Shown piece by piece: positions 1 to 64,000 of a stretch of DNA of 64,000 nucleotides (position 1 is the stretch's first letter; each line of letters starts with the position of its first letter). Where the stretch lies: contig JBDKTA010000048.1 in the NCBI GenBank assembly GCA_039680605.1, forward strand, positions 1-64,000, read 5' to 3'. A model generated the notes under the pieces. It worked only from the letters and a program-made list of their open reading frames with translations. It was not told the origin of the DNA and did no database searches. The translations under genes were made by a program, and so were the position numbers. This DNA is from Planctomycetaceae bacterium. Lineage in GTDB: Bacteria; Planctomycetota; Phycisphaerae; SM23-33.

Positions 1-126
1 GTCGCGCAGCCCATCGCCCGCCCCTTTCGCCCGATCGTCCGCCCTCAGCCCGGCAGTCCCAAGGCTCTGTTCCAGGCGCAGCTAGCCGAAGATCGGCAAC
101 GTCGCCTCAAAAGGGGCGACCTGTGA
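1..126 (+). CDS. C-terminal end of an unidentified protein (partial)
   Basis: The first reading frame is open from the first base and ends at TGA 124-126. It gives 41 residues that are Pro/Arg-rich at first and end in a charged stretch (QLAEDRQRRLKRGDL). The composition looks like the tail of a real GC-rich gene, and codon third positions are mostly G or C. The start lies outside the window. I do not recognise the protein. The frame could be open by chance because of the high GC content. Confidence 0.35.
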   Translation, partial: VAQPIARPFRPIVRPQPGSPKALFQAQLAEDRQRRLKRGDL

Positions 127-351
127 ATTGTGCAGCGTGCGACGGAAAAGACGAGCAGGCCCTTGCCCGGGCGCTTCGCCGCAGCGAAAATATACGCAGA
201 CCGCTGGGGCCGGTGGGGTTCGTCAAAAGCTCCATGCCGCCCCCCCAAAAAAAAGGAGAAGTAAACGGGACGAAGACCGCTGAAGCGGTCCTGCAGAAGG
301 AATGAGCGGTCCGGTGGCGGCGTTTAACCACAAAGGCAGCGAGGCTCTTTA

Positions 352-1137
352 TCATTTTCCGTCGATCGCGCCGGGGCAAATCACCGAGTCGGCTGGGGAG
401 TTGGCCGGACAGATGCCGTCGCCGCTGAGGGCATCGGCGTAGATCTCGTCGCCGTGGATGACCGAGTCGGGAGTGGGCCTTGTGTGAAAGCCTACGGTGC
501 CGCCCCGCGTCAGGTAGGAGATGCCGTCGCGGTGATTTTGAAGATCGTCGGACTTCTTCACGACCGGGTCGGCCGCGCCGCGCTTGGCCATGTCGGCCAT
601 GAACACGCTGTTGGCAGTGAACCCGCCTTTTTCCGGACTGATCGAAGGATTGGCCGCGCTTCGGGTGCCCTGGAGGTTCTTGTCGTAGGGGAACTGGATT
701 CCGTACGAGAACTGCGTGTCGGACGACCAGCCGTTGATCTTGATGGTCGTTCCGTCGACCATGCGCGGCTTCCAGTCCTTGTCGCCGCCGCACTTGAGGA
801 TGTTCTCGGGAATCAAGGCTCTCTCGACGAGCACCCAGATCTCGTTCATCGGAGCGACCGCAACGTCTTCGAGCTTGTCGCTGGTGCCGGCTGGCTCATA
901 CTTGGCTGCTGCATCGCCGCTGACATGGCCGCGGATGCGCGCGAACCTGGCATTCTTTAGTTCATATTCCCGGAAGGCCCCGCCGATGATCTTGAGATTC
1001 GCCTGGCACGCACTTTTCCGCGCTTCGCTGATCGCATTGCCGATCCCGCAGCCGCTGCCATAGAACATCACGGCCACCAGCATCGATACCGCCACGACGA
1101 CAACCAGCAACTCCACCAGAGTGAACGCTTTCTTCAT
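352..1137 (-). CDS. Type IV prepilin-like / type II secretion pseudopilin
   Basis: Protein of 261 residues. The N-terminus MKKAFTLVELLVVVVAVSML is a class III prepilin signal: a short basic leader, a cleavage site before Phe5 and the conserved Glu at +5 of the mature protein, followed by the hydrophobic helix that packs into a pilus or pseudopilus. Family knowledge predicts cleavage and N-methylation by a PilD-type peptidase. The rest is a soluble domain with a GTVGFHTRPTPDS stretch near the end. It does not clearly match the DUF1559 ending typical of many planctomycete prepilins. GGGAG lies 7 nt before the ATG. The gene is 17 nt downstream of a sensor kinase on the same strand, so the two are probably co-transcribed. 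Confidence 0.8.
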   Translation of the reverse strand: MKKAFTLVELLVVVVAVSMLVAVMFYGSGCGIGNAISEARKSACQANLKIIGGAFREYELKNARFARIRGHVSGDAAAKYEPAGTSDKLEDVAVAPMNEIWVLVERALIPENILKCGGDKDWKPRMVDGTTIKINGWSSDTQFSYGIQFPYDKNLQGTRSAANPSISPEKGGFTANSVFMADMAKRGAADPVVKKSDDLQNHRDGISYLTRGGTVGFHTRPTPDSVIHGDEIYADALSGDGICPANSPADSVICPGAIDGK

Positions 1138-1154
1138 GACCAGGCTCCCATGTG

Positions 1155-1955
1155 TTATGGATTCAGCGTCAGGGTGAAGGACGCGCCGGCGCCGGGTTGG
1201 CTTTGGGCTTCGATCGTTCCGCCGGCGGCGGTGACGATCTCGCGGCAGACGGCCAGGCCCAGACCGTTGCCGCCCGAGCCGTCGGGGCGCTGGCCGGTGG
1301 TGAAGAAGGGGTCGAAGATCAGCGGCAGATTCTCCGGGGCGATCCCCGGGCCATTGTCGGACACCTGCACGACGGTGCGGCCGCCCTCGGTCCAGGCCTT
1401 GACCGCGAGCCTGCGCGGGCCTTTGCTGCCCAGCAACGCCGTACGGGCGTTCATCAGCAGATTCAGCAGCACCTGGTGCAGTTCGACCGGCCGGGCGAGC
1501 ACCGTCAAATCTTCCGGCACGTCGAGTGCCAGGTCGATGCGGTCCTTGGCCGGTTCGCGCGCCATCGCGGCCAGCACGTCCTGCACGGCCTGTCGCACGT
1601 TGACGTGCTGGGCCTGGGCCTCGCCCGGGCCGCTGATGCCCAGGATCGCCTGGCAGATCTCTGCCGCCCGCGCGCCGCCGGTAGCGGCGTGGGTCAGGGC
1701 CTTGTCCGTCAGCGAGGGGTTGCGTTTGGCCAGCGTGGCGTAGTTGAGGATCGGCGTGAGAATGTTGTTGAACTCGTGGGCGACCATCGCCGCGACGGTC
1801 CCGATCGTCGCGAGGCGCTGAGCGTGACGCAACTGGTTCGTCAACGCCTGAACCTGCGCCTCCAGGCGGGTCACCTGCTCCTGATGAGAGTCTGTACTGG
1901 ATGCAGAAATAGCGGACACTCCGGCGAATCCTTTAGTGCGACGCGGTTTCACCAT
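1155..1955 (-). CDS. Cytoplasmic sensor histidine kinase
   Basis: Protein of 266 residues from ATG 1955. The open frame runs further upstream to 2090, but that part reads through a palindromic repeat and is rejected as coding. A short coiled-coil-like segment (QEQVTRLEAQVQALTNQLRH) leads into an H-box with MVAHEFNNILTPIL, then an ATPase domain with the N-box (LHQVLLNLLMNARTAL), the G1 box DNGPGI and the G2 motif GNGLGLAVCRE. There is no membrane segment and no recognisable sensor domain, so the input must come through a partner. The AHEFNN type of H-box is common in NtrB-like kinases. No response regulator is adjacent. It precedes the pseudopilin gene by 17 nt. Confidence 0.85.
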   Translation of the reverse strand: MVKPRRTKGFAGVSAISASSTDSHQEQVTRLEAQVQALTNQLRHAQRLATIGTVAAMVAHEFNNILTPILNYATLAKRNPSLTDKALTHAATGGARAAEICQAILGISGPGEAQAQHVNVRQAVQDVLAAMAREPAKDRIDLALDVPEDLTVLARPVELHQVLLNLLMNARTALLGSKGPRRLAVKAWTEGGRTVVQVSDNGPGIAPENLPLIFDPFFTTGQRPDGSGGNGLGLAVCREIVTAAGGTIEAQSQPGAGASFTLTLNP

Positions 1956-2042
1956 CGACCGGCGCTTCCGCCGGCCGCACAAATGCTCTATTATGTTATC
2001 GGGTTTCGAGCCGATTTCCTTGAAGGCATCCCCTCGGGAAGC

Positions 2043-2149
2043 AGCATGGGCATCTTGCCCATGAGTAGCACGGGCGTCTCGCCCGTTCAAACTGCCGGGG
2101 CATGGCCGGGACGGCCATGCGACTCACGGGCGAGACGCCCGTGCTACGA
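2043..2149. repeat. GGGCGTCTCGCCC-type inverted repeat
   Basis: Two nested inverted repeats. CATGGGCATCTTGCCCATG is itself palindromic, and the stretch around CACGGGCGTCTCGCCCGT is repeated inverted as ACGGGCGAGACGCCCGTGCT near the end. Related copies lie at 3570-3685, 5824-5882 and 33190-33362. Read as protein it gives the spurious peptide GRDARATHGQDAHA, which contaminates open frames that run through it. Confidence 0.8.
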
Positions 2150-2188
2150 AGTTCCCGGCCGAGGACGTTACGAAGGAAGCATCTGACC

Positions 2189-2461
2189 ATGGACGGCGGG
2201 GCACAACTGGACGCGCTGATCGCTCTGGCCGAGAGCCTGGAGATCACGGTGCGCTGCATCGCCGGGCGCCCCGGCGATGGGGCCTCTGCCGCAGACCTCG
2301 TGCGCCTCAACGGCAAGAGCGTGCTGTTTCTGGACTCGACCGCGCCGCCGGCCGAACAGGCCACGGCCGTGGCCAAGGCCTTGGCGGGCCGGCCGGAGCT
2401 CCAGGACCGGTTCCTGCCCCCCGCGCTGCGCGAAGCCATCGACCGCGCAGGAGGCCGATGA
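2189..2461 (+). CDS. Conserved-looking small hypothetical protein
   Basis: Protein of 90 residues from ATG 2189, with GAAGGAAG about 10 nt upstream. The longer open frame from 2102 reads through the repeat and is rejected. The sequence has an amphipathic N-terminus (MDGGAQLDALIALAESLEIT), a hydrophobic strand (KSVLFLDSTAP) and the ending FLPPALREAIDRAGG. The pattern 'gene product stored as a strand, then PPALREA' resembles a small uncharacterised family I have a vague memory of, but I cannot name a function. There are no Cys, no membrane segment and no recognisable catalytic motif. Confidence 0.65.
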   Translation: MDGGAQLDALIALAESLEITVRCIAGRPGDGASAADLVRLNGKSVLFLDSTAPPAEQATAVAKALAGRPELQDRFLPPALREAIDRAGGR

Positions 2462-2507
2462 ATTATGCGTCGCGGCAGATTCGACGGCCGTCAAAAAGCA
2501 ATACAAA

Positions 2508-2672
2508 GCTGCTCTGTGTTCTCTGTGTCTCTGTGGTCGAATTGTTTTGGTGCGAACGCGCGGGGCAAGCCCCGCCGCTAACGCTGCAAGCAAGAACCGG
2601 GTGGAGGGAGTTGGTTCCGCGCTGCCCGGTTTGTTGTTCAATTGGAAATTGTAAATTGGAAATCGAAAATCA
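2508..2672. repeat. Composite intergenic repeat block
   Basis: Contains degenerate 9-mers (variants of CTCTGTGTT between 2513 and 2540, which read as LCVLCVSVV), then the palindrome GCGGGGCAAGCCCCGC at 2562-2577 (also at about 15784 and 37766), then near-tandem ATTGGAAATTGTAA units at 2640-2672. There is no credible gene here. Confidence 0.6.
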
Positions 2673-2693
2673 CTGCGCCTTGAGTAGATAGCA

Positions 2694-3530
2694 ATGTCAC
2701 TACTGTCACTGATCAATCCGCGGCGGCTGCTCGACCGCTCCGGGCACGACCTGCTGGTGATGGGCGACGAGCGCCTCGCGGCCGAACCGCCCGGGCGATT
2801 TGCCAACACGGGGTTTGCGCTGATGCTGGCGGCCGCCGTCTGGGGCGTGGGCGCGGCATGGCTGTGGGGGGCGTCGTGGGAGCTCTTCGGCGGCGTGGGC
2901 AATTCGGAACTGGCCATGCCGGCGGCTGTCACATTGGCGGCGATCGTCGCCTGGCCGCTGCGGCGGGCTCTGGCGTCGCTGGTGGAAACGCTGTTCGGTC
3001 GCGACGCGACGGTGCGGTCCCTGTGCGGGGCGGCGCTGCTGATCCTGATGTTCGCGGCGATGTTTCACCTCAAGGCCGATTGGTCGCGCAGCGAGTGGGC
3101 GATGTGGCAGCCGATAGCGGGCATCCGCCCGCAGTGCAAGATTTACCGCGTGCTGATCCTCATGCCGCTGTGGGGCTGCTGGTCCATGCTGGCGGTTTGC
3201 CAGTTCTGCAAGAAACCTCCGGCCGAACCCGACGGCAAGGGCGGCACGTCTGCCCCGATGGCGACGTTCGCCCGCTCGTGCGGGCCCGGCGCGACGGCCT
3301 TGTGGCTGGCCATCGCCCTGGCGGCCAGCATGGGCTACTACGGATACATGGGCGAAGGGGCGCAACTGACGATGGCCGGCGCGAGCATCGCCGCGGCCAT
3401 CGTTGGAACGCTGATCCTGTGCCGGCTCGGGGGCGGGCTCACGCGGCGCGCCCTGCTGGCGGGCAACGCCCTGACGCAACTGGTGCATCTGCTGACGTTC
3501 CTGGCGCTGCAAAACATTGCCATCGCCTGA
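2694..3530 (+). CDS. Polytopic membrane protein of unknown function
   Basis: Protein of 278 residues with about six to seven predicted membrane helices, at roughly residues 38-60, 75-92, 108-125, 150-170, 200-218, 225-245 and 255-275. The soluble N-terminus (INPRRLLDRSGHDLLVMGDE) and a loop with CQFCKKPP near residue 170 are the only distinctive parts. The Cys pairs (CQFC plus an upstream C) could bind a metal, but this is speculation. I do not recognise the family. It is followed by a repeat block and then ribH, so any operon link to ribH is doubtful. Confidence 0.65.
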   Translation: MSLLSLINPRRLLDRSGHDLLVMGDERLAAEPPGRFANTGFALMLAAAVWGVGAAWLWGASWELFGGVGNSELAMPAAVTLAAIVAWPLRRALASLVETLFGRDATVRSLCGAALLILMFAAMFHLKADWSRSEWAMWQPIAGIRPQCKIYRVLILMPLWGCWSMLAVCQFCKKPPAEPDGKGGTSAPMATFARSCGPGATALWLAIALAASMGYYGYMGEGAQLTMAGASIAAAIVGTLILCRLGGGLTRRALLAGNALTQLVHLLTFLALQNIAIA

Positions 3531-3569
3531 GAACCGGCGTATAGTACGACATCGCTGGATCGGTGGTTT

Positions 3570-3685
3570 TCGTGTGGCGGACATCCTGTCCGCGCGTGTC
3601 GCGGGCGGCCCGCCCGCGCAATGCGATAAACCATGCGAAGGCAAGATGCCTTCGCCACGCGCGGGCGAGACGACCGCGACACGGT
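3570..3685. repeat. GGGCGTCTCGCCC-family repeat block
   Basis: Series of short palindromes (GCGGACATCCTGTCCGC, GCGGGCGGCCCGCCCGC, GAAGGCAAGATGCCTTC and a GCGGGCGAGACGACC variant) in front of ribH. It is the same family as 2043-2149 and separates the membrane-protein gene from ribH. Confidence 0.7.
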
Positions 3686-3707
3686 CCCAAACCCGAGGAG
3701 CCGCAGC

Positions 3708-4196
3708 ATGAACGTATATCAAGGCAATCTGGTGGCGCCGGCCGGCGCCAAGTTCGCCATCATCGTCAGCCGCTTCAATGAGTTCGTCACCGGCAAGCTC
3801 CTGGAAGGCTGCCTCGACGGCCTGGTGCGCCATGACGTCAAGGACGACGATATCGACGTCGTCTGGTCGCCGGGGGCCTTCGAGATCCCCGTGCTGGCCC
3901 AGCAGCTCGCGGCCACCAAGCGATACGCGGCCGTCATCTGCCTCGGGGCCGTCATCCGCGGCGGGACCGACCATTATCAGTACGTCGCCTCGGAAGTCGC
4001 CAAGGGCGTGGCGATGGCCTCGATGAGCACCTCCGTGCCGTGCATCTTCGGCGTGCTGACGTGCGACACTGTCGAGCAGGCCGTCGACCGCGCCGGCGCC
4101 AAGAGCGGCAACAAGGGCGCCGCCGCCGCCGCGGCCGCTCTGGAAATGGCCAACCTCATCAGCCAGTTGCCCAGCGCGACCAAGCGGGGCAAGTAA
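3708..4196 (+). CDS. ribH: 6,7-dimethyl-8-ribityllumazine synthase
   Basis: Protein of 162 residues, the normal length. It condenses 5-amino-6-(D-ribitylamino)uracil with 3,4-dihydroxy-2-butanone 4-phosphate, the next-to-last step of riboflavin synthesis. Family motifs are all visible: [14 protein letters not shown] near residue 21, SPGAFEIPV near 54 (ribityl-uracil binding), and [14 protein letters not shown] with the catalytic His at about 89. The C-terminus ends in KRGK. GAGGAG lies 7 nt before ATG 3708; the open frame upstream reads through repeat DNA. nusB starts 4 nt after the stop, so the two are probably co-transcribed. Confidence 0.97.
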
Positions 4197-4200
4197 CGCT

Positions 4201-4623
4201 GTGCTAGCCCGCCATCGCGCAAGACGCCTGGCCCTTCAGGGGCTCTGCTGCCTCGACGTGCAGGGACCCGCGGCTCGCCCGAACCTCAGGGAATTCTTCG
4301 CCGACAGCGACGAAGACCCCGCCACGCGCAATGAGGCCGCCAAAATGCTCGACGTGGCGCTGCAGCGACGCGACGAGGCCGACGCCATCATGACCCGCCA
4401 CGCCAAACACTGGGACCTGCAGCGCCTGGCGATGGTCGACCGAAACGTGCTGCGACTGACGATCGCCGAGATGATCGACGGCCGCACGCCCGCCAAGGTC
4501 GCCATCACCGAAGGCATCAAGCTGGCCCAGGAGTTTTCCACCGCCGAAAGCCCGAGATTCATCAACGGCATCCTGGACGCGGTGGCGAGGGAATTGGGTT
4601 TGGAAGAAGAAAGAAAATCCTAA
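4201..4623 (+). CDS. nusB: Transcription antitermination factor NusB
   Basis: Protein of 140 residues from GTG 4201. It is an all-helical RNA-binding protein that acts with NusE (S10) on boxA in rRNA operons. The arginine-rich start (RHRARRLALQGLCCLD) and the ending TAESPRFINGILDAVARELG are the usual NusB signatures. Its position 4 nt behind ribH follows the widespread ribH-nusB pairing. A GTG start is chosen because there is no room for an ATG between ribH and the conserved N-terminus. Confidence 0.95.
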   Translation: MLARHRARRLALQGLCCLDVQGPAARPNLREFFADSDEDPATRNEAAKMLDVALQRRDEADAIMTRHAKHWDLQRLAMVDRNVLRLTIAEMIDGRTPAKVAITEGIKLAQEFSTAESPRFINGILDAVARELGLEEERKS

Positions 4624-4840
4624 ACACTAAATCCTAAATCCTAAACAAATTCAAAAGGACAAATCGAATGATCGAAAGAAAAACCCTAAACTCTAATATC
4701 GAAATACTAAGCAAATTCAAAACAGACAAAATCAAATGATCAAAACCGGGATGGTATCGCGGCGTGTTTTGGTGATTAGAGTTTTTGAATTTGGTTCTTG
4801 TTTAGGATTTAGAGCTTAGGACTTAGGATTTGGAGTTCCA
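4617..4840. repeat. CCTAAAT heptamer arrays with inverted partner
   Basis: The left side holds degenerate CCTAAAT heptamers (4617-4647) and the right side inverted units (TTTAGGATTTAGAGCTTAGG, 4800-4833). In between, about 65 nt is duplicated: the stretch 4617-4675 recurs with changes at 4682-4745, sharing CAAATTCAAAA, GACAAA and AATGATC. The block is AT-rich, unlike the flanking genes. It lies between nusB and ftsY and may form a long hairpin. Confidence 0.75.
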
Positions 4841-4842
4841 AA

Positions 4843-5760
4843 GTGGCTTTGTTCAGAAAAGCAATCGAGAAGCTCGCCGCCGGGCTGGCCCGGACGCGGC
4901 AGAAATTTGTCGGCTCGCTCAAGTCGCTGCTGACGGGGCGAAAGCTCGACCATGCTCTGCTGGACGACATCGAGGCCGAGCTCATCCAGGCCGACATCGG
5001 CGTCGCGGCGGCCACCAAGATCTGCTCCGATCTCGAAGCGGCCTTTAAGGACAAACGCATCGAGAAGGGCGACGACGCCATCGGGTTCCTCAAGGACGAG
5101 CTCAAGAAATATTGGCCGCCCGCCGACCGCTCCCTGCGGCTGGCCGCACAGGGGCCCACCGTCGTGATGGTCGCCGGCGTCAACGGAGCGGGCAAGACCA
5201 CCTCCGTGGCCAAGCTCGCCTACCAGTTCAAGTCCGAGGGCAAGAAGGTCGTGCTCGCCGCGGCGGACACGTTCCGCGCCGCGGCCGTCGAGCAGCTCAC
5301 CATCTGGGCGGGGCGCATCGGCGTCGAGATCGTCGCCGGCAAGGGCGCCGACCCGGCGGCCGTGGTCTTCGACGCCTGCGACGCGGCGACGGCCCGCGGG
5401 GCGGACATTCTGCTGGTGGACACGGCCGGGCGGCTTCACACGCAGGACCACCTGATGCGCGAGCTGACGAAGATTCGCGACGTGGTGGCCCGCAAGATCC
5501 CCGGCGCCCCGCACGAGGTGCTGCTGGTGGTCGACGCCACGACCGGCCAGAACGCCATCAACCAGGCCAAGGTCTTCTCCAAGGCCATCGACGTGACGGG
5601 CATCTTCCTGGCCAAGCTCGACGGCACCGCCAAAGGCGGCATCGTGGTAGCCATCCGCTCCGAGGTGAACATCCCCGTAAAGTTCGTCGGCCTCGGCGAG
5701 ACCTACGAAGACGTGGAACCCTTCGACCCGGACCAGTTCGTCGAAGCTCTCTTCGCGTGA
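4843..5760 (+). CDS. ftsY: Signal recognition particle receptor FtsY
   Basis: Protein of 305 residues from GTG 4843. It is the SRP GTPase that docks ribosome-nascent chains on the membrane. The N domain (about 1-95) is followed by the G domain: P-loop GVNGAGKTT near 112, [17 protein letters not shown], and [10 protein letters not shown] with Ala where TKLD is usual. It ends with the GLGE box ([13 protein letters not shown]). The acidic A domain of E. coli FtsY is absent, as in many short bacterial forms. Four-residue GTP specificity (KLD) is intact, so it should be active. Confidence 0.97.
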
Positions 5761-5761
5761 G

Positions 5762-5882
5762 TGGGTGGCACAGCCTTTCCAGGCTGTGAGGCCACAGGCT
5801 GGAAAGCCTGTGCCACCTGTCGGATCGTGTCGCGGGCGTCTCGCCCGCGCGTGCCGAGGGCATCTTGCCCTCGCTGGGGCAG
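5762..5882. repeat. Strong hairpin plus GGGCGTCTCGCCC repeat behind ftsY
   Basis: GGTGGCACAGCCTTTCCAGG at 5763 onward is repeated inverted up to 5816, giving a near-perfect stem of about 24 bp with a very short loop. A copy of the GGGCGTCTCGCCC family follows (5829-5875). The hairpin begins 1-3 nt after the ftsY stop. It has no T-run, so it is not a standard intrinsic terminator, but it could stabilise the mRNA end. Confidence 0.75.
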
Positions 5883-5915
5883 GTGCGACTTTTGCACATG
5901 CCGCGCTTAACCCTC

Positions 5916-5944
5916 TTGACAGAACCGGCCGATATAGTGATGAT
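5916..5944 (+). promoter_or_regulatory. Sigma-70-type promoter for tRNA-Asn
   Basis: TTGACA at 5916-5921, then 17 nt, then GATGAT at 5939-5944, with the better -10 match GATAAT at 5942-5947 at a longer spacing. It lies about 35 nt before the tRNA gene. Confidence 0.45.
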
Positions 5945-5980
5945 AATACCTTCCGGCCCCGAGGCCGGGAGTGACTACCT

Positions 5981-6052
5981 TCCCCGATAGCTCAATGGTA
6001 GAGCGAGCGGCTGTTAACCGCTAGGTTCTAGGTTCAAATCCTAGTCGGGGAG
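5981..6052 (+). tRNA. tRNA-Asn (anticodon GUU)
   Basis: 72 nt. The acceptor stem TCCCCGA pairs with TCGGGGA, followed by discriminator G at 6052. The D-arm has GCTCAATGGTAGAGC, the anticodon stem AGCGG/CCGCT encloses CTGTTAA with anticodon GTT, and the T-loop is GTTCAAATC. CCA is not encoded. A GIY-YIG cassette with terminal inverted repeats begins 1 nt behind it. Confidence 0.96.
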
Positions 6053-6053
6053 T

Positions 6054-6551
6054 CCTTCGACTCGCTGCGCTCGCTCAGGACTTCGTCCTCACGGCTGCAC
6101 GGCGTAGAGTCAGGGAAACTGTATCCTGGGGAAGCGAGTCGAAGGATGCTGAGCGAACGAAGTGAGTCGAAGCATTCCCTGATCGCGGCGCTCGCTCAGG
6201 ATGCTGAGCGAGCCCAGCGAGTCGAAGCAGTCTGGCACGTTTACATCCTCCTCTGTCGCGATGGTGCGTACTACGTCGGCGTAACCAATGACCTCGAGCG
6301 TCGCTGCAGTGAGCATTTCACCGGCCGCGGCGGCCACTACACCAAGTACAATCCGCCCCTCCGCCTGGCATGGCACGAGGCTCATCCCACCCGCGCGGCT
6401 GCCGAAGCACGGGAACGACAACTCAAAGGCTGGACTCGCCGAAAGAAACAAGCTCTCATGGCCGGAGACTTGGCGCTGTTGAAGAGACTCTAAGGAACCT
6501 TTCGCCCCGCCAAGAGCAAAGTCCTGAGCGAGCAAATGAGCGAGTCGAAGG
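6054..6551. mobile_element. Putative repeat-bounded GIY-YIG cassette behind tRNA-Asn
   Basis: A 28-nt sequence at 6054-6081 (CCTTCGACTCGCT...GCTCAGGAC) is repeated inverted at 6521-6551, with a 3-nt length difference in the middle. These arms bound a unit of about 500 bp whose only gene is a GIY-YIG protein. Further copies of the same repeat, in both orientations, sit at about 6130-6230. The left arm starts 1 nt after the tRNA 3' end. Seen: the arms, the gene and the position. Inferred: that the unit moves or has moved. No transposase is present. Confidence 0.5.
6146..6493 (+). CDS. Small GIY-YIG endonuclease-domain protein
   Basis: Protein of 115 residues. The GIY-YIG domain starts near residue 30 with VWHVYILLCRDGAYYVGVTN: the VYIL strand, the YVG (equivalent to YIG) and then ERRCSEHFTGRGGHYTKYN, followed by the helix RAAAEARERQLKGWTRRKKQAL. 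This is the UvrC/YhbQ-like single-domain form. Residues 1-29 (SERSESK..., AERAQRVEA) are encoded by copies of the flanking inverted repeat; ATG 6146 is the only in-frame ATG before the domain. Substrate is unknown; the family cuts DNA structures. A frameshifted relative lies at 11681-11805. Confidence 0.85.
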   Translation: MLSERSESKHSLIAALAQDAERAQRVEAVWHVYILLCRDGAYYVGVTNDLERRCSEHFTGRGGHYTKYNPPLRLAWHEAHPTRAAAEARERQLKGWTRRKKQALMAGDLALLKRL

Positions 6552-6655
6552 GCAACGGCCCAAACTCTCTGACTCTCCGGTGAACAGCTCGCCAGTGGTT
6601 AACAGACCCGTCCGCACCGGGACCATGAGCAATTTACGCCAGCAGGCCGAGCGAA

Positions 6656-7123
6656 TCACGCGCCGATGCCGTAGAAGTAGACGGTTCTGGTGCTGCGGTC
6701 GATCACGAGGTAATGTGTGCCCTGGTGGGTCCAGCCGTTCTTTACGTCGCTCAGTTCGTAGCATTCTTTCGTGGAGATAGATGCCGGGTCCCAGGCTGGC
6801 GTGAAACGGTCGTACCCGGCAGGAAGCTTGAAGCGGAAGGAAATGGATGCCCAGGTGGCGGGCTTAAACCCTTGGGCAATCACCGCGTCGATGTCCGCCT
6901 TGGATGCGTTGAACCGCAGATAAAGGCTATAGCCCTGCCATGTGTCCCCGACACCTTGCAGGTTGGTGATGCTGGCGGAAATGGGATTCTGGATGGTGTA
7001 TTGAAACATCTCCTGTGGCATGTTGGCCGAAGAAGGCCCGCTCCCCGAATCGCAGCCAGCAAGCACAAGACAAACGAGCGTCAGCAACCCATAGGAAATT
7101 CGCTTCAATGCTTCCCCCCTCAT
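6656..7123 (-). CDS. Putative lipoprotein
   Basis: Protein of 155 residues from ATG 7123, which overlaps the stop of the upstream gene in an ATGA arrangement (translational coupling). The N-terminus KRISYGLLTLVCLVLAGCDS is a lipoprotein signal with the lipobox LAGC, so the mature protein should be lipid-anchored. The mature part is globular, with about 130 residues and aromatic-rich strands (YSLYLRFN, WASISFRF, THYLVIDRSTRTVYFYG). I do not recognise the family. It pairs with the membrane protein encoded just upstream, and both lie between copies of a dispersed repeat. Confidence 0.7.
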   Translation of the reverse strand: MRGEALKRISYGLLTLVCLVLAGCDSGSGPSSANMPQEMFQYTIQNPISASITNLQGVGDTWQGYSLYLRFNASKADIDAVIAQGFKPATWASISFRFKLPAGYDRFTPAWDPASISTKECYELSDVKNGWTHQGTHYLVIDRSTRTVYFYGIGA

Positions 7124-7512
7124 GGTCCGTAGATGGTGACGAATTCGCTGTACGTTACCAGCATCGCTGTCTGATGCAGGACCAGGAACGCCGCGCACAA
7201 AGCCAAGTTCAGCGCACCGAAACTACCTGCCGTCACTCGCCATAGCCGTCTGTGAAACATCCAAGCCGCCGCGAGGCCCATTACCATTGCCGCAGCGCTT
7301 GCCAAATAGACCATCGAGAAGTAACCATCGGCAACATGGTTCATTCCCGGCTGGCTATTGTAGGTGAACCAGAACAACCGGAGTCGATTAGCGATTTCCA
7401 GCCCCAAGCCGATCGCGGCCACGGCTGCAACCAGCAGGCACAACGCAGCAGTAGTCTGGCGAAGTCGCCCGATCGCCCCTGATGTTGATGGTTGGGCTTC
7501 CATAGTGCTCAT
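7120..7512 (-). CDS. Small integral membrane protein
   Basis: Protein of 130 residues with about four hydrophobic helices (near 20-42, 65-85, 95-115 and possibly 115-128). The loop RLFWFTYNSQPGMNHVADGYF after the first helix is probably outside. Function unknown. The stop overlaps the start of the downstream lipoprotein gene by 4 nt, so they form a coupled pair. It could be a small sensor or a carrier; the sequence gives no hint. Confidence 0.65.
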   Translation of the reverse strand: MSTMEAQPSTSGAIGRLRQTTAALCLLVAAVAAIGLGLEIANRLRLFWFTYNSQPGMNHVADGYFSMVYLASAAAMVMGLAAAWMFHRRLWRVTAGSFGALNLALCAAFLVLHQTAMLVTYSEFVTIYGP

Positions 7513-7868
7513 TATCGGCTGTGTTGGCGGGAGATGTCCAGCGCGATTCGTCCGGCAACAGCCGGTTGCTTCCGCATCCTACCGCCATTTCGAACTCGCG
7601 CCGGGTAAGTAAGAGAAGGACGAGCAACACCAACCCAGCCAGACAGCGTGCCGGTCGCTAAGCGAAGGCCGTTGTGGGCGCTTCCGCAAGGAGCCCGCAA
7701 TGCGCCACGAACTGGACGACCGGATCGAACCGAGATCGCATCGGGCGTCGTGTTGCGTGGCCGGGCTGGGAGCATTAGTATGAGCATCGACTGGGGGGGG
7801 TAAGCCGTCAACAGGGGTTAATGAAGATCAGACGGCATGCCAGTCGCAACGATAGAAAGGAGTCGGCT
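7513..7868. other. Gene-free stretch with one dispersed repeat
   Basis: Contains the repeat half at 7583-7633 (see 13574-13657), where TTTCGAACTCGCGCCGGG is followed by TAAGTAAGAGAAGGACGAG. A G8 run lies at 7793-7800. No open frame with gene-like codon use was seen. GAAAGGAG near 7856 is the ribosome site of the next gene. Confidence 0.6.
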
Positions 7869-8627
7869 ATGGACCTCGGCATGGACATGTGGAAGTACTT
7901 TGGCATCACTCACACTGACCACACGGTTATGAATCCCTTGAGCCTGGAGAAGACGCGGGAGCTCGTGGGGCTGCTGCGGCTGGCGGATGGCGGACGCGTC
8001 TTGGACGTGGCCTGCGGCAAAGCGGAGTTCCTGTGCCTGGTGGCCGAGGCGTACGGCGTGACGGCCACGGGCGTCGAGCTTTCGCCCTATACCATTGCGG
8101 CGGCCCGCGAGAACGTGCAGGCCCGCGGCCTGGGCGGCCGCATCGAGTTGCTCCACATGGACGGCGGCCAGTACCAGCCCGATGCGCCGGAGAGTCTGGA
8201 CTTGGCATCGTGCATCGGGGGCTCGTGGGTGTACGGGAATCACAAGGGCACGCTGGAGGTCTTGACGAAGATGACCCGCCCCGGCGGCCTGGTGCTCGTG
8301 GGCGAGCCGTTCTGGGCGGCCGACCCCGACCCGGAATACCTCAAGCTCACGGGCTCTGATCTGAGCCTGTGCGGAACCCATGCCGGCAACGTGGCCGTTG
8401 GCGAGGACGTCGGCCTCGCTCTGCTCTATACTCTGGTGGCCAACCCGGACGACTGGGACCGCTACGAGGGGCTCCAATGGCGCGCCGCCGAGCAATATGC
8501 CGCCGCCCACCGGGACGATCCCGACGTAGAGGCCCTGCTCCGCAGCACCCGCAGGAATCGCGACGCCTATCTCCGCTACGGCCGCAACTGCATGGGCTGG
8601 GCGATATACCTTTTTCAGAAGCCCTGA
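7869..8627 (+). CDS. Class I SAM-dependent methyltransferase
   Basis: Protein of 252 residues from ATG 7869; AAAGGAG 6 nt upstream decides this start over ATG 7821. SAM-binding motif I is VLDVACGKAEFLCLVAE (residues about 45-60), with acidic motif II in GVELSPYTI and motif III in the region of SLDLASCIGGSWVYGN. The Rossmann methyltransferase fold is clear, but the substrate is not. The overall look (VLDVACGKAEFLCLVAEAYG, then ..CIGGSWVYGN) resembles small-molecule methyltransferases of the UbiE/SmtA type. It stands alone, with convergent transcription against the next gene. Confidence 0.85.
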   Translation: MDLGMDMWKYFGITHTDHTVMNPLSLEKTRELVGLLRLADGGRVLDVACGKAEFLCLVAEAYGVTATGVELSPYTIAAARENVQARGLGGRIELLHMDGGQYQPDAPESLDLASCIGGSWVYGNHKGTLEVLTKMTRPGGLVLVGEPFWAADPDPEYLKLTGSDLSLCGTHAGNVAVGEDVGLALLYTLVANPDDWDRYEGLQWRAAEQYAAAHRDDPDVEALLRSTRRNRDAYLRYGRNCMGWAIYLFQKP

Positions 8628-8654
8628 AGATTCTGCGCAGAGACGGATTTCTCT

Positions 8655-9671
8655 TCAGGCAAACACGTGCTCGGGGCGGAGGTAGGACAGGTGCAGGTCG
8701 CTGTCGCGGAGTGACTTCTGCAACTCGCGGCGTTGGGAGTCTTTCATTGGTTGGAAGTCGTAGCACACAGCCGTGTTCTGCTGGAGTTGCTTGCGGTCGT
8801 AGATGCCGTTGACGACGACGTGGATCGGCAGCGACAGCGCGTAGCGCAGCAGGTTTTCCGGCGAGGTTTTGCCGGCCTCGCCGCCGACGAGAAGGCCGGG
8901 CAGGCCCTGCGTGCCCTTGCGGCTGTACTGCGGGGTTCCGCCCATGACTTTCATCGCGATGATGCCGAGCTTCTGCTTCTGGGCGGCCGGCAGGAGCGTC
9001 TCCTCGCACGCGAGCCCGTTTTTTGTGGGGTTGAAGGTTGCCAGCAACGTGTCGAACTCGTACATCTCGACGGCCTGCTTCATCCGCTCGGCGCCGCAGT
9101 GGCCGGTCACGCCGATGAAGCGGATCACCTTCTGATCCCGCAGCTTCCGCACAAGCGTGTAGATGCCGTCGGGTTTGCCCAGGCGGGCGAGGTCCTCGGC
9201 GGCTGTTATGCTGTGGATTTGCAGGCAGTCCAGATGATCGGTTTGGAGCAGCTTGAGGCTCGTCTCGATGTCGCGCATCGCCTTGTCGGCGTCGCGCTCG
9301 AGCGTCTTGGTCGCCAGGTAGACATCCTTGCGGCGGCGGCCGATCGCCTTGCCGAAGCGGCGTTCGCTGTTGCGGGGGTCGTCCTGGCGGCCGTACATCG
9401 GTGCGGTGTCCAGGTACGTGATCCCCGCGTCGATGCAGTCGTTGACGAATCGCCCGGCCATCTCATCGTCGGCAAAATCCGTCAGCGCGCTCTGGCCGCC
9501 CAAGGCCAGGATACTCACTTCGACCCCGGTCTTGCCGAGGGAGCGCTTGGGCATCTTGCCGGCGGAGGATGCGAAAGCGACCGCCGCGGAATCTAACCCG
9601 GCCAGCCCCGCGCCAGCCGCGCCGGCGGCGATGAGTTTCAGGACGTCTCGTCGTGCAATGCCGTGCTTCAT
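8655..9671 (-). CDS. Tat-exported aldo/keto reductase
   Basis: Protein of 338 residues from ATG 9671. The N-terminus has a twin-arginine-like signal (ARRDVLKLIAAGAAGAGLAG), so export folded with cofactor is likely. The AKR (beta/alpha)8 barrel follows: GKTGVEVSILALGG, then the catalytic Asp/Tyr (LDTAPMYG), Lys (LATKTL) and His (CLQIHS) all visible. NAD(P)H cofactor and substrate are unknown. The much longer open frame to 10226 is an artefact of GC content that overlaps the VTT gene. The start is 14 nt behind the VTT gene end, so the group of three minus-strand genes is probably one operon. Confidence 0.88.
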   Translation of the reverse strand: MKHGIARRDVLKLIAAGAAGAGLAGLDSAAVAFASSAGKMPKRSLGKTGVEVSILALGGQSALTDFADDEMAGRFVNDCIDAGITYLDTAPMYGRQDDPRNSERRFGKAIGRRRKDVYLATKTLERDADKAMRDIETSLKLLQTDHLDCLQIHSITAAEDLARLGKPDGIYTLVRKLRDQKVIRFIGVTGHCGAERMKQAVEMYEFDTLLATFNPTKNGLACEETLLPAAQKQKLGIIAMKVMGGTPQYSRKGTQGLPGLLVGGEAGKTSPENLLRYALSLPIHVVVNGIYDRKQLQQNTAVCYDFQPMKDSQRRELQKSLRDSDLHLSYLRPEHVFA

Positions 9672-9685
9672 GTCGTGATCCTGCT

Positions 9686-10357
9686 TCAATGCTTCACCTT
9701 TCTCGTGCAATTGTTCCACTGAGCCCAGACCAGGTAGGCGCACCACAGTGCGGCCGGCACCAGCGTCAGAACCAACAGCAGCTCCGACGAGGCAGCCGTG
9801 GCGCTGCCGGCCCAGGCCAGCAGGAAGCCCATCGGAACGGATCCGACGCACAGCGCCGACACGAAGCGTCCGCGGTGCATCCCGGCCAGGCCCGCCATGA
9901 AGGTCAGGACTTCGGGCATGACGGGCAGGGCGCGCGAGGCGATGATTCCGCCGACGCCCCAGGTGTCGAAGAAACGCTGGAGGTCGGCCATCTCCTCTTC
10001 GCTGGCCAGGAACCTGGCCGCCTTGCGCCCGGCCACACGCGCCAGCGCGTACGCCACCAGCCCGGCCAGAACCGACCCCGCCGCCCCGACCACCCCTCCC
10101 CAGAAGGTGCCGTAAATGACCCCCGTCGCCGCCACCACCGGAGCGGCCGGTATCGGCAAAAACAGGTCCGCAACCAGCAGGGCGATGGCGACAGCCCACG
10201 CGTACGGTCTTGCCGACGCGACCCATGCGGCAAACTCCGCCGACTCGAAATAGGCATCCATCGCCCTGTGCCAGAGGAAGTACGGCACAAGGATCAAGAC
10301 GACAATGCCCGCCACAATTGCGGCCAGTTTCAGATGCGTGGTCTGCCTGGAAGTCAT
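9686..10357 (-). CDS. VTT (SNARE-associated/DedA-like) membrane protein
   Basis: Protein of 223 residues with about five to six membrane helices. The core LFLPIPAAPVVAATGVIYG is the re-entrant helix signature of the VTT/DedA/TMEM41 family, followed by the small-residue helix FWGGVVGAAGSVLAGLVAYA and the RALPVMPEVLTFMAGLAGM segment. The family is linked to phospholipid or polyprenyl phosphate translocation; which one applies here is unknown. Its start overlaps the stop of the erythromycin-esterase-like gene by 4 nt (ATGA). Confidence 0.85.
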   Translation of the reverse strand: MTSRQTTHLKLAAIVAGIVVLILVPYFLWHRAMDAYFESAEFAAWVASARPYAWAVAIALLVADLFLPIPAAPVVAATGVIYGTFWGGVVGAAGSVLAGLVAYALARVAGRKAARFLASEEEMADLQRFFDTWGVGGIIASRALPVMPEVLTFMAGLAGMHRGRFVSALCVGSVPMGFLLAWAGSATAASSELLLVLTLVPAALWCAYLVWAQWNNCTRKVKH

Positions 10358-11640
10358 GACATAGAGGATACCCGCGAAGTGACCACGGTGGTATCCGGAA
10401 CGTTGACTACCGCGTCGAAGGCATCCAGTACGGGAGTCTGCAGGAAAGCTCCCTGCATCTGGATTCGATCGGGAGCCCCCTGGCCGTCGCGCGGCGCGGT
10501 ACGCAGGTCGGCAATCGCCAGACCCAGCCCCGCGTCGACAAATGCCTTTTCAACGCTGCCTTCTTCTGGCGGCGGGACCGGTTGGCTCTTGATGGCAAAG
10601 CCAAACTCTGCGTTCTCGTCCAGGAGCATGTCGGCGGTCTGACCGCTGGTGCTGGTAAGGGCAATGGCAAAGTAATCCTCGCCCATCGCCCGCCCGAGGT
10701 GCTGGCCCATCGGGAACGCGGAAAGCCGGCCGTCATAGCTGATCGCGGTCTTCTGAATATGTGCGTTGTGTGCTTGCAGGACCATGCGCGAATCGGGGGC
10801 GTGATCCAGGTGCCACTGCACCGACTCGGCCATGTAGATTTCCCTGTCGGTGGTGTCGGCCGTCAACCCGCGCCCCGCATACAGGTCGGCCATCGCGGAG
10901 AAGTGATAGTCGGCGCAGCAGGCCGCTTCGAGTCGTCGCAGGGCGATATCATAGCTCGACTGATCGCTGCGGCTGATGTAGAGCACCGCCGCGGCGCGGA
11001 AGCGGATCAGAAGCCGCGCGAGCACGCTCGTCAAGGCGTTCTGTTCAGCGGCGTTGAGCCGGGCCCATGCCGGTGATGCCGTAGCCATTGAACTGCCCGC
11101 AACCTTGCTCGCAATGCCCAGCGCTTTCTCCAGCCGGGGCATGGACTCCGGGTCAACCTTGCGAACATAGTCAGCCAGCGGCTCCAGCGCGGGCAGCAGC
11201 GATCCGCCTGCGGCGGGGATGTCGACTCCTGCAAAACGAACGGCACTTGCGGCGTCGGCATTATGTCGACGCAGCCACCGTAACTGTTCGGCGAATCCCA
11301 GGGGCAACATCCCCGCGACGAGTTGGTCCAGGTCGCCGTCCGCACCGCCGCCGCGCGCCCAGGCATCGACAGCGACGCCTTCGCTGAAGCCGAACTCAAA
11401 CGCGAAAATCGTAAACCCGCATCGCTCGACCAGGAACCGAAGTATCCGCTGCCGCATCAGCCAATATTCGCGGATGAAATGGGAACTCTCGCCGATCGCC
11501 ACCACCCGCGCGTGGCCAATCATGTCTTTGAGCGGCTCCAGATCATCCAGCGGCGCATCAGGAGCAAAACTCGACAACGCGACGCCGTGGCGAGAAAGCC
11601 AATTGGCAAAACGGTCACCGCTCGATGTTCCAGCCGACAT
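10354..11640 (-). CDS. Erythromycin esterase-like family protein
   Basis: Protein of 428 residues from ATG 11640; the upstream extension to 12000 overlaps the opposite gene and is rejected. The family core is clear: VVAIGESSHFIREYWLMRQR near residues 46-65 (Glu51 and His54 of the active site), FAFEFGFSEG, and QAHNAHIQK (the second His pair). Members hydrolyse macrolide lactones or act on unrelated substrates. The sequence does not say which, so resistance should not be assumed. It is the first gene of a coupled group with the VTT protein. Confidence 0.85.
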   Translation of the reverse strand: MSAGTSSGDRFANWLSRHGVALSSFAPDAPLDDLEPLKDMIGHARVVAIGESSHFIREYWLMRQRILRFLVERCGFTIFAFEFGFSEGVAVDAWARGGGADGDLDQLVAGMLPLGFAEQLRWLRRHNADAASAVRFAGVDIPAAGGSLLPALEPLADYVRKVDPESMPRLEKALGIASKVAGSSMATASPAWARLNAAEQNALTSVLARLLIRFRAAAVLYISRSDQSSYDIALRRLEAACCADYHFSAMADLYAGRGLTADTTDREIYMAESVQWHLDHAPDSRMVLQAHNAHIQKTAISYDGRLSAFPMGQHLGRAMGEDYFAIALTSTSGQTADMLLDENAEFGFAIKSQPVPPPEEGSVEKAFVDAGLGLAIADLRTAPRDGQGAPDRIQMQGAFLQTPVLDAFDAVVNVPDTTVVTSRVSSMS

Positions 11641-11680
11641 GAGGGCGAAGATAGCACCTCCAGATCGGTTGTGCGAGTAA

Positions 11681-11805
11681 AGATTGGCCCGCAGACCTCG
11701 CGTCACCCGTTCTGCCGCAGAATCCCGCCAACGCCAACTCAAAAGGCTGGCCCCACGCCAAGAAGATTGCCCTGGCACAAGGCGACATGGAACGGCTGAA
11801 GCGCT
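11681..11805 (+). pseudogene. Frameshifted fragment of a GIY-YIG gene
   Basis: Translating 11681-11743 gives RLARRPRVTRSAAESRQRQLK, which aligns with RLAWHEAHPTRAAAEARERQLK of the intact gene at 6146-6493. One extra A at 11741-11744 shifts the frame, after which GWPHAKKIALAQGDMERLKR continues the match to GWTRRKKQALMAGDLALLKR. Only the C-terminal third remains. It lies between two minus-strand genes. This is direct evidence that this gene family has been copied within this genome. Confidence 0.75.
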
Positions 11806-11897
11806 TGTTAGACCGTTGCCTCTTTGGCCCTTGGCCCGAAGATCGCCCCGAACTCTCTGACTGTGATTTCGAACTCGACTCACTCGGAGCAGCGGCA

Positions 11898-13502
11898 TCA
11901 TCGCAAGGCATAGTTGACGACTACCGTCCGATTTAGGCCGTCGCTGTCGAACTTGACGAAGGCTTCCGGCCCACGCGACCGGACCATTCGCAGCACCCAT
12001 CGGCCATCCTTCTGGATCACTTCATTGAACGATTCGGGGGTAATCTCGATCTTGCCGACCGGCTTGCCATTGGCGTGCTTGAACGTCCGCTCGGCAAAGG
12101 CGTCGTTGGCAAGTTTGGCGGCCAAGACACGTGCCTGTCGCTTGGTCAGCGCCTTGTCCTTCTCCAGCGTCGGCAGATCCGTCAAACTGGCCTCTTCAAA
12201 GCTCCACGTCTGGCGACGGGCCATCCACCACTCGACCATCTTTGGTATCGCGTCGTCGAGCTGAGGAGTCCACGTCCCGCCTGCCTCGTACCCAAAGCGG
12301 TCATCGAAGATCGTGGCTAGACGTGTGAAGGTATTGTGGAGCGACTGACGGAAGGATGCCGCATTGGATTCTTTCGCCTGTGGCGAAGGGTTGTCGATCG
12401 GCCAAGGCTCTTTGACCGTCAGGCACTCGATCAGAATATCGATGCCACACTTGTCCTGTCGATCAATCAAGGCCGCTCCAACATGCCAGCGTTGGGTCCA
12501 ACCGATGCTGCCCGTTACGTCCGCTGCCGCCTTGTGTAGCTCCATCAGCCTGGCGACGGCTTCTTCCCGCGAATCGATGCGTTGAAGAACATCGATCTCC
12601 ATGCGATGGCCGAGCAGCTTTTCACCGAGTGCCTGTCGGACTCTGTCAGCAGCCCCCCAGTTGATCAGCGTCCGCATTACGCCATCGGGCAGTTTCTCCC
12701 TTTCGACACTCAGCGCACCATACAACCGGTCAAGGGCTGCTTGGCGGATGCCCTTGGGTATCGCGTTGGAAAAGTTGCTTAGACCCATCCCGGCGTATCC
12801 GCGCGTGGTGGCGTCATACTTGCTGTCTGAGGCAATGATCGCCAACGCCTCCGCGCTTTCTCGCGAATAGCCGCTAATGGCCAAGCCCCATACTGCCCGG
12901 AAGCGTGTCTTGTCCCCCGTGACTGGGTCGAGTGCTTCCTTCGCCTTGATTGGGCGTTCCTCTGGCTTGAGATACGGATAGCCTCCTGCGCCAGATGATT
13001 CGGCTGGAGCCATCGGCTGAGTCGTCACTTTCCTCGCGTTGATGGGATTGATCACATACCACTGCGGTAGGCTGCTCAGTTTTGCGCGGAAAGGCGTGTG
13101 CGGTGAGTTGACAAACGCCTTCCAGAGGGCAGCATGGTCGTTTGGATCGATCTTCTCAATGGCCTTGATGACGCCGGAATAGGCGATAAGTTCCTCGTCG
13201 CCAGCCGCCAACTTCACCGCCGCCCGCACGTAGCTGTCTTCCTTGTTGTATTCCTTGATGTAGGCGATCTGTCCACTGACGAAGATGCATCCATATAGCC
13301 TTTGGTTACTGTAGAAGTGCATGCTCGATAGCTCGAAGACCAACTCCGTTCCCTCAGGGGTCGTCTGGCCGACGTAGATCTGGACGATTGGATTGTTCTC
13401 GGCAACGGCCCATTCGGCAGGTTGTCTGGCGGGTCGCAATTCAGGATTGCCAGCCAGAGCCAACTGTGCTAGCAGCAGCACGACCACCCAGTTCTTGCGC
13501 AT
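11898..13502 (-). CDS. Secreted helical-repeat (HEAT-like) protein
   Basis: Protein of 534 residues from ATG 13502. A signal peptide (MRKNWVVVLLLAQLALAGNP) is followed by a beta-rich N-terminal part (SSMHFYSNQRLYGCIFVSGQ) and then helical segments typical of HEAT-like repeats (RFRAVWGLAISGYSRESAEA, ATTRGYAGMGLSNF, RQAALDRLYGAL). The C-terminus is again strand-rich. No catalytic motif was seen. The DNA is less GC-rich in the third position than the neighbours, which hints at a different origin. Function unknown. Confidence 0.7.
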   Translation of the reverse strand: MRKNWVVVLLLAQLALAGNPELRPARQPAEWAVAENNPIVQIYVGQTTPEGTELVFELSSMHFYSNQRLYGCIFVSGQIAYIKEYNKEDSYVRAAVKLAAGDEELIAYSGVIKAIEKIDPNDHAALWKAFVNSPHTPFRAKLSSLPQWYVINPINARKVTTQPMAPAESSGAGGYPYLKPEERPIKAKEALDPVTGDKTRFRAVWGLAISGYSRESAEALAIIASDSKYDATTRGYAGMGLSNFSNAIPKGIRQAALDRLYGALSVEREKLPDGVMRTLINWGAADRVRQALGEKLLGHRMEIDVLQRIDSREEAVARLMELHKAAADVTGSIGWTQRWHVGAALIDRQDKCGIDILIECLTVKEPWPIDNPSPQAKESNAASFRQSLHNTFTRLATIFDDRFGYEAGGTWTPQLDDAIPKMVEWWMARRQTWSFEEASLTDLPTLEKDKALTKRQARVLAAKLANDAFAERTFKHANGKPVGKIEITPESFNEVIQKDGRWVLRMVRSRGPEAFVKFDSDGLNRTVVVNYALR

Positions 13503-13573
13503 GGGGCATCTCCTATTCTCAACTGCACGATTAGACGCTCTGACAGCCATTTGGTTCCGATGATCTTGCCGCT

Positions 13574-13657
13574 GGTTACAAACCCGTTCGCACCGGGACT
13601 TACCGACATTTCGAACTCGCGCCGGGGTAAGTAAGAGAATGACGAACAAGACCAACG
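13574..13657. repeat. Dispersed repeat, joined copy
   Basis: The left half (13574-13599, ending CGCACCGGGAC) matches 6597-6623, and the right half (13608-13657, TTTCGAACTCGCGCCGGGG then TAAGTAAGAGAATGACG) matches 7583-7633 at about 90 percent. Here the halves are adjacent; at 6.6-7.6 kb they flank two genes. Confidence 0.7.
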
Positions 13658-13756
13658 AGTATGAGCAATAGCAGTCGCCGGACGCTACAATCATGCTTTC
13701 GCGCGGAGCAGGCCTCCGGCGGCGGGGGGGGGGCGGACGCGTAAGACGGTGCTTGA

Positions 13757-15703
13757 ATGTCGTTGATCACAACCAATGCTGTCAGCAAGAGCTGGTCGGA
13801 CGTGGACGTTTTGACGAACGTTCATGTGAGTCTGGCGCCGGCTGAGCGGGTGGGGCTGGTCGGGCCTAACGGGCAGGGCAAGACGACGCTGATCCGCATT
13901 CTGGCTGGGCTTGAAGGGCCCACCGAGGGCACCATCGACCGCAAGAACGGGTTGCGGATCGGGTATCTTCCGCAGGACCCGCCGGCGCTCGAAGGCGCCT
14001 CGCTGCACGAGGCCATGCTGGCGGTCTTCGCCGATCTGCACCGGCTGGAGGAGGAGGTCCACCGCCTCGCCGCGGCGATCGAAAGTTCCAGCGACGAGAC
14101 GCTCATGGACCGGTACGGCCGCCTGCAGCACGAGTTCGAGGTCCGCGGCGGGTACACGTACGGCCGCAAGATCGAGCAGGTGCTGTCGGGGCTGAGCTTC
14201 GAGCGGGAGGTGTGGGACCGCCCGCTGTCGCAGCTTTCGGGCGGGCAGCGCACGCGGGCGTACCTGGGGCGGTTGTTGCTGGAAGACCCCGACGTGCTGC
14301 TGCTGGACGAGCCGACCAACCACCTGGACTACCAGACCGTCGAGTGGCTCGAGGAATACCTGCAGAGCTTCGCCGGGGCGATCATCGTCGTCTCGCACGA
14401 CCGGTACTTCCTCGACCGCGTCACCACCCGCACGTGGGAGGTTTCCGCCGCGGCCGTCGAGTGCTACCGCGGCAACTACTCGCACTATCTCACGCAGCGC
14501 GACGAGCGGTTCAAGGAGCGCATGCGCCGCTGGCAGGCCCAGCAGGAGTACATCGCCGAGACGGAAGACTTCATCCGCCGCTTCCTGGCCGGTCAGCGGT
14601 CCAAGGAAGCCAAGGGCCGCCGCACGCGCCTCGAGCGGTTCATGAAGACCGAGGCGATCCCCAAGCCGCGCGAGCACCAGCACATCTCGGTCAAGTTCAA
14701 CCCCGGCGTGCGCACGGGCGATTTCGTGCTGCGCCTGGCGGACCTGCAAGCCGGATACGACGCGGCCGCTCCGCTGGTGCACGTCGAGAAGCTCGAGATC
14801 CAGCGCGGGCAGCGCGTGGCGATCGTCGGGCCAAACGGCTGCGGCAAGACCACGCTGCTGCGGACGATCCTGGGCAAGCTGCCGGCGCTGGGCGGCAAGG
14901 TGAGCCTCGGCGCCGGCGTGCGCGTGGGGTATCTCTCGCAGACGCACGCGGAGCTGGTGGCCGACATGACGGCCGTCGACGCCGTGCGCCAGGGCGACCC
15001 GGGCGTCAGCGAGTACAAGGCCCGCTCGCTGCTGGGCGGGCTGCTGATGGGGGAGGAGGACGCCTTCAAGCGCATCGACCAGCTCTCGGGCGGGCAGCGC
15101 AGCCGCGTGGTGCTGGCGCGGCTGATGCTCGCCGACGCCAACGTGCTGGTGATGGACGAACCGACCAACCACCTGGACATTCACTCGCAGGAAGTGCTCC
15201 AGGAGGTGCTGGGCGAGTTCGAGGGCACGGTGATTTTCGTCAGCCACGACCGCTACCTGATCCAGGCCCTGGCCAGCCACATCTGGGCCATGCACGACGG
15301 GGCCATCACCGAACTCAAGGGCGACTGGAACAAGTACCTCGCCTGGCGCGACAAGGTCGAGACCGCCGGCGGGACCATGCCCGTCGGCGAAAAAGGCAAG
15401 GACGCGGCCAAGACTGACCGCCTCGAACAGTACGACCAGCGCCGCGACCAGGAGAAGCAGCGTCGCAAGGCCGCCAACAAGATCAAGAAGATCCAGCGCC
15501 AGTTCGAGCAGACCGAGACGCGCATCCACGCCCTGGAAGACAAGCTCAAGACGATGAGCGAAGAGATATCAGCCGCCTCGGCGGCAGGGGATCTGGAGCG
15601 CGTCCGCGCGCTGGGGGCCGACTACGCCGCCGGCGACGTTCAGCTCCGCGAGCTGTACGCCCAATGGGAGCAGATGGGCGCGGCGCTGGAAGAGGCGGAA
15701 TGA
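13757..15703 (+). CDS. ABC-F family ATPase (Uup/Ettx type)
   Basis: Protein of 648 residues with two ABC domains and no membrane segment. Domain 1 has Walker A GPNGQGKTT near residue 37, signature LSGGQRTRAYLGRLLLEDP near 160 and LLLDEPTNHLDY. Domain 2 has GPNGCGKTT near 358, LSGGQRSRVV and VMDEPTNHLDIHS. The linker between them (RRWQAQQEYIAETEDFIRRF) is the charged P-site-like helix. The C-terminal 100 residues are a Lys/Glu-rich coiled coil, as in Uup. ABC-F proteins work on the ribosome E-site or on DNA; the C-terminal coiled coil favours Uup. Both ATP sites look intact. Confidence 0.93.
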   Translation: MSLITTNAVSKSWSDVDVLTNVHVSLAPAERVGLVGPNGQGKTTLIRILAGLEGPTEGTIDRKNGLRIGYLPQDPPALEGASLHEAMLAVFADLHRLEEEVHRLAAAIESSSDETLMDRYGRLQHEFEVRGGYTYGRKIEQVLSGLSFEREVWDRPLSQLSGGQRTRAYLGRLLLEDPDVLLLDEPTNHLDYQTVEWLEEYLQSFAGAIIVVSHDRYFLDRVTTRTWEVSAAAVECYRGNYSHYLTQRDERFKERMRRWQAQQEYIAETEDFIRRFLAGQRSKEAKGRRTRLERFMKTEAIPKPREHQHISVKFNPGVRTGDFVLRLADLQAGYDAAAPLVHVEKLEIQRGQRVAIVGPNGCGKTTLLRTILGKLPALGGKVSLGAGVRVGYLSQTHAELVADMTAVDAVRQGDPGVSEYKARSLLGGLLMGEEDAFKRIDQLSGGQRSRVVLARLMLADANVLVMDEPTNHLDIHSQEVLQEVLGEFEGTVIFVSHDRYLIQALASHIWAMHDGAITELKGDWNKYLAWRDKVETAGGTMPVGEKGKDAAKTDRLEQYDQRRDQEKQRRKAANKIKKIQRQFEQTETRIHALEDKLKTMSEEISAASAAGDLERVRALGADYAAGDVQLRELYAQWEQMGAALEEAE

Positions 15704-16261
15704 TGGAAGAATGGAATGATGGGGACGGGGTGGCATGGCGACCCACCAGAAACCAAAACGTGTGTTGCCATGCCACCCAGTTAGCGGCGGGGCTTGCCCC
15801 GCGCGTTGGCCCCCGACCCCCAAGAAACTTACCACAGAGGCGCAGAGAAAAACGAGAAGATGGGGATGAGAACGGTAGGGCGGGGTGGCATGGCGACACG
15901 CGAAGCGGGTCGCCATGGGCGGAAGGAAGGATACAACGATGCACACAGAGTTCACCGAGACCGGGGGGCAAATTAGCTGCTGAGGTCGCGGAGGTCGCAG
16001 AGGGAAGAAGTAGTTTTGTCTTTTTACAGCCTCAGCGTCCTCAGCGACCTCAGCGGCTTGATCTATCGGCGGCAGTCGCCATGGGCGTTCGTGCGCTGAG
16101 CATCATGGCGACCCACAAGAAACAGAAACGTGTGTCGCCATGCCACCCGGCAGAATCGAGATTCATTGTGTTTTTCTGGAACCGCCCCTTTGCTTGCGCA
16201 TCTAATACCAGACCGCCGCCGGGATGGTGCGGGCAGCCCCCTTATCACAAGGACGCGTAAC
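15704..16261. repeat. Intergenic block of four repeat families
   Basis: In order: degenerate GGAATGAT octamers (15699-15722); a GGTGGCATGGCGACCC hairpin whose arms are at 15728-15745 and 15763-15779; the palindrome GGCGGGGCTTGCCCCGC (15785-15801); a CACAGAGG 9-mer unit (15832-15845); a second GGTGGCATGGCGAC copy (15889-15925); the inverted pair GCTGAGGTCGCGGAGG / CCTCAGCGACCTCAGC (15970-16063); and a third GGCGACCCAC copy (16105-16148). No credible gene was found. Confidence 0.75.
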
Positions 16262-16726
16262 ATGACAAAAAGGATTATGATGCTCGCGCTGATAACGTGC
16301 CTCTTGATTACGGCGGCCGTCTATGCCGGACGAGGTCTGAGCATGAAATGCCAGAGCCAAGAAGGCAACGCCGGAGCGGCGCAGAAGGGCTGCGGGCACG
16401 AAGCGCAGGTGCTTTTCGGGGGAGGCATGTTCTTCAACCAGGTTGGCGGATACTGCCGCGCGTGCAAGAAGTTCGTCTACCTCAGTTGGACGCGGGACAA
16501 CATCCCCGCCGATATGAAGGCCCGGATCAAAGTCATCCCCCGCCCGGCGCCGCTGGGCGAGGTCTGGGACGCCCAGACAGGCAAGATCATGACCATCCAC
16601 GCCTGCCCCACCTGCAAGGGGCCGTTCCTCGAAATCCGGAACCCCGACGAGTTGAAACATTGCCCCGCCTGCAACCGGCCTTACTTCGCCATCGACAAGA
16701 GCAAGCCCGAATTGGCGGTAGACTGA
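16262..16726 (+). CDS. Small secreted Cys-rich (zinc-ribbon-like) protein
   Basis: Protein of 154 residues from ATG 16262. The signal peptide (KRIMMLALITCLLITAAVYA) is followed by a domain with three CxxC pairs: CRAC near 61, CPTC near 117 and CPAC near 139, plus an extra CQSQ...GCGHEA. The pairing fits one or two zinc knuckles outside the membrane. The pattern is like the rubredoxin/zinc-ribbon class, but the function is unknown. It sits alone between repeat blocks. Confidence 0.65.
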   Translation: MTKRIMMLALITCLLITAAVYAGRGLSMKCQSQEGNAGAAQKGCGHEAQVLFGGGMFFNQVGGYCRACKKFVYLSWTRDNIPADMKARIKVIPRPAPLGEVWDAQTGKIMTIHACPTCKGPFLEIRNPDELKHCPACNRPYFAIDKSKPELAVD

Positions 16727-16734
16727 TCCTTGTG

Positions 16735-16912
16735 CGCTGACCATCATGGCGACCCACGAGAAACAGAAACGTGTATCGCCATGCCACCCGCCCATTGTGG
16801 CAGGGGGAACGATCAGGGACATGGCGGCTTGACAACGGCCGCCATGGCACCCCCCGGCCCGTCCGCGCAATCGCTCTGCGGTCTCTGCGATCTCTGTGGT
16901 GAAATATCCGGG
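16735..16912. repeat. GGCGACCCAC hairpin and CTCTGCGGTCT 9-mers
   Basis: Arms ATGGCGACCCACGAGAAAC and GTGTATCGCCATGCC (16745-16789) form a hairpin. Degenerate 9-mers CTCTGCGGT, CTCTGCGAT and CTCTGTGGT follow at 16872-16900. Confidence 0.6.
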
Positions 16913-18019
16913 CTATCCCTTCTGCTTTTTCTCCCAGGCGCTGGCGGCTTCGAGAACTTCCTTGAGCCTTTCACGGATGGGCAGGTGCTGGGTGCAGCGG
17001 TCTTCGCAGGCGCCGCAATCGCTGCACTTGGTGCCGCTTTCGGGATCGACCACCCAGTGCCATCGCAGACGCGGCACGGACTGGTCGGGGTCGTTCTGCA
17101 GTCGCATCACGTCGCGCGTCTCCATGAACTGCGGGATCGGCACGTCGTTGGGGCAGGGCAGGCAGTATCCACAGCCGGTGCAGAATCCGTCGAATTTGCC
17201 GAGAATCTCGCCGCGAAGGCGTTCCATGGCGGCTGCCTCGTACGGGCGGAAGTTTTCCACCGCCGCGACGGCCTGGTCGATCTGCTCGACGCTCGAAAAG
17301 CCCACCAGCGCCGTCGAGATGGACGGGTCCGACACGACGAACCGCAAGGCCGCCTCGACGACGGACCGGTCGGCCGGTCCGCGGATGAAATCGAACGTCT
17401 TGGCGTGCTGGGCGAGCAGCCCGCCGCCGAGGGGGTTCATAGCCGCCACGCCCAGGCCCATGGCGCCGGCGGCGTCGACGGCTTCCTGGCGATAGGAGAA
17501 GTTGGCGGCGCAGTATCCCAGCAGCACGCCCTCGAAGACGCCCTCGGCCAGCACATCTTTCAGCAGCGGACCCGACAGGTGCGACGAGGCGACCACGTGG
17601 CCGATGAGCCCTTCTTCCTTGGCCTGGAGCATGGCCTTGACGGCGCCTTCGTCGCGGCGGCTCTGGTAGTCGCCTTCCTTGTTGAGGCACCACATGTGAT
17701 AAAAGTCGATCTGGTCGACGCCGAGGCGCTTGAGCGATTTCTCAATGGCCGCTCGCATGTCCTCGGTTTTGGCGGCGAAGGTCTTGGTGGAGATATAGAA
17801 CGAGTCGCGCGGCATGTGCTTGATCGCCGCGGCCATGATGTCTTCGCTCTTGTCGCTGCAGTAGCCCGGGGCGGTGTCGAAGTAGTTGATTCCGCGCCGG
17901 TGTGCGTGCAGCACCAGTTCGGCACTGGCGTCGATGTCCTCGGGCTTGGGGAATCGCATCCCGCCAAAGCCGATCGCCGAAACATTCTTTCCCGTCCTGC
18001 CGTAGGGCTTGGTCCACAT
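16913..18019 (-). CDS. Aldo/keto reductase with C-terminal 4Fe-4S domain
   Basis: Protein of 368 residues from ATG 18019; the frame starts at a TTG 15 nt upstream, but GGAG 9 nt before the ATG favours 18019. The AKR barrel carries YGRTGKNVSAIGFGGMRF, the catalytic Asp/Tyr (FDTAPGYC), Lys (STKTFA) and His (IDFYHMW). After about residue 290 come two ferredoxin-like Cys clusters, CTGCGYCLPCP and CSDCGACEDRC, as in the widespread 'Fe-S AKR' group (COG1453 type). Substrate unknown. It is a cytoplasmic redox enzyme with no signal peptide, unlike the Tat reductase at 8655-9671. Confidence 0.88.
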   Translation of the reverse strand: MWTKPYGRTGKNVSAIGFGGMRFPKPEDIDASAELVLHAHRRGINYFDTAPGYCSDKSEDIMAAAIKHMPRDSFYISTKTFAAKTEDMRAAIEKSLKRLGVDQIDFYHMWCLNKEGDYQSRRDEGAVKAMLQAKEEGLIGHVVASSHLSGPLLKDVLAEGVFEGVLLGYCAANFSYRQEAVDAAGAMGLGVAAMNPLGGGLLAQHAKTFDFIRGPADRSVVEAALRFVVSDPSISTALVGFSSVEQIDQAVAAVENFRPYEAAAMERLRGEILGKFDGFCTGCGYCLPCPNDVPIPQFMETRDVMRLQNDPDQSVPRLRWHWVVDPESGTKCSDCGACEDRCTQHLPIRERLKEVLEAASAWEKKQKG

Positions 18020-18578
18020 CAGTGCGTTCTCCAATAAGGCCAGAAGAAGGCCGGTTCGCGGGAGGGTAACGATTTTCCTCTATGGCACCAGATACTCGCT
18101 CACCCCGGCCGATTCAAGCCCCAATCGCAAAACAACTTGCCACAAAGCAGGATCGAAATTAGCCGCAGAGGTCGCTGAGGTCGCAGAGGGAAGAAAAGAA
18201 ACAACCGACGACGAGGACGAGGACGACGAGGAGGACGAAAAGAACGCTCCCCGTCCCCATCCCCGGCCCCGTCCCGGTCTTTGTTTTAATCCTCTTAATC
18301 CTCTCAATCCGCGTAATCCCGCACTCCCCGTCCCCGAGCCCGAAGAGAAACGAGAGGACGAAATTAGCCGCAGAGGTCGCTGAGGTCGCAGAGGGAAGAA
18401 GTTGTTTTGTCTCTTCACATCCTCAGCGACCTCAGCGGCTTAATTCTCCCGATTCCCGGTTCCGACAGACCCCATTCGCGGGCGGGGTTTTTGGGCAGCG
18501 GGTTGCCTTTGGATGGCTCGATGAAGTATCATGCGCGTCACGCACAGCCGATAACGGAGCCACACTGACTAGTTCCGC
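18020..18578. repeat. Repeat-filled gap before the large membrane protein
   Basis: Contains a half copy of the GCCGCAGAGGTCGCTGAGG repeat (18163-18190), a run of GACGAGGACGAC units (18200-18240), a CCCCGTCCC run and AATCCTCTT/AATCCTCTC 9-mers (18255-18320), and then a full inverted pair GCCGCAGAGGTCGCTGAGG / CCTCAGCGACCTCAGCGGC (18367-18441). Confidence 0.75.
18503..18532 (+). promoter_or_regulatory. Candidate promoter of the large membrane protein gene
   Basis: TTGCCT (18503-18508), 18 nt, TATCAT (18527-18532), about 46 nt before the ATG at 18579. Confidence 0.4.
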
Positions 18579-20624
18579 ATGACCTTACGAGCGACCATCC
18601 TGGGCCTGCTGGGGGCGATGTTTGTCGTCACGGTAGGCTATTTCGCCAGCCAGGTCGCCAACCTGGCGCATTTCGCCAACCATTTCTTTCCGATCGTCGT
18701 ATTCTTTCCGCTGGTGGTCTTCGGGGCGATCAATCCGCTGATGAAGCGCCTCGGCGGCGGTTGGCGCCTCACCAGCGGCGAACTGTCGGTCATCGCGGCG
18801 ATCATGCTCATCGGGTGCAGCCTCCTGGGCACGGGGCTGATGCGATTCTGGAGCCGCGGGACCTTCATGCCCGTTCTGATCAACCACGGAAATGTCCGAT
18901 GGAACAAGGCCCAGGCGATGCAGCAGGTCCCGTCTTACCTGCTGGTCAACGACGGCAAGTATGACGAAAGCCTCGCCGAGGCCTACCGCGGCCTGCGCAA
19001 GAGCCCCGACTCGCCGAGCATCGGGTTGTCAGACGTTCCCTGGGGGCAGTGGCGCGGGCCCCTGGCCACCTGGATGCCCATCATCCTGCTGTACTCCATC
19101 GCCTCGATCTGCATGGCCCTGATGGTCCGGCGCCAATGGGCCGAGAACGAACGCCTGCCGTACCCGATCGCGCAGGTCGCTGCCGCCTTCATGGGCACCG
19201 ACGAGAACCCGCCGGCCGGCGGGCTCTTCCGCCATCATCTCTTCCTGGTCGGGGCCATCGCGGTCTTCGCCATCCACCTGGCCAACGGTCTCAACACCTG
19301 GACCAACGGGCGCTTCATCAGCATCCCGATGGTGTACGATTTCTTCGAACTGCTCCAGCGATACCCGACCCTGGGCAGCGGCGTCTGGGGGTTCGGGCTG
19401 GTGCATGTGGCCCTGTGGCCGACCATCATCGCCTTCGCCTGCTTCATCAACGAGAACGTCAGCTTCTCGCTGGGCATATCGGCTATCCCGTTTTTGCTGG
19501 TGGGCGTCCTGTGTACCGAGAACGGCGTCAACCTCAACTGGAGCTACCTCGACGGCGGCGTCCTGGGGTGGCAGATGGCCGGAAGCTTCCTGGCCGTGGG
19601 CGTGACCATCCTCTACCTCGGGCGGCGCTACTACGCGCAGTTACTGGGGCGGATCTTCGGGTTCGGACGTGACGGCGAAGTGCGACCTTACGAGGCCTGG
19701 GCCGGGCGAATCTTCGTTATCTGCTTTGGTCTGCTGGTGCTGATCCTGTCGAAGATGGGCCTGGACTGGCCTTTCGCCGCCATGGCGGTGGGCTTGTTCC
19801 TGCTGGGGTTCCTCGTCTTCGCGCGCATCAACGTCGAGAGCGGCCTGGTGCTCGTGCAGAGCTGGTGGCAGCCGATGGCGGTGCTGGTGGGGCTCTTCGG
19901 GGCCGAGGCCCTGGGGCTCAAGAACCTGGCGATGATCGGCATCTTCTACCCGGTGCTGAGCTTCGACCGGCGCGACTGCCTGATGCCGATGATCCTCAAC
20001 GGTCTGCGGATCTGCCGCTACAACAACATCCTGGCCGGGCGCGTCGGGGCCGTCAGCGTCCTGGCGCTGGTGGCTATCACCGTCGTGGCAGTTCCCTTCG
20101 GTCTGTGGGTGGACTACAACTGGGGCTTCAAGATGGGCAACACGCCCAACGAAGCCAGCACCATCGCCAACCCGCCCTCGGGAACCTTCGAGTACCTGGC
20201 CAACTCCTTCACCGAACTCAAGAGCACCGCCGTGTTGCTCAATTCCCAGAACCTGACGCTCTGGCAGCGCCTGACGCACATCAAGCCCGACAGCAAGTTC
20301 CTCTGGTCGATGGGCCTGGGATTCGGCGCCGTGCTGATGCTGGCCTGGCTGCGGACGCGCTACGCCTGGTGGCCGCTGCACCCGATCCTGCTGCTGGTCT
20401 GGGGCACCGGCGCCCTGCAGGAGATGGCCTACTCGTTCCTGCTGGGCTGGCTGATCAAGCGGATGGCCCTGAAGTACGGCGTCTCGTGGCAGTCGCTGCG
20501 AATCTTCATGATCGGCGTGATCGCCGGCGACCTGGTCGGCGGGGCCCTGTGGATGATCGCCGGGGCCATCAGCTACGGCATCACCGGACAGCAGCCCGTC
20601 AAGTATTTCATCTTTCCGCTCTAA
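18579..20624 (+). CDS. Large polytopic membrane protein (DUF6785-like)
   Basis: Protein of 681 residues with about 14 predicted membrane helices. It begins with a helix (ATILGLLGAMFVVTVGYFAS) and has the loop RWNKAQAMQQVPSYLLVNDG followed by RQWAENERLPYPIAQVAAAF. The pattern matches a planctomycete-typical membrane family (DUF6785/6784), as far as I recall it; the overall topology resembles OPT-type transporters, but no substrate is known. No RBS is obvious near ATG 18579. It is monocistronic and framed by repeat blocks. Confidence 0.75.
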   Translation: MTLRATILGLLGAMFVVTVGYFASQVANLAHFANHFFPIVVFFPLVVFGAINPLMKRLGGGWRLTSGELSVIAAIMLIGCSLLGTGLMRFWSRGTFMPVLINHGNVRWNKAQAMQQVPSYLLVNDGKYDESLAEAYRGLRKSPDSPSIGLSDVPWGQWRGPLATWMPIILLYSIASICMALMVRRQWAENERLPYPIAQVAAAFMGTDENPPAGGLFRHHLFLVGAIAVFAIHLANGLNTWTNGRFISIPMVYDFFELLQRYPTLGSGVWGFGLVHVALWPTIIAFACFINENVSFSLGISAIPFLLVGVLCTENGVNLNWSYLDGGVLGWQMAGSFLAVGVTILYLGRRYYAQLLGRIFGFGRDGEVRPYEAWAGRIFVICFGLLVLILSKMGLDWPFAAMAVGLFLLGFLVFARINVESGLVLVQSWWQPMAVLVGLFGAEALGLKNLAMIGIFYPVLSFDRRDCLMPMILNGLRICRYNNILAGRVGAVSVLALVAITVVAVPFGLWVDYNWGFKMGNTPNEASTIANPPSGTFEYLANSFTELKSTAVLLNSQNLTLWQRLTHIKPDSKFLWSMGLGFGAVLMLAWLRTRYAWWPLHPILLLVWGTGALQEMAYSFLLGWLIKRMALKYGVSWQSLRIFMIGVIAGDLVGGALWMIAGAISYGITGQQPVKYFIFPL

Positions 20625-20633
20625 GGCTGTGTG

Positions 20634-20830
20634 CGAATTAGCCGCTGAGGCCGCTGAGGTCGCTGAGGGGAAGAAAAGCAACAACCGACGACGAGGACGA
20701 GAACGACGACGAGGACGAACAGAAGACTCTTTCCGTCCCCGTCCTTGTTTTCAATCCTCTTAATCCTCTCAATCCCATCCCAATCCCGCACTCCCCGTCC
20801 CCGTCCCGTCCCGGGCCTGAAAAGAAACAA
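20634..20830. repeat. GCTGAGGTC repeat and GACGAGGACGAG/CCCCGTCC block
   Basis: The GCCGCTGAGGCCGCTGAGG unit starts 10 nt behind a stop codon. Then come CGACGACGAGGACGAG runs (20687-20718), CCGTCCCCGTCC (20730) and the AATCCTCTTAATCCTCTC 9-mers (20753-20772). The order and content repeat those at 18163-18330, 21534-21668 and 22707-22830. Confidence 0.75.
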
Positions 20831-20943
20831 CTGCGACATTTCTGAAATTAGTCCCGGCAGGGCATACACTTTCGCAACAGGTTGGTTTTTCTTAAGGCAT
20901 CAAGCCGATCATAATAGAGCCCCTTGCCGGAAAAGGTACCATT

Positions 20944-21498
20944 ATGAAACTCAAACGACGCACATGGCTTTATGCGGCGGCGACTATCGTGGTGGTCATC
21001 GCGGCCGTGATCGTGTGGGAGGTCTGGCTCGAGGACTATCCGGTCCGACAGTTCGGCGTTGTGGAAGAAGGGGTGCTGTATCGCAGCGCCCAACCGACCG
21101 AGGCCGCCTGGCGGCGCCTGCGGGACGACTACAAGATCCGCACGGTGGTCAGCCTTCGCGAGGAGGAGCCCGACGCGGCCTGGTGCCAGCTCGAGAAGCA
21201 GTTCTGCGCCGCCAACGGCATTGGCTACGTGAGCATGCCTATCGGCCCGTACGAGATCACTGACGAGCAGTTGCAGACCCTGCTGAAACTGATCGGCGAT
21301 CCGCAGCGCCAGCCGGTGCTGGTACACTGCGAACTGGGCAAGGCCCGCACGGGCGTGGCCGTAGCAGCGTATCGGATCGCCGCCAACAGGTGGTCGTGCC
21401 GCTCGGCCGTGGAAGAAGCCCAAAATTACAAGAAGCACCTCGACGTGGCGTATGTCGGGTACCTGTGGGGCCTGTCCAGGGTCTGCGACCGCAAGTAG
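20944..21498 (+). CDS. Membrane-anchored dual-specificity phosphatase-like protein
   Basis: Protein of 184 residues. One N-terminal membrane anchor (about residues 8-27) is followed by a DSP/tyrosine phosphatase domain. The P-loop is HCELGKARTG (Cys129, Arg135: the Cx5R motif) and the general-acid loop may be in EEEPDAAW or GPYEIT. Strand YRSAQPTEAAWRRLRDDYKI is typical of the bacterial 'fused DSP-PTPase-like' (phytase-like) branch. Substrate could be a phosphoprotein or an inositol phosphate. AAAAGG 6 nt before ATG 20944 supports the start. Confidence 0.85.
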   Translation: MKLKRRTWLYAAATIVVVIAAVIVWEVWLEDYPVRQFGVVEEGVLYRSAQPTEAAWRRLRDDYKIRTVVSLREEEPDAAWCQLEKQFCAANGIGYVSMPIGPYEITDEQLQTLLKLIGDPQRQPVLVHCELGKARTGVAVAAYRIAANRWSCRSAVEEAQNYKKHLDVAYVGYLWGLSRVCDRK

Positions 21499-21533
21499 AC
21501 TGCGGCATTATCGGGTGTGCCCAACGCGCTGAA

Positions 21534-21668
21534 AAGCAACAACCGACGACGAGGACGAGGACGACGACGAGGACGAGCAGAAGACTCTCTCCGTCCCCGT
21601 CCTTGTTTTTAATCCTCTTAATCCTCTCAATCCCGTCCCAATCCCGCACTCCCCGTCCCCGAGCTCTG
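21534..21668. repeat. GACGAGGACGAG/CCCCGTCC/AATCCTCTT block
   Basis: The same ordered set of units as at 20680-20820: CAACAACCGACGACGAGGAC, more GACGAC units, CCGTCCCCGTCC, then AATCCTCTTAATCCTCTC and CCCGCACTCCCCGTCCCC. Confidence 0.75.
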
Positions 21669-21718
21669 AACAGAAATGCGCTTTTCCACCGCCCTTTGGC
21701 GCGGTATTCTTTTGGTCG

Positions 21719-22504
21719 ATGCGAAACGCTATGACACTGCTGATGGGGCTGTCGCTGACGGTGGCGGCCGGTTGTCCGGTTCACCAGGACCAGAACACCC
21801 CGGTGGGCCAGAAGCTCGAGCGCGACCCGGTGACGGGGCGGGGGTACTGGATCTACGTTCCCAGCACGTACAGCCCCGAGCGGGCGGCGCCGCTGATCAT
21901 CACGTGCCACGGCACGCCGCCGTTCGACGTTTCAGAGATGCACATCCGCGAGTGGAAGATGCTCGGCGAGCGCAACGGGTGCATCATTTTGGCCCCGGCG
22001 CTGGAGGGCACTGACGGCATCCTGGGCGATGGTCCGCTGGGCAGCATGCAGGTGTGCGAGCGGTCCATCCTGTCGCTGGTCAGCATGGTGGGCTACCGCT
22101 ACAACATCGACCGCGCGAACATCATGATCACCGGCTTTTCGGGCGGGGGGTTCCCGGCGTACTTCGTCGGGCTGCGCCACCCGGAGATTTTCAACGTGGT
22201 GGTGGCCCGCAACTGCAACTTCAGCGAGAGCAACCTTCACGACTGGTACCCCACCGACGCGGTGCAGATGCCGGTGATGGTCTACTGGGGCGAGAACGAC
22301 CCGCTGACGATCATCCTGCAGTCGCGCAACGCCGTGAACTATCTGCGTTCGCGCGGGTTCATCGTCGACACGTCCGTCGTCGCCGGCGCCGGGCACGACC
22401 GCCACCCGGAGTTTGCGATGGCGTTCATGCTCAAGAACCGCCGCACGCCCCGCCCGTCCCTTCCGGTCAAGACCGTCAATCTCCTGACCACGACCGTCGA
22501 GTGA
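21719..22504 (+). CDS. Lipid-anchored alpha/beta hydrolase (esterase-like)
   Basis: Protein of 261 residues. The N-terminus has a lipoprotein signal (MTLLMGLSLTVAAGC, lipobox AAGC at Cys19). The fold is an alpha/beta hydrolase: oxyanion strand LIITCHGTPPFD, nucleophile elbow GFSGGG with Ser141, acid YWGENDP and His GAGHDRHPE near the end. The family resembles PHB-depolymerase/poly-ester and feruloyl esterases (LpqC/Esterase-D type). A second ATG at residue 5 is also possible. The substrate is not visible. It ends 2 nt before a repeat block. Confidence 0.85.
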   Translation: MRNAMTLLMGLSLTVAAGCPVHQDQNTPVGQKLERDPVTGRGYWIYVPSTYSPERAAPLIITCHGTPPFDVSEMHIREWKMLGERNGCIILAPALEGTDGILGDGPLGSMQVCERSILSLVSMVGYRYNIDRANIMITGFSGGGFPAYFVGLRHPEIFNVVVARNCNFSESNLHDWYPTDAVQMPVMVYWGENDPLTIILQSRNAVNYLRSRGFIVDTSVVAGAGHDRHPEFAMAFMLKNRRTPRPSLPVKTVNLLTTTVE

Positions 22505-23028
22505 TCGCACTCCCCGTCCCGTCCCCGTCTTTGTTTTAATCCTCTCAATCCGGTTTCAATCCCGCACTCCCCGTCTCCGTCCCCGTCCCCGTCTCCGTCT
22601 CTGTTTGCCTGTCGGCAGGCAGGTCCGGCACTCTCTCCGAAAAACTCCAAAAGCGGCAGCTAAGGCTGCCGCACTCCATAGGTCCCGCACTCCCCGTCCC
22701 TGGACTCTGAAAAGCAACAACCGACGACGAGGACGAGGACGACGACGAGGACGAACAGAAGACTCTCTCCGCCCCCGTCCTTGTTTTTAATCCTCTTAAT
22801 CCTCTCAATCCCATCCCAATCCCGCACTCCCCGTCTCCGTCCTCGTTCCCGTCTCCATCTTTGTTTCAATCCTCTTAATCCTCTCAATCCGGTTTCAATC
22901 CCGCACTCCCCGTCCCCGTCTCCGTCTCTGTTTGCCTGTCGGCAGGCAGGTCCAGCACTCTCTCCGAAAAACTCCAAAAGCGGCAGCTAAGGCTGCCGCA
23001 CTCCATAGGTCCCGCACTCCCCGTGCCT
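22505..23028. repeat. Repeat array with a 140-bp direct duplication
   Basis: Units CCCCGTCC, AATCCTCTC and GACGAGGAC fill the block. The stretch about 22556-22700 (GCCTGTCGGCAGGCAGGTCC, then a GCGGCAGCTAAGGCTGCCGC hairpin) is repeated almost exactly at 22892-23025. The hairpin is the family also found at 31640-31728 and 41785-41891. No gene. Confidence 0.85.
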
Positions 23029-24000
23029 TCACGCCGCCGCCGTGGCCACGATCGATCGATTGCGCCCGAGGCGCTTGGCCTCGTAGAGGGCGCTGTCTGC
23101 CGCCCGCAGGACGTCATCAGGCTCGCCCATGCCGGGCGCGTACTGGGTGACGCCGGCGCTGATGGTGACGCGGAAGTCCGGCGCGAACCCGAACCGCAGG
23201 CTCTCGACGGCGGTGCGGCATCGCTCGGCGCAGATTATGGCCTGGCTGGCGTTCTGGCGGGGCAGGAGGATCATGAACTCCTCGCCGCCGAGGCGGTAGA
23301 CGGTGTCGGTGCCGCGGGCCGTGGCGCCCAGGGCCCGGGCGACGGTCTGCAGCACCTGGTCGCCGCGGATGTGACCATACAGGTCGTTGATGTTCTTGAA
23401 GTGGTCCACGTCGAGCATGGTGCAGGCAAACGGTTCCATGTACCGCCGCGCGAGGCTCAGGTGCTCCTGCAGGCGGAAGATCGCCTGGCGGCGATTGAGC
23501 AGCCCCGTCAGTTCGTCCGTCGACGCCGCCTCTACCAGGCGCGTGTTCAGCGTCGTCAATTCGTTGTTCATCTTGGAGAACCGCGAGGCGTTCTGAACCA
23601 GTTCGTCGTAGAGGGCCGTCATCCGCACGCCCGCGCGAATGCGGGCCTGCAGCTCGCCAGGGTGGAAGGGCTTGGACAGAAAGTCGTCCACGCCGGCGTC
23701 GAAGGCGTCGACGAGGCGGTCCTTGTCCGACTCGACCGTCAGCATGATGACATACGTGTACCGCTGTCCGTGCTCGCCCCGCACCGCACGGCAGACCGTC
23801 AGCCCGTCCATCACCGCCATCCGCCAGTCCAAAATCACGATCTCCGGTTGGCGCTCGACGAGGATCTCCAGTCCCCGCGCCCCGCTCAGGGCCGTCAGCG
23901 GCTCATGTCCGCTTGCGGCGACGTGGTGGGCGAGCATCGCCAGGCTTAACGGGTCGTCGTCGATGATCAGCAGCGGTTTGCGTTCACTGGCCAATGTCAT
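23029..24000 (-). CDS. Response regulator with GGDEF (diguanylate cyclase)
   Basis: Protein of 323 residues from ATG 24000. Receiver domain about 9-125: acidic pocket DDD at 14-16, phospho-acceptor Asp58 (VILDWRM), Lys in SKPFHPGEL near 110. After a helical linker (MNNELTTLNTRLVEA), the GGDEF domain (about 160-320) has the signature GGEEF at 238-242 and an RxxD product-inhibition site (RGTD, 229-232) five residues before it. The active site is intact, so it should make c-di-GMP, controlled by phosphorylation and feedback. It follows the HD-GYP gene by 10 nt in the same operon. Confidence 0.93.
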   Translation of the reverse strand: MTLASERKPLLIIDDDPLSLAMLAHHVAASGHEPLTALSGARGLEILVERQPEIVILDWRMAVMDGLTVCRAVRGEHGQRYTYVIMLTVESDKDRLVDAFDAGVDDFLSKPFHPGELQARIRAGVRMTALYDELVQNASRFSKMNNELTTLNTRLVEAASTDELTGLLNRRQAIFRLQEHLSLARRYMEPFACTMLDVDHFKNINDLYGHIRGDQVLQTVARALGATARGTDTVYRLGGEEFMILLPRQNASQAIICAERCRTAVESLRFGFAPDFRVTISAGVTQYAPGMGEPDDVLRAADSALYEAKRLGRNRSIVATAAA

Positions 24001-24010
24001 AGCAGGAACC

Positions 24011-25027
24011 TCATGCCGCCTGGGCCGAAAAATCGGACAGGCGGTTTCGCAAGTCGAGGAAGGTCGCCTCGGTCTCAAGGAAAGCCTTGACCACGACCGG
24101 GTCGAAGTGGCTGCCGGATTCCTCGACGATGATGGACCGGGCCACCTCATGGCTGTAGGCGTTCTTGTACACGCGGCGCGAGGTCAGGGCGTCGTACACG
24201 TCCGCCAGCGCCAGGATCCGCGCACAGAGCGGAATGTTCTCGCCCACCAGGCCCGTGGGGTACCCCGTGCCGTCGAACCGCTCGTGGTGCGACAGGGCAA
24301 TGTCCCGGGCCATCAGCAGGAACTCCGCGCTGGGGTACTGCGCCACGGCCGCGTTGAGCGTCTCGGCGCCCAGCGTGGTGTGCCCTTTCATGACGGCGAA
24401 CTCGCGGTCGCTCAGGCGGCCGGGCTTGAGCAGGATCGAATCGGGAATGCCGATCTTGCCCACGTCGTGCAGCGGGCTGGTGGAGTAGATGGTCTGGACG
24501 AAGCCTGCCGTCACGGTGTACCCGGGGCGGTCCCATTCGAGCAGGCACTGGGCGAGGGTCTTGCAGTAGTTTCGGACGCGTTCGAGGTGGTGTCCGGTCT
24601 CGGGGTCTCGCGACTCGGCCAGGCGCGCCATGGCGAACAGCGCCACGTCGCGGGTCTCCAGCGCCAGGACGCGCTGCCCGGCGCGGACGCGCACGGCCAG
24701 CTCTGCGGGGTTGAAGGGCTTGCCGATAAAGTCGTCGGCGCCGGCGTCGAGCCCCTGGACGACGTGCTCGGGTGAATCGTGCGACGTCAGCAGGATGAAG
24801 TACACGTAGCCGCCGAAGGCCTCGCCGCGGACCTTGCGGCAGAGTTCCTCGCCGCTGAGACCGGGCATGTCCCAATCGGAGATGACCATGTGCAGCCCGC
24901 CGCGTCGGAGCTTGGTCAGCGCGTCGGTCCCGTTGGTGGCGGTCTCGACCTCGTGCTGGGCCTGCGTGAGGGCGTTTTCGAGCAGCGTCAGTGACAGTTC
25001 GTCGTCGTCAACGATCAGGATCCTCAT
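24011..25027 (-). CDS. Response regulator with HD-GYP (c-di-GMP phosphodiesterase)
   Basis: Protein of 338 residues. Receiver domain about 1-120 with DDD at 7-9, acceptor Asp51 (VISDWDMPG) and Lys in GKPFNPAEL. The HD-GYP domain begins near 135 (RLAESRDPETGHHLERVRNY), with HDVGKIGIPDSILLKPG and HHERFDGTGYPTGL: all metal ligands and the GYP are present. It should break down c-di-GMP, opposing the GGDEF regulator 10 nt downstream. It starts 27 nt behind the hybrid kinase gene. Confidence 0.94.
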   Translation of the reverse strand: MRILIVDDDELSLTLLENALTQAQHEVETATNGTDALTKLRRGGLHMVISDWDMPGLSGEELCRKVRGEAFGGYVYFILLTSHDSPEHVVQGLDAGADDFIGKPFNPAELAVRVRAGQRVLALETRDVALFAMARLAESRDPETGHHLERVRNYCKTLAQCLLEWDRPGYTVTAGFVQTIYSTSPLHDVGKIGIPDSILLKPGRLSDREFAVMKGHTTLGAETLNAAVAQYPSAEFLLMARDIALSHHERFDGTGYPTGLVGENIPLCARILALADVYDALTSRRVYKNAYSHEVARSIIVEESGSHFDPVVVKAFLETEATFLDLRNRLSDFSAQAA

Positions 25028-25054
25028 AGTGTCCTCGTTTCTTCCCGACTCGGG

Positions 25055-29320
<4,266 letters not shown>

Positions 29321-29811
29321 GTTCCGCCCTCCCGGTAGAGCGTAATCGTGCAGCATCCAATGGGTGTGCGATCATGACAGTCATCAGCTCCGCGCCTCGG
29401 GCGTCTCGTGCAACACGCCACGGAGCTAATCGGGAAAAATGGCAATCCACTTAATTTAGGGAACAAAGAAGCTGCGTCACAGAGACAGAAGATTTTGCAT
29501 AATTCATCCTTCATGAATTTTGGCCTCAGAGGGGCCTTCGTGCTTAGCCCAGGGCGCGGGGCGAGCGAAGCGAGCCCAAGCCCGGCGGGCAATTACGTCC
29601 GCCCCTCCGGGGCTCGATGCGGAGGGGACCTGAACCCAGGGCTTGGCCCTGAAGCCTGCTGTCGCAGCCTTCAGTCCTGCGCCCTGGGCTAAGAACGCGT
29701 TGCCCCTGCGGGGCAACACCGCCCCGCTGGATATTTGACCGCGGTCTCTGGACGCCGCGCGGCCGCGGCAGTATCCTCCCCTTGCCCAAACGTTATCGCG
29801 GAAGAAATACC
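29321..29811. repeat. Gap with a long imperfect inverted repeat
   Basis: CTTAGCCCAGGGCGC (29543-29557) is perfectly inverted at 29679-29693. Between them are GCCCCTCCGGGGC-type palindromes and CCCAGGGCTTGGCCCTGAAG. GTTGCCCCTGCGGGGCAAC (29699-29717) is another hairpin. The part 29321-29540 is AT-richer and holds no gene I can support. Confidence 0.7.
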
Positions 29812-30759
29812 ATGAAGATCGTCATCCTCGACGCCTATGCGACCAACCCGGGCGACCTGTCCTGGGCGCCCCTGCAGGCGCTGGGCGAGTGCGAGATCCA
29901 CGATCGCACGCCTGCCGAGCTGACCGTTGCGCGCGCCGCCGGCGCCGAGATCGTCCTGACCAACAAGACCCTGCTGCCCGCCGGCGTCATCGAGCAATTG
30001 CCCCTCGCGCGGTACATCGGACTGCTCTCGACCGGCACCGACGCCGTCGACGTCGCCGCGGCCGCCGCGGGCGGCATCGTGGTCTGCAACGTGCCGGCCT
30101 ACAGCACGCAGTCCGTCGCCGAAATGGTCTTCGCCCACCTGCTGAACCTGACGTTCCATGCCGCCGAGCACGCCCTGGGCGTTCGCGCCGGGCAATGGGC
30201 ACGCAACAGCGACTTCTGCTACAGCGACTTTCCGCTGGTGGAACTTGCCGGAAAGACGATGGGCCTGGTCGGCTTCGGCCAGATCGGCCGCGCCGTCGCC
30301 CGCATCGCCCTGGCGATGCGCATGAACGTGCTGGTGCATACGCTCAGGGCATCCGAGGCCGCGGGCGTGACATTCGTCGAGCTGGATCGAATCTTCGCCG
30401 ACAGCGACGTCGTCTCGCTCCACTGCCCGCTGACCGATCATACGCGGCGACTGGTCGACGCGCGGCGGCTGGGCATGATGAAACCCACCGCCTTCCTCAT
30501 CAACACCAGCCGCGGCGGGGTGGTCGACGAGCCCGCCCTGGCGGCCGCCCTCAACGCCGGGCGCATCGCCGGGGCTGGACTGGACGTGCTGAGCATCGAG
30601 CCGCCTCGGGAAAGCAATGTGTTGATCGAAGCGAAGAATTGCTACATTACCCCGCACATCGCCTGGGCGACGAAAGAAGCCCGACAGCGGCTCATTAACG
30701 TAGTCGTTGAAAACGTGCGGGCGTTCCTGGCGGGCAAACCGCAGAACGCGGTGCTGTAA
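29812..30759 (+). CDS. D-2-hydroxyacid dehydrogenase (glycerate/hydroxypyruvate type)
   Basis: Protein of 315 residues from ATG 29812 (GGAAGAA upstream). NAD-binding motif GLVGFGQIGRAV (near 151-162) and the catalytic triad are visible: Arg in NTSRGGVVDE, Glu in LDVLSIEPP and His in ITPHIAWAT. It interconverts a 2-keto acid and a D-2-hydroxyacid with NAD(P)H; the closest look is hydroxypyruvate/glycerate dehydrogenase. It is the first gene of the catabolic neighbourhood; a small inverted repeat separates it from the creatininase-like gene. Confidence 0.9.
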   Translation: MKIVILDAYATNPGDLSWAPLQALGECEIHDRTPAELTVARAAGAEIVLTNKTLLPAGVIEQLPLARYIGLLSTGTDAVDVAAAAAGGIVVCNVPAYSTQSVAEMVFAHLLNLTFHAAEHALGVRAGQWARNSDFCYSDFPLVELAGKTMGLVGFGQIGRAVARIALAMRMNVLVHTLRASEAAGVTFVELDRIFADSDVVSLHCPLTDHTRRLVDARRLGMMKPTAFLINTSRGGVVDEPALAAALNAGRIAGAGLDVLSIEPPRESNVLIEAKNCYITPHIAWATKEARQRLINVVVENVRAFLAGKPQNAVL

Positions 30760-30762
30760 AGA

Positions 30763-30845
30763 AGTGGTGAGTTGTGAGTGGTGAGTGGTGAGTGCAACAA
30801 CAAGGGCAACGACTCATTCTTTTGTTGTTCTCACCACTCACCACT
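30763..30845. repeat. GTGAGTG heptamer array with inverted partner
   Basis: Direct GTGAGTG units and CAACAACAA on the left (30763-30803) face TTGTTGTT and CTCACCACTCACCACT on the right (30822-30845). The stem has about 24 pairs and an 18-nt loop. It begins 4 nt behind a stop codon and ends 14 nt before the next ATG. Confidence 0.85.
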
Positions 30846-30859
30846 GCTGGAGCTCCAGA

Positions 30860-31660
30860 ATGACTGACCGCATCGAAGAATGGGACCTGACAGCCACGAA
30901 CCTCGGCCGCGCTGCCAGGCAGCGCTATGAGGTGGCCGTCCTGCCGACCGGCGCCATCGAGCCGCACAACCGCCACCTGCCGTACGGGCAGGATGTGCGT
31001 CACACCACGTGGGTCGCCCGCGAAAGCTGCCGCCGCGCGTGGGCGAGCGGGGGCAAGGTGCTGTGCCTGCCGGCGATCCCCTTCGGCGTCGACTGCAACC
31101 TGATGGACTTCCCGCTGGCGATGCACGTCAGCCAGCAGGTCCTCGACGCGATGGTGCGAGAGGTGATCGTCTCGTGCCTGCGCCACCGGATCGCCAAGTT
31201 CGTGATCGTCAACGGCCACGGCGGCAACGACTTTGCGCCGCTGTGCCGCCAGGTGCAATGCGACCTCGATACGCACGTGTTCATCTGCGACTGGTGGAAG
31301 GTCGGCGCCGACCGCTACGGCGAAATCTTCGACCACCCCGACGACCACGCCGGGCAGATGGAGACCTCCGTCGCGATGACGCTGTTCCCCGAGCTGGTCG
31401 AGATGGAAAACGCCGGCAGCGGCGCCGCCGCCCCCTTTGCCCTGGAAGGCCTGCGCAAAGGCTATGCCCGCACCAGCCGGCGATTCTCCCAGCTCAACGA
31501 CCACTGCGCCGCCGGCGACCCCAGCGGCGCTTCGGCCGAAAAGGGCAAGGCGTACCTGGAACTCGTAGTGGATCGCGTGGCCGCATTTTTAGCGGAACTT
31601 TCAGCCGCCAAAGTGGATAAAGACTTTCCGCAGGAATCATGTGGAGTGCGGCAGCCGTAG
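30860..31660 (+). CDS. Creatininase-family amidohydrolase
   Basis: Protein of 266 residues from ATG 30860. The metal-binding motifs are clear: LPTGAIEPHNRHLPYGQDV (Glu, His, Asp ligands), VNGHGGND and DDHAGQMETS. Members hydrolyse creatinine, mycofactocin precursors, or cleave pyrimidine and pterin amides; the substrate here is open. The stop codon and the last residues (CGVRQP) come from a GGAGTGCGGCAGCC repeat that abuts the gene, so the natural C-terminus may have been altered. It lies between the hydroxyacid dehydrogenase and a BNR-type propeller. Confidence 0.88.
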   Translation: MTDRIEEWDLTATNLGRAARQRYEVAVLPTGAIEPHNRHLPYGQDVRHTTWVARESCRRAWASGGKVLCLPAIPFGVDCNLMDFPLAMHVSQQVLDAMVREVIVSCLRHRIAKFVIVNGHGGNDFAPLCRQVQCDLDTHVFICDWWKVGADRYGEIFDHPDDHAGQMETSVAMTLFPELVEMENAGSGAAAPFALEGLRKGYARTSRRFSQLNDHCAAGDPSGASAEKGKAYLELVVDRVAAFLAELSAAKVDKDFPQESCGVRQP

Positions 31661-31728
31661 CTGCCGCTTTTAGAGTTTTTCGGCTACCGAGAAACTTCCA
31701 AAGCGGCAGCTAAGGCTGCCGCACTCCA
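31640..31728. repeat. GTGGAGTGCGGCAGCC hairpin
   Basis: GTGGAGTGCGGCAGCC with TAGCTGCCGCTTTTAGAG on the left, and CCAAAGCGGCAGCTAAGG then CTGCCGCACTCC on the right: a long inverted repeat containing shorter ones. The left arm supplies the stop codon of the creatininase-like gene. Relatives: 22622-22690, 22950-23020, 41785-41891. Confidence 0.85.
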
Positions 31729-31741
31729 AAAGGAGCAGAAC

Positions 31742-32821
31742 ATGAGTGGCGTTCGCCGCGGTTTCTCGATCCCCATCGTCGATCTCAGCCGTCGCAGCGA
31801 CATGCATGTCGTCGTCGACCGCGAGACCGGAAAGTACCTCGGCCACCCGACCACCGTCCTTCTCGACGACGGGCAGACGATCATCGCCGTCTATCCCAAG
31901 GGGCACGGGCGCGGCGCCATCGTCATGAAAAGGAGCACCGACGGCGGCAAGACCTGGTCCGACCGCCTGCCCACGCCGGAAAGCTGGGCCACCAGCCTCG
32001 AGGTGCCGACGATCTACCCGGTCGTCGACGCGGCTGGAAAAAAACGCCTGATCATGTTCTCGGCGCTATACCCGCTGCGGATGGCCGTCAGCGAAGACGA
32101 CGGGGCCACCTGGAGCGAACTGGAACCGCTGGGCGAGTGGGGGGGCATCACGGCGATGTCCGACTGCACGCCGCTCAAGACGCCCGGGCACTACCTGGCG
32201 ATGTTCCACGACGACGGGCGCTTCATCGCCGGCGGCGGCGCACACACCAACACCATGACGCTGCTCAAAACGTTCAGCACCGACGGCGGCCTGACCTGGC
32301 AGAAGCCCCAGGCCGTGCTCGCCCGCGAAGACGTACACCTGTGCGAGCCGGGAATCTTCCGCAGCCCCGACGGGCGACAGCTCGCCGTGCTGCTGCGCGA
32401 GAACGCCCGGCGGCGCAACAGCTTCGTGATCTTCTCCGAGGACGAAGGCAAGACCTTCAGCGAGCCGCGCGAGTTGCCCGGCTCGCTCACCGGCGACCGC
32501 CACCAGGGCCTGTACCTGCCCGACGGGCGGCTGATCATCAGCTTCCGCGACACCTGCCACAACTCGCCGACCTGGGGCGACTGGGCTGGATGGGTCGGAA
32601 CGTACGATGACATCGTGCAGGGGCGCGAAGGACAATATCGCGTCCGCTTCAAAGACAACCTGCTTGACGGCGACTGTGCGTACCCCGCGCTGGAACTGCT
32701 CCCCGACGGCACGGTGGTGACGATGACCTACGGCCACTGGTACGCCGACGAAATCAAGGTCGCCTCGATCCTCGCGCTGCGGTTCAAGATCGAGCAACTC
32801 GACGCAATCGTGAACGAATAG
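31742..32821 (+). CDS. BNR/Asp-box beta-propeller (sialidase-like)
   Basis: Protein of 359 residues. It has at least four Asp-box repeats (STDGGKTW, SEDDGATW, STDGGLTW, SEDEGKTF), so a six-bladed propeller of the sialidase/neuraminidase superfamily. Signature segment CEPGIFRSPDGRQLAVLLRE is typical of the planctomycete and Bacteroidetes 'sialidase-like' subgroup. There is no signal peptide, so it may act inside the cell. Sialidase activity is not assured: I cannot identify the full catalytic Arg triad. AAGGAG lies 6 nt before the ATG. Confidence 0.8.
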   Translation: MSGVRRGFSIPIVDLSRRSDMHVVVDRETGKYLGHPTTVLLDDGQTIIAVYPKGHGRGAIVMKRSTDGGKTWSDRLPTPESWATSLEVPTIYPVVDAAGKKRLIMFSALYPLRMAVSEDDGATWSELEPLGEWGGITAMSDCTPLKTPGHYLAMFHDDGRFIAGGGAHTNTMTLLKTFSTDGGLTWQKPQAVLAREDVHLCEPGIFRSPDGRQLAVLLRENARRRNSFVIFSEDEGKTFSEPRELPGSLTGDRHQGLYLPDGRLIISFRDTCHNSPTWGDWAGWVGTYDDIVQGREGQYRVRFKDNLLDGDCAYPALELLPDGTVVTMTYGHWYADEIKVASILALRFKIEQLDAIVNE

Positions 32822-32856
32822 CTCGTGGGGTGGCATGGCACCCCTGTAAGCCAGAC

Positions 32857-33150
32857 TCAGATGATGGTATCCCGTTTTCGCCGATACCGAGCCCGTCCGC
32901 TGCCGCCCCAGTGCGACAGGTCCACCAGCACCGCACCGATCACCAGGGCGAACCACCATCCGCTGATGTTGTGGTTGTTGTTGAGCATGGCGGCCATGTA
33001 CGCCAGCGTCGTGTAGGGCATGAAGAAGAAGCCCAGCAGCGGCCAGATGATCGTCTCGAACGCGCGTCCGAAGTAGTCGGTCAGGATCCAGATGAAGAAC
33101 ATCACCACGCGCGGAATCAACATCGCCAGGATCGCCACTATGCAGCCCAT
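32857..33150 (-). CDS. Small membrane protein
   Basis: Protein of 97 residues from ATG 33150 with GGGAGG about 6 nt upstream. It has about three hydrophobic segments (IVAILAMLIPRVVMFFIWIL, TIIWPLLGFFFMPYTTLAYM, WWFALVIGAVLVDL) and a basic C-terminus. The longer frame to 33306 reads through a repeat and is rejected. Function unknown; small planctomycete and actinobacterial proteins of this shape exist without a name. It is transcribed against the neighbouring propeller gene. Confidence 0.7.
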   Translation of the reverse strand: MGCIVAILAMLIPRVVMFFIWILTDYFGRAFETIIWPLLGFFFMPYTTLAYMAAMLNNNHNISGWWFALVIGAVLVDLSHWGGSGRARYRRKRDTII

Positions 33151-33189
33151 GGTCGCCCTCCCTTCGGGCAGAGTAATTATATCGGCTTG

Positions 33190-33362
33190 GGCGACAGTAG
33201 CACGGGCGTCCCGCCCGTGAGTAGCATGGGCGTCTCGCCCATGCTCTTGTCTCTCTGGCGGATGGGACGCCCGCCCGTGCATGGCCGAGACGGCCATACC
33301 ACACAACCGGCCACGGCCGGGACGGCCGTGGGACTCACGGGCAAGATGCCCGTGCTACGGGT
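33190..33362. repeat. GGGCGTCTCGCCC-family repeat block
   Basis: CACGGGCGTCCCGCCCGTG, CATGGGCGTCTCGCCCATG, GGGACGCCCGCCCGTGCATG and ACGGCCGTGGGACTCACGGG units, then ACGGGCAAGATGCCCGTGC. It starts about 40 nt from one gene and overlaps the end of the UroD-like gene at 33355. Confidence 0.8.
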
Positions 33363-34389
33363 GCTCATGCACGGCGTCGCGCATCGCGTAGATGTTTTCC
33401 AGCGGCAGGAGCTGGTGCAGGTCGTGGCTGGACGAGACGATGTAGCCGCCATCGGCGGACAACCCCTCGATATGCCGCTGCACGTCGGCCCGCACGTCCG
33501 CGGCCGTGCCGGACAGCAGCACGCCGTTGATGTCGATATTGCCGTGGAGGGCGATGCGGTCGCCCCAGGCTTCTTTAAGATGATAGATGTCCTGCTGTCC
33601 GCCGCAGGGGTCGATCGGGTGCAGCACGTCGCCCCCCATCGCCAGCAGCGTCGGCAGCAGCGGCTCGACCTGCCCGTCGATGTGGAACATCAGGAACTTG
33701 CCGGCGGCCTTGATCATCGCGGCCTGCTCGCGCATGTGGCGGAACTCGAATCGCTCCATCATCGCCGGCCCCAGCATCGGCCCGCCTCCGGCGATGAGTC
33801 CCGAGCCGATCTTCACCGCGTCGATGGGGTATTCCAGGTACATCGCCAACTCGCGTAGCGTGTACTCGTGCAGGAGCTTCTGGAACTCGTCGACGAAGGT
33901 CGGGTTCTCGATGGCCGCGATGCAGAAGTCCTGAAACCCGATCGCCGTGGCGGCCGTGAATCCGGCGGTCTGCGCCCCGATCACCACGCCCATCTCCGTG
34001 CCCTCCAGCGCCGCCAGCAGCGCCTCGAGCCGGCGGCGCAGCGCGTCCAGGTCCGGCAGCGGAAAATCGCGCAGGGCGGCGCGGCTCTTCATCGTGCCGT
34101 CGACATAATGCAGCCGCCCGTGCTCGTCGCGCATCTCCTTGCGGCCCAGGTGCCAGACATGGCTGAAGTACGCCATGTCGTTGCCCATGCGGCGGTTCCA
34201 CTCGACGACGTCGGCGATGGGCAGCTCGAAGGAATGCAGCGCGTAATCGACGGCCTTGCCCAGCATCCCCTCGACGATCGCCGGATCGGCTTCGGTCTCG
34301 AACAGCGGCACGTCGGGGCGCGGGCAGTGAGCGACGGCGTCGAGATATCGTTGCCGGTCGGGCGCCCGCACGTCAGGAGGCCTTTTCAT
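33355..34389 (-). CDS. UroD-fold protein (methyltransferase-like), paralog 1
   Basis: Protein of 344 residues of the uroporphyrinogen decarboxylase/MtaA superfamily. Visible: FHIDGQVEPLLPTLLAMGGDVLHPIDPC (given here only by position near residues 235-260), ALHGNIDINGVLLSG, and GGYIVSSSHDLHQL. It lacks the N-terminal Arg-rich PxW-MRQAGR-like segment of true HemE, so heme synthesis is unlikely. The HIDG motif replaces HxC, so the zinc site of MtaA/CmuA also looks incomplete. In planctomycetes such proteins lie in carbohydrate clusters, with unknown reaction. It overlaps the lyase gene by 17 nt. Confidence 0.8.
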   Translation of the reverse strand: MKRPPDVRAPDRQRYLDAVAHCPRPDVPLFETEADPAIVEGMLGKAVDYALHSFELPIADVVEWNRRMGNDMAYFSHVWHLGRKEMRDEHGRLHYVDGTMKSRAALRDFPLPDLDALRRRLEALLAALEGTEMGVVIGAQTAGFTAATAIGFQDFCIAAIENPTFVDEFQKLLHEYTLRELAMYLEYPIDAVKIGSGLIAGGGPMLGPAMMERFEFRHMREQAAMIKAAGKFLMFHIDGQVEPLLPTLLAMGGDVLHPIDPCGGQQDIYHLKEAWGDRIALHGNIDINGVLLSGTAADVRADVQRHIEGLSADGGYIVSSSHDLHQLLPLENIYAMRDAVHEHP

Positions 34390-35269
34390 GCGCCTGAAGT
34401 TCCGCCACCAGCGGTTCGCCCAGCAGGGCCGCTCGCTGGGCGTCGTCGGGGGCAGCCGCCGGCAGGGCGGCGCCGCGCCCGCTGATTCCGCGGTCGTTGA
34501 GGATGGCCGCGGCGGCGTTGAAGACCGAGTACCCCAGCGTGCGCAGCAGGTTGAGCATCGCGCTGAACTGCGCCTGGAGGCGGCGGGCCTGGCGGATTTC
34601 CCCGCTTTCGGCGGCCGCCGCGACGCGAAGGGCGCAGCGCGGGAAGACCGAGAAGATCCCGTCGAGGTTGCTCTCGACGCCCAGGCGCACCATCGTGTCG
34701 ATCTGGAACGGCTGGGCGGGGATGATCCGGAAGCCGTCCTCGAGCAGGTCGATGATCTGCCGCGTCTTCTCCCAGATGTCCGAGCACTTGATGCCGTGGA
34801 TGTTGGGATGTCGCGAGAGCTCGACGACGGTCTGGATGTCCAACGCGTTGCCGGTCAGTTGCGGCAAGTCGTAAAGGAAGATCGGCTTTGCCGCGTAGTC
34901 CGCCGCGGTCTGACAGTACGCGATCAACTGCTTCTGCGTGTACTTGACGTACGCCGGCGTGAGGATGACGAGGTAATCGATGTCGCTCTGCTGGGCCAGC
35001 GCGATCCGGTCGCGCGTCCGCGGCCACGACGCGTCGCCCACGCCGATCATGACCTCGCCGCGGCCTGGCATGCGCTGCGAGGCGACTTCGATCACCTGGG
35101 CGTACGCCTTGTCGCAGAGCTGCTGCATCTGCCCCATGGTTCCGGCGGCGAGAATGCCGGCGATCCCCGCGTTCCACTGGTCGGCGATATGCCGACGCAT
35201 GCCCGCCGCGTCCAGCGACCCATCTTCGTTAAGCAAACTGCACACGGCGCTGATAAGCTTTGTCTTCAT
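34373..35269 (-). CDS. DHDPS/N-acetylneuraminate lyase-family aldolase
   Basis: Protein of 298 residues, a class I aldolase of the DapA/NanA family. The Schiff-base Lys161 is in HGIKCSD and the catalytic Tyr133 in FLYDLPQLTGN. The substrate-binding GTTGE of DapA is GTMGQ here, which argues against plain dihydrodipicolinate synthase and for a sugar acid or keto acid lyase. It starts with MKTKLISAVCSLLNEDGSLD and probably forms an operon with the UroD-like gene it overlaps by 17 nt. With a sialidase-like gene 3 kb away, a keto sugar substrate is plausible but unproven. Confidence 0.88.
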   Translation of the reverse strand: MKTKLISAVCSLLNEDGSLDAAGMRRHIADQWNAGIAGILAAGTMGQMQQLCDKAYAQVIEVASQRMPGRGEVMIGVGDASWPRTRDRIALAQQSDIDYLVILTPAYVKYTQKQLIAYCQTAADYAAKPIFLYDLPQLTGNALDIQTVVELSRHPNIHGIKCSDIWEKTRQIIDLLEDGFRIIPAQPFQIDTMVRLGVESNLDGIFSVFPRCALRVAAAAESGEIRQARRLQAQFSAMLNLLRTLGYSVFNAAAAILNDRGISGRGAALPAAAPDDAQRAALLGEPLVAELQAHEKAS

Positions 35270-35344
35270 CGTCGTCCTCTTATTGGCAAGGCCGAATCTT
35301 ACGCTTGTGCAACTATAGTGTCGAGAGTGTGAGCAGGGGCATGG

Positions 35345-35578
35345 TTGCCGCGGAGCGTCCCGAAGGGACGCAGGAACATAGCCGGGGGCAAACCTGAGCG
35401 AGCGAAGCGAGTCGAAGGCGCCGCCTCCGGAAAGGGCATCAACAGGTTTGCCGTCCCGAAGGGGCGGCTGGTACCGGCTCGAACAGCCTGCCCGCCCCTG
35501 CGGGGCGGGTTCAACTCAAGGCCCGATCCGGGGGCCGCGCTTCGCTTGCCCCCGGCTATGTCCTGAGCGTCCCTCCAG
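35345..35578. repeat. Large imperfect inverted repeat
   Basis: Arms CAGGAACATAGCCGGGGGC (35371-35389) and GCCCCCGGCTATGTCCTG (35548-35565) are complementary with one extra base. Inside lie a SERSESK-type repeat (CTGAGCGAGCGAAGCGAGTC, 35394-35413) and CCCGCCCCTGCGGGGCGGG (35490-35508). Outside the arms are GGGACGC/GCGTCCC copies. No gene in the 389-bp gap 35270-35658. Confidence 0.75.
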
Positions 35579-35658
35579 GACGCACCCGTCGCTGCTGCGA
35601 ACTTCTTTACTGTGATGAGCCCGCCCGGTATCTTGCCTGCTCTAAAGAAAGGTTTCCC

Positions 35659-36777
35659 ATGCGTTCCGAAGTGACTGACCGTTACTATCGCGTTTACACG
35701 TACCAGAACGTCGACCGCGTGCCGGACCTGGAGTTCGGGTACTGGCCGCAGACGATTCGCCGCTGGATTTCCGAAGGCGCCAAGATCGACATGACGCCCC
35801 AGGAGATCAACTCGATGTTCAGCGGCAAGTTCGACGCGTTTTTCGGCCTTGAGGGCGAGGGCACGGGCATCGGGGCGGCGTGTTTCATGCACCCGTCGTT
35901 CGAGCACGAGGTCATCGAGCGCAAGGAGCATTCCGTCATCGAGCGCGGCGGCGACGGCGTGGTCGCCGAGCGTTTCGAAGCCGCCCAGGACGAAAGCTCC
36001 ATCCCGCACTTCATCGACTTTCCGATCAAGACGCCGGCCGACTGGCAGGAAATGAGGAAGCGCTACCGCCGCGACGACCCGGTGCGCAAGGGCAAAGACT
36101 CCGACTTTGCCCATGTGCGCGAGGCGATGGCCCGCGGGGCGATGGTCACGCTGCACCTGTGCGGGCCTTACGGGCAACTGCGCAACTGGATGGGTTTTGA
36201 GAATCTCTCCACCGCGTTCTACGACTATCCCGAGATGATCCACGACATGATGGAAAGCTTCACCGAGTTGATCGTCGACAGCGTCGAGGCCGCACCCGCC
36301 GACATTCCGATCGACCAGGTCTCGTGGTGGGAAGACATGGCCAGCCGCAACGGCCCCTTCGTGAGCCCCAGGATGTTCCGCGAGTTCCTCCAGCCGGCGT
36401 ATCATGCGGTGATGCAGGCCGCCAAAAAGCGCGGCTGCGTGCTGGGCATCGTCGACTGCGATGGCAACCCGCACGACATCGTCGGCAACTGGCTGGAAGA
36501 AGGCGTCAACATCATGTTCCCGATGGAGGTCGCCGCCGGTGTGGACGCGGCCGAGTGGCGCAAGGAGTGGGGCCTGGACCTGCGGATGCGAGGCGGCATC
36601 GCCAAGGTGCCGCTGGCGCAAGACAAGTCCGCCATCGACGCCGAGCTCGAGCGCATCCGCCCGCTGCTGGACCAGGGCGGCTTCATCCCGCACCTGGACC
36701 ATCTCGTGCCGCCGGATATCTCTTACGCGAACTACTGCTACTATCGCGAAAAGAAGATGAAGATGATTGGGAAATAG
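35659..36777 (+). CDS. UroD-fold protein (methyltransferase-like), paralog 2
   Basis: Protein of 372 residues, related in fold to the protein at 33355-34389. Motifs: RGAMVTLHLCGPYGQLRNWM, IPIDQVSWWEDMASRNGPF, GIVDCDGNPHDIVGNWLEEG (DCDG in the place of HxC/HIDG) and GLDLRMRGGIAKVPLA. The HemE Arg residues are missing here too. It probably binds a small methylated or carboxylated compound. AAAGAAAGG 8 nt upstream supports ATG 35659. A heptamer hairpin lies between it and the next gene. Confidence 0.8.
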   Translation: MRSEVTDRYYRVYTYQNVDRVPDLEFGYWPQTIRRWISEGAKIDMTPQEINSMFSGKFDAFFGLEGEGTGIGAACFMHPSFEHEVIERKEHSVIERGGDGVVAERFEAAQDESSIPHFIDFPIKTPADWQEMRKRYRRDDPVRKGKDSDFAHVREAMARGAMVTLHLCGPYGQLRNWMGFENLSTAFYDYPEMIHDMMESFTELIVDSVEAAPADIPIDQVSWWEDMASRNGPFVSPRMFREFLQPAYHAVMQAAKKRGCVLGIVDCDGNPHDIVGNWLEEGVNIMFPMEVAAGVDAAEWRKEWGLDLRMRGGIAKVPLAQDKSAIDAELERIRPLLDQGGFIPHLDHLVPPDISYANYCYYREKKMKMIGK

Positions 36778-36780
36778 AAC

Positions 36781-36863
36781 AACAGATCCTCGATCCTAGG
36801 TCCTAGATCCTAGGGCGGGACAACGAGCCTGTTTTCCCGAGGATCTAGGACCTAGGACCTGTT
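36781..36863. repeat. ATCCTAG heptamer array with inverted partner
   Basis: GATCCTAGGTCCTAGATCCT (36792-36811) is followed by GGATCTAGGACCTAGGACCT (36841-36860). The inner 13 bp are perfectly complementary. It starts 3 nt behind a stop codon and ends 3 nt before the next ATG. Confidence 0.85.
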
Positions 36864-36865
36864 TT

Positions 36866-37765
36866 ATGCTGAATCTCGACCAGATCACCAACCCCGTCTA
36901 CCGCCGGGCCGACAACGTCCGCGACCCGTCCGTCCTGCCGCTGGAGAAGGGGTATGCGATCTTCTACAGCCGCCATTCGAACCTCGACTGGGGCCCGGCC
37001 GAGAACTGGGCCATCGCCTTGGCGTATACCGAAGACTTTATCACCTTCAGCGACGACCGCGACATCACGCCCAAAGGCTACGCCTCGCCGGGCGACGCGG
37101 TGTTCTGGCATGGCCGCTACGTGCTGGTGTTCCAGAAGTATCCCGGCTACGCGCGGCTGTGCTATAGCGAATCGTCCGACGCGGTGAACTGGTCGCGGCC
37201 GCAGGCCTATCTTGAAGAGGTGCTCAAGCTGCCGTGGAACGAGTTCGAGCGGGCGATTGATCCAACGCTGGTGATCGACGGCGACACGTTGCACTGCTTC
37301 TTCGTCGGCTCGTGCGCCCGCAAAACGCGCAAAGGCCACGCCAATCTGCTCGGCCACGCCGTCACGCAAGACCCCGCGCTGAAGACGTGGGAGATCCTCA
37401 CGGTCGATAAGCCGCTGATGGGCTACGATCGCATCGAAGAGGGCGGCATCGAGAACGTGACAGTGTTTCGCGCAGGCGGCCAGTGGGTGATGATCTCCAG
37501 CGAAGACCTGGGCCCGTCGCAGCACCTGGCCGTTTCGACCTCTCCGGACCTGATCACCTGGCAGCGTCAGGACGCCATCCGCCTGCCCAGGCAGAAGTGG
37601 ATGGCCGTGTCCGAAGGCGCCCCGTACGTCTGGCAGGAAGGCGACGCCTACTGGATGATCCTGATGGGCGTGGATGAAACGCAGAAGACCAGCGCCGGTC
37701 TGCTGTACTCTGCCGACGGGTTCAACTGGACGCCGGCCAAGGAAGGCGCCATTGCGCCACGTTAG
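36866..37765 (+). CDS. Five-bladed-propeller glycosidase-like protein (GH43/130-like)
   Basis: Protein of 299 residues, a likely five-bladed propeller. Blade-like repeats with Asp/Glu residues: VRDPSVLPLEKGYAIFYSRH, YTEDFITFSDDRDI, ERAIDPTLVIDGDTLHCFFV, ENVTVFRAGGQWVMISSED, SEGAPYVWQEGDAYWMILMG. The blade-start DPS/DPT and the Glu in ENVTVF and SEGAP fit the glycosidase clan F pattern. No signal peptide, so intracellular. The stop codon lies in a GCGGGGCTTGCCCCGC repeat. Substrate unknown; gene order suggests the sulfatase substrate. Confidence 0.75.
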   Translation: MLNLDQITNPVYRRADNVRDPSVLPLEKGYAIFYSRHSNLDWGPAENWAIALAYTEDFITFSDDRDITPKGYASPGDAVFWHGRYVLVFQKYPGYARLCYSESSDAVNWSRPQAYLEEVLKLPWNEFERAIDPTLVIDGDTLHCFFVGSCARKTRKGHANLLGHAVTQDPALKTWEILTVDKPLMGYDRIEEGGIENVTVFRAGGQWVMISSEDLGPSQHLAVSTSPDLITWQRQDAIRLPRQKWMAVSEGAPYVWQEGDAYWMILMGVDETQKTSAGLLYSADGFNWTPAKEGAIAPR

Positions 37766-37807
37766 CGGCGGGGCTTGCCCCGCGCGTTTGTATATCGGAG
37801 CGAGATC

Positions 37808-39241
37808 ATGACTGAACATCTCACGCGCCGTGCATTCCTGAAATCCGCCGCGCTTGGCGCCGCCGCGGCAACTGTGCCGGTGGCGAGGTTGCTGGCCGCC
37901 GCCGACGCCGCGGGGGGCCCTCGGCCGAACATCATCTTCATCCTGGCCGACGACCTGGGCTGGGGCGACCCGCATCTGTTCGGCGGGCATCCCTACATCA
38001 AGACGCCCAACCTCGACCGCCTGGCGCGCGAGGGCACGTGCTTCACCCAGTCGTATACCAGCTCGCCGGTCTGCTCGCCCAGCCGCTGCGGGTTCATGAC
38101 CAGCCACTACCCGGCACGGCACAAGATCCACGGGCACTTCGCCGATCATGCCCAGAACCAACAACGCGGCATGCCCAACTGGCTCGACCCCCGCGCCGCC
38201 ACGCTGCCGGGCCTGCTGAAAAAGGCCGGCTATCGCACGGGGCATTTCGGCAAGTGGCACCTCGGCCACGGCGAAGGCGCGCCGCCGCCGACCGAGTACG
38301 GTATCGACGTGTCCAAAACCGTTAACTCGACCGGGCCGCAACTGGGCAGCGAGAAAACGCAGGAGTTCTTCCGCGCCCGATCGACGGGGATGATGGTCGA
38401 CGAGACGATCAAGTTCATCGAGGCCGGCCGGAATTCGGGCAAACCGTTCTACGTAAACCTCTGGACCCTCGTGCCGCACGCGCTGCTCAAGCCCACGCCC
38501 GAGGAGCTGGCTGTCTACAAAGACCTCGACCCCGACCCCAAAGACTTTCCCGCGTACATGCGGCAATACGCCGGCTCGTCGAAGAACTTCAAGTCGCAGA
38601 TGAAGGTCTACGCCGCGGCCGTCACCGGCATGGACAAGGCCCTGGGCCGCCTGTTCGACTGGCTCGACAAGGAAGGCCTGGCCGACAACACGCTGATCTT
38701 CTTCACCAGCGACAACGGCCCGGAAGACTACCGCGTCTCCAACGCCGCCAACGCGGGCATGGGCAGCCCCGGCCCGCACCGCGCCCGCAAGCGCAGCTTG
38801 TACGAAGGCGGTCTGCGCACCTCGTGCATCGCGCGCTGGAAGGGGCACGTGCCCGCCGGCAAGGTAGATAAGGATTCGGTCCTCACGGCCGTGGATTTCC
38901 TGCCGACGATGTGCAGCCTCGCCGGAGCGGCTGTGCCCGAGAGCGTCAAGGCCGACGGCGAGAATGTGTCCGATATCCTGATCGGCAAGAGCCGCCCGCG
39001 CACGCGGCCGATCTTCTGGGAATGGCGCTTTGGTGTGGCTGGCAACAAGAATTACCACCCGCCCAAGCTGGCGGTGCGCGACGGCAAATGGAAGCTCTTC
39101 GTCAACCCCGACGGCAGCAACGCCGAACTCTACGATATCCCCGCCGACGGCGAAGAACGCAGGAACGTGGCCGCCGATCATAAAGAGGTTGTCGCCCGCC
39201 TCAAAACCCTGGTGCTGGAGTGGAAGAAGACGCTGCCCTGA
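37808..39241 (+). CDS. Tat-exported formylglycine sulfatase
   Basis: Protein of 477 residues from ATG 37808. Twin-arginine signal TRRAFLKSAALGAAAATVPV, then the type I sulfatase domain: metal Asp48-Asp49 (LADDLGWGD), formylglycine motif CSPSR (Cys89), HFGKWHLGH near 155 and TSDNGPE near 312. The Cys89 must be converted to formylglycine by a maturase outside this window. Members remove sulfate from glycans or aryl compounds. C-terminal subdomain ends with DGKWKLFVNPDGS. It directly follows the GH43-like gene. Confidence 0.95.
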   Translation: MTEHLTRRAFLKSAALGAAAATVPVARLLAAADAAGGPRPNIIFILADDLGWGDPHLFGGHPYIKTPNLDRLAREGTCFTQSYTSSPVCSPSRCGFMTSHYPARHKIHGHFADHAQNQQRGMPNWLDPRAATLPGLLKKAGYRTGHFGKWHLGHGEGAPPPTEYGIDVSKTVNSTGPQLGSEKTQEFFRARSTGMMVDETIKFIEAGRNSGKPFYVNLWTLVPHALLKPTPEELAVYKDLDPDPKDFPAYMRQYAGSSKNFKSQMKVYAAAVTGMDKALGRLFDWLDKEGLADNTLIFFTSDNGPEDYRVSNAANAGMGSPGPHRARKRSLYEGGLRTSCIARWKGHVPAGKVDKDSVLTAVDFLPTMCSLAGAAVPESVKADGENVSDILIGKSRPRTRPIFWEWRFGVAGNKNYHPPKLAVRDGKWKLFVNPDGSNAELYDIPADGEERRNVAADHKEVVARLKTLVLEWKKTLP

Positions 39242-39277
39242 GAGTGGGTGTGGCTACTTCGGCCACGAAGTTTTGGC

Positions 39278-39306
39278 TTGACAATTTCCCTGGAAGGGCT
39301 TATACT
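39278..39306 (+). promoter_or_regulatory. Strong sigma-70-type promoter of the PEP-CTERM gene
   Basis: TTGACA (39278-39283), exactly 17 nt, TATACT (39301-39306). The predicted start lies about 115 nt before the ATG, giving a long leader with AAGGAG 7 nt before the start codon. Confidence 0.7.
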
Positions 39307-39428
39307 TTTTGGCGTCACATTTGTATGTTGGAGTATCTTGGCCCTGAGTAGAGGTCAGCGCCGGGACGCATTCAGAATCGCATTACTGCGGAGGTATTGC
39401 ATTTAGGCGCAAAACAAGGAGTAAGCCT

Positions 39429-40139
39429 ATGAAGCAAGCATTAACGATTATGGCTCTGGCCGTTGTGTCTATGTTGGCTTCGGGAGCAGGAGCGGCGTTG
39501 ATCCGGATCGATTTTGGAACAGAAGACAGTCCCGTTGTGTCTGGCGTGGACGCCCTGGCGGCTGCGGCTGATCCCGTGGCCTTCGGCAGCTATGGACTGA
39601 ATGTCTGGGACGGTCGCAACGCCGCGGAATATCAGGACACTACGACCAACCCAAGCTTTGCAGGCTTGCTGGACACCGTGACGGGGCTGGCGACCAGCGC
39701 CTACATTTCCTTCACCGGGACAGTCTACTCATACAATGCCACCGGTTGGGGTACCGGCGCCGGAAATCTTCGGGGCGACTTCCTGGCTAATACTGTCGGA
39801 GACATAGCTTTTGAGATCGGCGGATTGCTGGCCAATACCGAAACGAAGTTGTTTGTGACCAGCCAGGTCTTTACCCGGGACGGGTGGGGAGAAGTGGCCG
39901 GCTGGCATGATCAGACAGCTAGCTTCACGATCGACGGTATCCGCAACAACGTGGGAAATGGCATGCTGATCACCACGACGACTGACGGCAATGGTCGAAT
40001 TACGGGGACGTGGCACAAAGATACCGGCGAATCGGATTTGACCGGTATACAGATCAGCCAACAGCCGATTCCCGAGCCGGCCTCGATGGGCCTGCTGGTT
40101 CTGGGAGGCCTGGCTTTGCTCCGCCGTAGACGCGCATAA
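39429..40139 (+). CDS. PEP-CTERM anchored surface protein
   Basis: Protein of 236 residues. Signal peptide MKQALTIMALAVVSMLASGA; the body is a beta-rich domain with Asn/Thr/Gly-rich strands; the C-terminus has PEPASMGLLVLGGLALLRRRRA: the PEP motif, a membrane helix and a basic tail. PEP-CTERM proteins are sorted by an exosortase (EpsH/XrtA type), not present in this window. The body does not match a domain I can name; the DNA is AT-richer than the neighbours. It sits between two sulfatases, so it may be a surface glycan-binding or polymer protein. Confidence 0.88.
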   Translation: MKQALTIMALAVVSMLASGAGAALIRIDFGTEDSPVVSGVDALAAAADPVAFGSYGLNVWDGRNAAEYQDTTTNPSFAGLLDTVTGLATSAYISFTGTVYSYNATGWGTGAGNLRGDFLANTVGDIAFEIGGLLANTETKLFVTSQVFTRDGWGEVAGWHDQTASFTIDGIRNNVGNGMLITTTTDGNGRITGTWHKDTGESDLTGIQISQQPIPEPASMGLLVLGGLALLRRRRA

Positions 40140-40271
40140 TAGTCGCGTTGCCTGATGGTTGACTCTCAACGGGCGGCTCCGGCCGCCCGTTGGTTTGCGC
40201 GGATACGGCCGATGGCATCTTCCGGATTCATCCGCTAGGCTATTGAGGTCCTTGAGAACTGAAGGTGTCCG

Positions 40272-41693
40272 ATGTCCCGGCCCAACATCATCTATGTCTT
40301 CGCCGATCAGATGCGTTCGACGGCGCTGGGCTGCGCGGGCGTCGAGCGGGTGCATACGCCGAATCTCGACGCCTTCGCCGCGCAGGGGATGCGCTTTACC
40401 AATGCGGTCTCGAACACGCCGGTGTGTTCGCCGTCGCGGGCGACGCTGCTGACGGGGCTGCACGCGCTGACGCACCGGCTGGTGTTCAATGACATCATGC
40501 TGCGCACCGACGTGCGGTGCCTGGCGGACGTGCTCAATGACGCGGGGTATCGCTGCGGGTACGTCGGCAAGTGGCACATCGACGTGCAGGACCGCGGGGC
40601 CTTCACGCCGCCCGGGCCGCGGCGGCGCGGGTTCGACGACTTCTGGGCCTCGTACAACTGCCACCACTCGTACCTCAACGGCTATTATTACACCGGCGAG
40701 AGTCCTGATTCGGTCTGGGTGGACGGCTACATGCCCGACGCCGAGACCGACCTGGCGATCGGCTATCTCCGGCAGAAGGCGGCCCAGCGAGATCCCTTCT
40801 GCCTGATGCTCTCATGGGGTCCGCCGCACTGCCCGTACCGCCAGGCGCCCCAGCGCTACCTCGATATGTACCCGCCCGAGAGCATCGAGCTGATGCCCTC
40901 AGTCCGCCAGGGGCGCGTCTACGGCGGCAACGGTCCGGGCCCCACGGCCGAGGAAGACCGCGCCAAGCGCGAGCAGGTTGCCGGCTACTACGCGCACGTC
41001 ACGGCGCTGGACGAATGCTTCGGTCGCCTGATGGCCGCCATCGACGCGGCGGGCATTGCCGGCAATACCATCGTCGTCTTCTCCAGCGATCACGGGGACA
41101 TGCTGTACAACCACAACCGCGGCTGGAAGTGCAAACCCTACCGCGAGTCGATGGGCATCCCGCTGCTGGTGCGTTGGCCGGGGCGCGTGCCAGCCGGTCG
41201 CGCCGCCGGCGGCCCGGTTGGGATCGTCGACCACATGCCCACGCTGCTGCACCTGGCGGGCCTGGCCGCCCCTGAGGGCGTGCAGGGGCAGGATCTGTCG
41301 GCGTACTTCCTGGGCAGCGATTCGGCTGCCCCGCACAGCCAACTCATCAGCTTCCCCGTGATGCCGGAGAACTACTCCTACGGCGTGTGGCGCGGCGTCG
41401 TGACGTCGCAGCACACGTACGCCACCTTCCGAGACAAGCCCTGGTTGCTCTTCGACGACCAGGCCGACCCGATGCAGATGACGAACCTGGCCGGCTCGCC
41501 TGACCATGCCGCGCTGCAGGCCGATCTCGATGCCCAGACCCGCGCCTGGTTGGAGCGAACAGGCGACCCCTTCGAGCCATCCCGCACCGTGGCCGATAAG
41601 TACTACCGCGGCCACGTCGGCTGCGTCATGCCCTACTTCGAGAACGAGACCATCCGCCAGGGCTACGCCGCGCACCGTAAGAGCAGTTCCTAG
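40272..41693 (+). CDS. Formylglycine sulfatase, second copy
   Basis: Protein of 473 residues with no evident signal peptide. Metal Asp12 (FADQMRS), formylglycine motif CSPSR at Cys52, GKWHIDVQDRG, and SSDHGDMLYNH near 277. It is of a different subfamily from the Tat sulfatase, with an expanded middle and no leader, so it may work inside the cell. It ends with a 3-4 nt gap before a GGTGGCATGGCGAC repeat. Confidence 0.93.
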   Translation: MSRPNIIYVFADQMRSTALGCAGVERVHTPNLDAFAAQGMRFTNAVSNTPVCSPSRATLLTGLHALTHRLVFNDIMLRTDVRCLADVLNDAGYRCGYVGKWHIDVQDRGAFTPPGPRRRGFDDFWASYNCHHSYLNGYYYTGESPDSVWVDGYMPDAETDLAIGYLRQKAAQRDPFCLMLSWGPPHCPYRQAPQRYLDMYPPESIELMPSVRQGRVYGGNGPGPTAEEDRAKREQVAGYYAHVTALDECFGRLMAAIDAAGIAGNTIVVFSSDHGDMLYNHNRGWKCKPYRESMGIPLLVRWPGRVPAGRAAGGPVGIVDHMPTLLHLAGLAAPEGVQGQDLSAYFLGSDSAAPHSQLISFPVMPENYSYGVWRGVVTSQHTYATFRDKPWLLFDDQADPMQMTNLAGSPDHAALQADLDAQTRAWLERTGDPFEPSRTVADKYYRGHVGCVMPYFENETIRQGYAAHRKSSS

Positions 41694-41945
41694 AAGGGTG
41701 GCATGGCGACACACGTTTTTGTTTCTGGTGGGTCGCCATGGGGGTCGCGCGGCTCAGAAGACCAGCAGACGGAAAGGAGGCCGCATGTGGAGTGCGGCGG
41801 CCTTAGCCGCCGCTTTTAGAGTTTTTCACCCAACGGGCAACGTACAGGCCCAAAAACTTCCAAAGCGGCGGCTGCTGCCGCGGCACTCCATAGGGCGTGT
41901 CGCCATGCCACCCGGCCGTGCCACCCATTGTCTGCTGCGAGCATC
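41694..41945. repeat. Repeats GGTGGCATGGCGAC and GTGGAGTGCGGCGG
   Basis: A GGTGGCATGGCGACAC / GGTGGGTCGCCATGG hairpin (41697-41739, loop of T-rich sequence), then the GTGGAGTGCGGCGGCC-type long inverted repeat (41785-41891) and another GCCATGCCACCC copy (41900-41912). Confidence 0.8.
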
Positions 41946-41949
41946 TTCA

Positions 41950-41979
41950 TTGACTTACCGATAATGCATTCCTATTATC
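41950..41979 (+). promoter_or_regulatory. Promoter with Fur/Zur-box-like operator of the metal ABC operon
   Basis: TTGACT (41950-41955), 17 nt, TATTAT (41973-41978). The palindrome GATAATGCATTCCTATTATC (41960-41979) has 6-bp arms GATAAT/ATTATC with an 8-nt centre and overlaps the -10. It resembles the Fur consensus, whose centre is 7 nt. A Fur-family repressor bound here would block transcription. Confidence 0.6.
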
Positions 41980-41999
41980 TGTTGTAGAAAGGCGAGCCC

Positions 42000-42963
42000 A
42001 TGAAAACGCTACTTCTGACTGCGGCGGCGGTAGCATTGCTGGCGATGGCGGGGTGCGATCGCAAGCCTGCCCCTGCCACGCGTGCGGCTGATGGCAAAGT
42101 CCACATTCTCTGCACCACCTTTCCAATGTATCTATTCACGCGGAACGTGACGGCCGGGAGCAAGACGATCTCGGTCGAGATGATGGCGGCGGCCTCGGCG
42201 GGCTGCCCGCACGATTACGTGCTGACTCCGCAAGACATGCAGGCGATCACCGGCGCCGACGCGCTGATCATCAACGGTCTGGGGATGGAGGAGTTCCTTT
42301 CGGGGATGCTCGCTAAGGCCGGACCCAAGGTCCGCATTATCGATACCTCGCGCGGGATCGACGGCGTGATCGAGATGGCCCACGAAGAGGCCGGCCACGA
42401 CGACCACCATCATGAGCATTGCCAGTTCAACCCGCACCTGTTCGCCAGCCCGAAGATGGCCGCCAAAGTCGTCGCCAACATCGCTGCGGCGCTGGGCGAG
42501 CTGGCGCCGGGCGAGGCCTCGCTTTTCGCCGCCAACGCGGCCGCCTATCAACAGCGCCTCGCCGCCCTGGGCGAAGAGTTCGCCAAAGCGGCCCAGGCGC
42601 TGCCCAACAAGAAGATCGTCACGCAGCACGCGGTGTTCGATTACCTCGCCCGCGACTGCGGGCTGGAGATCGTCGCGGTCATCGAGGCGGCGCCCGGCCA
42701 GGAGCCCTCGGCGGCAGACATGCTCAAGATCATCCGGACCGTTCGCGACAGCGGCGCCGCGGCGGTCTTCACCGAACCGCAGTATTCGCCCAAGGCCGCC
42801 CAGGCCATCGCCCGCGAGACGAACGTGCGCGTCGCGGAGCTCGACCCGGTCGCCAGCGGTCCGGCCGATGCGCCGCTAGACTATTACCAGGCCGTTATGC
42901 GCGCAAACCTCGCCACGCTCCAGAACGCGCTGGGCCGCGGCGACATGAAACCCGAGGCTGCCG

Positions 42964-42980
<17 letters not shown>
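42000..42980 (+). CDS. znuA: Metal ABC transporter substrate-binding lipoprotein (ZnuA-like)
   Basis: Protein of 326 residues. Lipoprotein signal with lipobox AMAGC (Cys19). Cluster A-I/ZnuA fold: IHILCTTFPMYLF-type start, SCxCPHDYVLTP, and a His-rich loop near 128-140 (HEEAGHDDHHHEHC) as in ZnuA zinc-loading loops; the further conserved segment is NPHLFASPKMAA, and TEPQYSPKAAQAIARE near the end. It captures Zn(II) or Mn(II); the His loop favours zinc. It overlaps the ATPase start by 17 nt. Confidence 0.9.
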
Positions 42981-43723
<743 letters not shown>

Positions 43724-43731
<8 letters not shown>

Positions 43732-44581
43732 CCTGTCCTGGCTGTACGACCTGGTCGGCAGGGCGGTGCCGCTGGAGTGCATGCAGCAGCGGTTCATGCA
43801 GCAGGCCCTGATCGCCCTGGTGCTGCTGGCGCCGATGGCCGCGGCCTTGGGCGTGCAGGTCATCAACTTCCGCATGGCGTTCTTCTCCGACGCCATCAGC
43901 CACTCGGCCTTTGCCGGCCTGGCGCTGGGACTGATTCTGAGCCTCGACGTGCGCCTGGCGATGGTGGGGTTCGCGGTGCTGATCGGGCTGGGGATCATCG
44001 CGGTGGGGCGGCGGACGTCGCTGTCGATGGACGCGGTGATCGGCGTGTTCTTTTCGGCGGCTATCGCGTTTGGTCTGGCCATCGTCAAGCGCGAACCGAG
44101 CCTCTCGCGGGACATCCAGAAATACCTCTTCGGCGACATCCTGACGATCTCCGATGTGGAGATCGTCTCGCTGGCGGGCCTGTTCCTGGTGCTGATGGTC
44201 TTTCAAGCCGTCGGTTACAACCGCATGCTGTACGTCGGACTCAACGCCGCCCTGGCGGCCGCCCACCGCATCCGCACGCGGATTTACCAATACATCTTTG
44301 CGGCGCTGCTGTCGGTAGTGGCGATCTTCTCGGTCTGGACGGTGGGCGTCTTTCTCGTGACGGCGATGCTGGTCGTGCCGGCCGCCGCGGGGCGAAACTT
44401 CGCCCGCTCGGCGGGGGGCATGTTCTGGTGGGCGCTGCTGATCGCCGTCAGCTCGGCGGTCGCCGGGCTGTTGATCTCGGCCCAGCCCTGGGCCCGCACC
44501 GCCACCGGCGCCACGGTGGTGCTCTGCGCGACTGCGTGGTTCGTCATCAGCCTGCTTCCGCGTCTTTGGCGCCGAAGCTGA
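43724..44581 (+). CDS. znuB: Metal ABC transporter permease (ZnuB-like)
   Basis: Protein of 285 residues with about eight membrane helices (LIALVLLAPMAAALGVQVIN, ISHSAFAGLALGLILSL and others). FSDAISHSAFAGLALG near residue 46 is the family signature. Its start overlaps the ATPase stop by 8 nt, so all three genes are translationally coupled. The gene ends the operon; the next gene is on the other strand. Confidence 0.92.
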
Positions 44582-44599
44582 TCCGCCGGCCGCGGGGCG

Positions 44600-44920
44600 T
44601 CAATCGACCGGTCGCAGCGGCGAGGTGGCTTCGATGCGCGCGGCGGTCCCGTTGATAGTGCGGATGGTGGCCGACATGCCCCGGGCCAGCCTGAGCATCT
44701 TGTCCGGCTGACCGTCGATGATCACGACGGTCTTGGCGTCGGTGGTGATCGACAGTTCCCGCCCGGAGACGTTGAGAACGACCACATCGTCTGGATTGAT
44801 TCGGGCGATGGTTCCCTTGTATTCGGCAATCACGTCCGCCGGGGTTGTTTGAGCCTGTGCGCACGGCGCCAGAACGGTCGCAGCCGTGGCCAGTGAGAGC
44901 GTTATCAGTAGCGTCCGCAT
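44600..44920 (-). CDS. Small secreted protein of unknown function
   Basis: Protein of 106 residues with a signal peptide (MRTLLITLSLATAATVLAPC, cleavage near AQA). The body is beta-strand-rich (EYKGTIARINPDDVVVLNVS, LSITTDAKTVVIIDGQPDKM), reminiscent of DUF5666-type small barrel domains. No catalytic residues. It converges on the ZnuB-like gene. Confidence 0.65.
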   Translation of the reverse strand: MRTLLITLSLATAATVLAPCAQAQTTPADVIAEYKGTIARINPDDVVVLNVSGRELSITTDAKTVVIIDGQPDKMLRLARGMSATIRTINGTAARIEATSPLRPVD

Positions 44921-44977
44921 GGCGATTCCTCCCGTTTGTCCCCCGTGGGGTCCCTATCTAATGTTAGCGGAGCCCAC

Positions 44978-45006
44978 TTGGAGGTGGCGGGAGTTTATGC
45001 TAGTAT
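44978..45006 (+). promoter_or_regulatory. Candidate promoter of asd
   Basis: TTGGAG (44978-44983), 17 nt, TAGTAT (45001-45006), about 60 nt before ATG 45067. Confidence 0.45.
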
Positions 45007-45066
45007 GCGCGGCCCGGCAGGGCGGCGCGAACGCCGCGGGTTCCCTAATACAGAGGTGACAAAGCA

Positions 45067-46080
45067 ATGCAATCCAACGCACGACTGCCTCGGGTGGCCA
45101 TCATGGGCGCCACCGGCGCCGTGGGTGTCGAGTTCCTCCGCATTCTCGAGCAGCGGAACTTTCCGCTGGCCAGCCTCAAGCTGCTGGCCTCGGCTCGCTC
45201 GGCGGGCAAGAGGATGCCCTTCCGCGGCGAGGAACTGACGGTCGAGGAATTGAGCGAAAAGAGCTTCGATGGCGTCGACCTGGTGCTGGCTTCGGCCGGC
45301 GGGAGCATCTCGAAGCAGTTCGCGCCCTTCGCCACAGCCGCCGGAGCGGTGGTGGTGGATAACACCTCGGCGTTTCGCATGGTGCCCGAGATCCCGCTGG
45401 TGATCCCGGAGGTCAACCCCGACGACATCAAGACGCACACGGGCATTATCGCCAACCCCAACTGCTCGACGATCATCATGAACGTGCCGGTCTGGCCGCT
45501 GCACAAGGTCAATCCGATCAGACGCCTGGTCGTCAGCACCTACCAGGCCGTCAGCGGCGCCGGGGCGGCGGCGATGGCCGAACTCGACCAGGCCGCCCGC
45601 GCGTTCCTCGACGGCAAGGATTTCAGGCCCAAGGTGCTGCCGCACAGCGCGGCCTTCAACGTCTTCAGCCACAACAGCAAGATCGGCCCCGACGGGTACA
45701 ACGAAGAAGAGACCAAGATGGTCAAGGAAACGCGCAAGATCTTCCACTGCCCGGAAATCCGCGTGACCGCCACCTGCGTGCGCGTGCCGGTCATGCGCGC
45801 CCACAGCGAGTCGGTGAACATCGAGTTCACCAATCCCATCACGGAAAACGAAGTACGCGAGATTCTCGCAAGGGCGCCCGGCGTCAAGATCGTCGACGAC
45901 CGCCAGCGAAACTACTTCCCCATGCCTCGCGACGCCAGCGGCCACGACGACGTCCTCGTCGGACGCATCCGCCAGGACCTCTCCCTGCCTGACGGCCGCG
46001 GGATCGACATGTTCATCAGCGGCGACCAGATTCGAAAAGGCGCCGCCCTCAACGCGGTGCAGATCGCCGAGTTGTTGTAA
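45067..46080 (+). CDS. asd: Aspartate-semialdehyde dehydrogenase
   Basis: Protein of 337 residues. It reduces aspartyl phosphate to the semialdehyde for lysine, threonine and methionine synthesis. NADP-binding GATGAVGVEF, catalytic Cys133 in NPNCSTIIM and the VSTYQAVSGAG segment are visible; the C-terminal dimer part ends with SGDQIRKGAALNAVQIAELL. GAGGTG about 8 nt upstream supports the start. The next unit is a small repeat-flanked frameshifted gene. Confidence 0.96.
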   Translation: MQSNARLPRVAIMGATGAVGVEFLRILEQRNFPLASLKLLASARSAGKRMPFRGEELTVEELSEKSFDGVDLVLASAGGSISKQFAPFATAAGAVVVDNTSAFRMVPEIPLVIPEVNPDDIKTHTGIIANPNCSTIIMNVPVWPLHKVNPIRRLVVSTYQAVSGAGAAAMAELDQAARAFLDGKDFRPKVLPHSAAFNVFSHNSKIGPDGYNEEETKMVKETRKIFHCPEIRVTATCVRVPVMRAHSESVNIEFTNPITENEVREILARAPGVKIVDDRQRNYFPMPRDASGHDDVLVGRIRQDLSLPDGRGIDMFISGDQIRKGAALNAVQIAELL

Positions 46081-46083
46081 GGC

Positions 46084-46648
46084 GGAATAACGGAATAGTG
46101 GAATAATGGAATAATGGAATACGGGGAGGGGATCTTCCGGTCGGCGCTGGCGTGCCTGGAGACAGGGCATGTTGAAAAATGTTAATCGAGGATACAAGAA
46201 GCTGCGGGTGTGGGAGGATGCCGTCGCCCTCTACGTGCTGGCTTCAAAAGCTTTCGGCAGCCCGCCCTTCGTGCTGGCAAGGTGTTTTCGAATACGCTGG
46301 ATGCGGCCCACAGCATTTCGCGCAATATCGCCGAAGGCTATTGTCGCCGCAGCCTGAAAGAGTATTTGAACTTCCTGAACATCTCTCTGGGCTCGTGTGG
46401 AGAATTCTATTGCGCGTGCACGAGTATTGCAGGCGCGGGACAGATCGCGCCTGAGCTTGCCGCCGAACTGGACGCGCTTCACTTCAAGGTCGAAAACGAA
46501 CTCCTCAGCCTGATCAGGTCTCTGCAGAGGAAGCAAGACAACGGAGGCTGGACAGACTCGTTCGCACAGGACGGCTCCAGCGAAGCATAAGTCGCCGCAG
46601 CCGGTTCCCGTTTTTCATCATTCCATCATTCCAGTATTCCATCATTCC
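46084..46648. mobile_element. Putative cassette: GGAATAAT arrays around a four-helix-bundle gene
   Basis: The left array (46084-46120) consists of GGAATAAT octamers, and the right array (46615-46648) of inverted ATTCCATC units. Between them is only the broken four-helix gene. The left array starts 3 nt after the asd stop. Octamers of the same kind also occur at 15699-15722. Inference: a repeat-bounded cassette like the GIY-YIG unit at 6054-6551. Confidence 0.45.
46169..46590 (+). pseudogene. Frameshifted four-helix-bundle (S23-like) gene
   Basis: The first part, frame +1 (46169-46280), gives YKKLRVWEDAVALYVLASK, and the continuation in a second frame (to 46590) gives KVFSNTLDAAHSISRNIAEG and YCRRSLKEYLNFLNISLGSC. 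Together these are the complete 23S-rRNA-intervening-sequence/avd-like four-helix protein of about 130 residues. The frame changes around 46265-46290, so a single indel disrupts it. The family is often found in rRNA intervening sequences, near retroelements (avd), and as isolated genes. Assembly error is possible. Confidence 0.75.
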
Positions 46649-47796
46649 GGTTTTTCAAACGTCATACCTGCGGCTGTAGCTTGCTCTCGCACGACCTTGC
46701 GGAGGTTGCCGTCGAAGCTCTTGGACTCGTCGAGGCCCCGCTTGGCCATTTCGGCTTTGACATGCTCGTCGCGTTTGGTGTTTAGCTCTCTGATTTCTTT
46801 CTGGAGCTTTTCGCGAGCGGCTGCTTGTTCTTTCACGTACGCCTCGCGCTGCTGGGGCGTCATCTTGCGCATGTTCTCGGGGAGGTCTTCGGGCGACACT
46901 TTTGCCAAGTCGACCTGCTTGTCCTTCTTGGCATCGACCAGGTCCCAGTTCGAGTTGGTGTAAACGACGCTGGCCTTAGCGGCGGCGCGCTGGGCGGCGG
47001 CGGGGGCGTTTACCGACGAAGCGTTTTTGTCCTGTGCCGCCTGATTGGCCGATCCCGCGGCCCCGGCTTTGCCGTAGGGAATGTACGTGCTGTTGAGGGC
47101 GGTGCCCAATTCGGCGATCTTCTTGTCGTACGGCGTCGAGACCGTCACCGTGCCGGCGTTCTGGTCGATAGCCGCAAACTGCCCGTCCGCCCAGGCGGCG
47201 GCGTCGGCCCAGCCGGTATTGCGGCCTTCCTGCAACGCTCCGCAGAAGATCGTGTTGACGATGATGCCTTTGCCCGCGGCGCCTTTGCACGCATCCTGCA
47301 GGGGGATCTTGTGGTCCTGCGTGGCCGGTTCGTTGCCGGCTACCACGATGATTTTGAGCGAGCCTTTGCCCGCCCACTTGAGTTCATCGGCTGCCGCCCG
47401 AGTCACGCGGGCGACATACTCTGTGCCGCCGTGGGTCTTGAGGGCGAAAAGCTTGGAATAGACCGTGTCGAGATCGTTGGTCAGGTCGCAGACACGCTGC
47501 ACCCAGCCGTTTTCGCTGCTGAGGCCGTCGTTGCCGTACTGGTAGAGCGCCACGCGAAGTTTGGGCTTGGGTTTGGCCGTGGCCAACTCGTTGACGATCG
47601 CCCAGAGCTTCTGCTTGGCCGCGTCGATCAGACCATCCATCGAGTTGGACGTGTCCAGGCAGATGGCGATGTCGACTTCCTTTTCGGCCGGCGCGGCCAC
47701 GCCCTTGGGATCTACCTTGGGCGACCCGGCCGCCAGGACGACCGAACCCATCATCAGTACCGTTGCCGTCAGCAAAGCTGTTATCGCATGCCTCAT
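46642..47796 (-). CDS. Secreted VWA-domain protein
   Basis: Protein of 384 residues. Signal peptide ITALLTATVLMMGSVVLAAG, then a von Willebrand A domain whose MIDAS is DTSNS (Asp48, Ser50, Ser52) followed by SMDGLIDAAKQKLWAIVNEL. The C-terminal third is a Lys/Glu-rich helix (REKLQKEIRELNTKRDEHVK). VWA domains bind metal and a partner; such secreted planctomycete proteins are common but uncharacterised. AAAGGAG upstream supports ATG 47796. Confidence 0.85.
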   Translation of the reverse strand: MRHAITALLTATVLMMGSVVLAAGSPKVDPKGVAAPAEKEVDIAICLDTSNSMDGLIDAAKQKLWAIVNELATAKPKPKLRVALYQYGNDGLSSENGWVQRVCDLTNDLDTVYSKLFALKTHGGTEYVARVTRAAADELKWAGKGSLKIIVVAGNEPATQDHKIPLQDACKGAAGKGIIVNTIFCGALQEGRNTGWADAAAWADGQFAAIDQNAGTVTVSTPYDKKIAELGTALNSTYIPYGKAGAAGSANQAAQDKNASSVNAPAAAQRAAAKASVVYTNSNWDLVDAKKDKQVDLAKVSPEDLPENMRKMTPQQREAYVKEQAAAREKLQKEIRELNTKRDEHVKAEMAKRGLDESKSFDGNLRKVVREQATAAGMTFEKPE

Positions 47797-47911
47797 CGCA
47801 GGCTCCTTTCATTCAGGTTCAAAAGATGAGACGCACAACTTGCTTGGAAGTTCCATCAAATGAGCCGGGGTCTTGTGCCACAATACGGCCGCTATGAGCG
47901 ACGAAGCGCTG

Positions 47912-48019
47912 GGTGCCGTGGCGGGAGGGCGTTAGCCCGACAGCCACGACGGGCTCAGTAAGTCCGCCGGTTCGGGGATCGTGGCTCTCCGGGTCTTCGG
48001 CCCTGCGCGCCACGGCACC
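47912..48019. repeat. Small inverted-repeat element between two copies of the truA start
   Basis: Ends GGTGCCGTGGCG (47912-47923) and CGCCACGGCACC (48008-48019) are inverted. The element lies between two copies of CTTGTGCCACAATACG + ATGAGCGACGAA (47872-47905 and 48062-48091). The upstream copy reads only 13 codons before a stop. Confidence 0.6.
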
Positions 48020-48080
48020 CGCGGCGACCTCGGCGGCTCAGGCACTTCCCTCGGGCGCAGCCTTGTGCCACAATACGTTC

Positions 48081-48836
48081 ATGAGCGACGAATCGCGGCG
48101 CAATATCAAGTTGGTGATCGCCTATAACGGCGCGGCCTACCATGGATGGCAGCGGCAGGCGCAGGGGATGGATACTGTCCAGCAGCGCATCGAGGAGGCC
48201 GCCGGGCGAATCCTGGGCCATCACGTCAATGTGATGGGCGCGGGGCGCACCGACGCGGGCGTTCATGCGATGGGGCAGGTGGCCAACTTCTACACGACCA
48301 ACGCGGCCGTGCCGGTGGTGGGGCTGCGGCGGGCGATGAACTCGCGCCTTCCGCGCGACATCGCCGTGCGAAGCGCCGCCGAGGTTCCGGAAGGATTCCA
48401 CGCCTCGCGCAGCGCCGTGGGCAAGACGTATCGCTATCGCATCCACGTCGCCCCGGTGAGGCCGGTAGAACTGTGCGGGCTGGTGTACCACTACTGGCGG
48501 CCGCTGGATGTCCAGGCCATGCGCGAGGGGGGCGTCCGCCTCACGGGCAAGCACGACTTTCTCGGGTTTGCGTCGTCGGCGGAAGAGCGCCAGACGACCG
48601 TGCGCACGGTTCGGCGCTGCGAGGTGGCCGAGGACGGCGAGCAGGTCGTCGTGACGGTGGAGGGGGACGGGTTCCTCTACAACATGGTTCGCAACATCGT
48701 CGGGACGCTCATCGAGATCGGCCGCGGGCACTGGAGCCCCGAGCGGATCGACACGATCCTGGCGTCATGCGACCGCCGCGACGCGGGCCCGACCGCCCCG
48801 CCCGACGGGCTCTACCTGATGTGCGTTCACTACTGA
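48081..48836 (+). CDS. truA: tRNA pseudouridine synthase A
   Basis: Protein of 251 residues from ATG 48081; the 56-residue upstream extension is repeat-derived and rejected. It makes pseudouridine at positions 38-40 of tRNA anticodon arms. The catalytic motif GAGRTDAGVHA has Asp58; KTYRYRI and GDGFLYNMVRNIVGTL are the other family motifs. A partial duplicate of the start region lies about 190 bp upstream. Confidence 0.95.
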   Translation: MSDESRRNIKLVIAYNGAAYHGWQRQAQGMDTVQQRIEEAAGRILGHHVNVMGAGRTDAGVHAMGQVANFYTTNAAVPVVGLRRAMNSRLPRDIAVRSAAEVPEGFHASRSAVGKTYRYRIHVAPVRPVELCGLVYHYWRPLDVQAMREGGVRLTGKHDFLGFASSAEERQTTVRTVRRCEVAEDGEQVVVTVEGDGFLYNMVRNIVGTLIEIGRGHWSPERIDTILASCDRRDAGPTAPPDGLYLMCVHY

Positions 48837-48843
48837 TCGGCGG

Positions 48844-49182
48844 CTAGACTCTCAACCCCAGGTTCAGCGGGCGGGCGAACTGCAGGGCGACACCGGCCCG
48901 GTCGTCGCTTCCGCCGTCCTGGCAGCGGATCAGTTTGGCGTGGCAGGCGAACTCTTCGAGCATGAAGGTGTTTTGCGTGCTGCGTGGAACGGAGAAGGCC
49001 AGGTTCACCGCGCCGTCAAGGCTCTGGGCCACTTCGGCGGCGACGGCTACGTACGTGCCGCCGTCGGACAGGTCGACGCTGCGCCCGCTGCCGAGCATCG
49101 TGCCGGCGCGAGAGAAGATCGTCACGGGGCACGAAATCGCAACGCGTGTGAACTGTCGCCGTTCTTTTGCCTGTTGCGTCAT
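48844..49182 (-). CDS. PilZ-domain protein (c-di-GMP effector)
   Basis: Protein of 112 residues, a single PilZ domain. The binding motifs are ERRQFTR (Arg8, Arg9, Arg13) and DLSDGG (DxSxxG, Asp37-Gly42); GVALQFARPL near the end is the third part. It should bind c-di-GMP and change its partner. In this window it is the only visible effector for the GGDEF/HD-GYP operon at 23-29 kb, but it lies 20 kb away. Confidence 0.85.
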   Translation of the reverse strand: MTQQAKERRQFTRVAISCPVTIFSRAGTMLGSGRSVDLSDGGTYVAVAAEVAQSLDGAVNLAFSVPRSTQNTFMLEEFACHAKLIRCQDGGSDDRAGVALQFARPLNLGLRV

Positions 49183-49310
49183 GAGCTGACTTCCCTGTTG
49201 TTCAGTCTGAATCGTCCTGACTCAAACGCCGTTCATCACGTTTAACCGCGAATTGACACCAAAGTATTCTCTCACGGATTTTATTTATGTCAATCGCAAA
49301 GCCGCAAAAG

Positions 49311-50591
49311 CTACTTGTCCACCAGGCGGTATTTCACTTTGCCGCCGACGATCGTCGTGGTGGCGCGGCCGGTGAGCTTCCAGCCATGATACGGGCAGTT
49401 GCGGCTGAGCGAGACGAAGGTGTTGGTGTCGACGGTCCAGTTGGCGGCAGGATCGATGATGGTCACGTCGGCCAGGGCGCCCGTGGCGAGGGTGCCCAGC
49501 GGTCGGCCGATGACCCGCGCCGGACCGGCGGTCATGCGTTCGATCAGCGTGGGCCAGTCGCACAGGCCGGTCTCCACCAGGGCCTTGATGAACAGCCCCA
49601 GCGCGCAGTCCAGGGCGATGATCCCGAAGGGCGCCAAGCCGAACTCGAGTTCCTTTTCTTCCTTGGAGTGCGGGGCGTGATCGGTCGCCAGGCAGTCGAT
49701 CGTGCCGTCGGCCACGGCGCGGCGCAAAGCCTCAACGTCTGAGGCCGTTCGCAGCGGCGGGCTGACCTTGTATTTGGAGTCATATCCGGCGCAGGCGGCA
49801 TCGGTCAGCAGCAGGTGGTGGCAGGTCACCTCGCCGCTGACGGCCAGACCGTCGGCCTTGGCTGCTCGCAGCAGGTTCGCGCTGCCGCTGGTGGAGATAT
49901 GCTGCACGTGGTAGGCGCCTTGCGTGCGGGCGACGAGCTCCAGGTCGCGCCGCAGCATGATCTGTTCGCCGCTGGCGGCGATGCCGCCCAGCCCCAGCCG
50001 GACCGCCACCGGCCCGGAGTTCATCACCCCGGCCATCAGTTCCGGGTCCTGGCAGTGCTGCATGAGGGGTATGCCGAGGTTCCCGGCGTACTGCAGGGCC
50101 CGCTGCATGACCAGGCTGCTGGCGACGCCGTCGCCGTCGTCGCTGAAGGCCACCGCGCCCGCCGCGGCCATCATGCCCATCTCGGCCAGTTCCTTGCCCG
50201 CGCGGTCTTTGGTGATGCAGCCTACCGGGAGCACGCGGGCCAGGTCCGCCTCGCCGGCACGCTGGAGCACGTAGTTGATCGCCCGCTCGTCGTCAGCCGG
50301 CGGGTGCGTGTTGGGCATCGCCAGCACGGTGGTGAACCCGCCTGCGACCGCGGCCCCTGCCGCCGAGGCGATCGTCTCTTCCTCTTCATGCCCGGGCTCG
50401 CGACAGTGTACGTGCAGATCGATCAGCCCCGGGGCCACGATCTGCCCGTCGGCGTCGATTATCTGCTTTGCCGCGGCGCGGCAAGGCCCCACGCGCACAA
50501 TCTTGCCCGCCGTAATCGCCACGTCGGTGACCTCGTCCAGCCCGTTGGCCGGATCGATCACCCGCCCATTCCTGATGAGGATGTCGTTCAT
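49311..50591 (-). CDS. pyrC: Dihydroorotase
   Basis: Protein of 426 residues from ATG 50591. It closes carbamoyl aspartate to dihydroorotate. Zinc ligands: DLHVHCREPGHE, the His in HHLLLTD and the acid in ATDHAPHSKEEKE; the LysCO2 site region is QHISTSGSANLLR. The type matches the bacterial class I dihydroorotases that pair with PyrB; the metal site is complete, so it is active rather than a structural PyrC'. It follows pyrB by 76 nt with a strong hairpin in between. Confidence 0.95.
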   Translation of the reverse strand: MNDILIRNGRVIDPANGLDEVTDVAITAGKIVRVGPCRAAAKQIIDADGQIVAPGLIDLHVHCREPGHEEEETIASAAGAAVAGGFTTVLAMPNTHPPADDERAINYVLQRAGEADLARVLPVGCITKDRAGKELAEMGMMAAAGAVAFSDDGDGVASSLVMQRALQYAGNLGIPLMQHCQDPELMAGVMNSGPVAVRLGLGGIAASGEQIMLRRDLELVARTQGAYHVQHISTSGSANLLRAAKADGLAVSGEVTCHHLLLTDAACAGYDSKYKVSPPLRTASDVEALRRAVADGTIDCLATDHAPHSKEEKELEFGLAPFGIIALDCALGLFIKALVETGLCDWPTLIERMTAGPARVIGRPLGTLATGALADVTIIDPAANWTVDTNTFVSLSRNCPYHGWKLTGRATTTIVGGKVKYRLVDK

Positions 50592-50606
50592 GGTCTGGTC
50601 TTTCAA

Positions 50607-50658
50607 GTTCCGGGGTCACTGAAGTGACCCGGCCGGGTCAGTTCACTGACCCCGGAAC
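50607..50658. terminator. Hairpin between pyrB and pyrC
   Basis: Inverted arms of about 24 nt (GTTCCGGGGTCACTGAAGTG and CACTGACCCCGGAAC, with two mismatch pairs) and a short GC loop. Transcription runs pyrB to pyrC (minus strand). There is no T-run on either side, so it is more likely an attenuating, processing or repeat-type structure than an intrinsic terminator. Confidence 0.5.
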
Positions 50659-50667
50659 ATCCTGCGA

Positions 50668-51672
50668 TTACTCATTCCCCTGCGACACCAGGTACAGCAC
50701 GGCCATGCGGATCGCCAGGCCGTTGGTCACTTGCTGGAGAATGCAGCTATTGGGTCCGTCGGCGACGTCGGAGGTGATCTCGACGCCGCGGTTGATCGGG
50801 CCCGGGTGCATGATCAGCACGTCCTTCTTGCAGCGTTTGAGCCGCTGTCCGTTCATGCCGTACAGGCGGCTGTACTCGCGCAGCGACGGGAACAAGCCGC
50901 CGCCGAAACGCTCGAACTGGATGCGCAGCATGTTGATCACGTCCACCTCGCCGAGCACCTCGTCGAGGCTTGTGCAGACGGTGCAGCCCATCGAGGCGAT
51001 CGCCGCGGGCACCAGCGTCGGCGGACCGACCACCGTCACCTGCGCCCCCAGCTTGGTCAGGCCCAGGATGTTGCTGCGGGCCACGCGCGAGTGGGCGATA
51101 TCGCCCACCAGCGCCACCTTGAGCCCCTCGATGCCTCCGAGGCGCTGGCGCATGGTAAAGATGTCCAGCAAGCCCTGCGTGGGGTGCTCGTGCGATCCGT
51201 CCCCGGCGTTGACCACCGACGCCTGAAGATTGCTCGCCAGCAGGTGCGGCGCGCCGGACTGACCGTGGCGGATCACAAAAATGTCCACGCCCATGGCCGC
51301 CACGTTGCGGGCGGTATCGAGCGTCGTCTCGCCCTTGGTCACGCTGGAGCCCTTGGAGGTGAACAGCAGCGTGTCCGCCGAGAGGCGGCTGGCGGCCAGT
51401 TCGAAGCTCATCCGCGTGCGGGTGGAGTCTTCGAAGAACATCAGGGCGACGACCTTGCCTCGCAAGGCGGGCACTTTCTTGATCGAGCGGGTGGAGACTT
51501 CCTTGAAGGTCTCTGCCGTGTCCAGGATGTGCGTGATCTCGGCGGGCGAAAGTTCGTCCAGACCCAGCAGGTCTTTGCGACGCCAGACCAGCGCCTCGGG
51601 GGCAGGTTCGGCGGCGGCCTGTGCCGGGACCGATTTAGTCTTTCTTGATGATGTAGACAGCTTCTTCGCCAT
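50668..51672 (-). CDS. pyrB: Aspartate carbamoyltransferase, catalytic chain
   Basis: Protein of 334 residues. Carbamoyl phosphate plus aspartate gives carbamoyl aspartate. Motifs: [10 protein letters not shown] (STRTR), [14 protein letters not shown] and [12 protein letters not shown]. The first about 30 residues ([18 protein letters not shown]) are a basic, low-complexity extension. The start overlaps the pyrR stop by 38 nt, so translation is coupled. No pyrI regulatory chain is seen. Confidence 0.95.
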
Positions 51673-52162
51673 CGTTTTCTTCCAGTCGGACCTGTACGCG
51701 GTCCTGGGGGGCCGCCTTGATGGTTTTTCCGACGAAATCGGCCGCGATGGGCAACTCGCGCCCGCCGCGGTCGATCAAGACCGCCAGGCGGACGACGCTG
51801 GGGCGTCCGAAATCGTGCAGGGCGTCCAGCGCCGCGCGGATGCTCCGACCGGTCTGCAGCACGTCGTCGACCAGCAGCGTCCAGGCGTTGTCGAGGTCGA
51901 AGTTGATCTCGGTGGCCTTGACCAGCGGGGCCCCGCGGCTGCGGGACAGATCGTCGCGATAGAAGGTGATGTCCAGCACGCCGTGCTCGACCGTGCGCCC
52001 CTGGGCGCGCAGAAACTCGACGATCCGTGCGGCCAGCGTCTCGCCGCGCGTGCGGATGCCGACAACGGCAATGGGGCGGTCGGCGGGCAATTGGTCGACG
52101 ACGGCCTCAAATAGACGTTTGACCGCGGTCTGGACTTGAACGGCGTTGAGGATCTTTTTCAT
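51635..52162 (-). CDS. pyrR: PyrR: pyrimidine operon regulator / uracil phosphoribosyltransferase
   Basis: Protein of 175 residues from ATG 52162. PRPP loop [20 protein letters not shown], with the other family motifs [13 protein letters not shown] and [10 protein letters not shown]. In Firmicutes PyrR attenuates pyr mRNA when UMP is bound; in other phyla it may only have the enzyme activity. It is the first gene of the pyrR-pyrB-pyrC operon. I see no obvious PyrR-binding hairpin in the 136-bp gap before it. Confidence 0.93.
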
Positions 52163-52298
52163 AGGTCGCAATCGCCTGTCGCAGGGGGATGATACAGTCC
52201 TCTGCCGGAGAAGAAAACAAAAAACCGAGGACGAGGACCACGGATTGATGCACCCGGAGGATTGCCGTGTTACGCGAGGCGAGTACAATAAAGGCTTG

Positions 52299-52850
52299 AT
52301 GAGGACCTATCGACCTGAAAGCTTGCTTCTTATTGCGGCTGCACGGCATGTGCTTGATGTTGCGTCGAGTGACTACCTTAAGCAGGCCGCCAATGATGCT
52401 CTGGCGGGTGGAATATATTCCCCGGCTCTGACAGAAGTCGCGATGGTTCCTGCCCCCATCATGTCCGAGATCGGTCCCCAATTCCGGCAAGCTTTGCAGG
52501 AACTTGGCTTGCCGATCCCTGACAGAGAGGCTGCCCTTTGGCATATTGCGGCATATCACGCTCAGCGGATTGCAGACGGCGAAGTTTCCCCGCGTGTTGG
52601 GATGCGGGCCATAAGGGACGAGGTGGAGTACCCGGGCCGTCTCTATGAGCGGTCGCGGGAATTCTTTGGCGATTCCCACGACCTCCACGTCCTCTATGGA
52701 ATGTACTATGGCTACGACGACCTCGCCGAACGCCCGGATGAAGTATCTTTTGAGGGCAAGTATGGAAGCGAAGCGATAGCGGCTTTGGACGCTGCTGTAG
52801 TTGCCGAGGCGAAGGCTTGGCTATTGCGCCATAGTGACATTACACTTTGA
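52299..52850 (+). CDS. Orphan hypothetical protein
   Basis: Protein of 183 residues from ATG 52299; the upstream frame is not convincing. The sequence is helical (LLIAAARHVLDVASSDYLKQ, REAALWHIAAYHAQRIADGE) with an acidic C-terminus (FGDSHDLHVLYGMYYGYDDL). No family recognised. Third-position GC is much lower than in neighbours, which suggests recent acquisition. It is divergent from pyrR with a 136-bp gap between them. Confidence 0.6.
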   Translation: MRTYRPESLLLIAAARHVLDVASSDYLKQAANDALAGGIYSPALTEVAMVPAPIMSEIGPQFRQALQELGLPIPDREAALWHIAAYHAQRIADGEVSPRVGMRAIRDEVEYPGRLYERSREFFGDSHDLHVLYGMYYGYDDLAERPDEVSFEGKYGSEAIAALDAAVVAEAKAWLLRHSDITL

Positions 52851-52895
52851 TTAAGCAAGTTGGGTCGTTGTCGAAAACGGGGACATCATTGGTGG

Positions 52896-53915
52896 TCAGT
52901 CTTTGTCTTGGACCGGCGCGCCTCGATCATAGAACAACGTCGGCAAGGACGCGATCAGCGCCTCGGGGCGGTATAGACTTTCGGTTTCGCCGCGGCAGTT
53001 GTACCAGCATTCGGTGCAGGGGTTATTTTCCGACGCGCGGCGGAGGCGGTCCATGATGACTTGCGGATGATCGGTATAGAGATTGCCCACCGGATCGTGC
53101 CGTCGTTCGACGCAGATCGCCACCTCGCCGGTGGCGTCGATGTTGAAGAACGCCCGCCCGGCCCGGCAGTCGGGCACGCCGCCGCGCAGGAAGCGGTCGA
53201 ACTGGCCGAGGTACCAGGGATTGGACAGGAAGTTCGGGCACGTCTTGCGGAGGTTGACGAGGTATTGCGAGACCGGTCCGTCGTCGTGGGCGTGAGACCG
53301 CGAGCCGGTCTTGAGGTGCCCGTACGGCTGGACCATGAAATAGGCGTTTCGCCTCGCGGCCATCTCGATCAGCGGGGCGATGTCGTCGAGGTTGTCCTGC
53401 ATGAGCACGGCGATGACGTTGACCCGCTGCCACTTGTGGCGCCGGGCCTTGCTGAACATCTCGACCGCCCGCCAGGCCTGCTCCCAGGCGCCCGGGGCGT
53501 GGCGGGCCTTGTCGTGGCGGGCGGGGTCGGCGTAGTCGATGCTGATCGAGACGCCCCAGAGCCCCGCGGCCATCAGGGCATCGGCCACGGCGGCCGTGGC
53601 CAGCCATCCATTGGTGGTGACAAAGGGGAAGTGGTAACGCCCGACGGCCCGGACGATCTCGGGCAGGTCGTGTCGCAGGAGCGGTTCGCCGCCGGCCAGC
53701 GATACCAGCAGGGAGCCCCAGCGGGCGAGTTTGGCGCTTCCGGTTTCGTAGTCGCTGACGGGGTGTTCGGCGGCCAGGCCTGCCGGGTCGTGCCAGTAGC
53801 TGCAGAAGCGGCAGCGGAAATTGCATCGGTAGGTGACCTGCCAGGCGCACCAGACGGGGTGCCTGGAACTCCAGGCACGAAATAATCTCAGTTTTTTTCC
53901 AAGGGGGCTGACCAT
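52896..53915 (-). CDS. Radical SAM enzyme with SPASM-like Cys cluster
   Basis: Protein of 339 residues. The 4Fe-4S motif CxxxCxxC is at residues 31-38 (YRCNFRCRFCSYW), with GGEPLLR following. The C-terminal region holds CRAG, CVERRHD and CTECWYNCRGE, a SPASM/twitch-like cluster. Members modify peptides or activate enzymes. No precursor peptide or partner is nearby that I can identify, so the substrate is open. Confidence 0.88.
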   Translation of the reverse strand: MVSPLGKKLRLFRAWSSRHPVWCAWQVTYRCNFRCRFCSYWHDPAGLAAEHPVSDYETGSAKLARWGSLLVSLAGGEPLLRHDLPEIVRAVGRYHFPFVTTNGWLATAAVADALMAAGLWGVSISIDYADPARHDKARHAPGAWEQAWRAVEMFSKARRHKWQRVNVIAVLMQDNLDDIAPLIEMAARRNAYFMVQPYGHLKTGSRSHAHDDGPVSQYLVNLRKTCPNFLSNPWYLGQFDRFLRGGVPDCRAGRAFFNIDATGEVAICVERRHDPVGNLYTDHPQVIMDRLRRASENNPCTECWYNCRGETESLYRPEALIASLPTLFYDRGAPVQDKD

Positions 53916-54115
53916 TTTCCGGCAGGAAGCATCTCCGCAAGAGGCCGCTGCAGCGTAACTTTAGTGAGGCCGGGGGTGCAAAAGCAAGATCGATCAGATA
54001 AAGGCGGAAAGACTCATGTCGCCGCGGTTGCCGGCCGATCCTATAATAGGATAGAACAAGCTCCGCTGCCCCCGAAGATGGTTAACGCAAGTCAACATAA
54101 AGCGGCAAGCGGACA

Positions 54116-54151
54116 CGCTCAGACGCCGTAAGCGACGCCTGAGCGTTTTTT
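54116..54151 (+). terminator. Intrinsic terminator before the atp operon
   Basis: CGCTCAG and CTGAGCG form a 7-bp stem with further inner pairs (loop region CGCCGTAAGCG), directly followed by TTTTTT. It faces the plus strand. Confidence 0.65.
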
Positions 54152-54351
54152 AGGGGATCCAATTAGCCGCTGAGGTCGCTGAGGTCGCTGAGGGAAGAAG
54201 TTGTTTTGTATTTTCTCATCCTCAGCGTCCTCAGCGACCTCTGCGGCTTAATCTATCACCGGCAGTGAGAAACGAATTGCTTTGTCATTTGGTGCTTCTG
54301 CCGCTTCCCCCTGACTAAGGCATACCCATTACCACATTTTGTTATTGCTGA

Positions 54352-54380
54352 TTGACTCCACTGTCCGCCAGTCGTACGAT
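54352..54380 (+). promoter_or_regulatory. Candidate promoter of the atp operon
   Basis: TTGACT (54352-54357), exactly 17 nt, TACGAT (54375-54380). The first gene starts about 29 nt further downstream. Confidence 0.5.
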
Positions 54381-54408
54381 TGCTAGATTGGTTAGCAGGC
54401 GTCAGTTT

Positions 54409-54633
54409 ATGAACGAACACAGGCATCCGGTTTGGCGCTACGGTCCGGTGGGCCTGGAGTTCGGCGTGACGGTTGCGGGTTGTGCTTTGCTGGGCGTATG
54501 GGTGGATCGGCGACTGAACTGGGCTCCGACGGCTACGATCGTGTTGACGATTGTGGGTTTCGCCGGCGGGCTTTGGCGGTTACTGAGGCAGGTGAAGAGC
54601 CTGTCGGACGACCATGACAGGAAGTCGACCTGA
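54409..54633 (+). CDS. AtpZ/AtpI-like small membrane protein
   Basis: Protein of 74 residues with two membrane helices (LEFGVTVAGCALLGVWVD, TIVLTIVGFAGGLWRLL). It resembles the AtpZ/'F1Fo ATPase gene 1' group that precedes AtpI in many operons and helps with Mg/Ca transport or c-ring assembly; the exact role is unclear. First gene of the atp operon; it overlaps the next gene by 20 nt. Confidence 0.75.
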   Translation: MNEHRHPVWRYGPVGLEFGVTVAGCALLGVWVDRRLNWAPTATIVLTIVGFAGGLWRLLRQVKSLSDDHDRKST

Positions 54634-55087
54634 AACAGGCGGCGGCGGGCGCTACGGCGGGGGCACGGTAGCGGCCCTGCTGCGTTGGGTGGTTTCGCCG
54701 GTGGTGAGCGTGGGGGCGGTTGGCGCATACCCGACCTGGCTGCTCGGCGGCGCTTCGGCGCTGGAAGCCGAGGGCGTTGCCGGAGCGATCGTGCTGGCGG
54801 CGATGCTGGCCAGCGGGCTGGTGATATCGGTGCTTCTGCGGGCGTCGCTGGCGACGGCGATGATGGGGGTGCTGGCGCTGGGCATGGCGCGGATGATCGT
54901 GTGCCTGCTGGCGGCTATAGCGGCGTACTGGTGGACGGAACTTCCGCTGCGTTCGCTGGCACTGTGGATGGGAGGGTTCTATGGCGTCGCTCTGGCCGGA
55001 GAGACGACCTGGTTGTATCGGACGATGAAACGCCTTTGGCCGGCCAAGGCGCCCCAGCCCTCGGCGGGCAACGCGAGGAAGAGTTAG
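54614..55087 (+). CDS. atpI: AtpI-like membrane protein
   Basis: Protein of 157 residues with about four helices (ALLRWVVSPVVSVGAVG, VAGAIVLAAMLASGLVISVLL, ALATAMMGVLALGMARMIVC, WMGGFYGVALAGETTWLY). By position and topology it fits the ATP synthase subunit I family, which aids assembly of the c-ring. It is longer than E. coli AtpI (about 126). Starts inside the previous gene. Confidence 0.7.
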   Translation: MTGSRPETGGGGRYGGGTVAALLRWVVSPVVSVGAVGAYPTWLLGGASALEAEGVAGAIVLAAMLASGLVISVLLRASLATAMMGVLALGMARMIVCLLAAIAAYWWTELPLRSLALWMGGFYGVALAGETTWLYRTMKRLWPAKAPQPSAGNARKS

Positions 55088-55097
55088 ATAACCATCG

Positions 55098-55985
55098 ATG
55101 TTAGCGGAAACCGACATTGTCAGCCATATGATCGACCACCCTTGGCCGCACGGGCAAGTGACCCTGGGGCCGCTGACGCTGACGCTGATGTCCAGCGGAA
55201 TAGCGACGATGATCCTGGTGGCGGTTCTGCTGTCGATCGTGGTTCCGGTGCTGGTCCGGCGCAGGGCGGAAACGCCTCATGGCGGATACAACTTTGTTGA
55301 AGCGATCGTGGTGTTCGTCCGGGACATGATCGCCCGCCCGGCGCTGGGAGACCGCGCGTATCGCTATCTGCCTCTGCTGCTGACGCTGTTCGTGTTCATC
55401 CTGGGGCTGAACCTGATCGGCCTGGTGCCCATTTCATCCCTGCTGCGGATGGCGGGTCTGGATGCTCATCTTCTGGGCGGTCCGACCACCAGCGTACCGG
55501 CGATCACGGGCGCCCTTGCGATGGTCTCGCTGGCGGCGATCCTGATCGGCGGGTTGTGGGAATCGGCCCATCGCCAGCATCTGGCCCGCGGATGGCCGGT
55601 GTGGCTGTGCGTGGCAATGTCGCCGCTGCTGTGGGCGTGGAGTATTACGCCCAAAGTCCCGGGAGTGGCCGGCGTGATGCTGGCGCCGCTACTGATGGTT
55701 CTGGAAGTGCTCGGGGCGCTGGTGAAGGTCTTTGCCCTGATGATTCGCCTGTTCGCCAACATGTTGTCCGGTCACACCATGATCGCCATCCTGGTTATGC
55801 TGGGTCTGCAGGCGCTCGATAACGCCTTGCGCGAGAACCTGGCGATGGTGCCGTTGAGCGTGCTGCCGATTCTCGGCGGCGTGCTGATCAACCTGTTGGA
55901 CGTGCTGGTGGCGGTGCTTCAGGCGTATATCTTCACCTTTCTCTCTGCAATTTACCTAGGATTATATGCGGGGGGTGGCCATTGA
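55098..55985 (+). CDS. atpB: F1Fo ATP synthase subunit a
   Basis: Protein of 295 residues with about six helices. The essential Arg is in MIRLFANMLSGHTM, the half-channel region near residues 215-230; other helices hold GGVLINLLDVLVAVLQAYIFTFLSAIYLGL. Length and motifs are standard. It forms the proton path with the c-ring. The stop is close behind the start codon of atpE. Confidence 0.95.
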   Translation: MLAETDIVSHMIDHPWPHGQVTLGPLTLTLMSSGIATMILVAVLLSIVVPVLVRRRAETPHGGYNFVEAIVVFVRDMIARPALGDRAYRYLPLLLTLFVFILGLNLIGLVPISSLLRMAGLDAHLLGGPTTSVPAITGALAMVSLAAILIGGLWESAHRQHLARGWPVWLCVAMSPLLWAWSITPKVPGVAGVMLAPLLMVLEVLGALVKVFALMIRLFANMLSGHTMIAILVMLGLQALDNALRENLAMVPLSVLPILGGVLINLLDVLVAVLQAYIFTFLSAIYLGLYAGGGH

Positions 55986-56020
55986 AACATTCGAGTCCAT
56001 CCCCTTTTAGGAGACCGTCG

Positions 56021-56371
56021 ATGATGCGTGTACTGTTAATTTCATCAGGTATTTGTCTGGTCTTGGGCAGCGCCCTATACGCTCAAGAGGCCCCGCAGAC
56101 CGCCCCGGCGGCGACTGCGGAAAAGGCTGACGCCAAGCCTAATACGGCTGAGGGCGTTGCGTTTCTGGGCGCCTGCCTGGGTGCTGCGCTGGCTGCCGTC
56201 GGCGCGGGGTTGGGCATTGGAAAGATTGGGGCCTCCTGCATGGATGCCATCGCCCGCCAGCCCGAGGCGGGCAGTTCGCTGTTCGCTCCGATGGTGGTGG
56301 CGGCGGCGATGGTCGAGGGCCTGGGGCTCTTTGCCATCGTGGTGTGCCTGATCGCACTGGTGACCAAGTAA
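56021..56371 (+). CDS. atpE: F1Fo ATP synthase subunit c, with leader
   Basis: Protein of 116 residues from ATG 56021 (AGGAG 7 nt upstream; the frame could also begin at TTG 55982). Residues 1-23 form a signal peptide-like stretch (MMRVLLISSGICLVLGSALY, then AQEAPQ), followed by a linker to residue 40. The two c-ring helices follow: FLGACLGAALAAVGAGLGIGKIGASCMDAI and FAPMVVAAAMVEGLGLFAIVV (positions about 47-115). The ion-binding Glu is in AMVEGLG; the Na+ motif (Gln in helix 1, Glu-Ser/Thr in helix 2) is missing, so protons are the likely ion. Confidence 0.93.
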   Translation: MMRVLLISSGICLVLGSALYAQEAPQTAPAATAEKADAKPNTAEGVAFLGACLGAALAAVGAGLGIGKIGASCMDAIARQPEAGSSLFAPMVVAAAMVEGLGLFAIVVCLIALVTK

Positions 56372-56385
56372 ACCGGCGCGGCGAC

Positions 56386-57027
56386 ATGGCTTCGACGTGC
56401 AGGATGATGACGTTTGTCGCGGCCCTGCTGTGGGCGGGTGCATGCTGCGCCGACGGGCCGCCTTTGCCGACGGCGCAGGCGCCCGGAGCGGGCGCCGGCG
56501 GCGCGCCGGCGGAACGTGGCCCCACGCAGTTCACCCCCGGCGACCTGGGGCAATCGATCGCTTCGCTGCTGATCTTCGCCGGGCTGATGGCGATTCTGGG
56601 CAAATATGCCTGGAAGCCCATCGTCAAGCAACTTCAGACGCGCGAGGAACTCATCGCCCAGCGCGTGCGCCGGGCCGAGGAAGCCAAGACCAACGCCGAG
56701 GCGTTCCTGGAAACCAGCCGCGCCGGCGTCGAAAAGGCCCGTAGCGAGGCCCATGCCCTGGTGGCCCAGGCCCGCAAGGAATCCGAAGACCTGCGCGACT
56801 GCATCCTCCACCAGGCGCGCGACGAAGCCGACACCGTCGCTGAAAATGCCCGCCGCGACGTCGAGACCGCCCGCCGAGACGCCATGGCCCAACTGCAGGT
56901 GACCACCGCGGAATTGGCCGGCGAAATTGCCGCCGAGGCCCTCAAACGGCAGATCGATCCTCAGCAGCAGCAGCGGCTGGTTGAGGAATCGCTCAAGATC
57001 ATTCGCACTGCCGCCGGAGAACAGTGA
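56386..57027 (+). CDS. atpF: F1Fo ATP synthase subunit b
   Basis: Protein of 213 residues. After a signal-like start (TFVAALLWAGACCADG) and an Ala/Gly/Pro-rich stretch, one membrane helix (SIASLLIFAGLMAILGKYAW) leads into the long Glu/Arg-rich coiled coil (about 85-200) of the peripheral stalk. The added N-terminal segment of about 50 residues makes it longer than E. coli b (156). It starts 14 nt after the atpE stop. Confidence 0.93.
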   Translation: MASTCRMMTFVAALLWAGACCADGPPLPTAQAPGAGAGGAPAERGPTQFTPGDLGQSIASLLIFAGLMAILGKYAWKPIVKQLQTREELIAQRVRRAEEAKTNAEAFLETSRAGVEKARSEAHALVAQARKESEDLRDCILHQARDEADTVAENARRDVETARRDAMAQLQVTTAELAGEIAAEALKRQIDPQQQQRLVEESLKIIRTAAGEQ

Positions 57028-57617
57028 TGTCCGCCGCCTCGCGTGATATGTCCGCCGACGCCCAGACCCGGACCCGCCGCTGCGCCGATGCGCTGCTGGA
57101 TATTCTCGGCGCCGACGGCCCCGCCGACCGCCTGCTCCAGGAACTCCAGTCGCTCGATGCCCTCCAGGAGGAAGTGGCGGCCATGGAGGAACTCCTGATC
57201 GGCCAGAACCTCACCGAGCAGCGGCGCCAGGAGTTGATCGCCGCGATGTTCGCCAGCCGCAAGCAGCGGTTCGAGTCGCCTCGAGGCAGTCTGACGATGC
57301 TGCGGAGCCTCGGTCAGGAACTTGCCCAGGCGGTCGAGTGGCGGCGTCACAAGCTTCCGGTGACGCTGATCACGGCCGTGCCACTGACCGACGAGCAGGT
57401 CGAGGACGTCTCCACTCAGCTTCAAACCGCCTTGGGCGCGGAGCTCAGGCTTACCGCGTCCGTCGACGCCTCGATCGTCGGCGGGGCGGTGGTAAAAGTG
57501 GGCCAGAGCGTCTACGACGCGTCGGTGGCAGGGCGCCTGCGCCGCGTGCGGGACGAATTGAAGGCCCGGCTTTCGAACCGGCGAGGGGGCGAGCAAACCA
57601 AAGAGGGTGGGCAGTGA
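57027..57617 (+). CDS. atpH: F1Fo ATP synthase subunit delta
   Basis: Protein of 196 residues from ATG 57027, overlapping the atpF stop. It has the helical N-domain and the C-terminal stretch DASIVGGAVVKVGQSVYDAS (the usual IxGGxxVxxxDxxxDxS motif). It joins the stalk (subunit b) to the top of F1. Length is normal (~177-190). Confidence 0.92.
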   Translation: MSAASRDMSADAQTRTRRCADALLDILGADGPADRLLQELQSLDALQEEVAAMEELLIGQNLTEQRRQELIAAMFASRKQRFESPRGSLTMLRSLGQELAQAVEWRRHKLPVTLITAVPLTDEQVEDVSTQLQTALGAELRLTASVDASIVGGAVVKVGQSVYDASVAGRLRRVRDELKARLSNRRGGEQTKEGGQ

Positions 57618-57626
57618 GAGGCCGAC

Positions 57627-59324
57627 ATGAAGTTTGACATCAGTGAAATCGCCGGGATGATTCGCCAGGAGATCGCCGCCTCGCGCGACGCGCTGGACGT
57701 CTCGCGCATCGGGCGGGTAGTCGAAGTGGGCGACGGGATCGCCCGCATCGTCGGTCTGCCCGACGCCATGGCCGGCGAGATGCTCGAGTTCGAGAACGGC
57801 CGCATGGGGCAGGTCTTCAACCTCGAAGACCGCATCGTCGGCGGCGTGGTGTACGGCTCCAGCGAAGATATCCGCTCGGGCATGTCGGTGCGAACGACGG
57901 GGCGCCTGCTCCAACTGCCCGCCGGACCGGAAATGCTCGGGCGCGTCATCAGCCCGTTGGGCGAGCCCATCGACGGGAAAGGACCCATCAAGACCAGCCA
58001 GACCCGCCCGCTGGAAGTCATCGCCCCCGGCATCGCCGAGCGCCAGAGCGTCACCGAGCCGCTGTCGACGGGGATCAAGGCCGTCGACGCGATGATCCCC
58101 ATCGGGCGCGGTCAGCGCGAGCTGATCATCGGCGACCGCAAGACCGGCAAGACGGCCATCGCCGTCGACACGATCATCAACCAGAAAGACACCGGCGTCA
58201 TCTGCGTCTACGTGGCGGTGGGGCAGAAGGAATCGACCGTCGCCGGCGTGGTGGAAGTGCTCCGCCGGGCCGGGGCGATGGAGCATACCGTCGTCGTCAT
58301 CGCCTCCAGCAGCGAGGCGGCGCCGCTGCAATATATCGCTCCCTACGCCGGGTGCGCCATCGCCGAGTATTTCATGTACGCCCACGGCGCCGCCACGCTG
58401 GTCGTCTACGACGACCTGTCCAAGCAGGCCGCCGCCTACCGCCAGATCTCCCTGCTCCTGCGACGCCCGCCCGGACGCGAGGCCTACCCCGGAGATGTGT
58501 TCTATCTCCACAGCCGCCTGCTCGAACGAGCCTGCAAACTCGCCGAGCATTATGTGATTGTTCCCAAAGACGCCGACGAGCAGGCCCTGGCCGAGGCGGG
58601 CAAGGCCGCGCCCGATCAATACGTCGGCGTGCTGGGAATGACCAAGGCCAAGGAAGACCTCGCCGCCGCGGGGCACAACGAGACGCACGATATCCGCATG
58701 ATTCCCGGCACGGGCGGGTCGATGACGGCCTTGCCTATCTGCGAAACCCAGGAAGGCGAAGTTTCCGCCTACATCCCGACGAACCTGATCTCGATCACTG
58801 ACGGGCAGATCTACCTCGAACCGGCGCTGTTCTTCTCGGGCATCCGCCCGGCGATCAACGTGGGCATCTCGGTTAGCCGCGTGGGGTTCAAAGCCGCCTG
58901 GCCGGCGATGAAGCGCGTGGCCGCCAGCCTGCGCCTGGACCTGGCGGCGTATCGCGAGCTGGCGACGTTCGCCCAGCTCGGGATGGACCTGGATGCGGCC
59001 AGTCAGTCCAGCCTCGACCGCGGGCAGCGCCTGATCCGCCTGCTGACGCAGCCGCAATATCAGCCGATGCCGCCGACGGACCAGGTGATCTCGATCTTCG
59101 CCGGGACGCGCGGGCACCTGGACAGCCTGACGCCCGAGGAAGTGCCCGATTTCGAGCGCGGGCTGCTGCAGTACATCCCCGCCCAGGACAGCGACCTCTA
59201 CGAGCAGATCCGGTGCGAGCACACGCTGGACAAGACCGCCGAGAAGCGACTGGCCCGCCTGATCGAGGAATATAAACAGACGCAGTACCGCAGCGCCGGT
59301 CCCGATGGCGGGAAGGAAGCATAA
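57627..59324 (+). CDS. atpA: F1Fo ATP synthase subunit alpha with an insertion
   Basis: Protein of 565 residues, about 55 longer than usual. P-loop GDRKTGKT (residues 169-176) has Lys172 where Gln is usual (GDRQTGKT). The domain motifs [12 protein letters not shown] and [18 protein letters not shown] are standard, with the Arg finger in VGISVSRVG. The extra segment lies at about 307-360 (from [12 protein letters not shown] to [13 protein letters not shown]), between LERACKLAE and GSMTALPI, where E. coli has about 20 residues and Bacillus about 9. It starts 9 nt behind atpH. Confidence 0.95.
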
Positions 59325-59329
59325 CCGCC

Positions 59330-61648
<2,319 letters not shown>

Positions 61649-61650
<2 letters not shown>

Positions 61651-61694
61651 TCAGTAATCAGTAATCGGTAATCAGTAATCAGTAATCGGTAATC
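61649..61694. repeat. AATCAGT heptamer array
   Basis: Six and a half units of AATCAGT or AATCGGT. Every third unit is the variant, so a 21-nt block occurs twice in exact copy. It begins in the atpD stop codon and ends about 20 nt before the nitroreductase start. Confidence 0.9.
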
Positions 61695-61713
61695 ACGACG
61701 AGGCATCCGGATT

Positions 61714-62223
61714 ATGGACTTCTACGACGTCATCCAGCGGCGCTGCAGCGTGCGGAAGTACCAGAACCGCCCGGTCGAGGACGACAAGCTCACGCGCATC
61801 CTCAATGCCGGGCGACTGGCGCCCTCGGGACGCAACCGCCAGGAATGGAAATTCGTCGTCGTGCGTGAGGAGGACACGCGGGCGGCGCTGGCCGCGGCCA
61901 GCGAACAGCCCTGGTTGGCGCGGGCGCCGGTCATCATCGCCGTGGCGGGGCTCAACCCCGACCGCGTCATGTCCTGCGGCATCGCGGCAGACCCCGTCGA
62001 CTGCGCCATCGCCATCGATCACATGGTGCTGGCCGCCACGGCAGAGGGGCTCGGCGCGTGCTGGGTCGGGCATTTTTCGCAGGAAGCCTGCTGCCAGATC
62101 CTGGACGTGCCTGCCACCGCCAAGATCATCGAGATGCTGGCGATGGGCTATTCTGACCAGGCCTGTGCGCCCAAGACCCGCAAAGGACTCGACGAGGTAG
62201 TCTCCTATGAGCGATTCACATGA
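61714..62223 (+). CDS. Nitroreductase-family protein
   Basis: Protein of 169 residues, a small FMN-binding nitroreductase fold. RRCSVRKYQNRPV at the start and LAPSGRNRQEWKFVVVRE supply the FMN phosphate and ring contacts. It ends with MGYSDQACAPKTRKGLDEVV. Substrate open (quinones, nitro or flavin-like compounds). It is inserted between atpD and atpC and overlaps atpC by 17 nt, so it is co-translated with atpC but set off from atpD by a repeat array. It is unlike any standard atp gene. Confidence 0.88.
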   Translation: MDFYDVIQRRCSVRKYQNRPVEDDKLTRILNAGRLAPSGRNRQEWKFVVVREEDTRAALAAASEQPWLARAPVIIAVAGLNPDRVMSCGIAADPVDCAIAIDHMVLAATAEGLGACWVGHFSQEACCQILDVPATAKIIEMLAMGYSDQACAPKTRKGLDEVVSYERFT

Positions 62224-62659
62224 GATGAAAATCGAGCACCCCGAGCGGCTCAAACCGTTCCACTGCGAACTGCTCGTGCCCGACGCCAAGATCTGCGACG
62301 TGCAGGCGGTCTACGCGGTCTTCCCGCTCATCGACGGGCTCATGGGCGTCCTGCACGGTCACGCCCCGATGATCGGACGCATCGGCGGCGGGGCCATGAC
62401 CCTGACCGGACCTAACGGGCGGCTGTGCCAGTTCTACGTCGCCGGCGGATTCGTCCAGATCACCCGCGAGAAGGTGACACTGTTGGCCGAAGAGTGCATC
62501 CCCGCCGACAAACTCGACCGCGAGGTCGTCTGGCAGGAACTCGAGGCCGTGCGCAAACGTCCCGTCACCACGGACGAAGAAGAGCAGGAACGCCTCCAGG
62601 CGATGGCCGCCGTGCGCGTCAAATTCCGCCTCGCCCAGCGAACCGCCAAGGGCAAGTAG
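62207..62659 (+). CDS. atpC: F1Fo ATP synthase subunit epsilon
   Basis: Protein of 150 residues from ATG 62207 (GAGG upstream; a second ATG at 62225 is possible). Beta-sandwich part FHCELLVPDAKICDVQAVYA and the Gly-rich PLIDGLMGVLHGHAPMIGRI turn are standard; the C-terminal part is a helix pair (EEEQERLQAMAAVRVKFRLA). It inhibits ATP hydrolysis. It starts inside the nitroreductase gene. Confidence 0.92.
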   Translation: MSDSHEMKIEHPERLKPFHCELLVPDAKICDVQAVYAVFPLIDGLMGVLHGHAPMIGRIGGGAMTLTGPNGRLCQFYVAGGFVQITREKVTLLAEECIPADKLDREVVWQELEAVRKRPVTTDEEEQERLQAMAAVRVKFRLAQRTAKGK

Positions 62660-62664
62660 CATCT

Positions 62665-63588
62665 ATGGGCGAACAACCACAACACCTCCGCATCGCCACG
62701 CGCGGCAGCGAATTGGCGTTGGCCCAGGCCGCCGCCGTGGGCGAGGCCCTGCGGCAGTGCCATCCGGAACTCTCCACCGAACTGGTTGTGATGACCACCC
62801 GCGGCGACCGGGAAAAGGGACCCTTGGCCGACGTCGGCGGCAAGGGGCTGTTCACGGCCGAACTCGAAGCGGCTTTGCGCGGCGGCAGAGCACATCTGGC
62901 GGTTCACTCGGCCAAGGATCTGCCCGCGGCGATGGATGAGGATCTGGTCATCGTCGCGGTTCCGCCGCGCGAGGACGCCCGCGACGCCCTGGTCAGCCCC
63001 GGCGGTTGTGCCGCGGCTGAGCTTCCCGCCGGGGCGCGGGTGGGCACCAGCAGCCTTCGCCGCAGTGCGCAGGTGCTGGCGATGCGCCCCGACCTGACGA
63101 TCGTGCCCCTGCGCGGCAACGTGCCCACGCGCGTGCGGAAGGTGCTCGACCTGCGCCAACTCGATGCCGCCGTGCTGGCCATGGCCGGGCTCATCCGCCT
63201 GGGCGCCCATAATGCCCACCGCGCCAACATCCATCCACTGACGCTCCAGGAATGTACCCCGGCGGCGGGGCAGGGGGCCCTGGCCTTGCAGTGCCTGGCC
63301 GCCTCGGAGGCGGCAGAGATTGTTCGCGCCATCGACGACGCCCCCAGCCGCGCCGCCCTGGAGGCCGAACGCGCCGTCCTGCGGGCACTTGGCGCCCAGT
63401 GCAATAGCTGCCTGGGCGTTCATGTTGCCCCCGGGCAGGGGCGATGGATGGCGATGGGAATGGCCGCCCGGGCCGACGGCAGCGGGATGATCCGTCTTCG
63501 CGAAGAAGCCCCGAGCGCCGCCGCCGCCGGCGATGCGCTGCTCAAGGCCCTGCTATCAAACGGCGCCCAGGAATTGCTCGCCTCGTAA
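62665..63588 (+). CDS. hemC: Porphobilinogen deaminase (hydroxymethylbilane synthase)
   Basis: Protein of 307 residues from ATG 62665; the longer frame from 62425 reads through atpC and is rejected. Motifs: RIATRGSELALAQA, KGLFTAELEAALRGG, HSAKDLPAAM, GTSSLRRSAQVL and RGNVPTRVRKVL. The dipyrromethane cofactor Cys lies in ALGAQCNSCLGVHV; the usual context is GGCxxPxG, so Pro is replaced by a second Cys. It makes tetrapyrrole from four porphobilinogens. It starts 5 nt behind atpC. Confidence 0.95.
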   Translation: MGEQPQHLRIATRGSELALAQAAAVGEALRQCHPELSTELVVMTTRGDREKGPLADVGGKGLFTAELEAALRGGRAHLAVHSAKDLPAAMDEDLVIVAVPPREDARDALVSPGGCAAAELPAGARVGTSSLRRSAQVLAMRPDLTIVPLRGNVPTRVRKVLDLRQLDAAVLAMAGLIRLGAHNAHRANIHPLTLQECTPAAGQGALALQCLAASEAAEIVRAIDDAPSRAALEAERAVLRALGAQCNSCLGVHVAPGQGRWMAMGMAARADGSGMIRLREEAPSAAAAGDALLKALLSNGAQELLAS

Positions 63589-64000
63589 CCCTCCACAGGT
63601 GCCGGGTGCCATGGCGGCTATCCATCCATCCACCCATCCATCCATCCATCCATCTCTGCATCGGGCGGAATTTTCGTCCTGAGGATTTGCCCCGCCGCCA
63701 AAGCAATCGTACGTTCCCGGCAGTGATTCGTTGCGCCCCATGTGAAGGTGATTGCGCCACGTTAAAACTGAAAAAGTTTCCCCGCCCTTAATCAAGCCGC
63801 TCCCCTGCCGAACCGATGACCTGTGTGGGTCAGTTTTGCATAAGGAAGCGGTTGTTGTTGGCGGATGGGAAAGACGGCCTGACGGAGGAACACGCGACGC
63901 TGGACTATGCCCTGAAAGGAGGTGGTCGGGTAAGGGCAGCAGGCAAAGCGCCGCTCCAGCAGTGTCCCCCTGTGGTCGTCATGCCAGACAAGAACAACAG
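63589..64000. other. Gap at the window end with a tetramer array
   Basis: CATC tetramers fill 63620-63654. After that no open frame with gene-like codon use was found. ATG 63981 followed by CCAGACAAGAACAACAG could begin a gene (MPDKNN) that leaves the window, without a clear ribosome site. AAAGGAGGTGG at 63918 resembles a ribosome site but no gene follows it. Confidence 0.4.

Follow-up and report, generated by a model that had tools for sequence, protein, structure and literature searches.

The Ssn nucleases of Neisseria, single-strand-specific enzymes with a GIY-YIG domain, reportedly cut repeats in single-stranded DNA, and the family treated here may be their kin. A second point of comparison is SegB of phage T4, a free-standing GIY-YIG enzyme encoded between tRNA genes that targets a tRNA intergenic region (PMC2988022). 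A third is provided by the REPINs, inverted doublets of REP repeats that are linked to RAYT, a TnpA-like enzyme (PMC3116915, PMC8266576). Minimal standalone, Slx1-like prokaryotic GIY-YIG domains appear in the 2006 survey of the superfamily, where the keywords tRNA, rRNA and repeats turn up no link of this kind (PMC1564403). Searches of the open-licence literature brought up no description of GIY-YIG enzymes together with tRNA or tmRNA ends or with REP-like repeats, and because coverage of that literature is partial, the novelty of what follows is provisional.

The locus considered here lies in a stretch of 64,000 nucleotides (the window) from a draft genome of 5.23 Mb in 72 contigs. From sequence comparison, the element that it carries is probably one copy of a widespread miniature element that lands at the exact 3' ends of tRNA and tmRNA genes and would be driven by its own nuclease.

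A tRNA-Asn gene, five repeat copies and a nuclease gene

The features of the window that concern us are the following:

5916..5944, + strand: sigma-70-like promoter of tRNA-Asn (10/12 matches)
5981..6052, + strand: tRNA-Asn(GTT), mature 3' end at the discriminator G6052
6053..6083, + strand: repeat copy 1 (left arm), abutting the tRNA end, with the same junction in relatives
6053..6146, + strand: stem-loop 1, with a 14-bp stem (6053-6066/6133-6146); ssDNA fold z -4.7
6133-6146, - strand: repeat half-copy, inverted partner of the start of copy 1
6146..6175, - strand: repeat copy 2, inverted relative to copy 1 (ATGCT...AGCAT)
6183..6230: hairpin of a half-copy (6183-6201, + strand) with a copy (6201-6230, - strand); ssDNA fold z -3.8
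6146..6493, + strand: ORF of the GIY-YIG nuclease, 115 aa, catalytic domain 6233-6448
6519..6551, - strand: further repeat copy (right arm), absent behind the genes of relatives
35394..35416, - strand: gene-less repeat copy (L212), elsewhere in the window

A sequence-only reading of this DNA had described two inverted arms around a GIY-YIG gene, the left arm starting 1 nt behind tRNA-Asn and the right arm serving as its partner. Arms, gene and tRNA are all present, but the repeat has five copies or half-copies here, of which the arms make up two, and neither the gap nor the partnership stood up. ARAGORN ends the tRNA at 6055, counting TCC as a CCA-like end; because mature tRNA-Asn stops at G6052, the repeat (TCCTTCGACTCGCT...) begins at 6053, with zero gap, and the sequence from there reads TCCTTCGACTCGCTGCGCTCGCTCAGGACTT. 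The outer arms are indeed complementary (100% over the 13 nt of 6054-6066/6539-6551 and the 15 nt of 6069-6083/6519-6533), the right arm being 3 nt longer in its middle. The left arm nevertheless pairs better internally, 6053-6066 matching the half-copy at 6133-6146 in 14/14 nt, and stems equivalent to this one, of other sequence, are present in relatives. In single-stranded DNA folding, either outer arm alone does no better than shuffles. The right arm is probably a solitary repeat copy.

No target-site duplication is seen for a cassette bounded by the outer arms, no duplicate of the tRNA 3' end was found at the window element, and an Rfam scan of the spacer returned the tRNA as the only known RNA. 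A search for a syntenic empty site found ftsY adjoining tRNA-Asn in 0 of 20 other tRNA-Asn loci of the family. Behind ftsY in the window (5764-5817) there is another inverted repeat (GTGGCACAGCCTTTCCAGGCTGTG / CACAGGCTGGAAAGCCTGTGCCAC), which also occurs behind a tRNA-Phe (L210).

The ORF belongs to the GIY-YIG family by its Pfam match (PF01541, E 2e-18, 66.8 bits against a cut-off of 22.6). Its active-site residues Y33, Y43/G45, R53, H57 and E90 are conserved, with Y33, Y43, R53 and E90 retained in at least 98% of 154 relatives. The only usable start, ATG 6146, lies within the repeats, about 28 N-terminal codons being repeat sequence, and the protein begins MLSERSESK. A defence or phage gene was considered and set aside because the nuclease has no PADLOC or PHROG match. 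The GIY-YIG gene is alone between the repeats: the window element contains neither a tyrosine nor a serine recombinase gene, and no HUH/Y1 RAYT-type transposase is linked to the window repeats, the GIY-YIG gene being the only one that is. Sequence prediction places the sole promoter-like site ahead of the nuclease gene at the tRNA-Asn promoter, and a scan of the spacer between tRNA-Asn and the gene finds neither a terminator-like site nor a promoter of the gene's own.

The link to stable-RNA gene ends across genomes

Relatives of the gene were drawn from genomes of the host class (71) and from GTDB genomes of many phyla (80), one genome per species and mostly draft. Each locus was oriented, and tRNA and tmRNA genes were then located with ARAGORN, with Rfam as an addition. 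In 30 of the 71 host-class loci a tRNA or tmRNA gene on the same strand ends within 300 bp upstream of the nuclease gene, and in none does one lie on the opposite strand; chance would supply 0.15 such loci at about 50 tRNA genes per 4 Mb (p about 1e-63). Counted per 100 kb, RNA genes reach 148 in the first 300 bp upstream, as against about 2.6 in the outer bins. On the downstream side, 7/71 loci have a tRNA or tmRNA gene at no more than 300 bp, likewise with 0 opposite. Rfam adds tmRNA neighbours at two loci (L162, L180) that ARAGORN had overlooked. The pattern recurs in a wider-phylum sample obtained with another query (11/28 with an upstream RNA gene, 0 opposite) and in the GTDB set, where 7 of the 80 loci have a tRNA or tmRNA neighbour and 0 an opposite one; the latter include Acidimicrobiia and Peregrinibacteria (tmRNA), Verrucomicrobia (tRNA-Ser, tRNA-Asn), Methylomirabilota (tRNA-Asn) and Omnitrophica (tRNA-Gln). 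The earlier proposal that the tRNA 3' end is the target applies well outside this one locus: these placements support the tRNA 3' end as a recurrent and exact landing site of such elements, in the host class, the wider phylum and other phyla. According to Rfam, three related GIY-YIG genes lie within 23S rRNA genes (L155, L164, L165), where they apparently replace helix tips of the rRNA.

The RNA-linked loci fall into two architectures. In class A, to which the window element belongs, the last base of the RNA gene is followed by stem-loop 1, then by a second hairpin (the same repeat, inverted) and then by the gene, and the conserved unit is this inverted doublet between tRNA end and gene. The stem sequences vary by locus (TTCGACTCGC, CTCGATGCG, CCTGCTTCGC, CCGCCTTCGCC, and others); complementarity is kept, the first stretch of stem (at least 8 nt) being followed by its exact reverse complement in 18/24 class A elements, which happens in 15% of cases if the elements exchange their starts and in 0.5% if the sequences are shuffled. 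We considered whether the repeat mimics the tRNA T-loop (TTCGACTC), and dropped the idea, since the sequences with which other sub-branches begin at this RNA-end junction (TCCTGCTTCGC, GTCTTCG, TTAGAG) bear no relation to it.

In class B a short distance separates the tRNA from the gene behind it, and the gene in turn is followed by 22-39 nt copied from the 3' part of that tRNA (L002, L029, L147, L172, L173, L175). In both tRNA-Asn cases of this class the copy begins in the anticodon stem-loop, and the TAA of the loop serves as the stop codon of the gene. In a variant (L014, L144, L145, L158) the intact tRNA follows the gene and a mutilated 5' copy precedes it; the copy at these four loci is a pseudo-tRNA (Pro, Ile) in which the anticodon arm has become a CCCG..GGG mini-hairpin. 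The genome from which the window comes has two small GIY-YIG genes, both behind tRNAs (Asn, Leu), and holds one of each architecture. The second gene (L002, C68:36074-36280, - strand) lies 17 bp behind tRNA-Leu and is followed by an exact 22-nt copy of the tRNA-Leu 3' end, which a 20-nt palindrome splits at the T-loop.

Copies with and without the gene

The window repeat, whose recurrence here and in relatives exceeds chance, is a low-copy repeat in its own genome, with five copies elsewhere in addition to the five at the nuclease locus; one of the outside copies sits 38 bp behind a tRNA-Leu. A larger GC-rich palindrome (CCGGGGGC...GCCCCCGG) adjoins or encloses the gene-less copy at 35394-35416 and another one (L211). 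Ordinary 3' flanks are the rule among the 50 tRNA genes of this genome. At the 3' ends of tRNA-Ala(tgc) and tRNA-Ala(ggc) (L185, L205) there are gene-less hairpin doublets of a sister branch (CTCCA, then GTCTTCG... from the junction on), and tRNA-Pro(ggg) (L218, C25:119939-120014) has a gene-less 3'-end duplication. At this last locus a second copy of tRNA 3' end and flank follows some 70 nt further on, with no gene in between and with the junction sequence of the gene-bearing L172.

Wide occurrence of the arms without the gene had been named in advance as the finding that would end the mobile-cassette idea, and it is what we find: the repeat is present in 34/100 relatives, with gene-less copies at RNA ends and up to 150 copies in one genome (150 in G097 and 53 in G047, control matches numbering at most 1). 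Mobility of the repeat itself survives, because half of the tRNA-anchored copies found by motif are gene-less at the same exact site. These came from a scan of 298 genomes of the host class for a T-loop followed by 13-16 nt and TTCGACTCGC, which gave 26 matches as against 6 for the reversed control. Twenty of the 26 lie at the last base of an RNA gene called by ARAGORN (+/-1 nt). A GIY-YIG gene accompanies 10 of these (Asn, Ala, tmRNA) and is missing from the other 10 (Ala, Ser, tmRNA). Gene-less copies at the exact RNA end look like non-autonomous copies of a mobile repeat.

The congeners G008 and G028 have tRNA-Ala(ggc) in common, and its flanks align on either side (81-90% upstream and 88% downstream). 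What separates the tRNA end from the following gene differs: in G008 it is a nuclease-bearing class A element of 490 bp, in G028 another doublet, which is gene-less. The 13 tmRNA ends that were compared comprise five gene-bearing, four gene-less, two relic-like and two plain ones, and the state differs within genera (G034/G008/G032; G074/G052; G515/G406/G495/G435), the two-sided flank alignment being incomplete here. The genus of G008 also carries a MITE-like palindromic repeat of about 150 bp, seen upstream of the tRNA-Ala at L007, with 69 matches in G008, 32 in G032 and 54 in G034.

Readings of the element and its relation to known systems

A tree was built from 156 nuclease domains; it rests on 85 columns and leaves many forks open. 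RNA linkage is concentrated in two parts of it, the label needing 16 changes as against 40.5 in shuffles. The type of RNA is clustered beyond chance on this tree, yet it has often changed: at least 23 changes among 47 genes and 11 types, where the shuffled mean is 31.0 and the minimum 27. In a large third branch only 2/79 genes are RNA-linked, its members being mostly flanked by other palindromic repeats, and because these nucleases have flanking repeats without the tRNA link, a tRNA is no need of the whole family.

A host system of the Ssn type is one rival reading. The nuclease would then act at its cognate palindromic repeats, cutting single-stranded DNA that enters the cell or is being replicated and so tuning DNA uptake or genome rearrangement, with repeats and gene kept for the benefit of the host and the tRNA location secondary. 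Palindromic repeats do flank the family well beyond tRNA loci (flank-to-flank inverted repeats score at least 30 in 55/104 loci, as against 12% of mismatched pairs). One relative (L033) is flanked by ATTCCCGCGTGCGCGGGAAT, an instance of the dRS3 pattern of Neisseria, ATTCCC(N8)GGGAAT (PMC3898611), which fits a kinship with Ssn. Such a system would account neither for the junction at the precise RNA end and the strict orientation nor for the variety of RNA types and the tRNA duplications of class B, and we consider it unlikely.

A passive niche, in which genes and repeats inserted at random persist mainly at tRNA 3' flanks because these tolerate insertions and supply read-through transcription, the nuclease having no preference for RNA genes, would account for the co-orientation of every RNA neighbour (0 opposite) and for a nuclease gene in which no promoter of its own is seen. 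Random insertion would not, however, begin at the last base of the RNA at locus after locus, carry copies of tRNA 3' halves or lie inside 23S rRNA, and we regard this explanation as quite improbable. A classical terminal-inverted-repeat cassette, moving as one unit between 6054-6081 and 6521-6551, can hardly be right, for although the gene is all that its two inverted arms enclose besides repeat sequence, three further repeat copies lie inside, the left arm pairs better with one of them, the right arm is not conserved behind the genes of relatives and no target-site duplication is seen. Of the mobile cassette first proposed, then, repeat mobility stands, with congeners differing at an orthologous tRNA-Ala, and the self-contained terminal-inverted-repeat unit is unsupported because its right arm is not conserved.

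Our best reading is accordingly of a REPIN/RAYT-like or homing-like element, putatively driven by its GIY-YIG nuclease and read through from the tRNA promoter. Its anatomy is well supported: the genomes compared show its placement to the base, its orientation, its build as a doublet, copies that lack the gene, its presence in many genera, and gain or replacement at an orthologous tRNA. For the cutting mechanism we infer the following. The nuclease would recognize either its repeat or the junction at the tRNA end, the DNA probably being single-stranded or folded into a hairpin, and would nick or cut there. Through repair or replication a copy of the repeat, accompanied by the gene or not, would then arise at another RNA-gene end, and gene-less doublets would therefore be non-autonomous, as in REPIN/RAYT, with gene-bearing ones as drivers, in the manner of a homing endonuclease. 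Insertion after the mature 3' end would spare the RNA, and the nuclease gene would gain read-through from the tRNA promoter. The sister branch has a second architecture, with the gene behind a tRNA and a duplicated tRNA 3' end. More tentatively, and with somewhat less than even confidence, one may see here a new class of mobile element of about 100-500 bp, in which GIY-YIG nucleases would target the ends of stable-RNA genes and move hairpin doublets, with or without the gene, using neither transposase nor integrase. Its possible targets, offered with the same reserve, would be the 3' ends of tRNA, tmRNA and 23S rRNA genes, with the sister branch landing in the interior and duplicating the 3' half.

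Genomes commonly contain small GIY-YIG genes and hairpin repeats, and their annotation usually gives no function. Linking them to exact stable-RNA gene ends would provide a target for them and a mechanism open to testing. Bacterial repeat mobility would gain a transposase-free path beside REPIN/RAYT, and the high variability of tRNA and tmRNA 3' flanks would become easier to account for. Another possible return is site- or structure-specific nucleases with cognate sites directly legible in the genome sequence.

Set against the described systems, the window element resembles tRNA-integrating elements in having the tRNA 3' end as its site, and its sister branch (class B, L002) in having a 3'-end duplication, but it has no integrase, no cargo, a length of a few hundred bp and no duplication of its own. 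With Ssn it shares a small standalone GIY-YIG nuclease beside copies of a cognate palindromic repeat that also occurs elsewhere without the gene (five and five copies here, up to 150 in relatives); it differs in its exact anchoring at tRNA and tmRNA 3' ends, its inverted doublet and the few copies in its own genome, and cleavage of single-stranded DNA is here only putative. Like SegB, the nuclease is encoded in or next to a tRNA region that would be its target, here by directly adjoining a tRNA. Unlike SegB, these are chromosomal bacterial genes, with many RNA types, a hairpin doublet, an exact 3'-end junction and gene-less copies, and of homing in the SegB sense (copying into a cut, unoccupied allele) only the outcome is seen, as gain or replacement at an orthologous tRNA. 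Finally, the element is like REPIN/RAYT in its inverted doublets of short palindromic repeats, many of them gene-less, with one linked nuclease gene, and departs from it in that a GIY-YIG enzyme takes the place of the HUH/Y1 enzyme, the repeat sequence is another one and the site is at tRNA ends.
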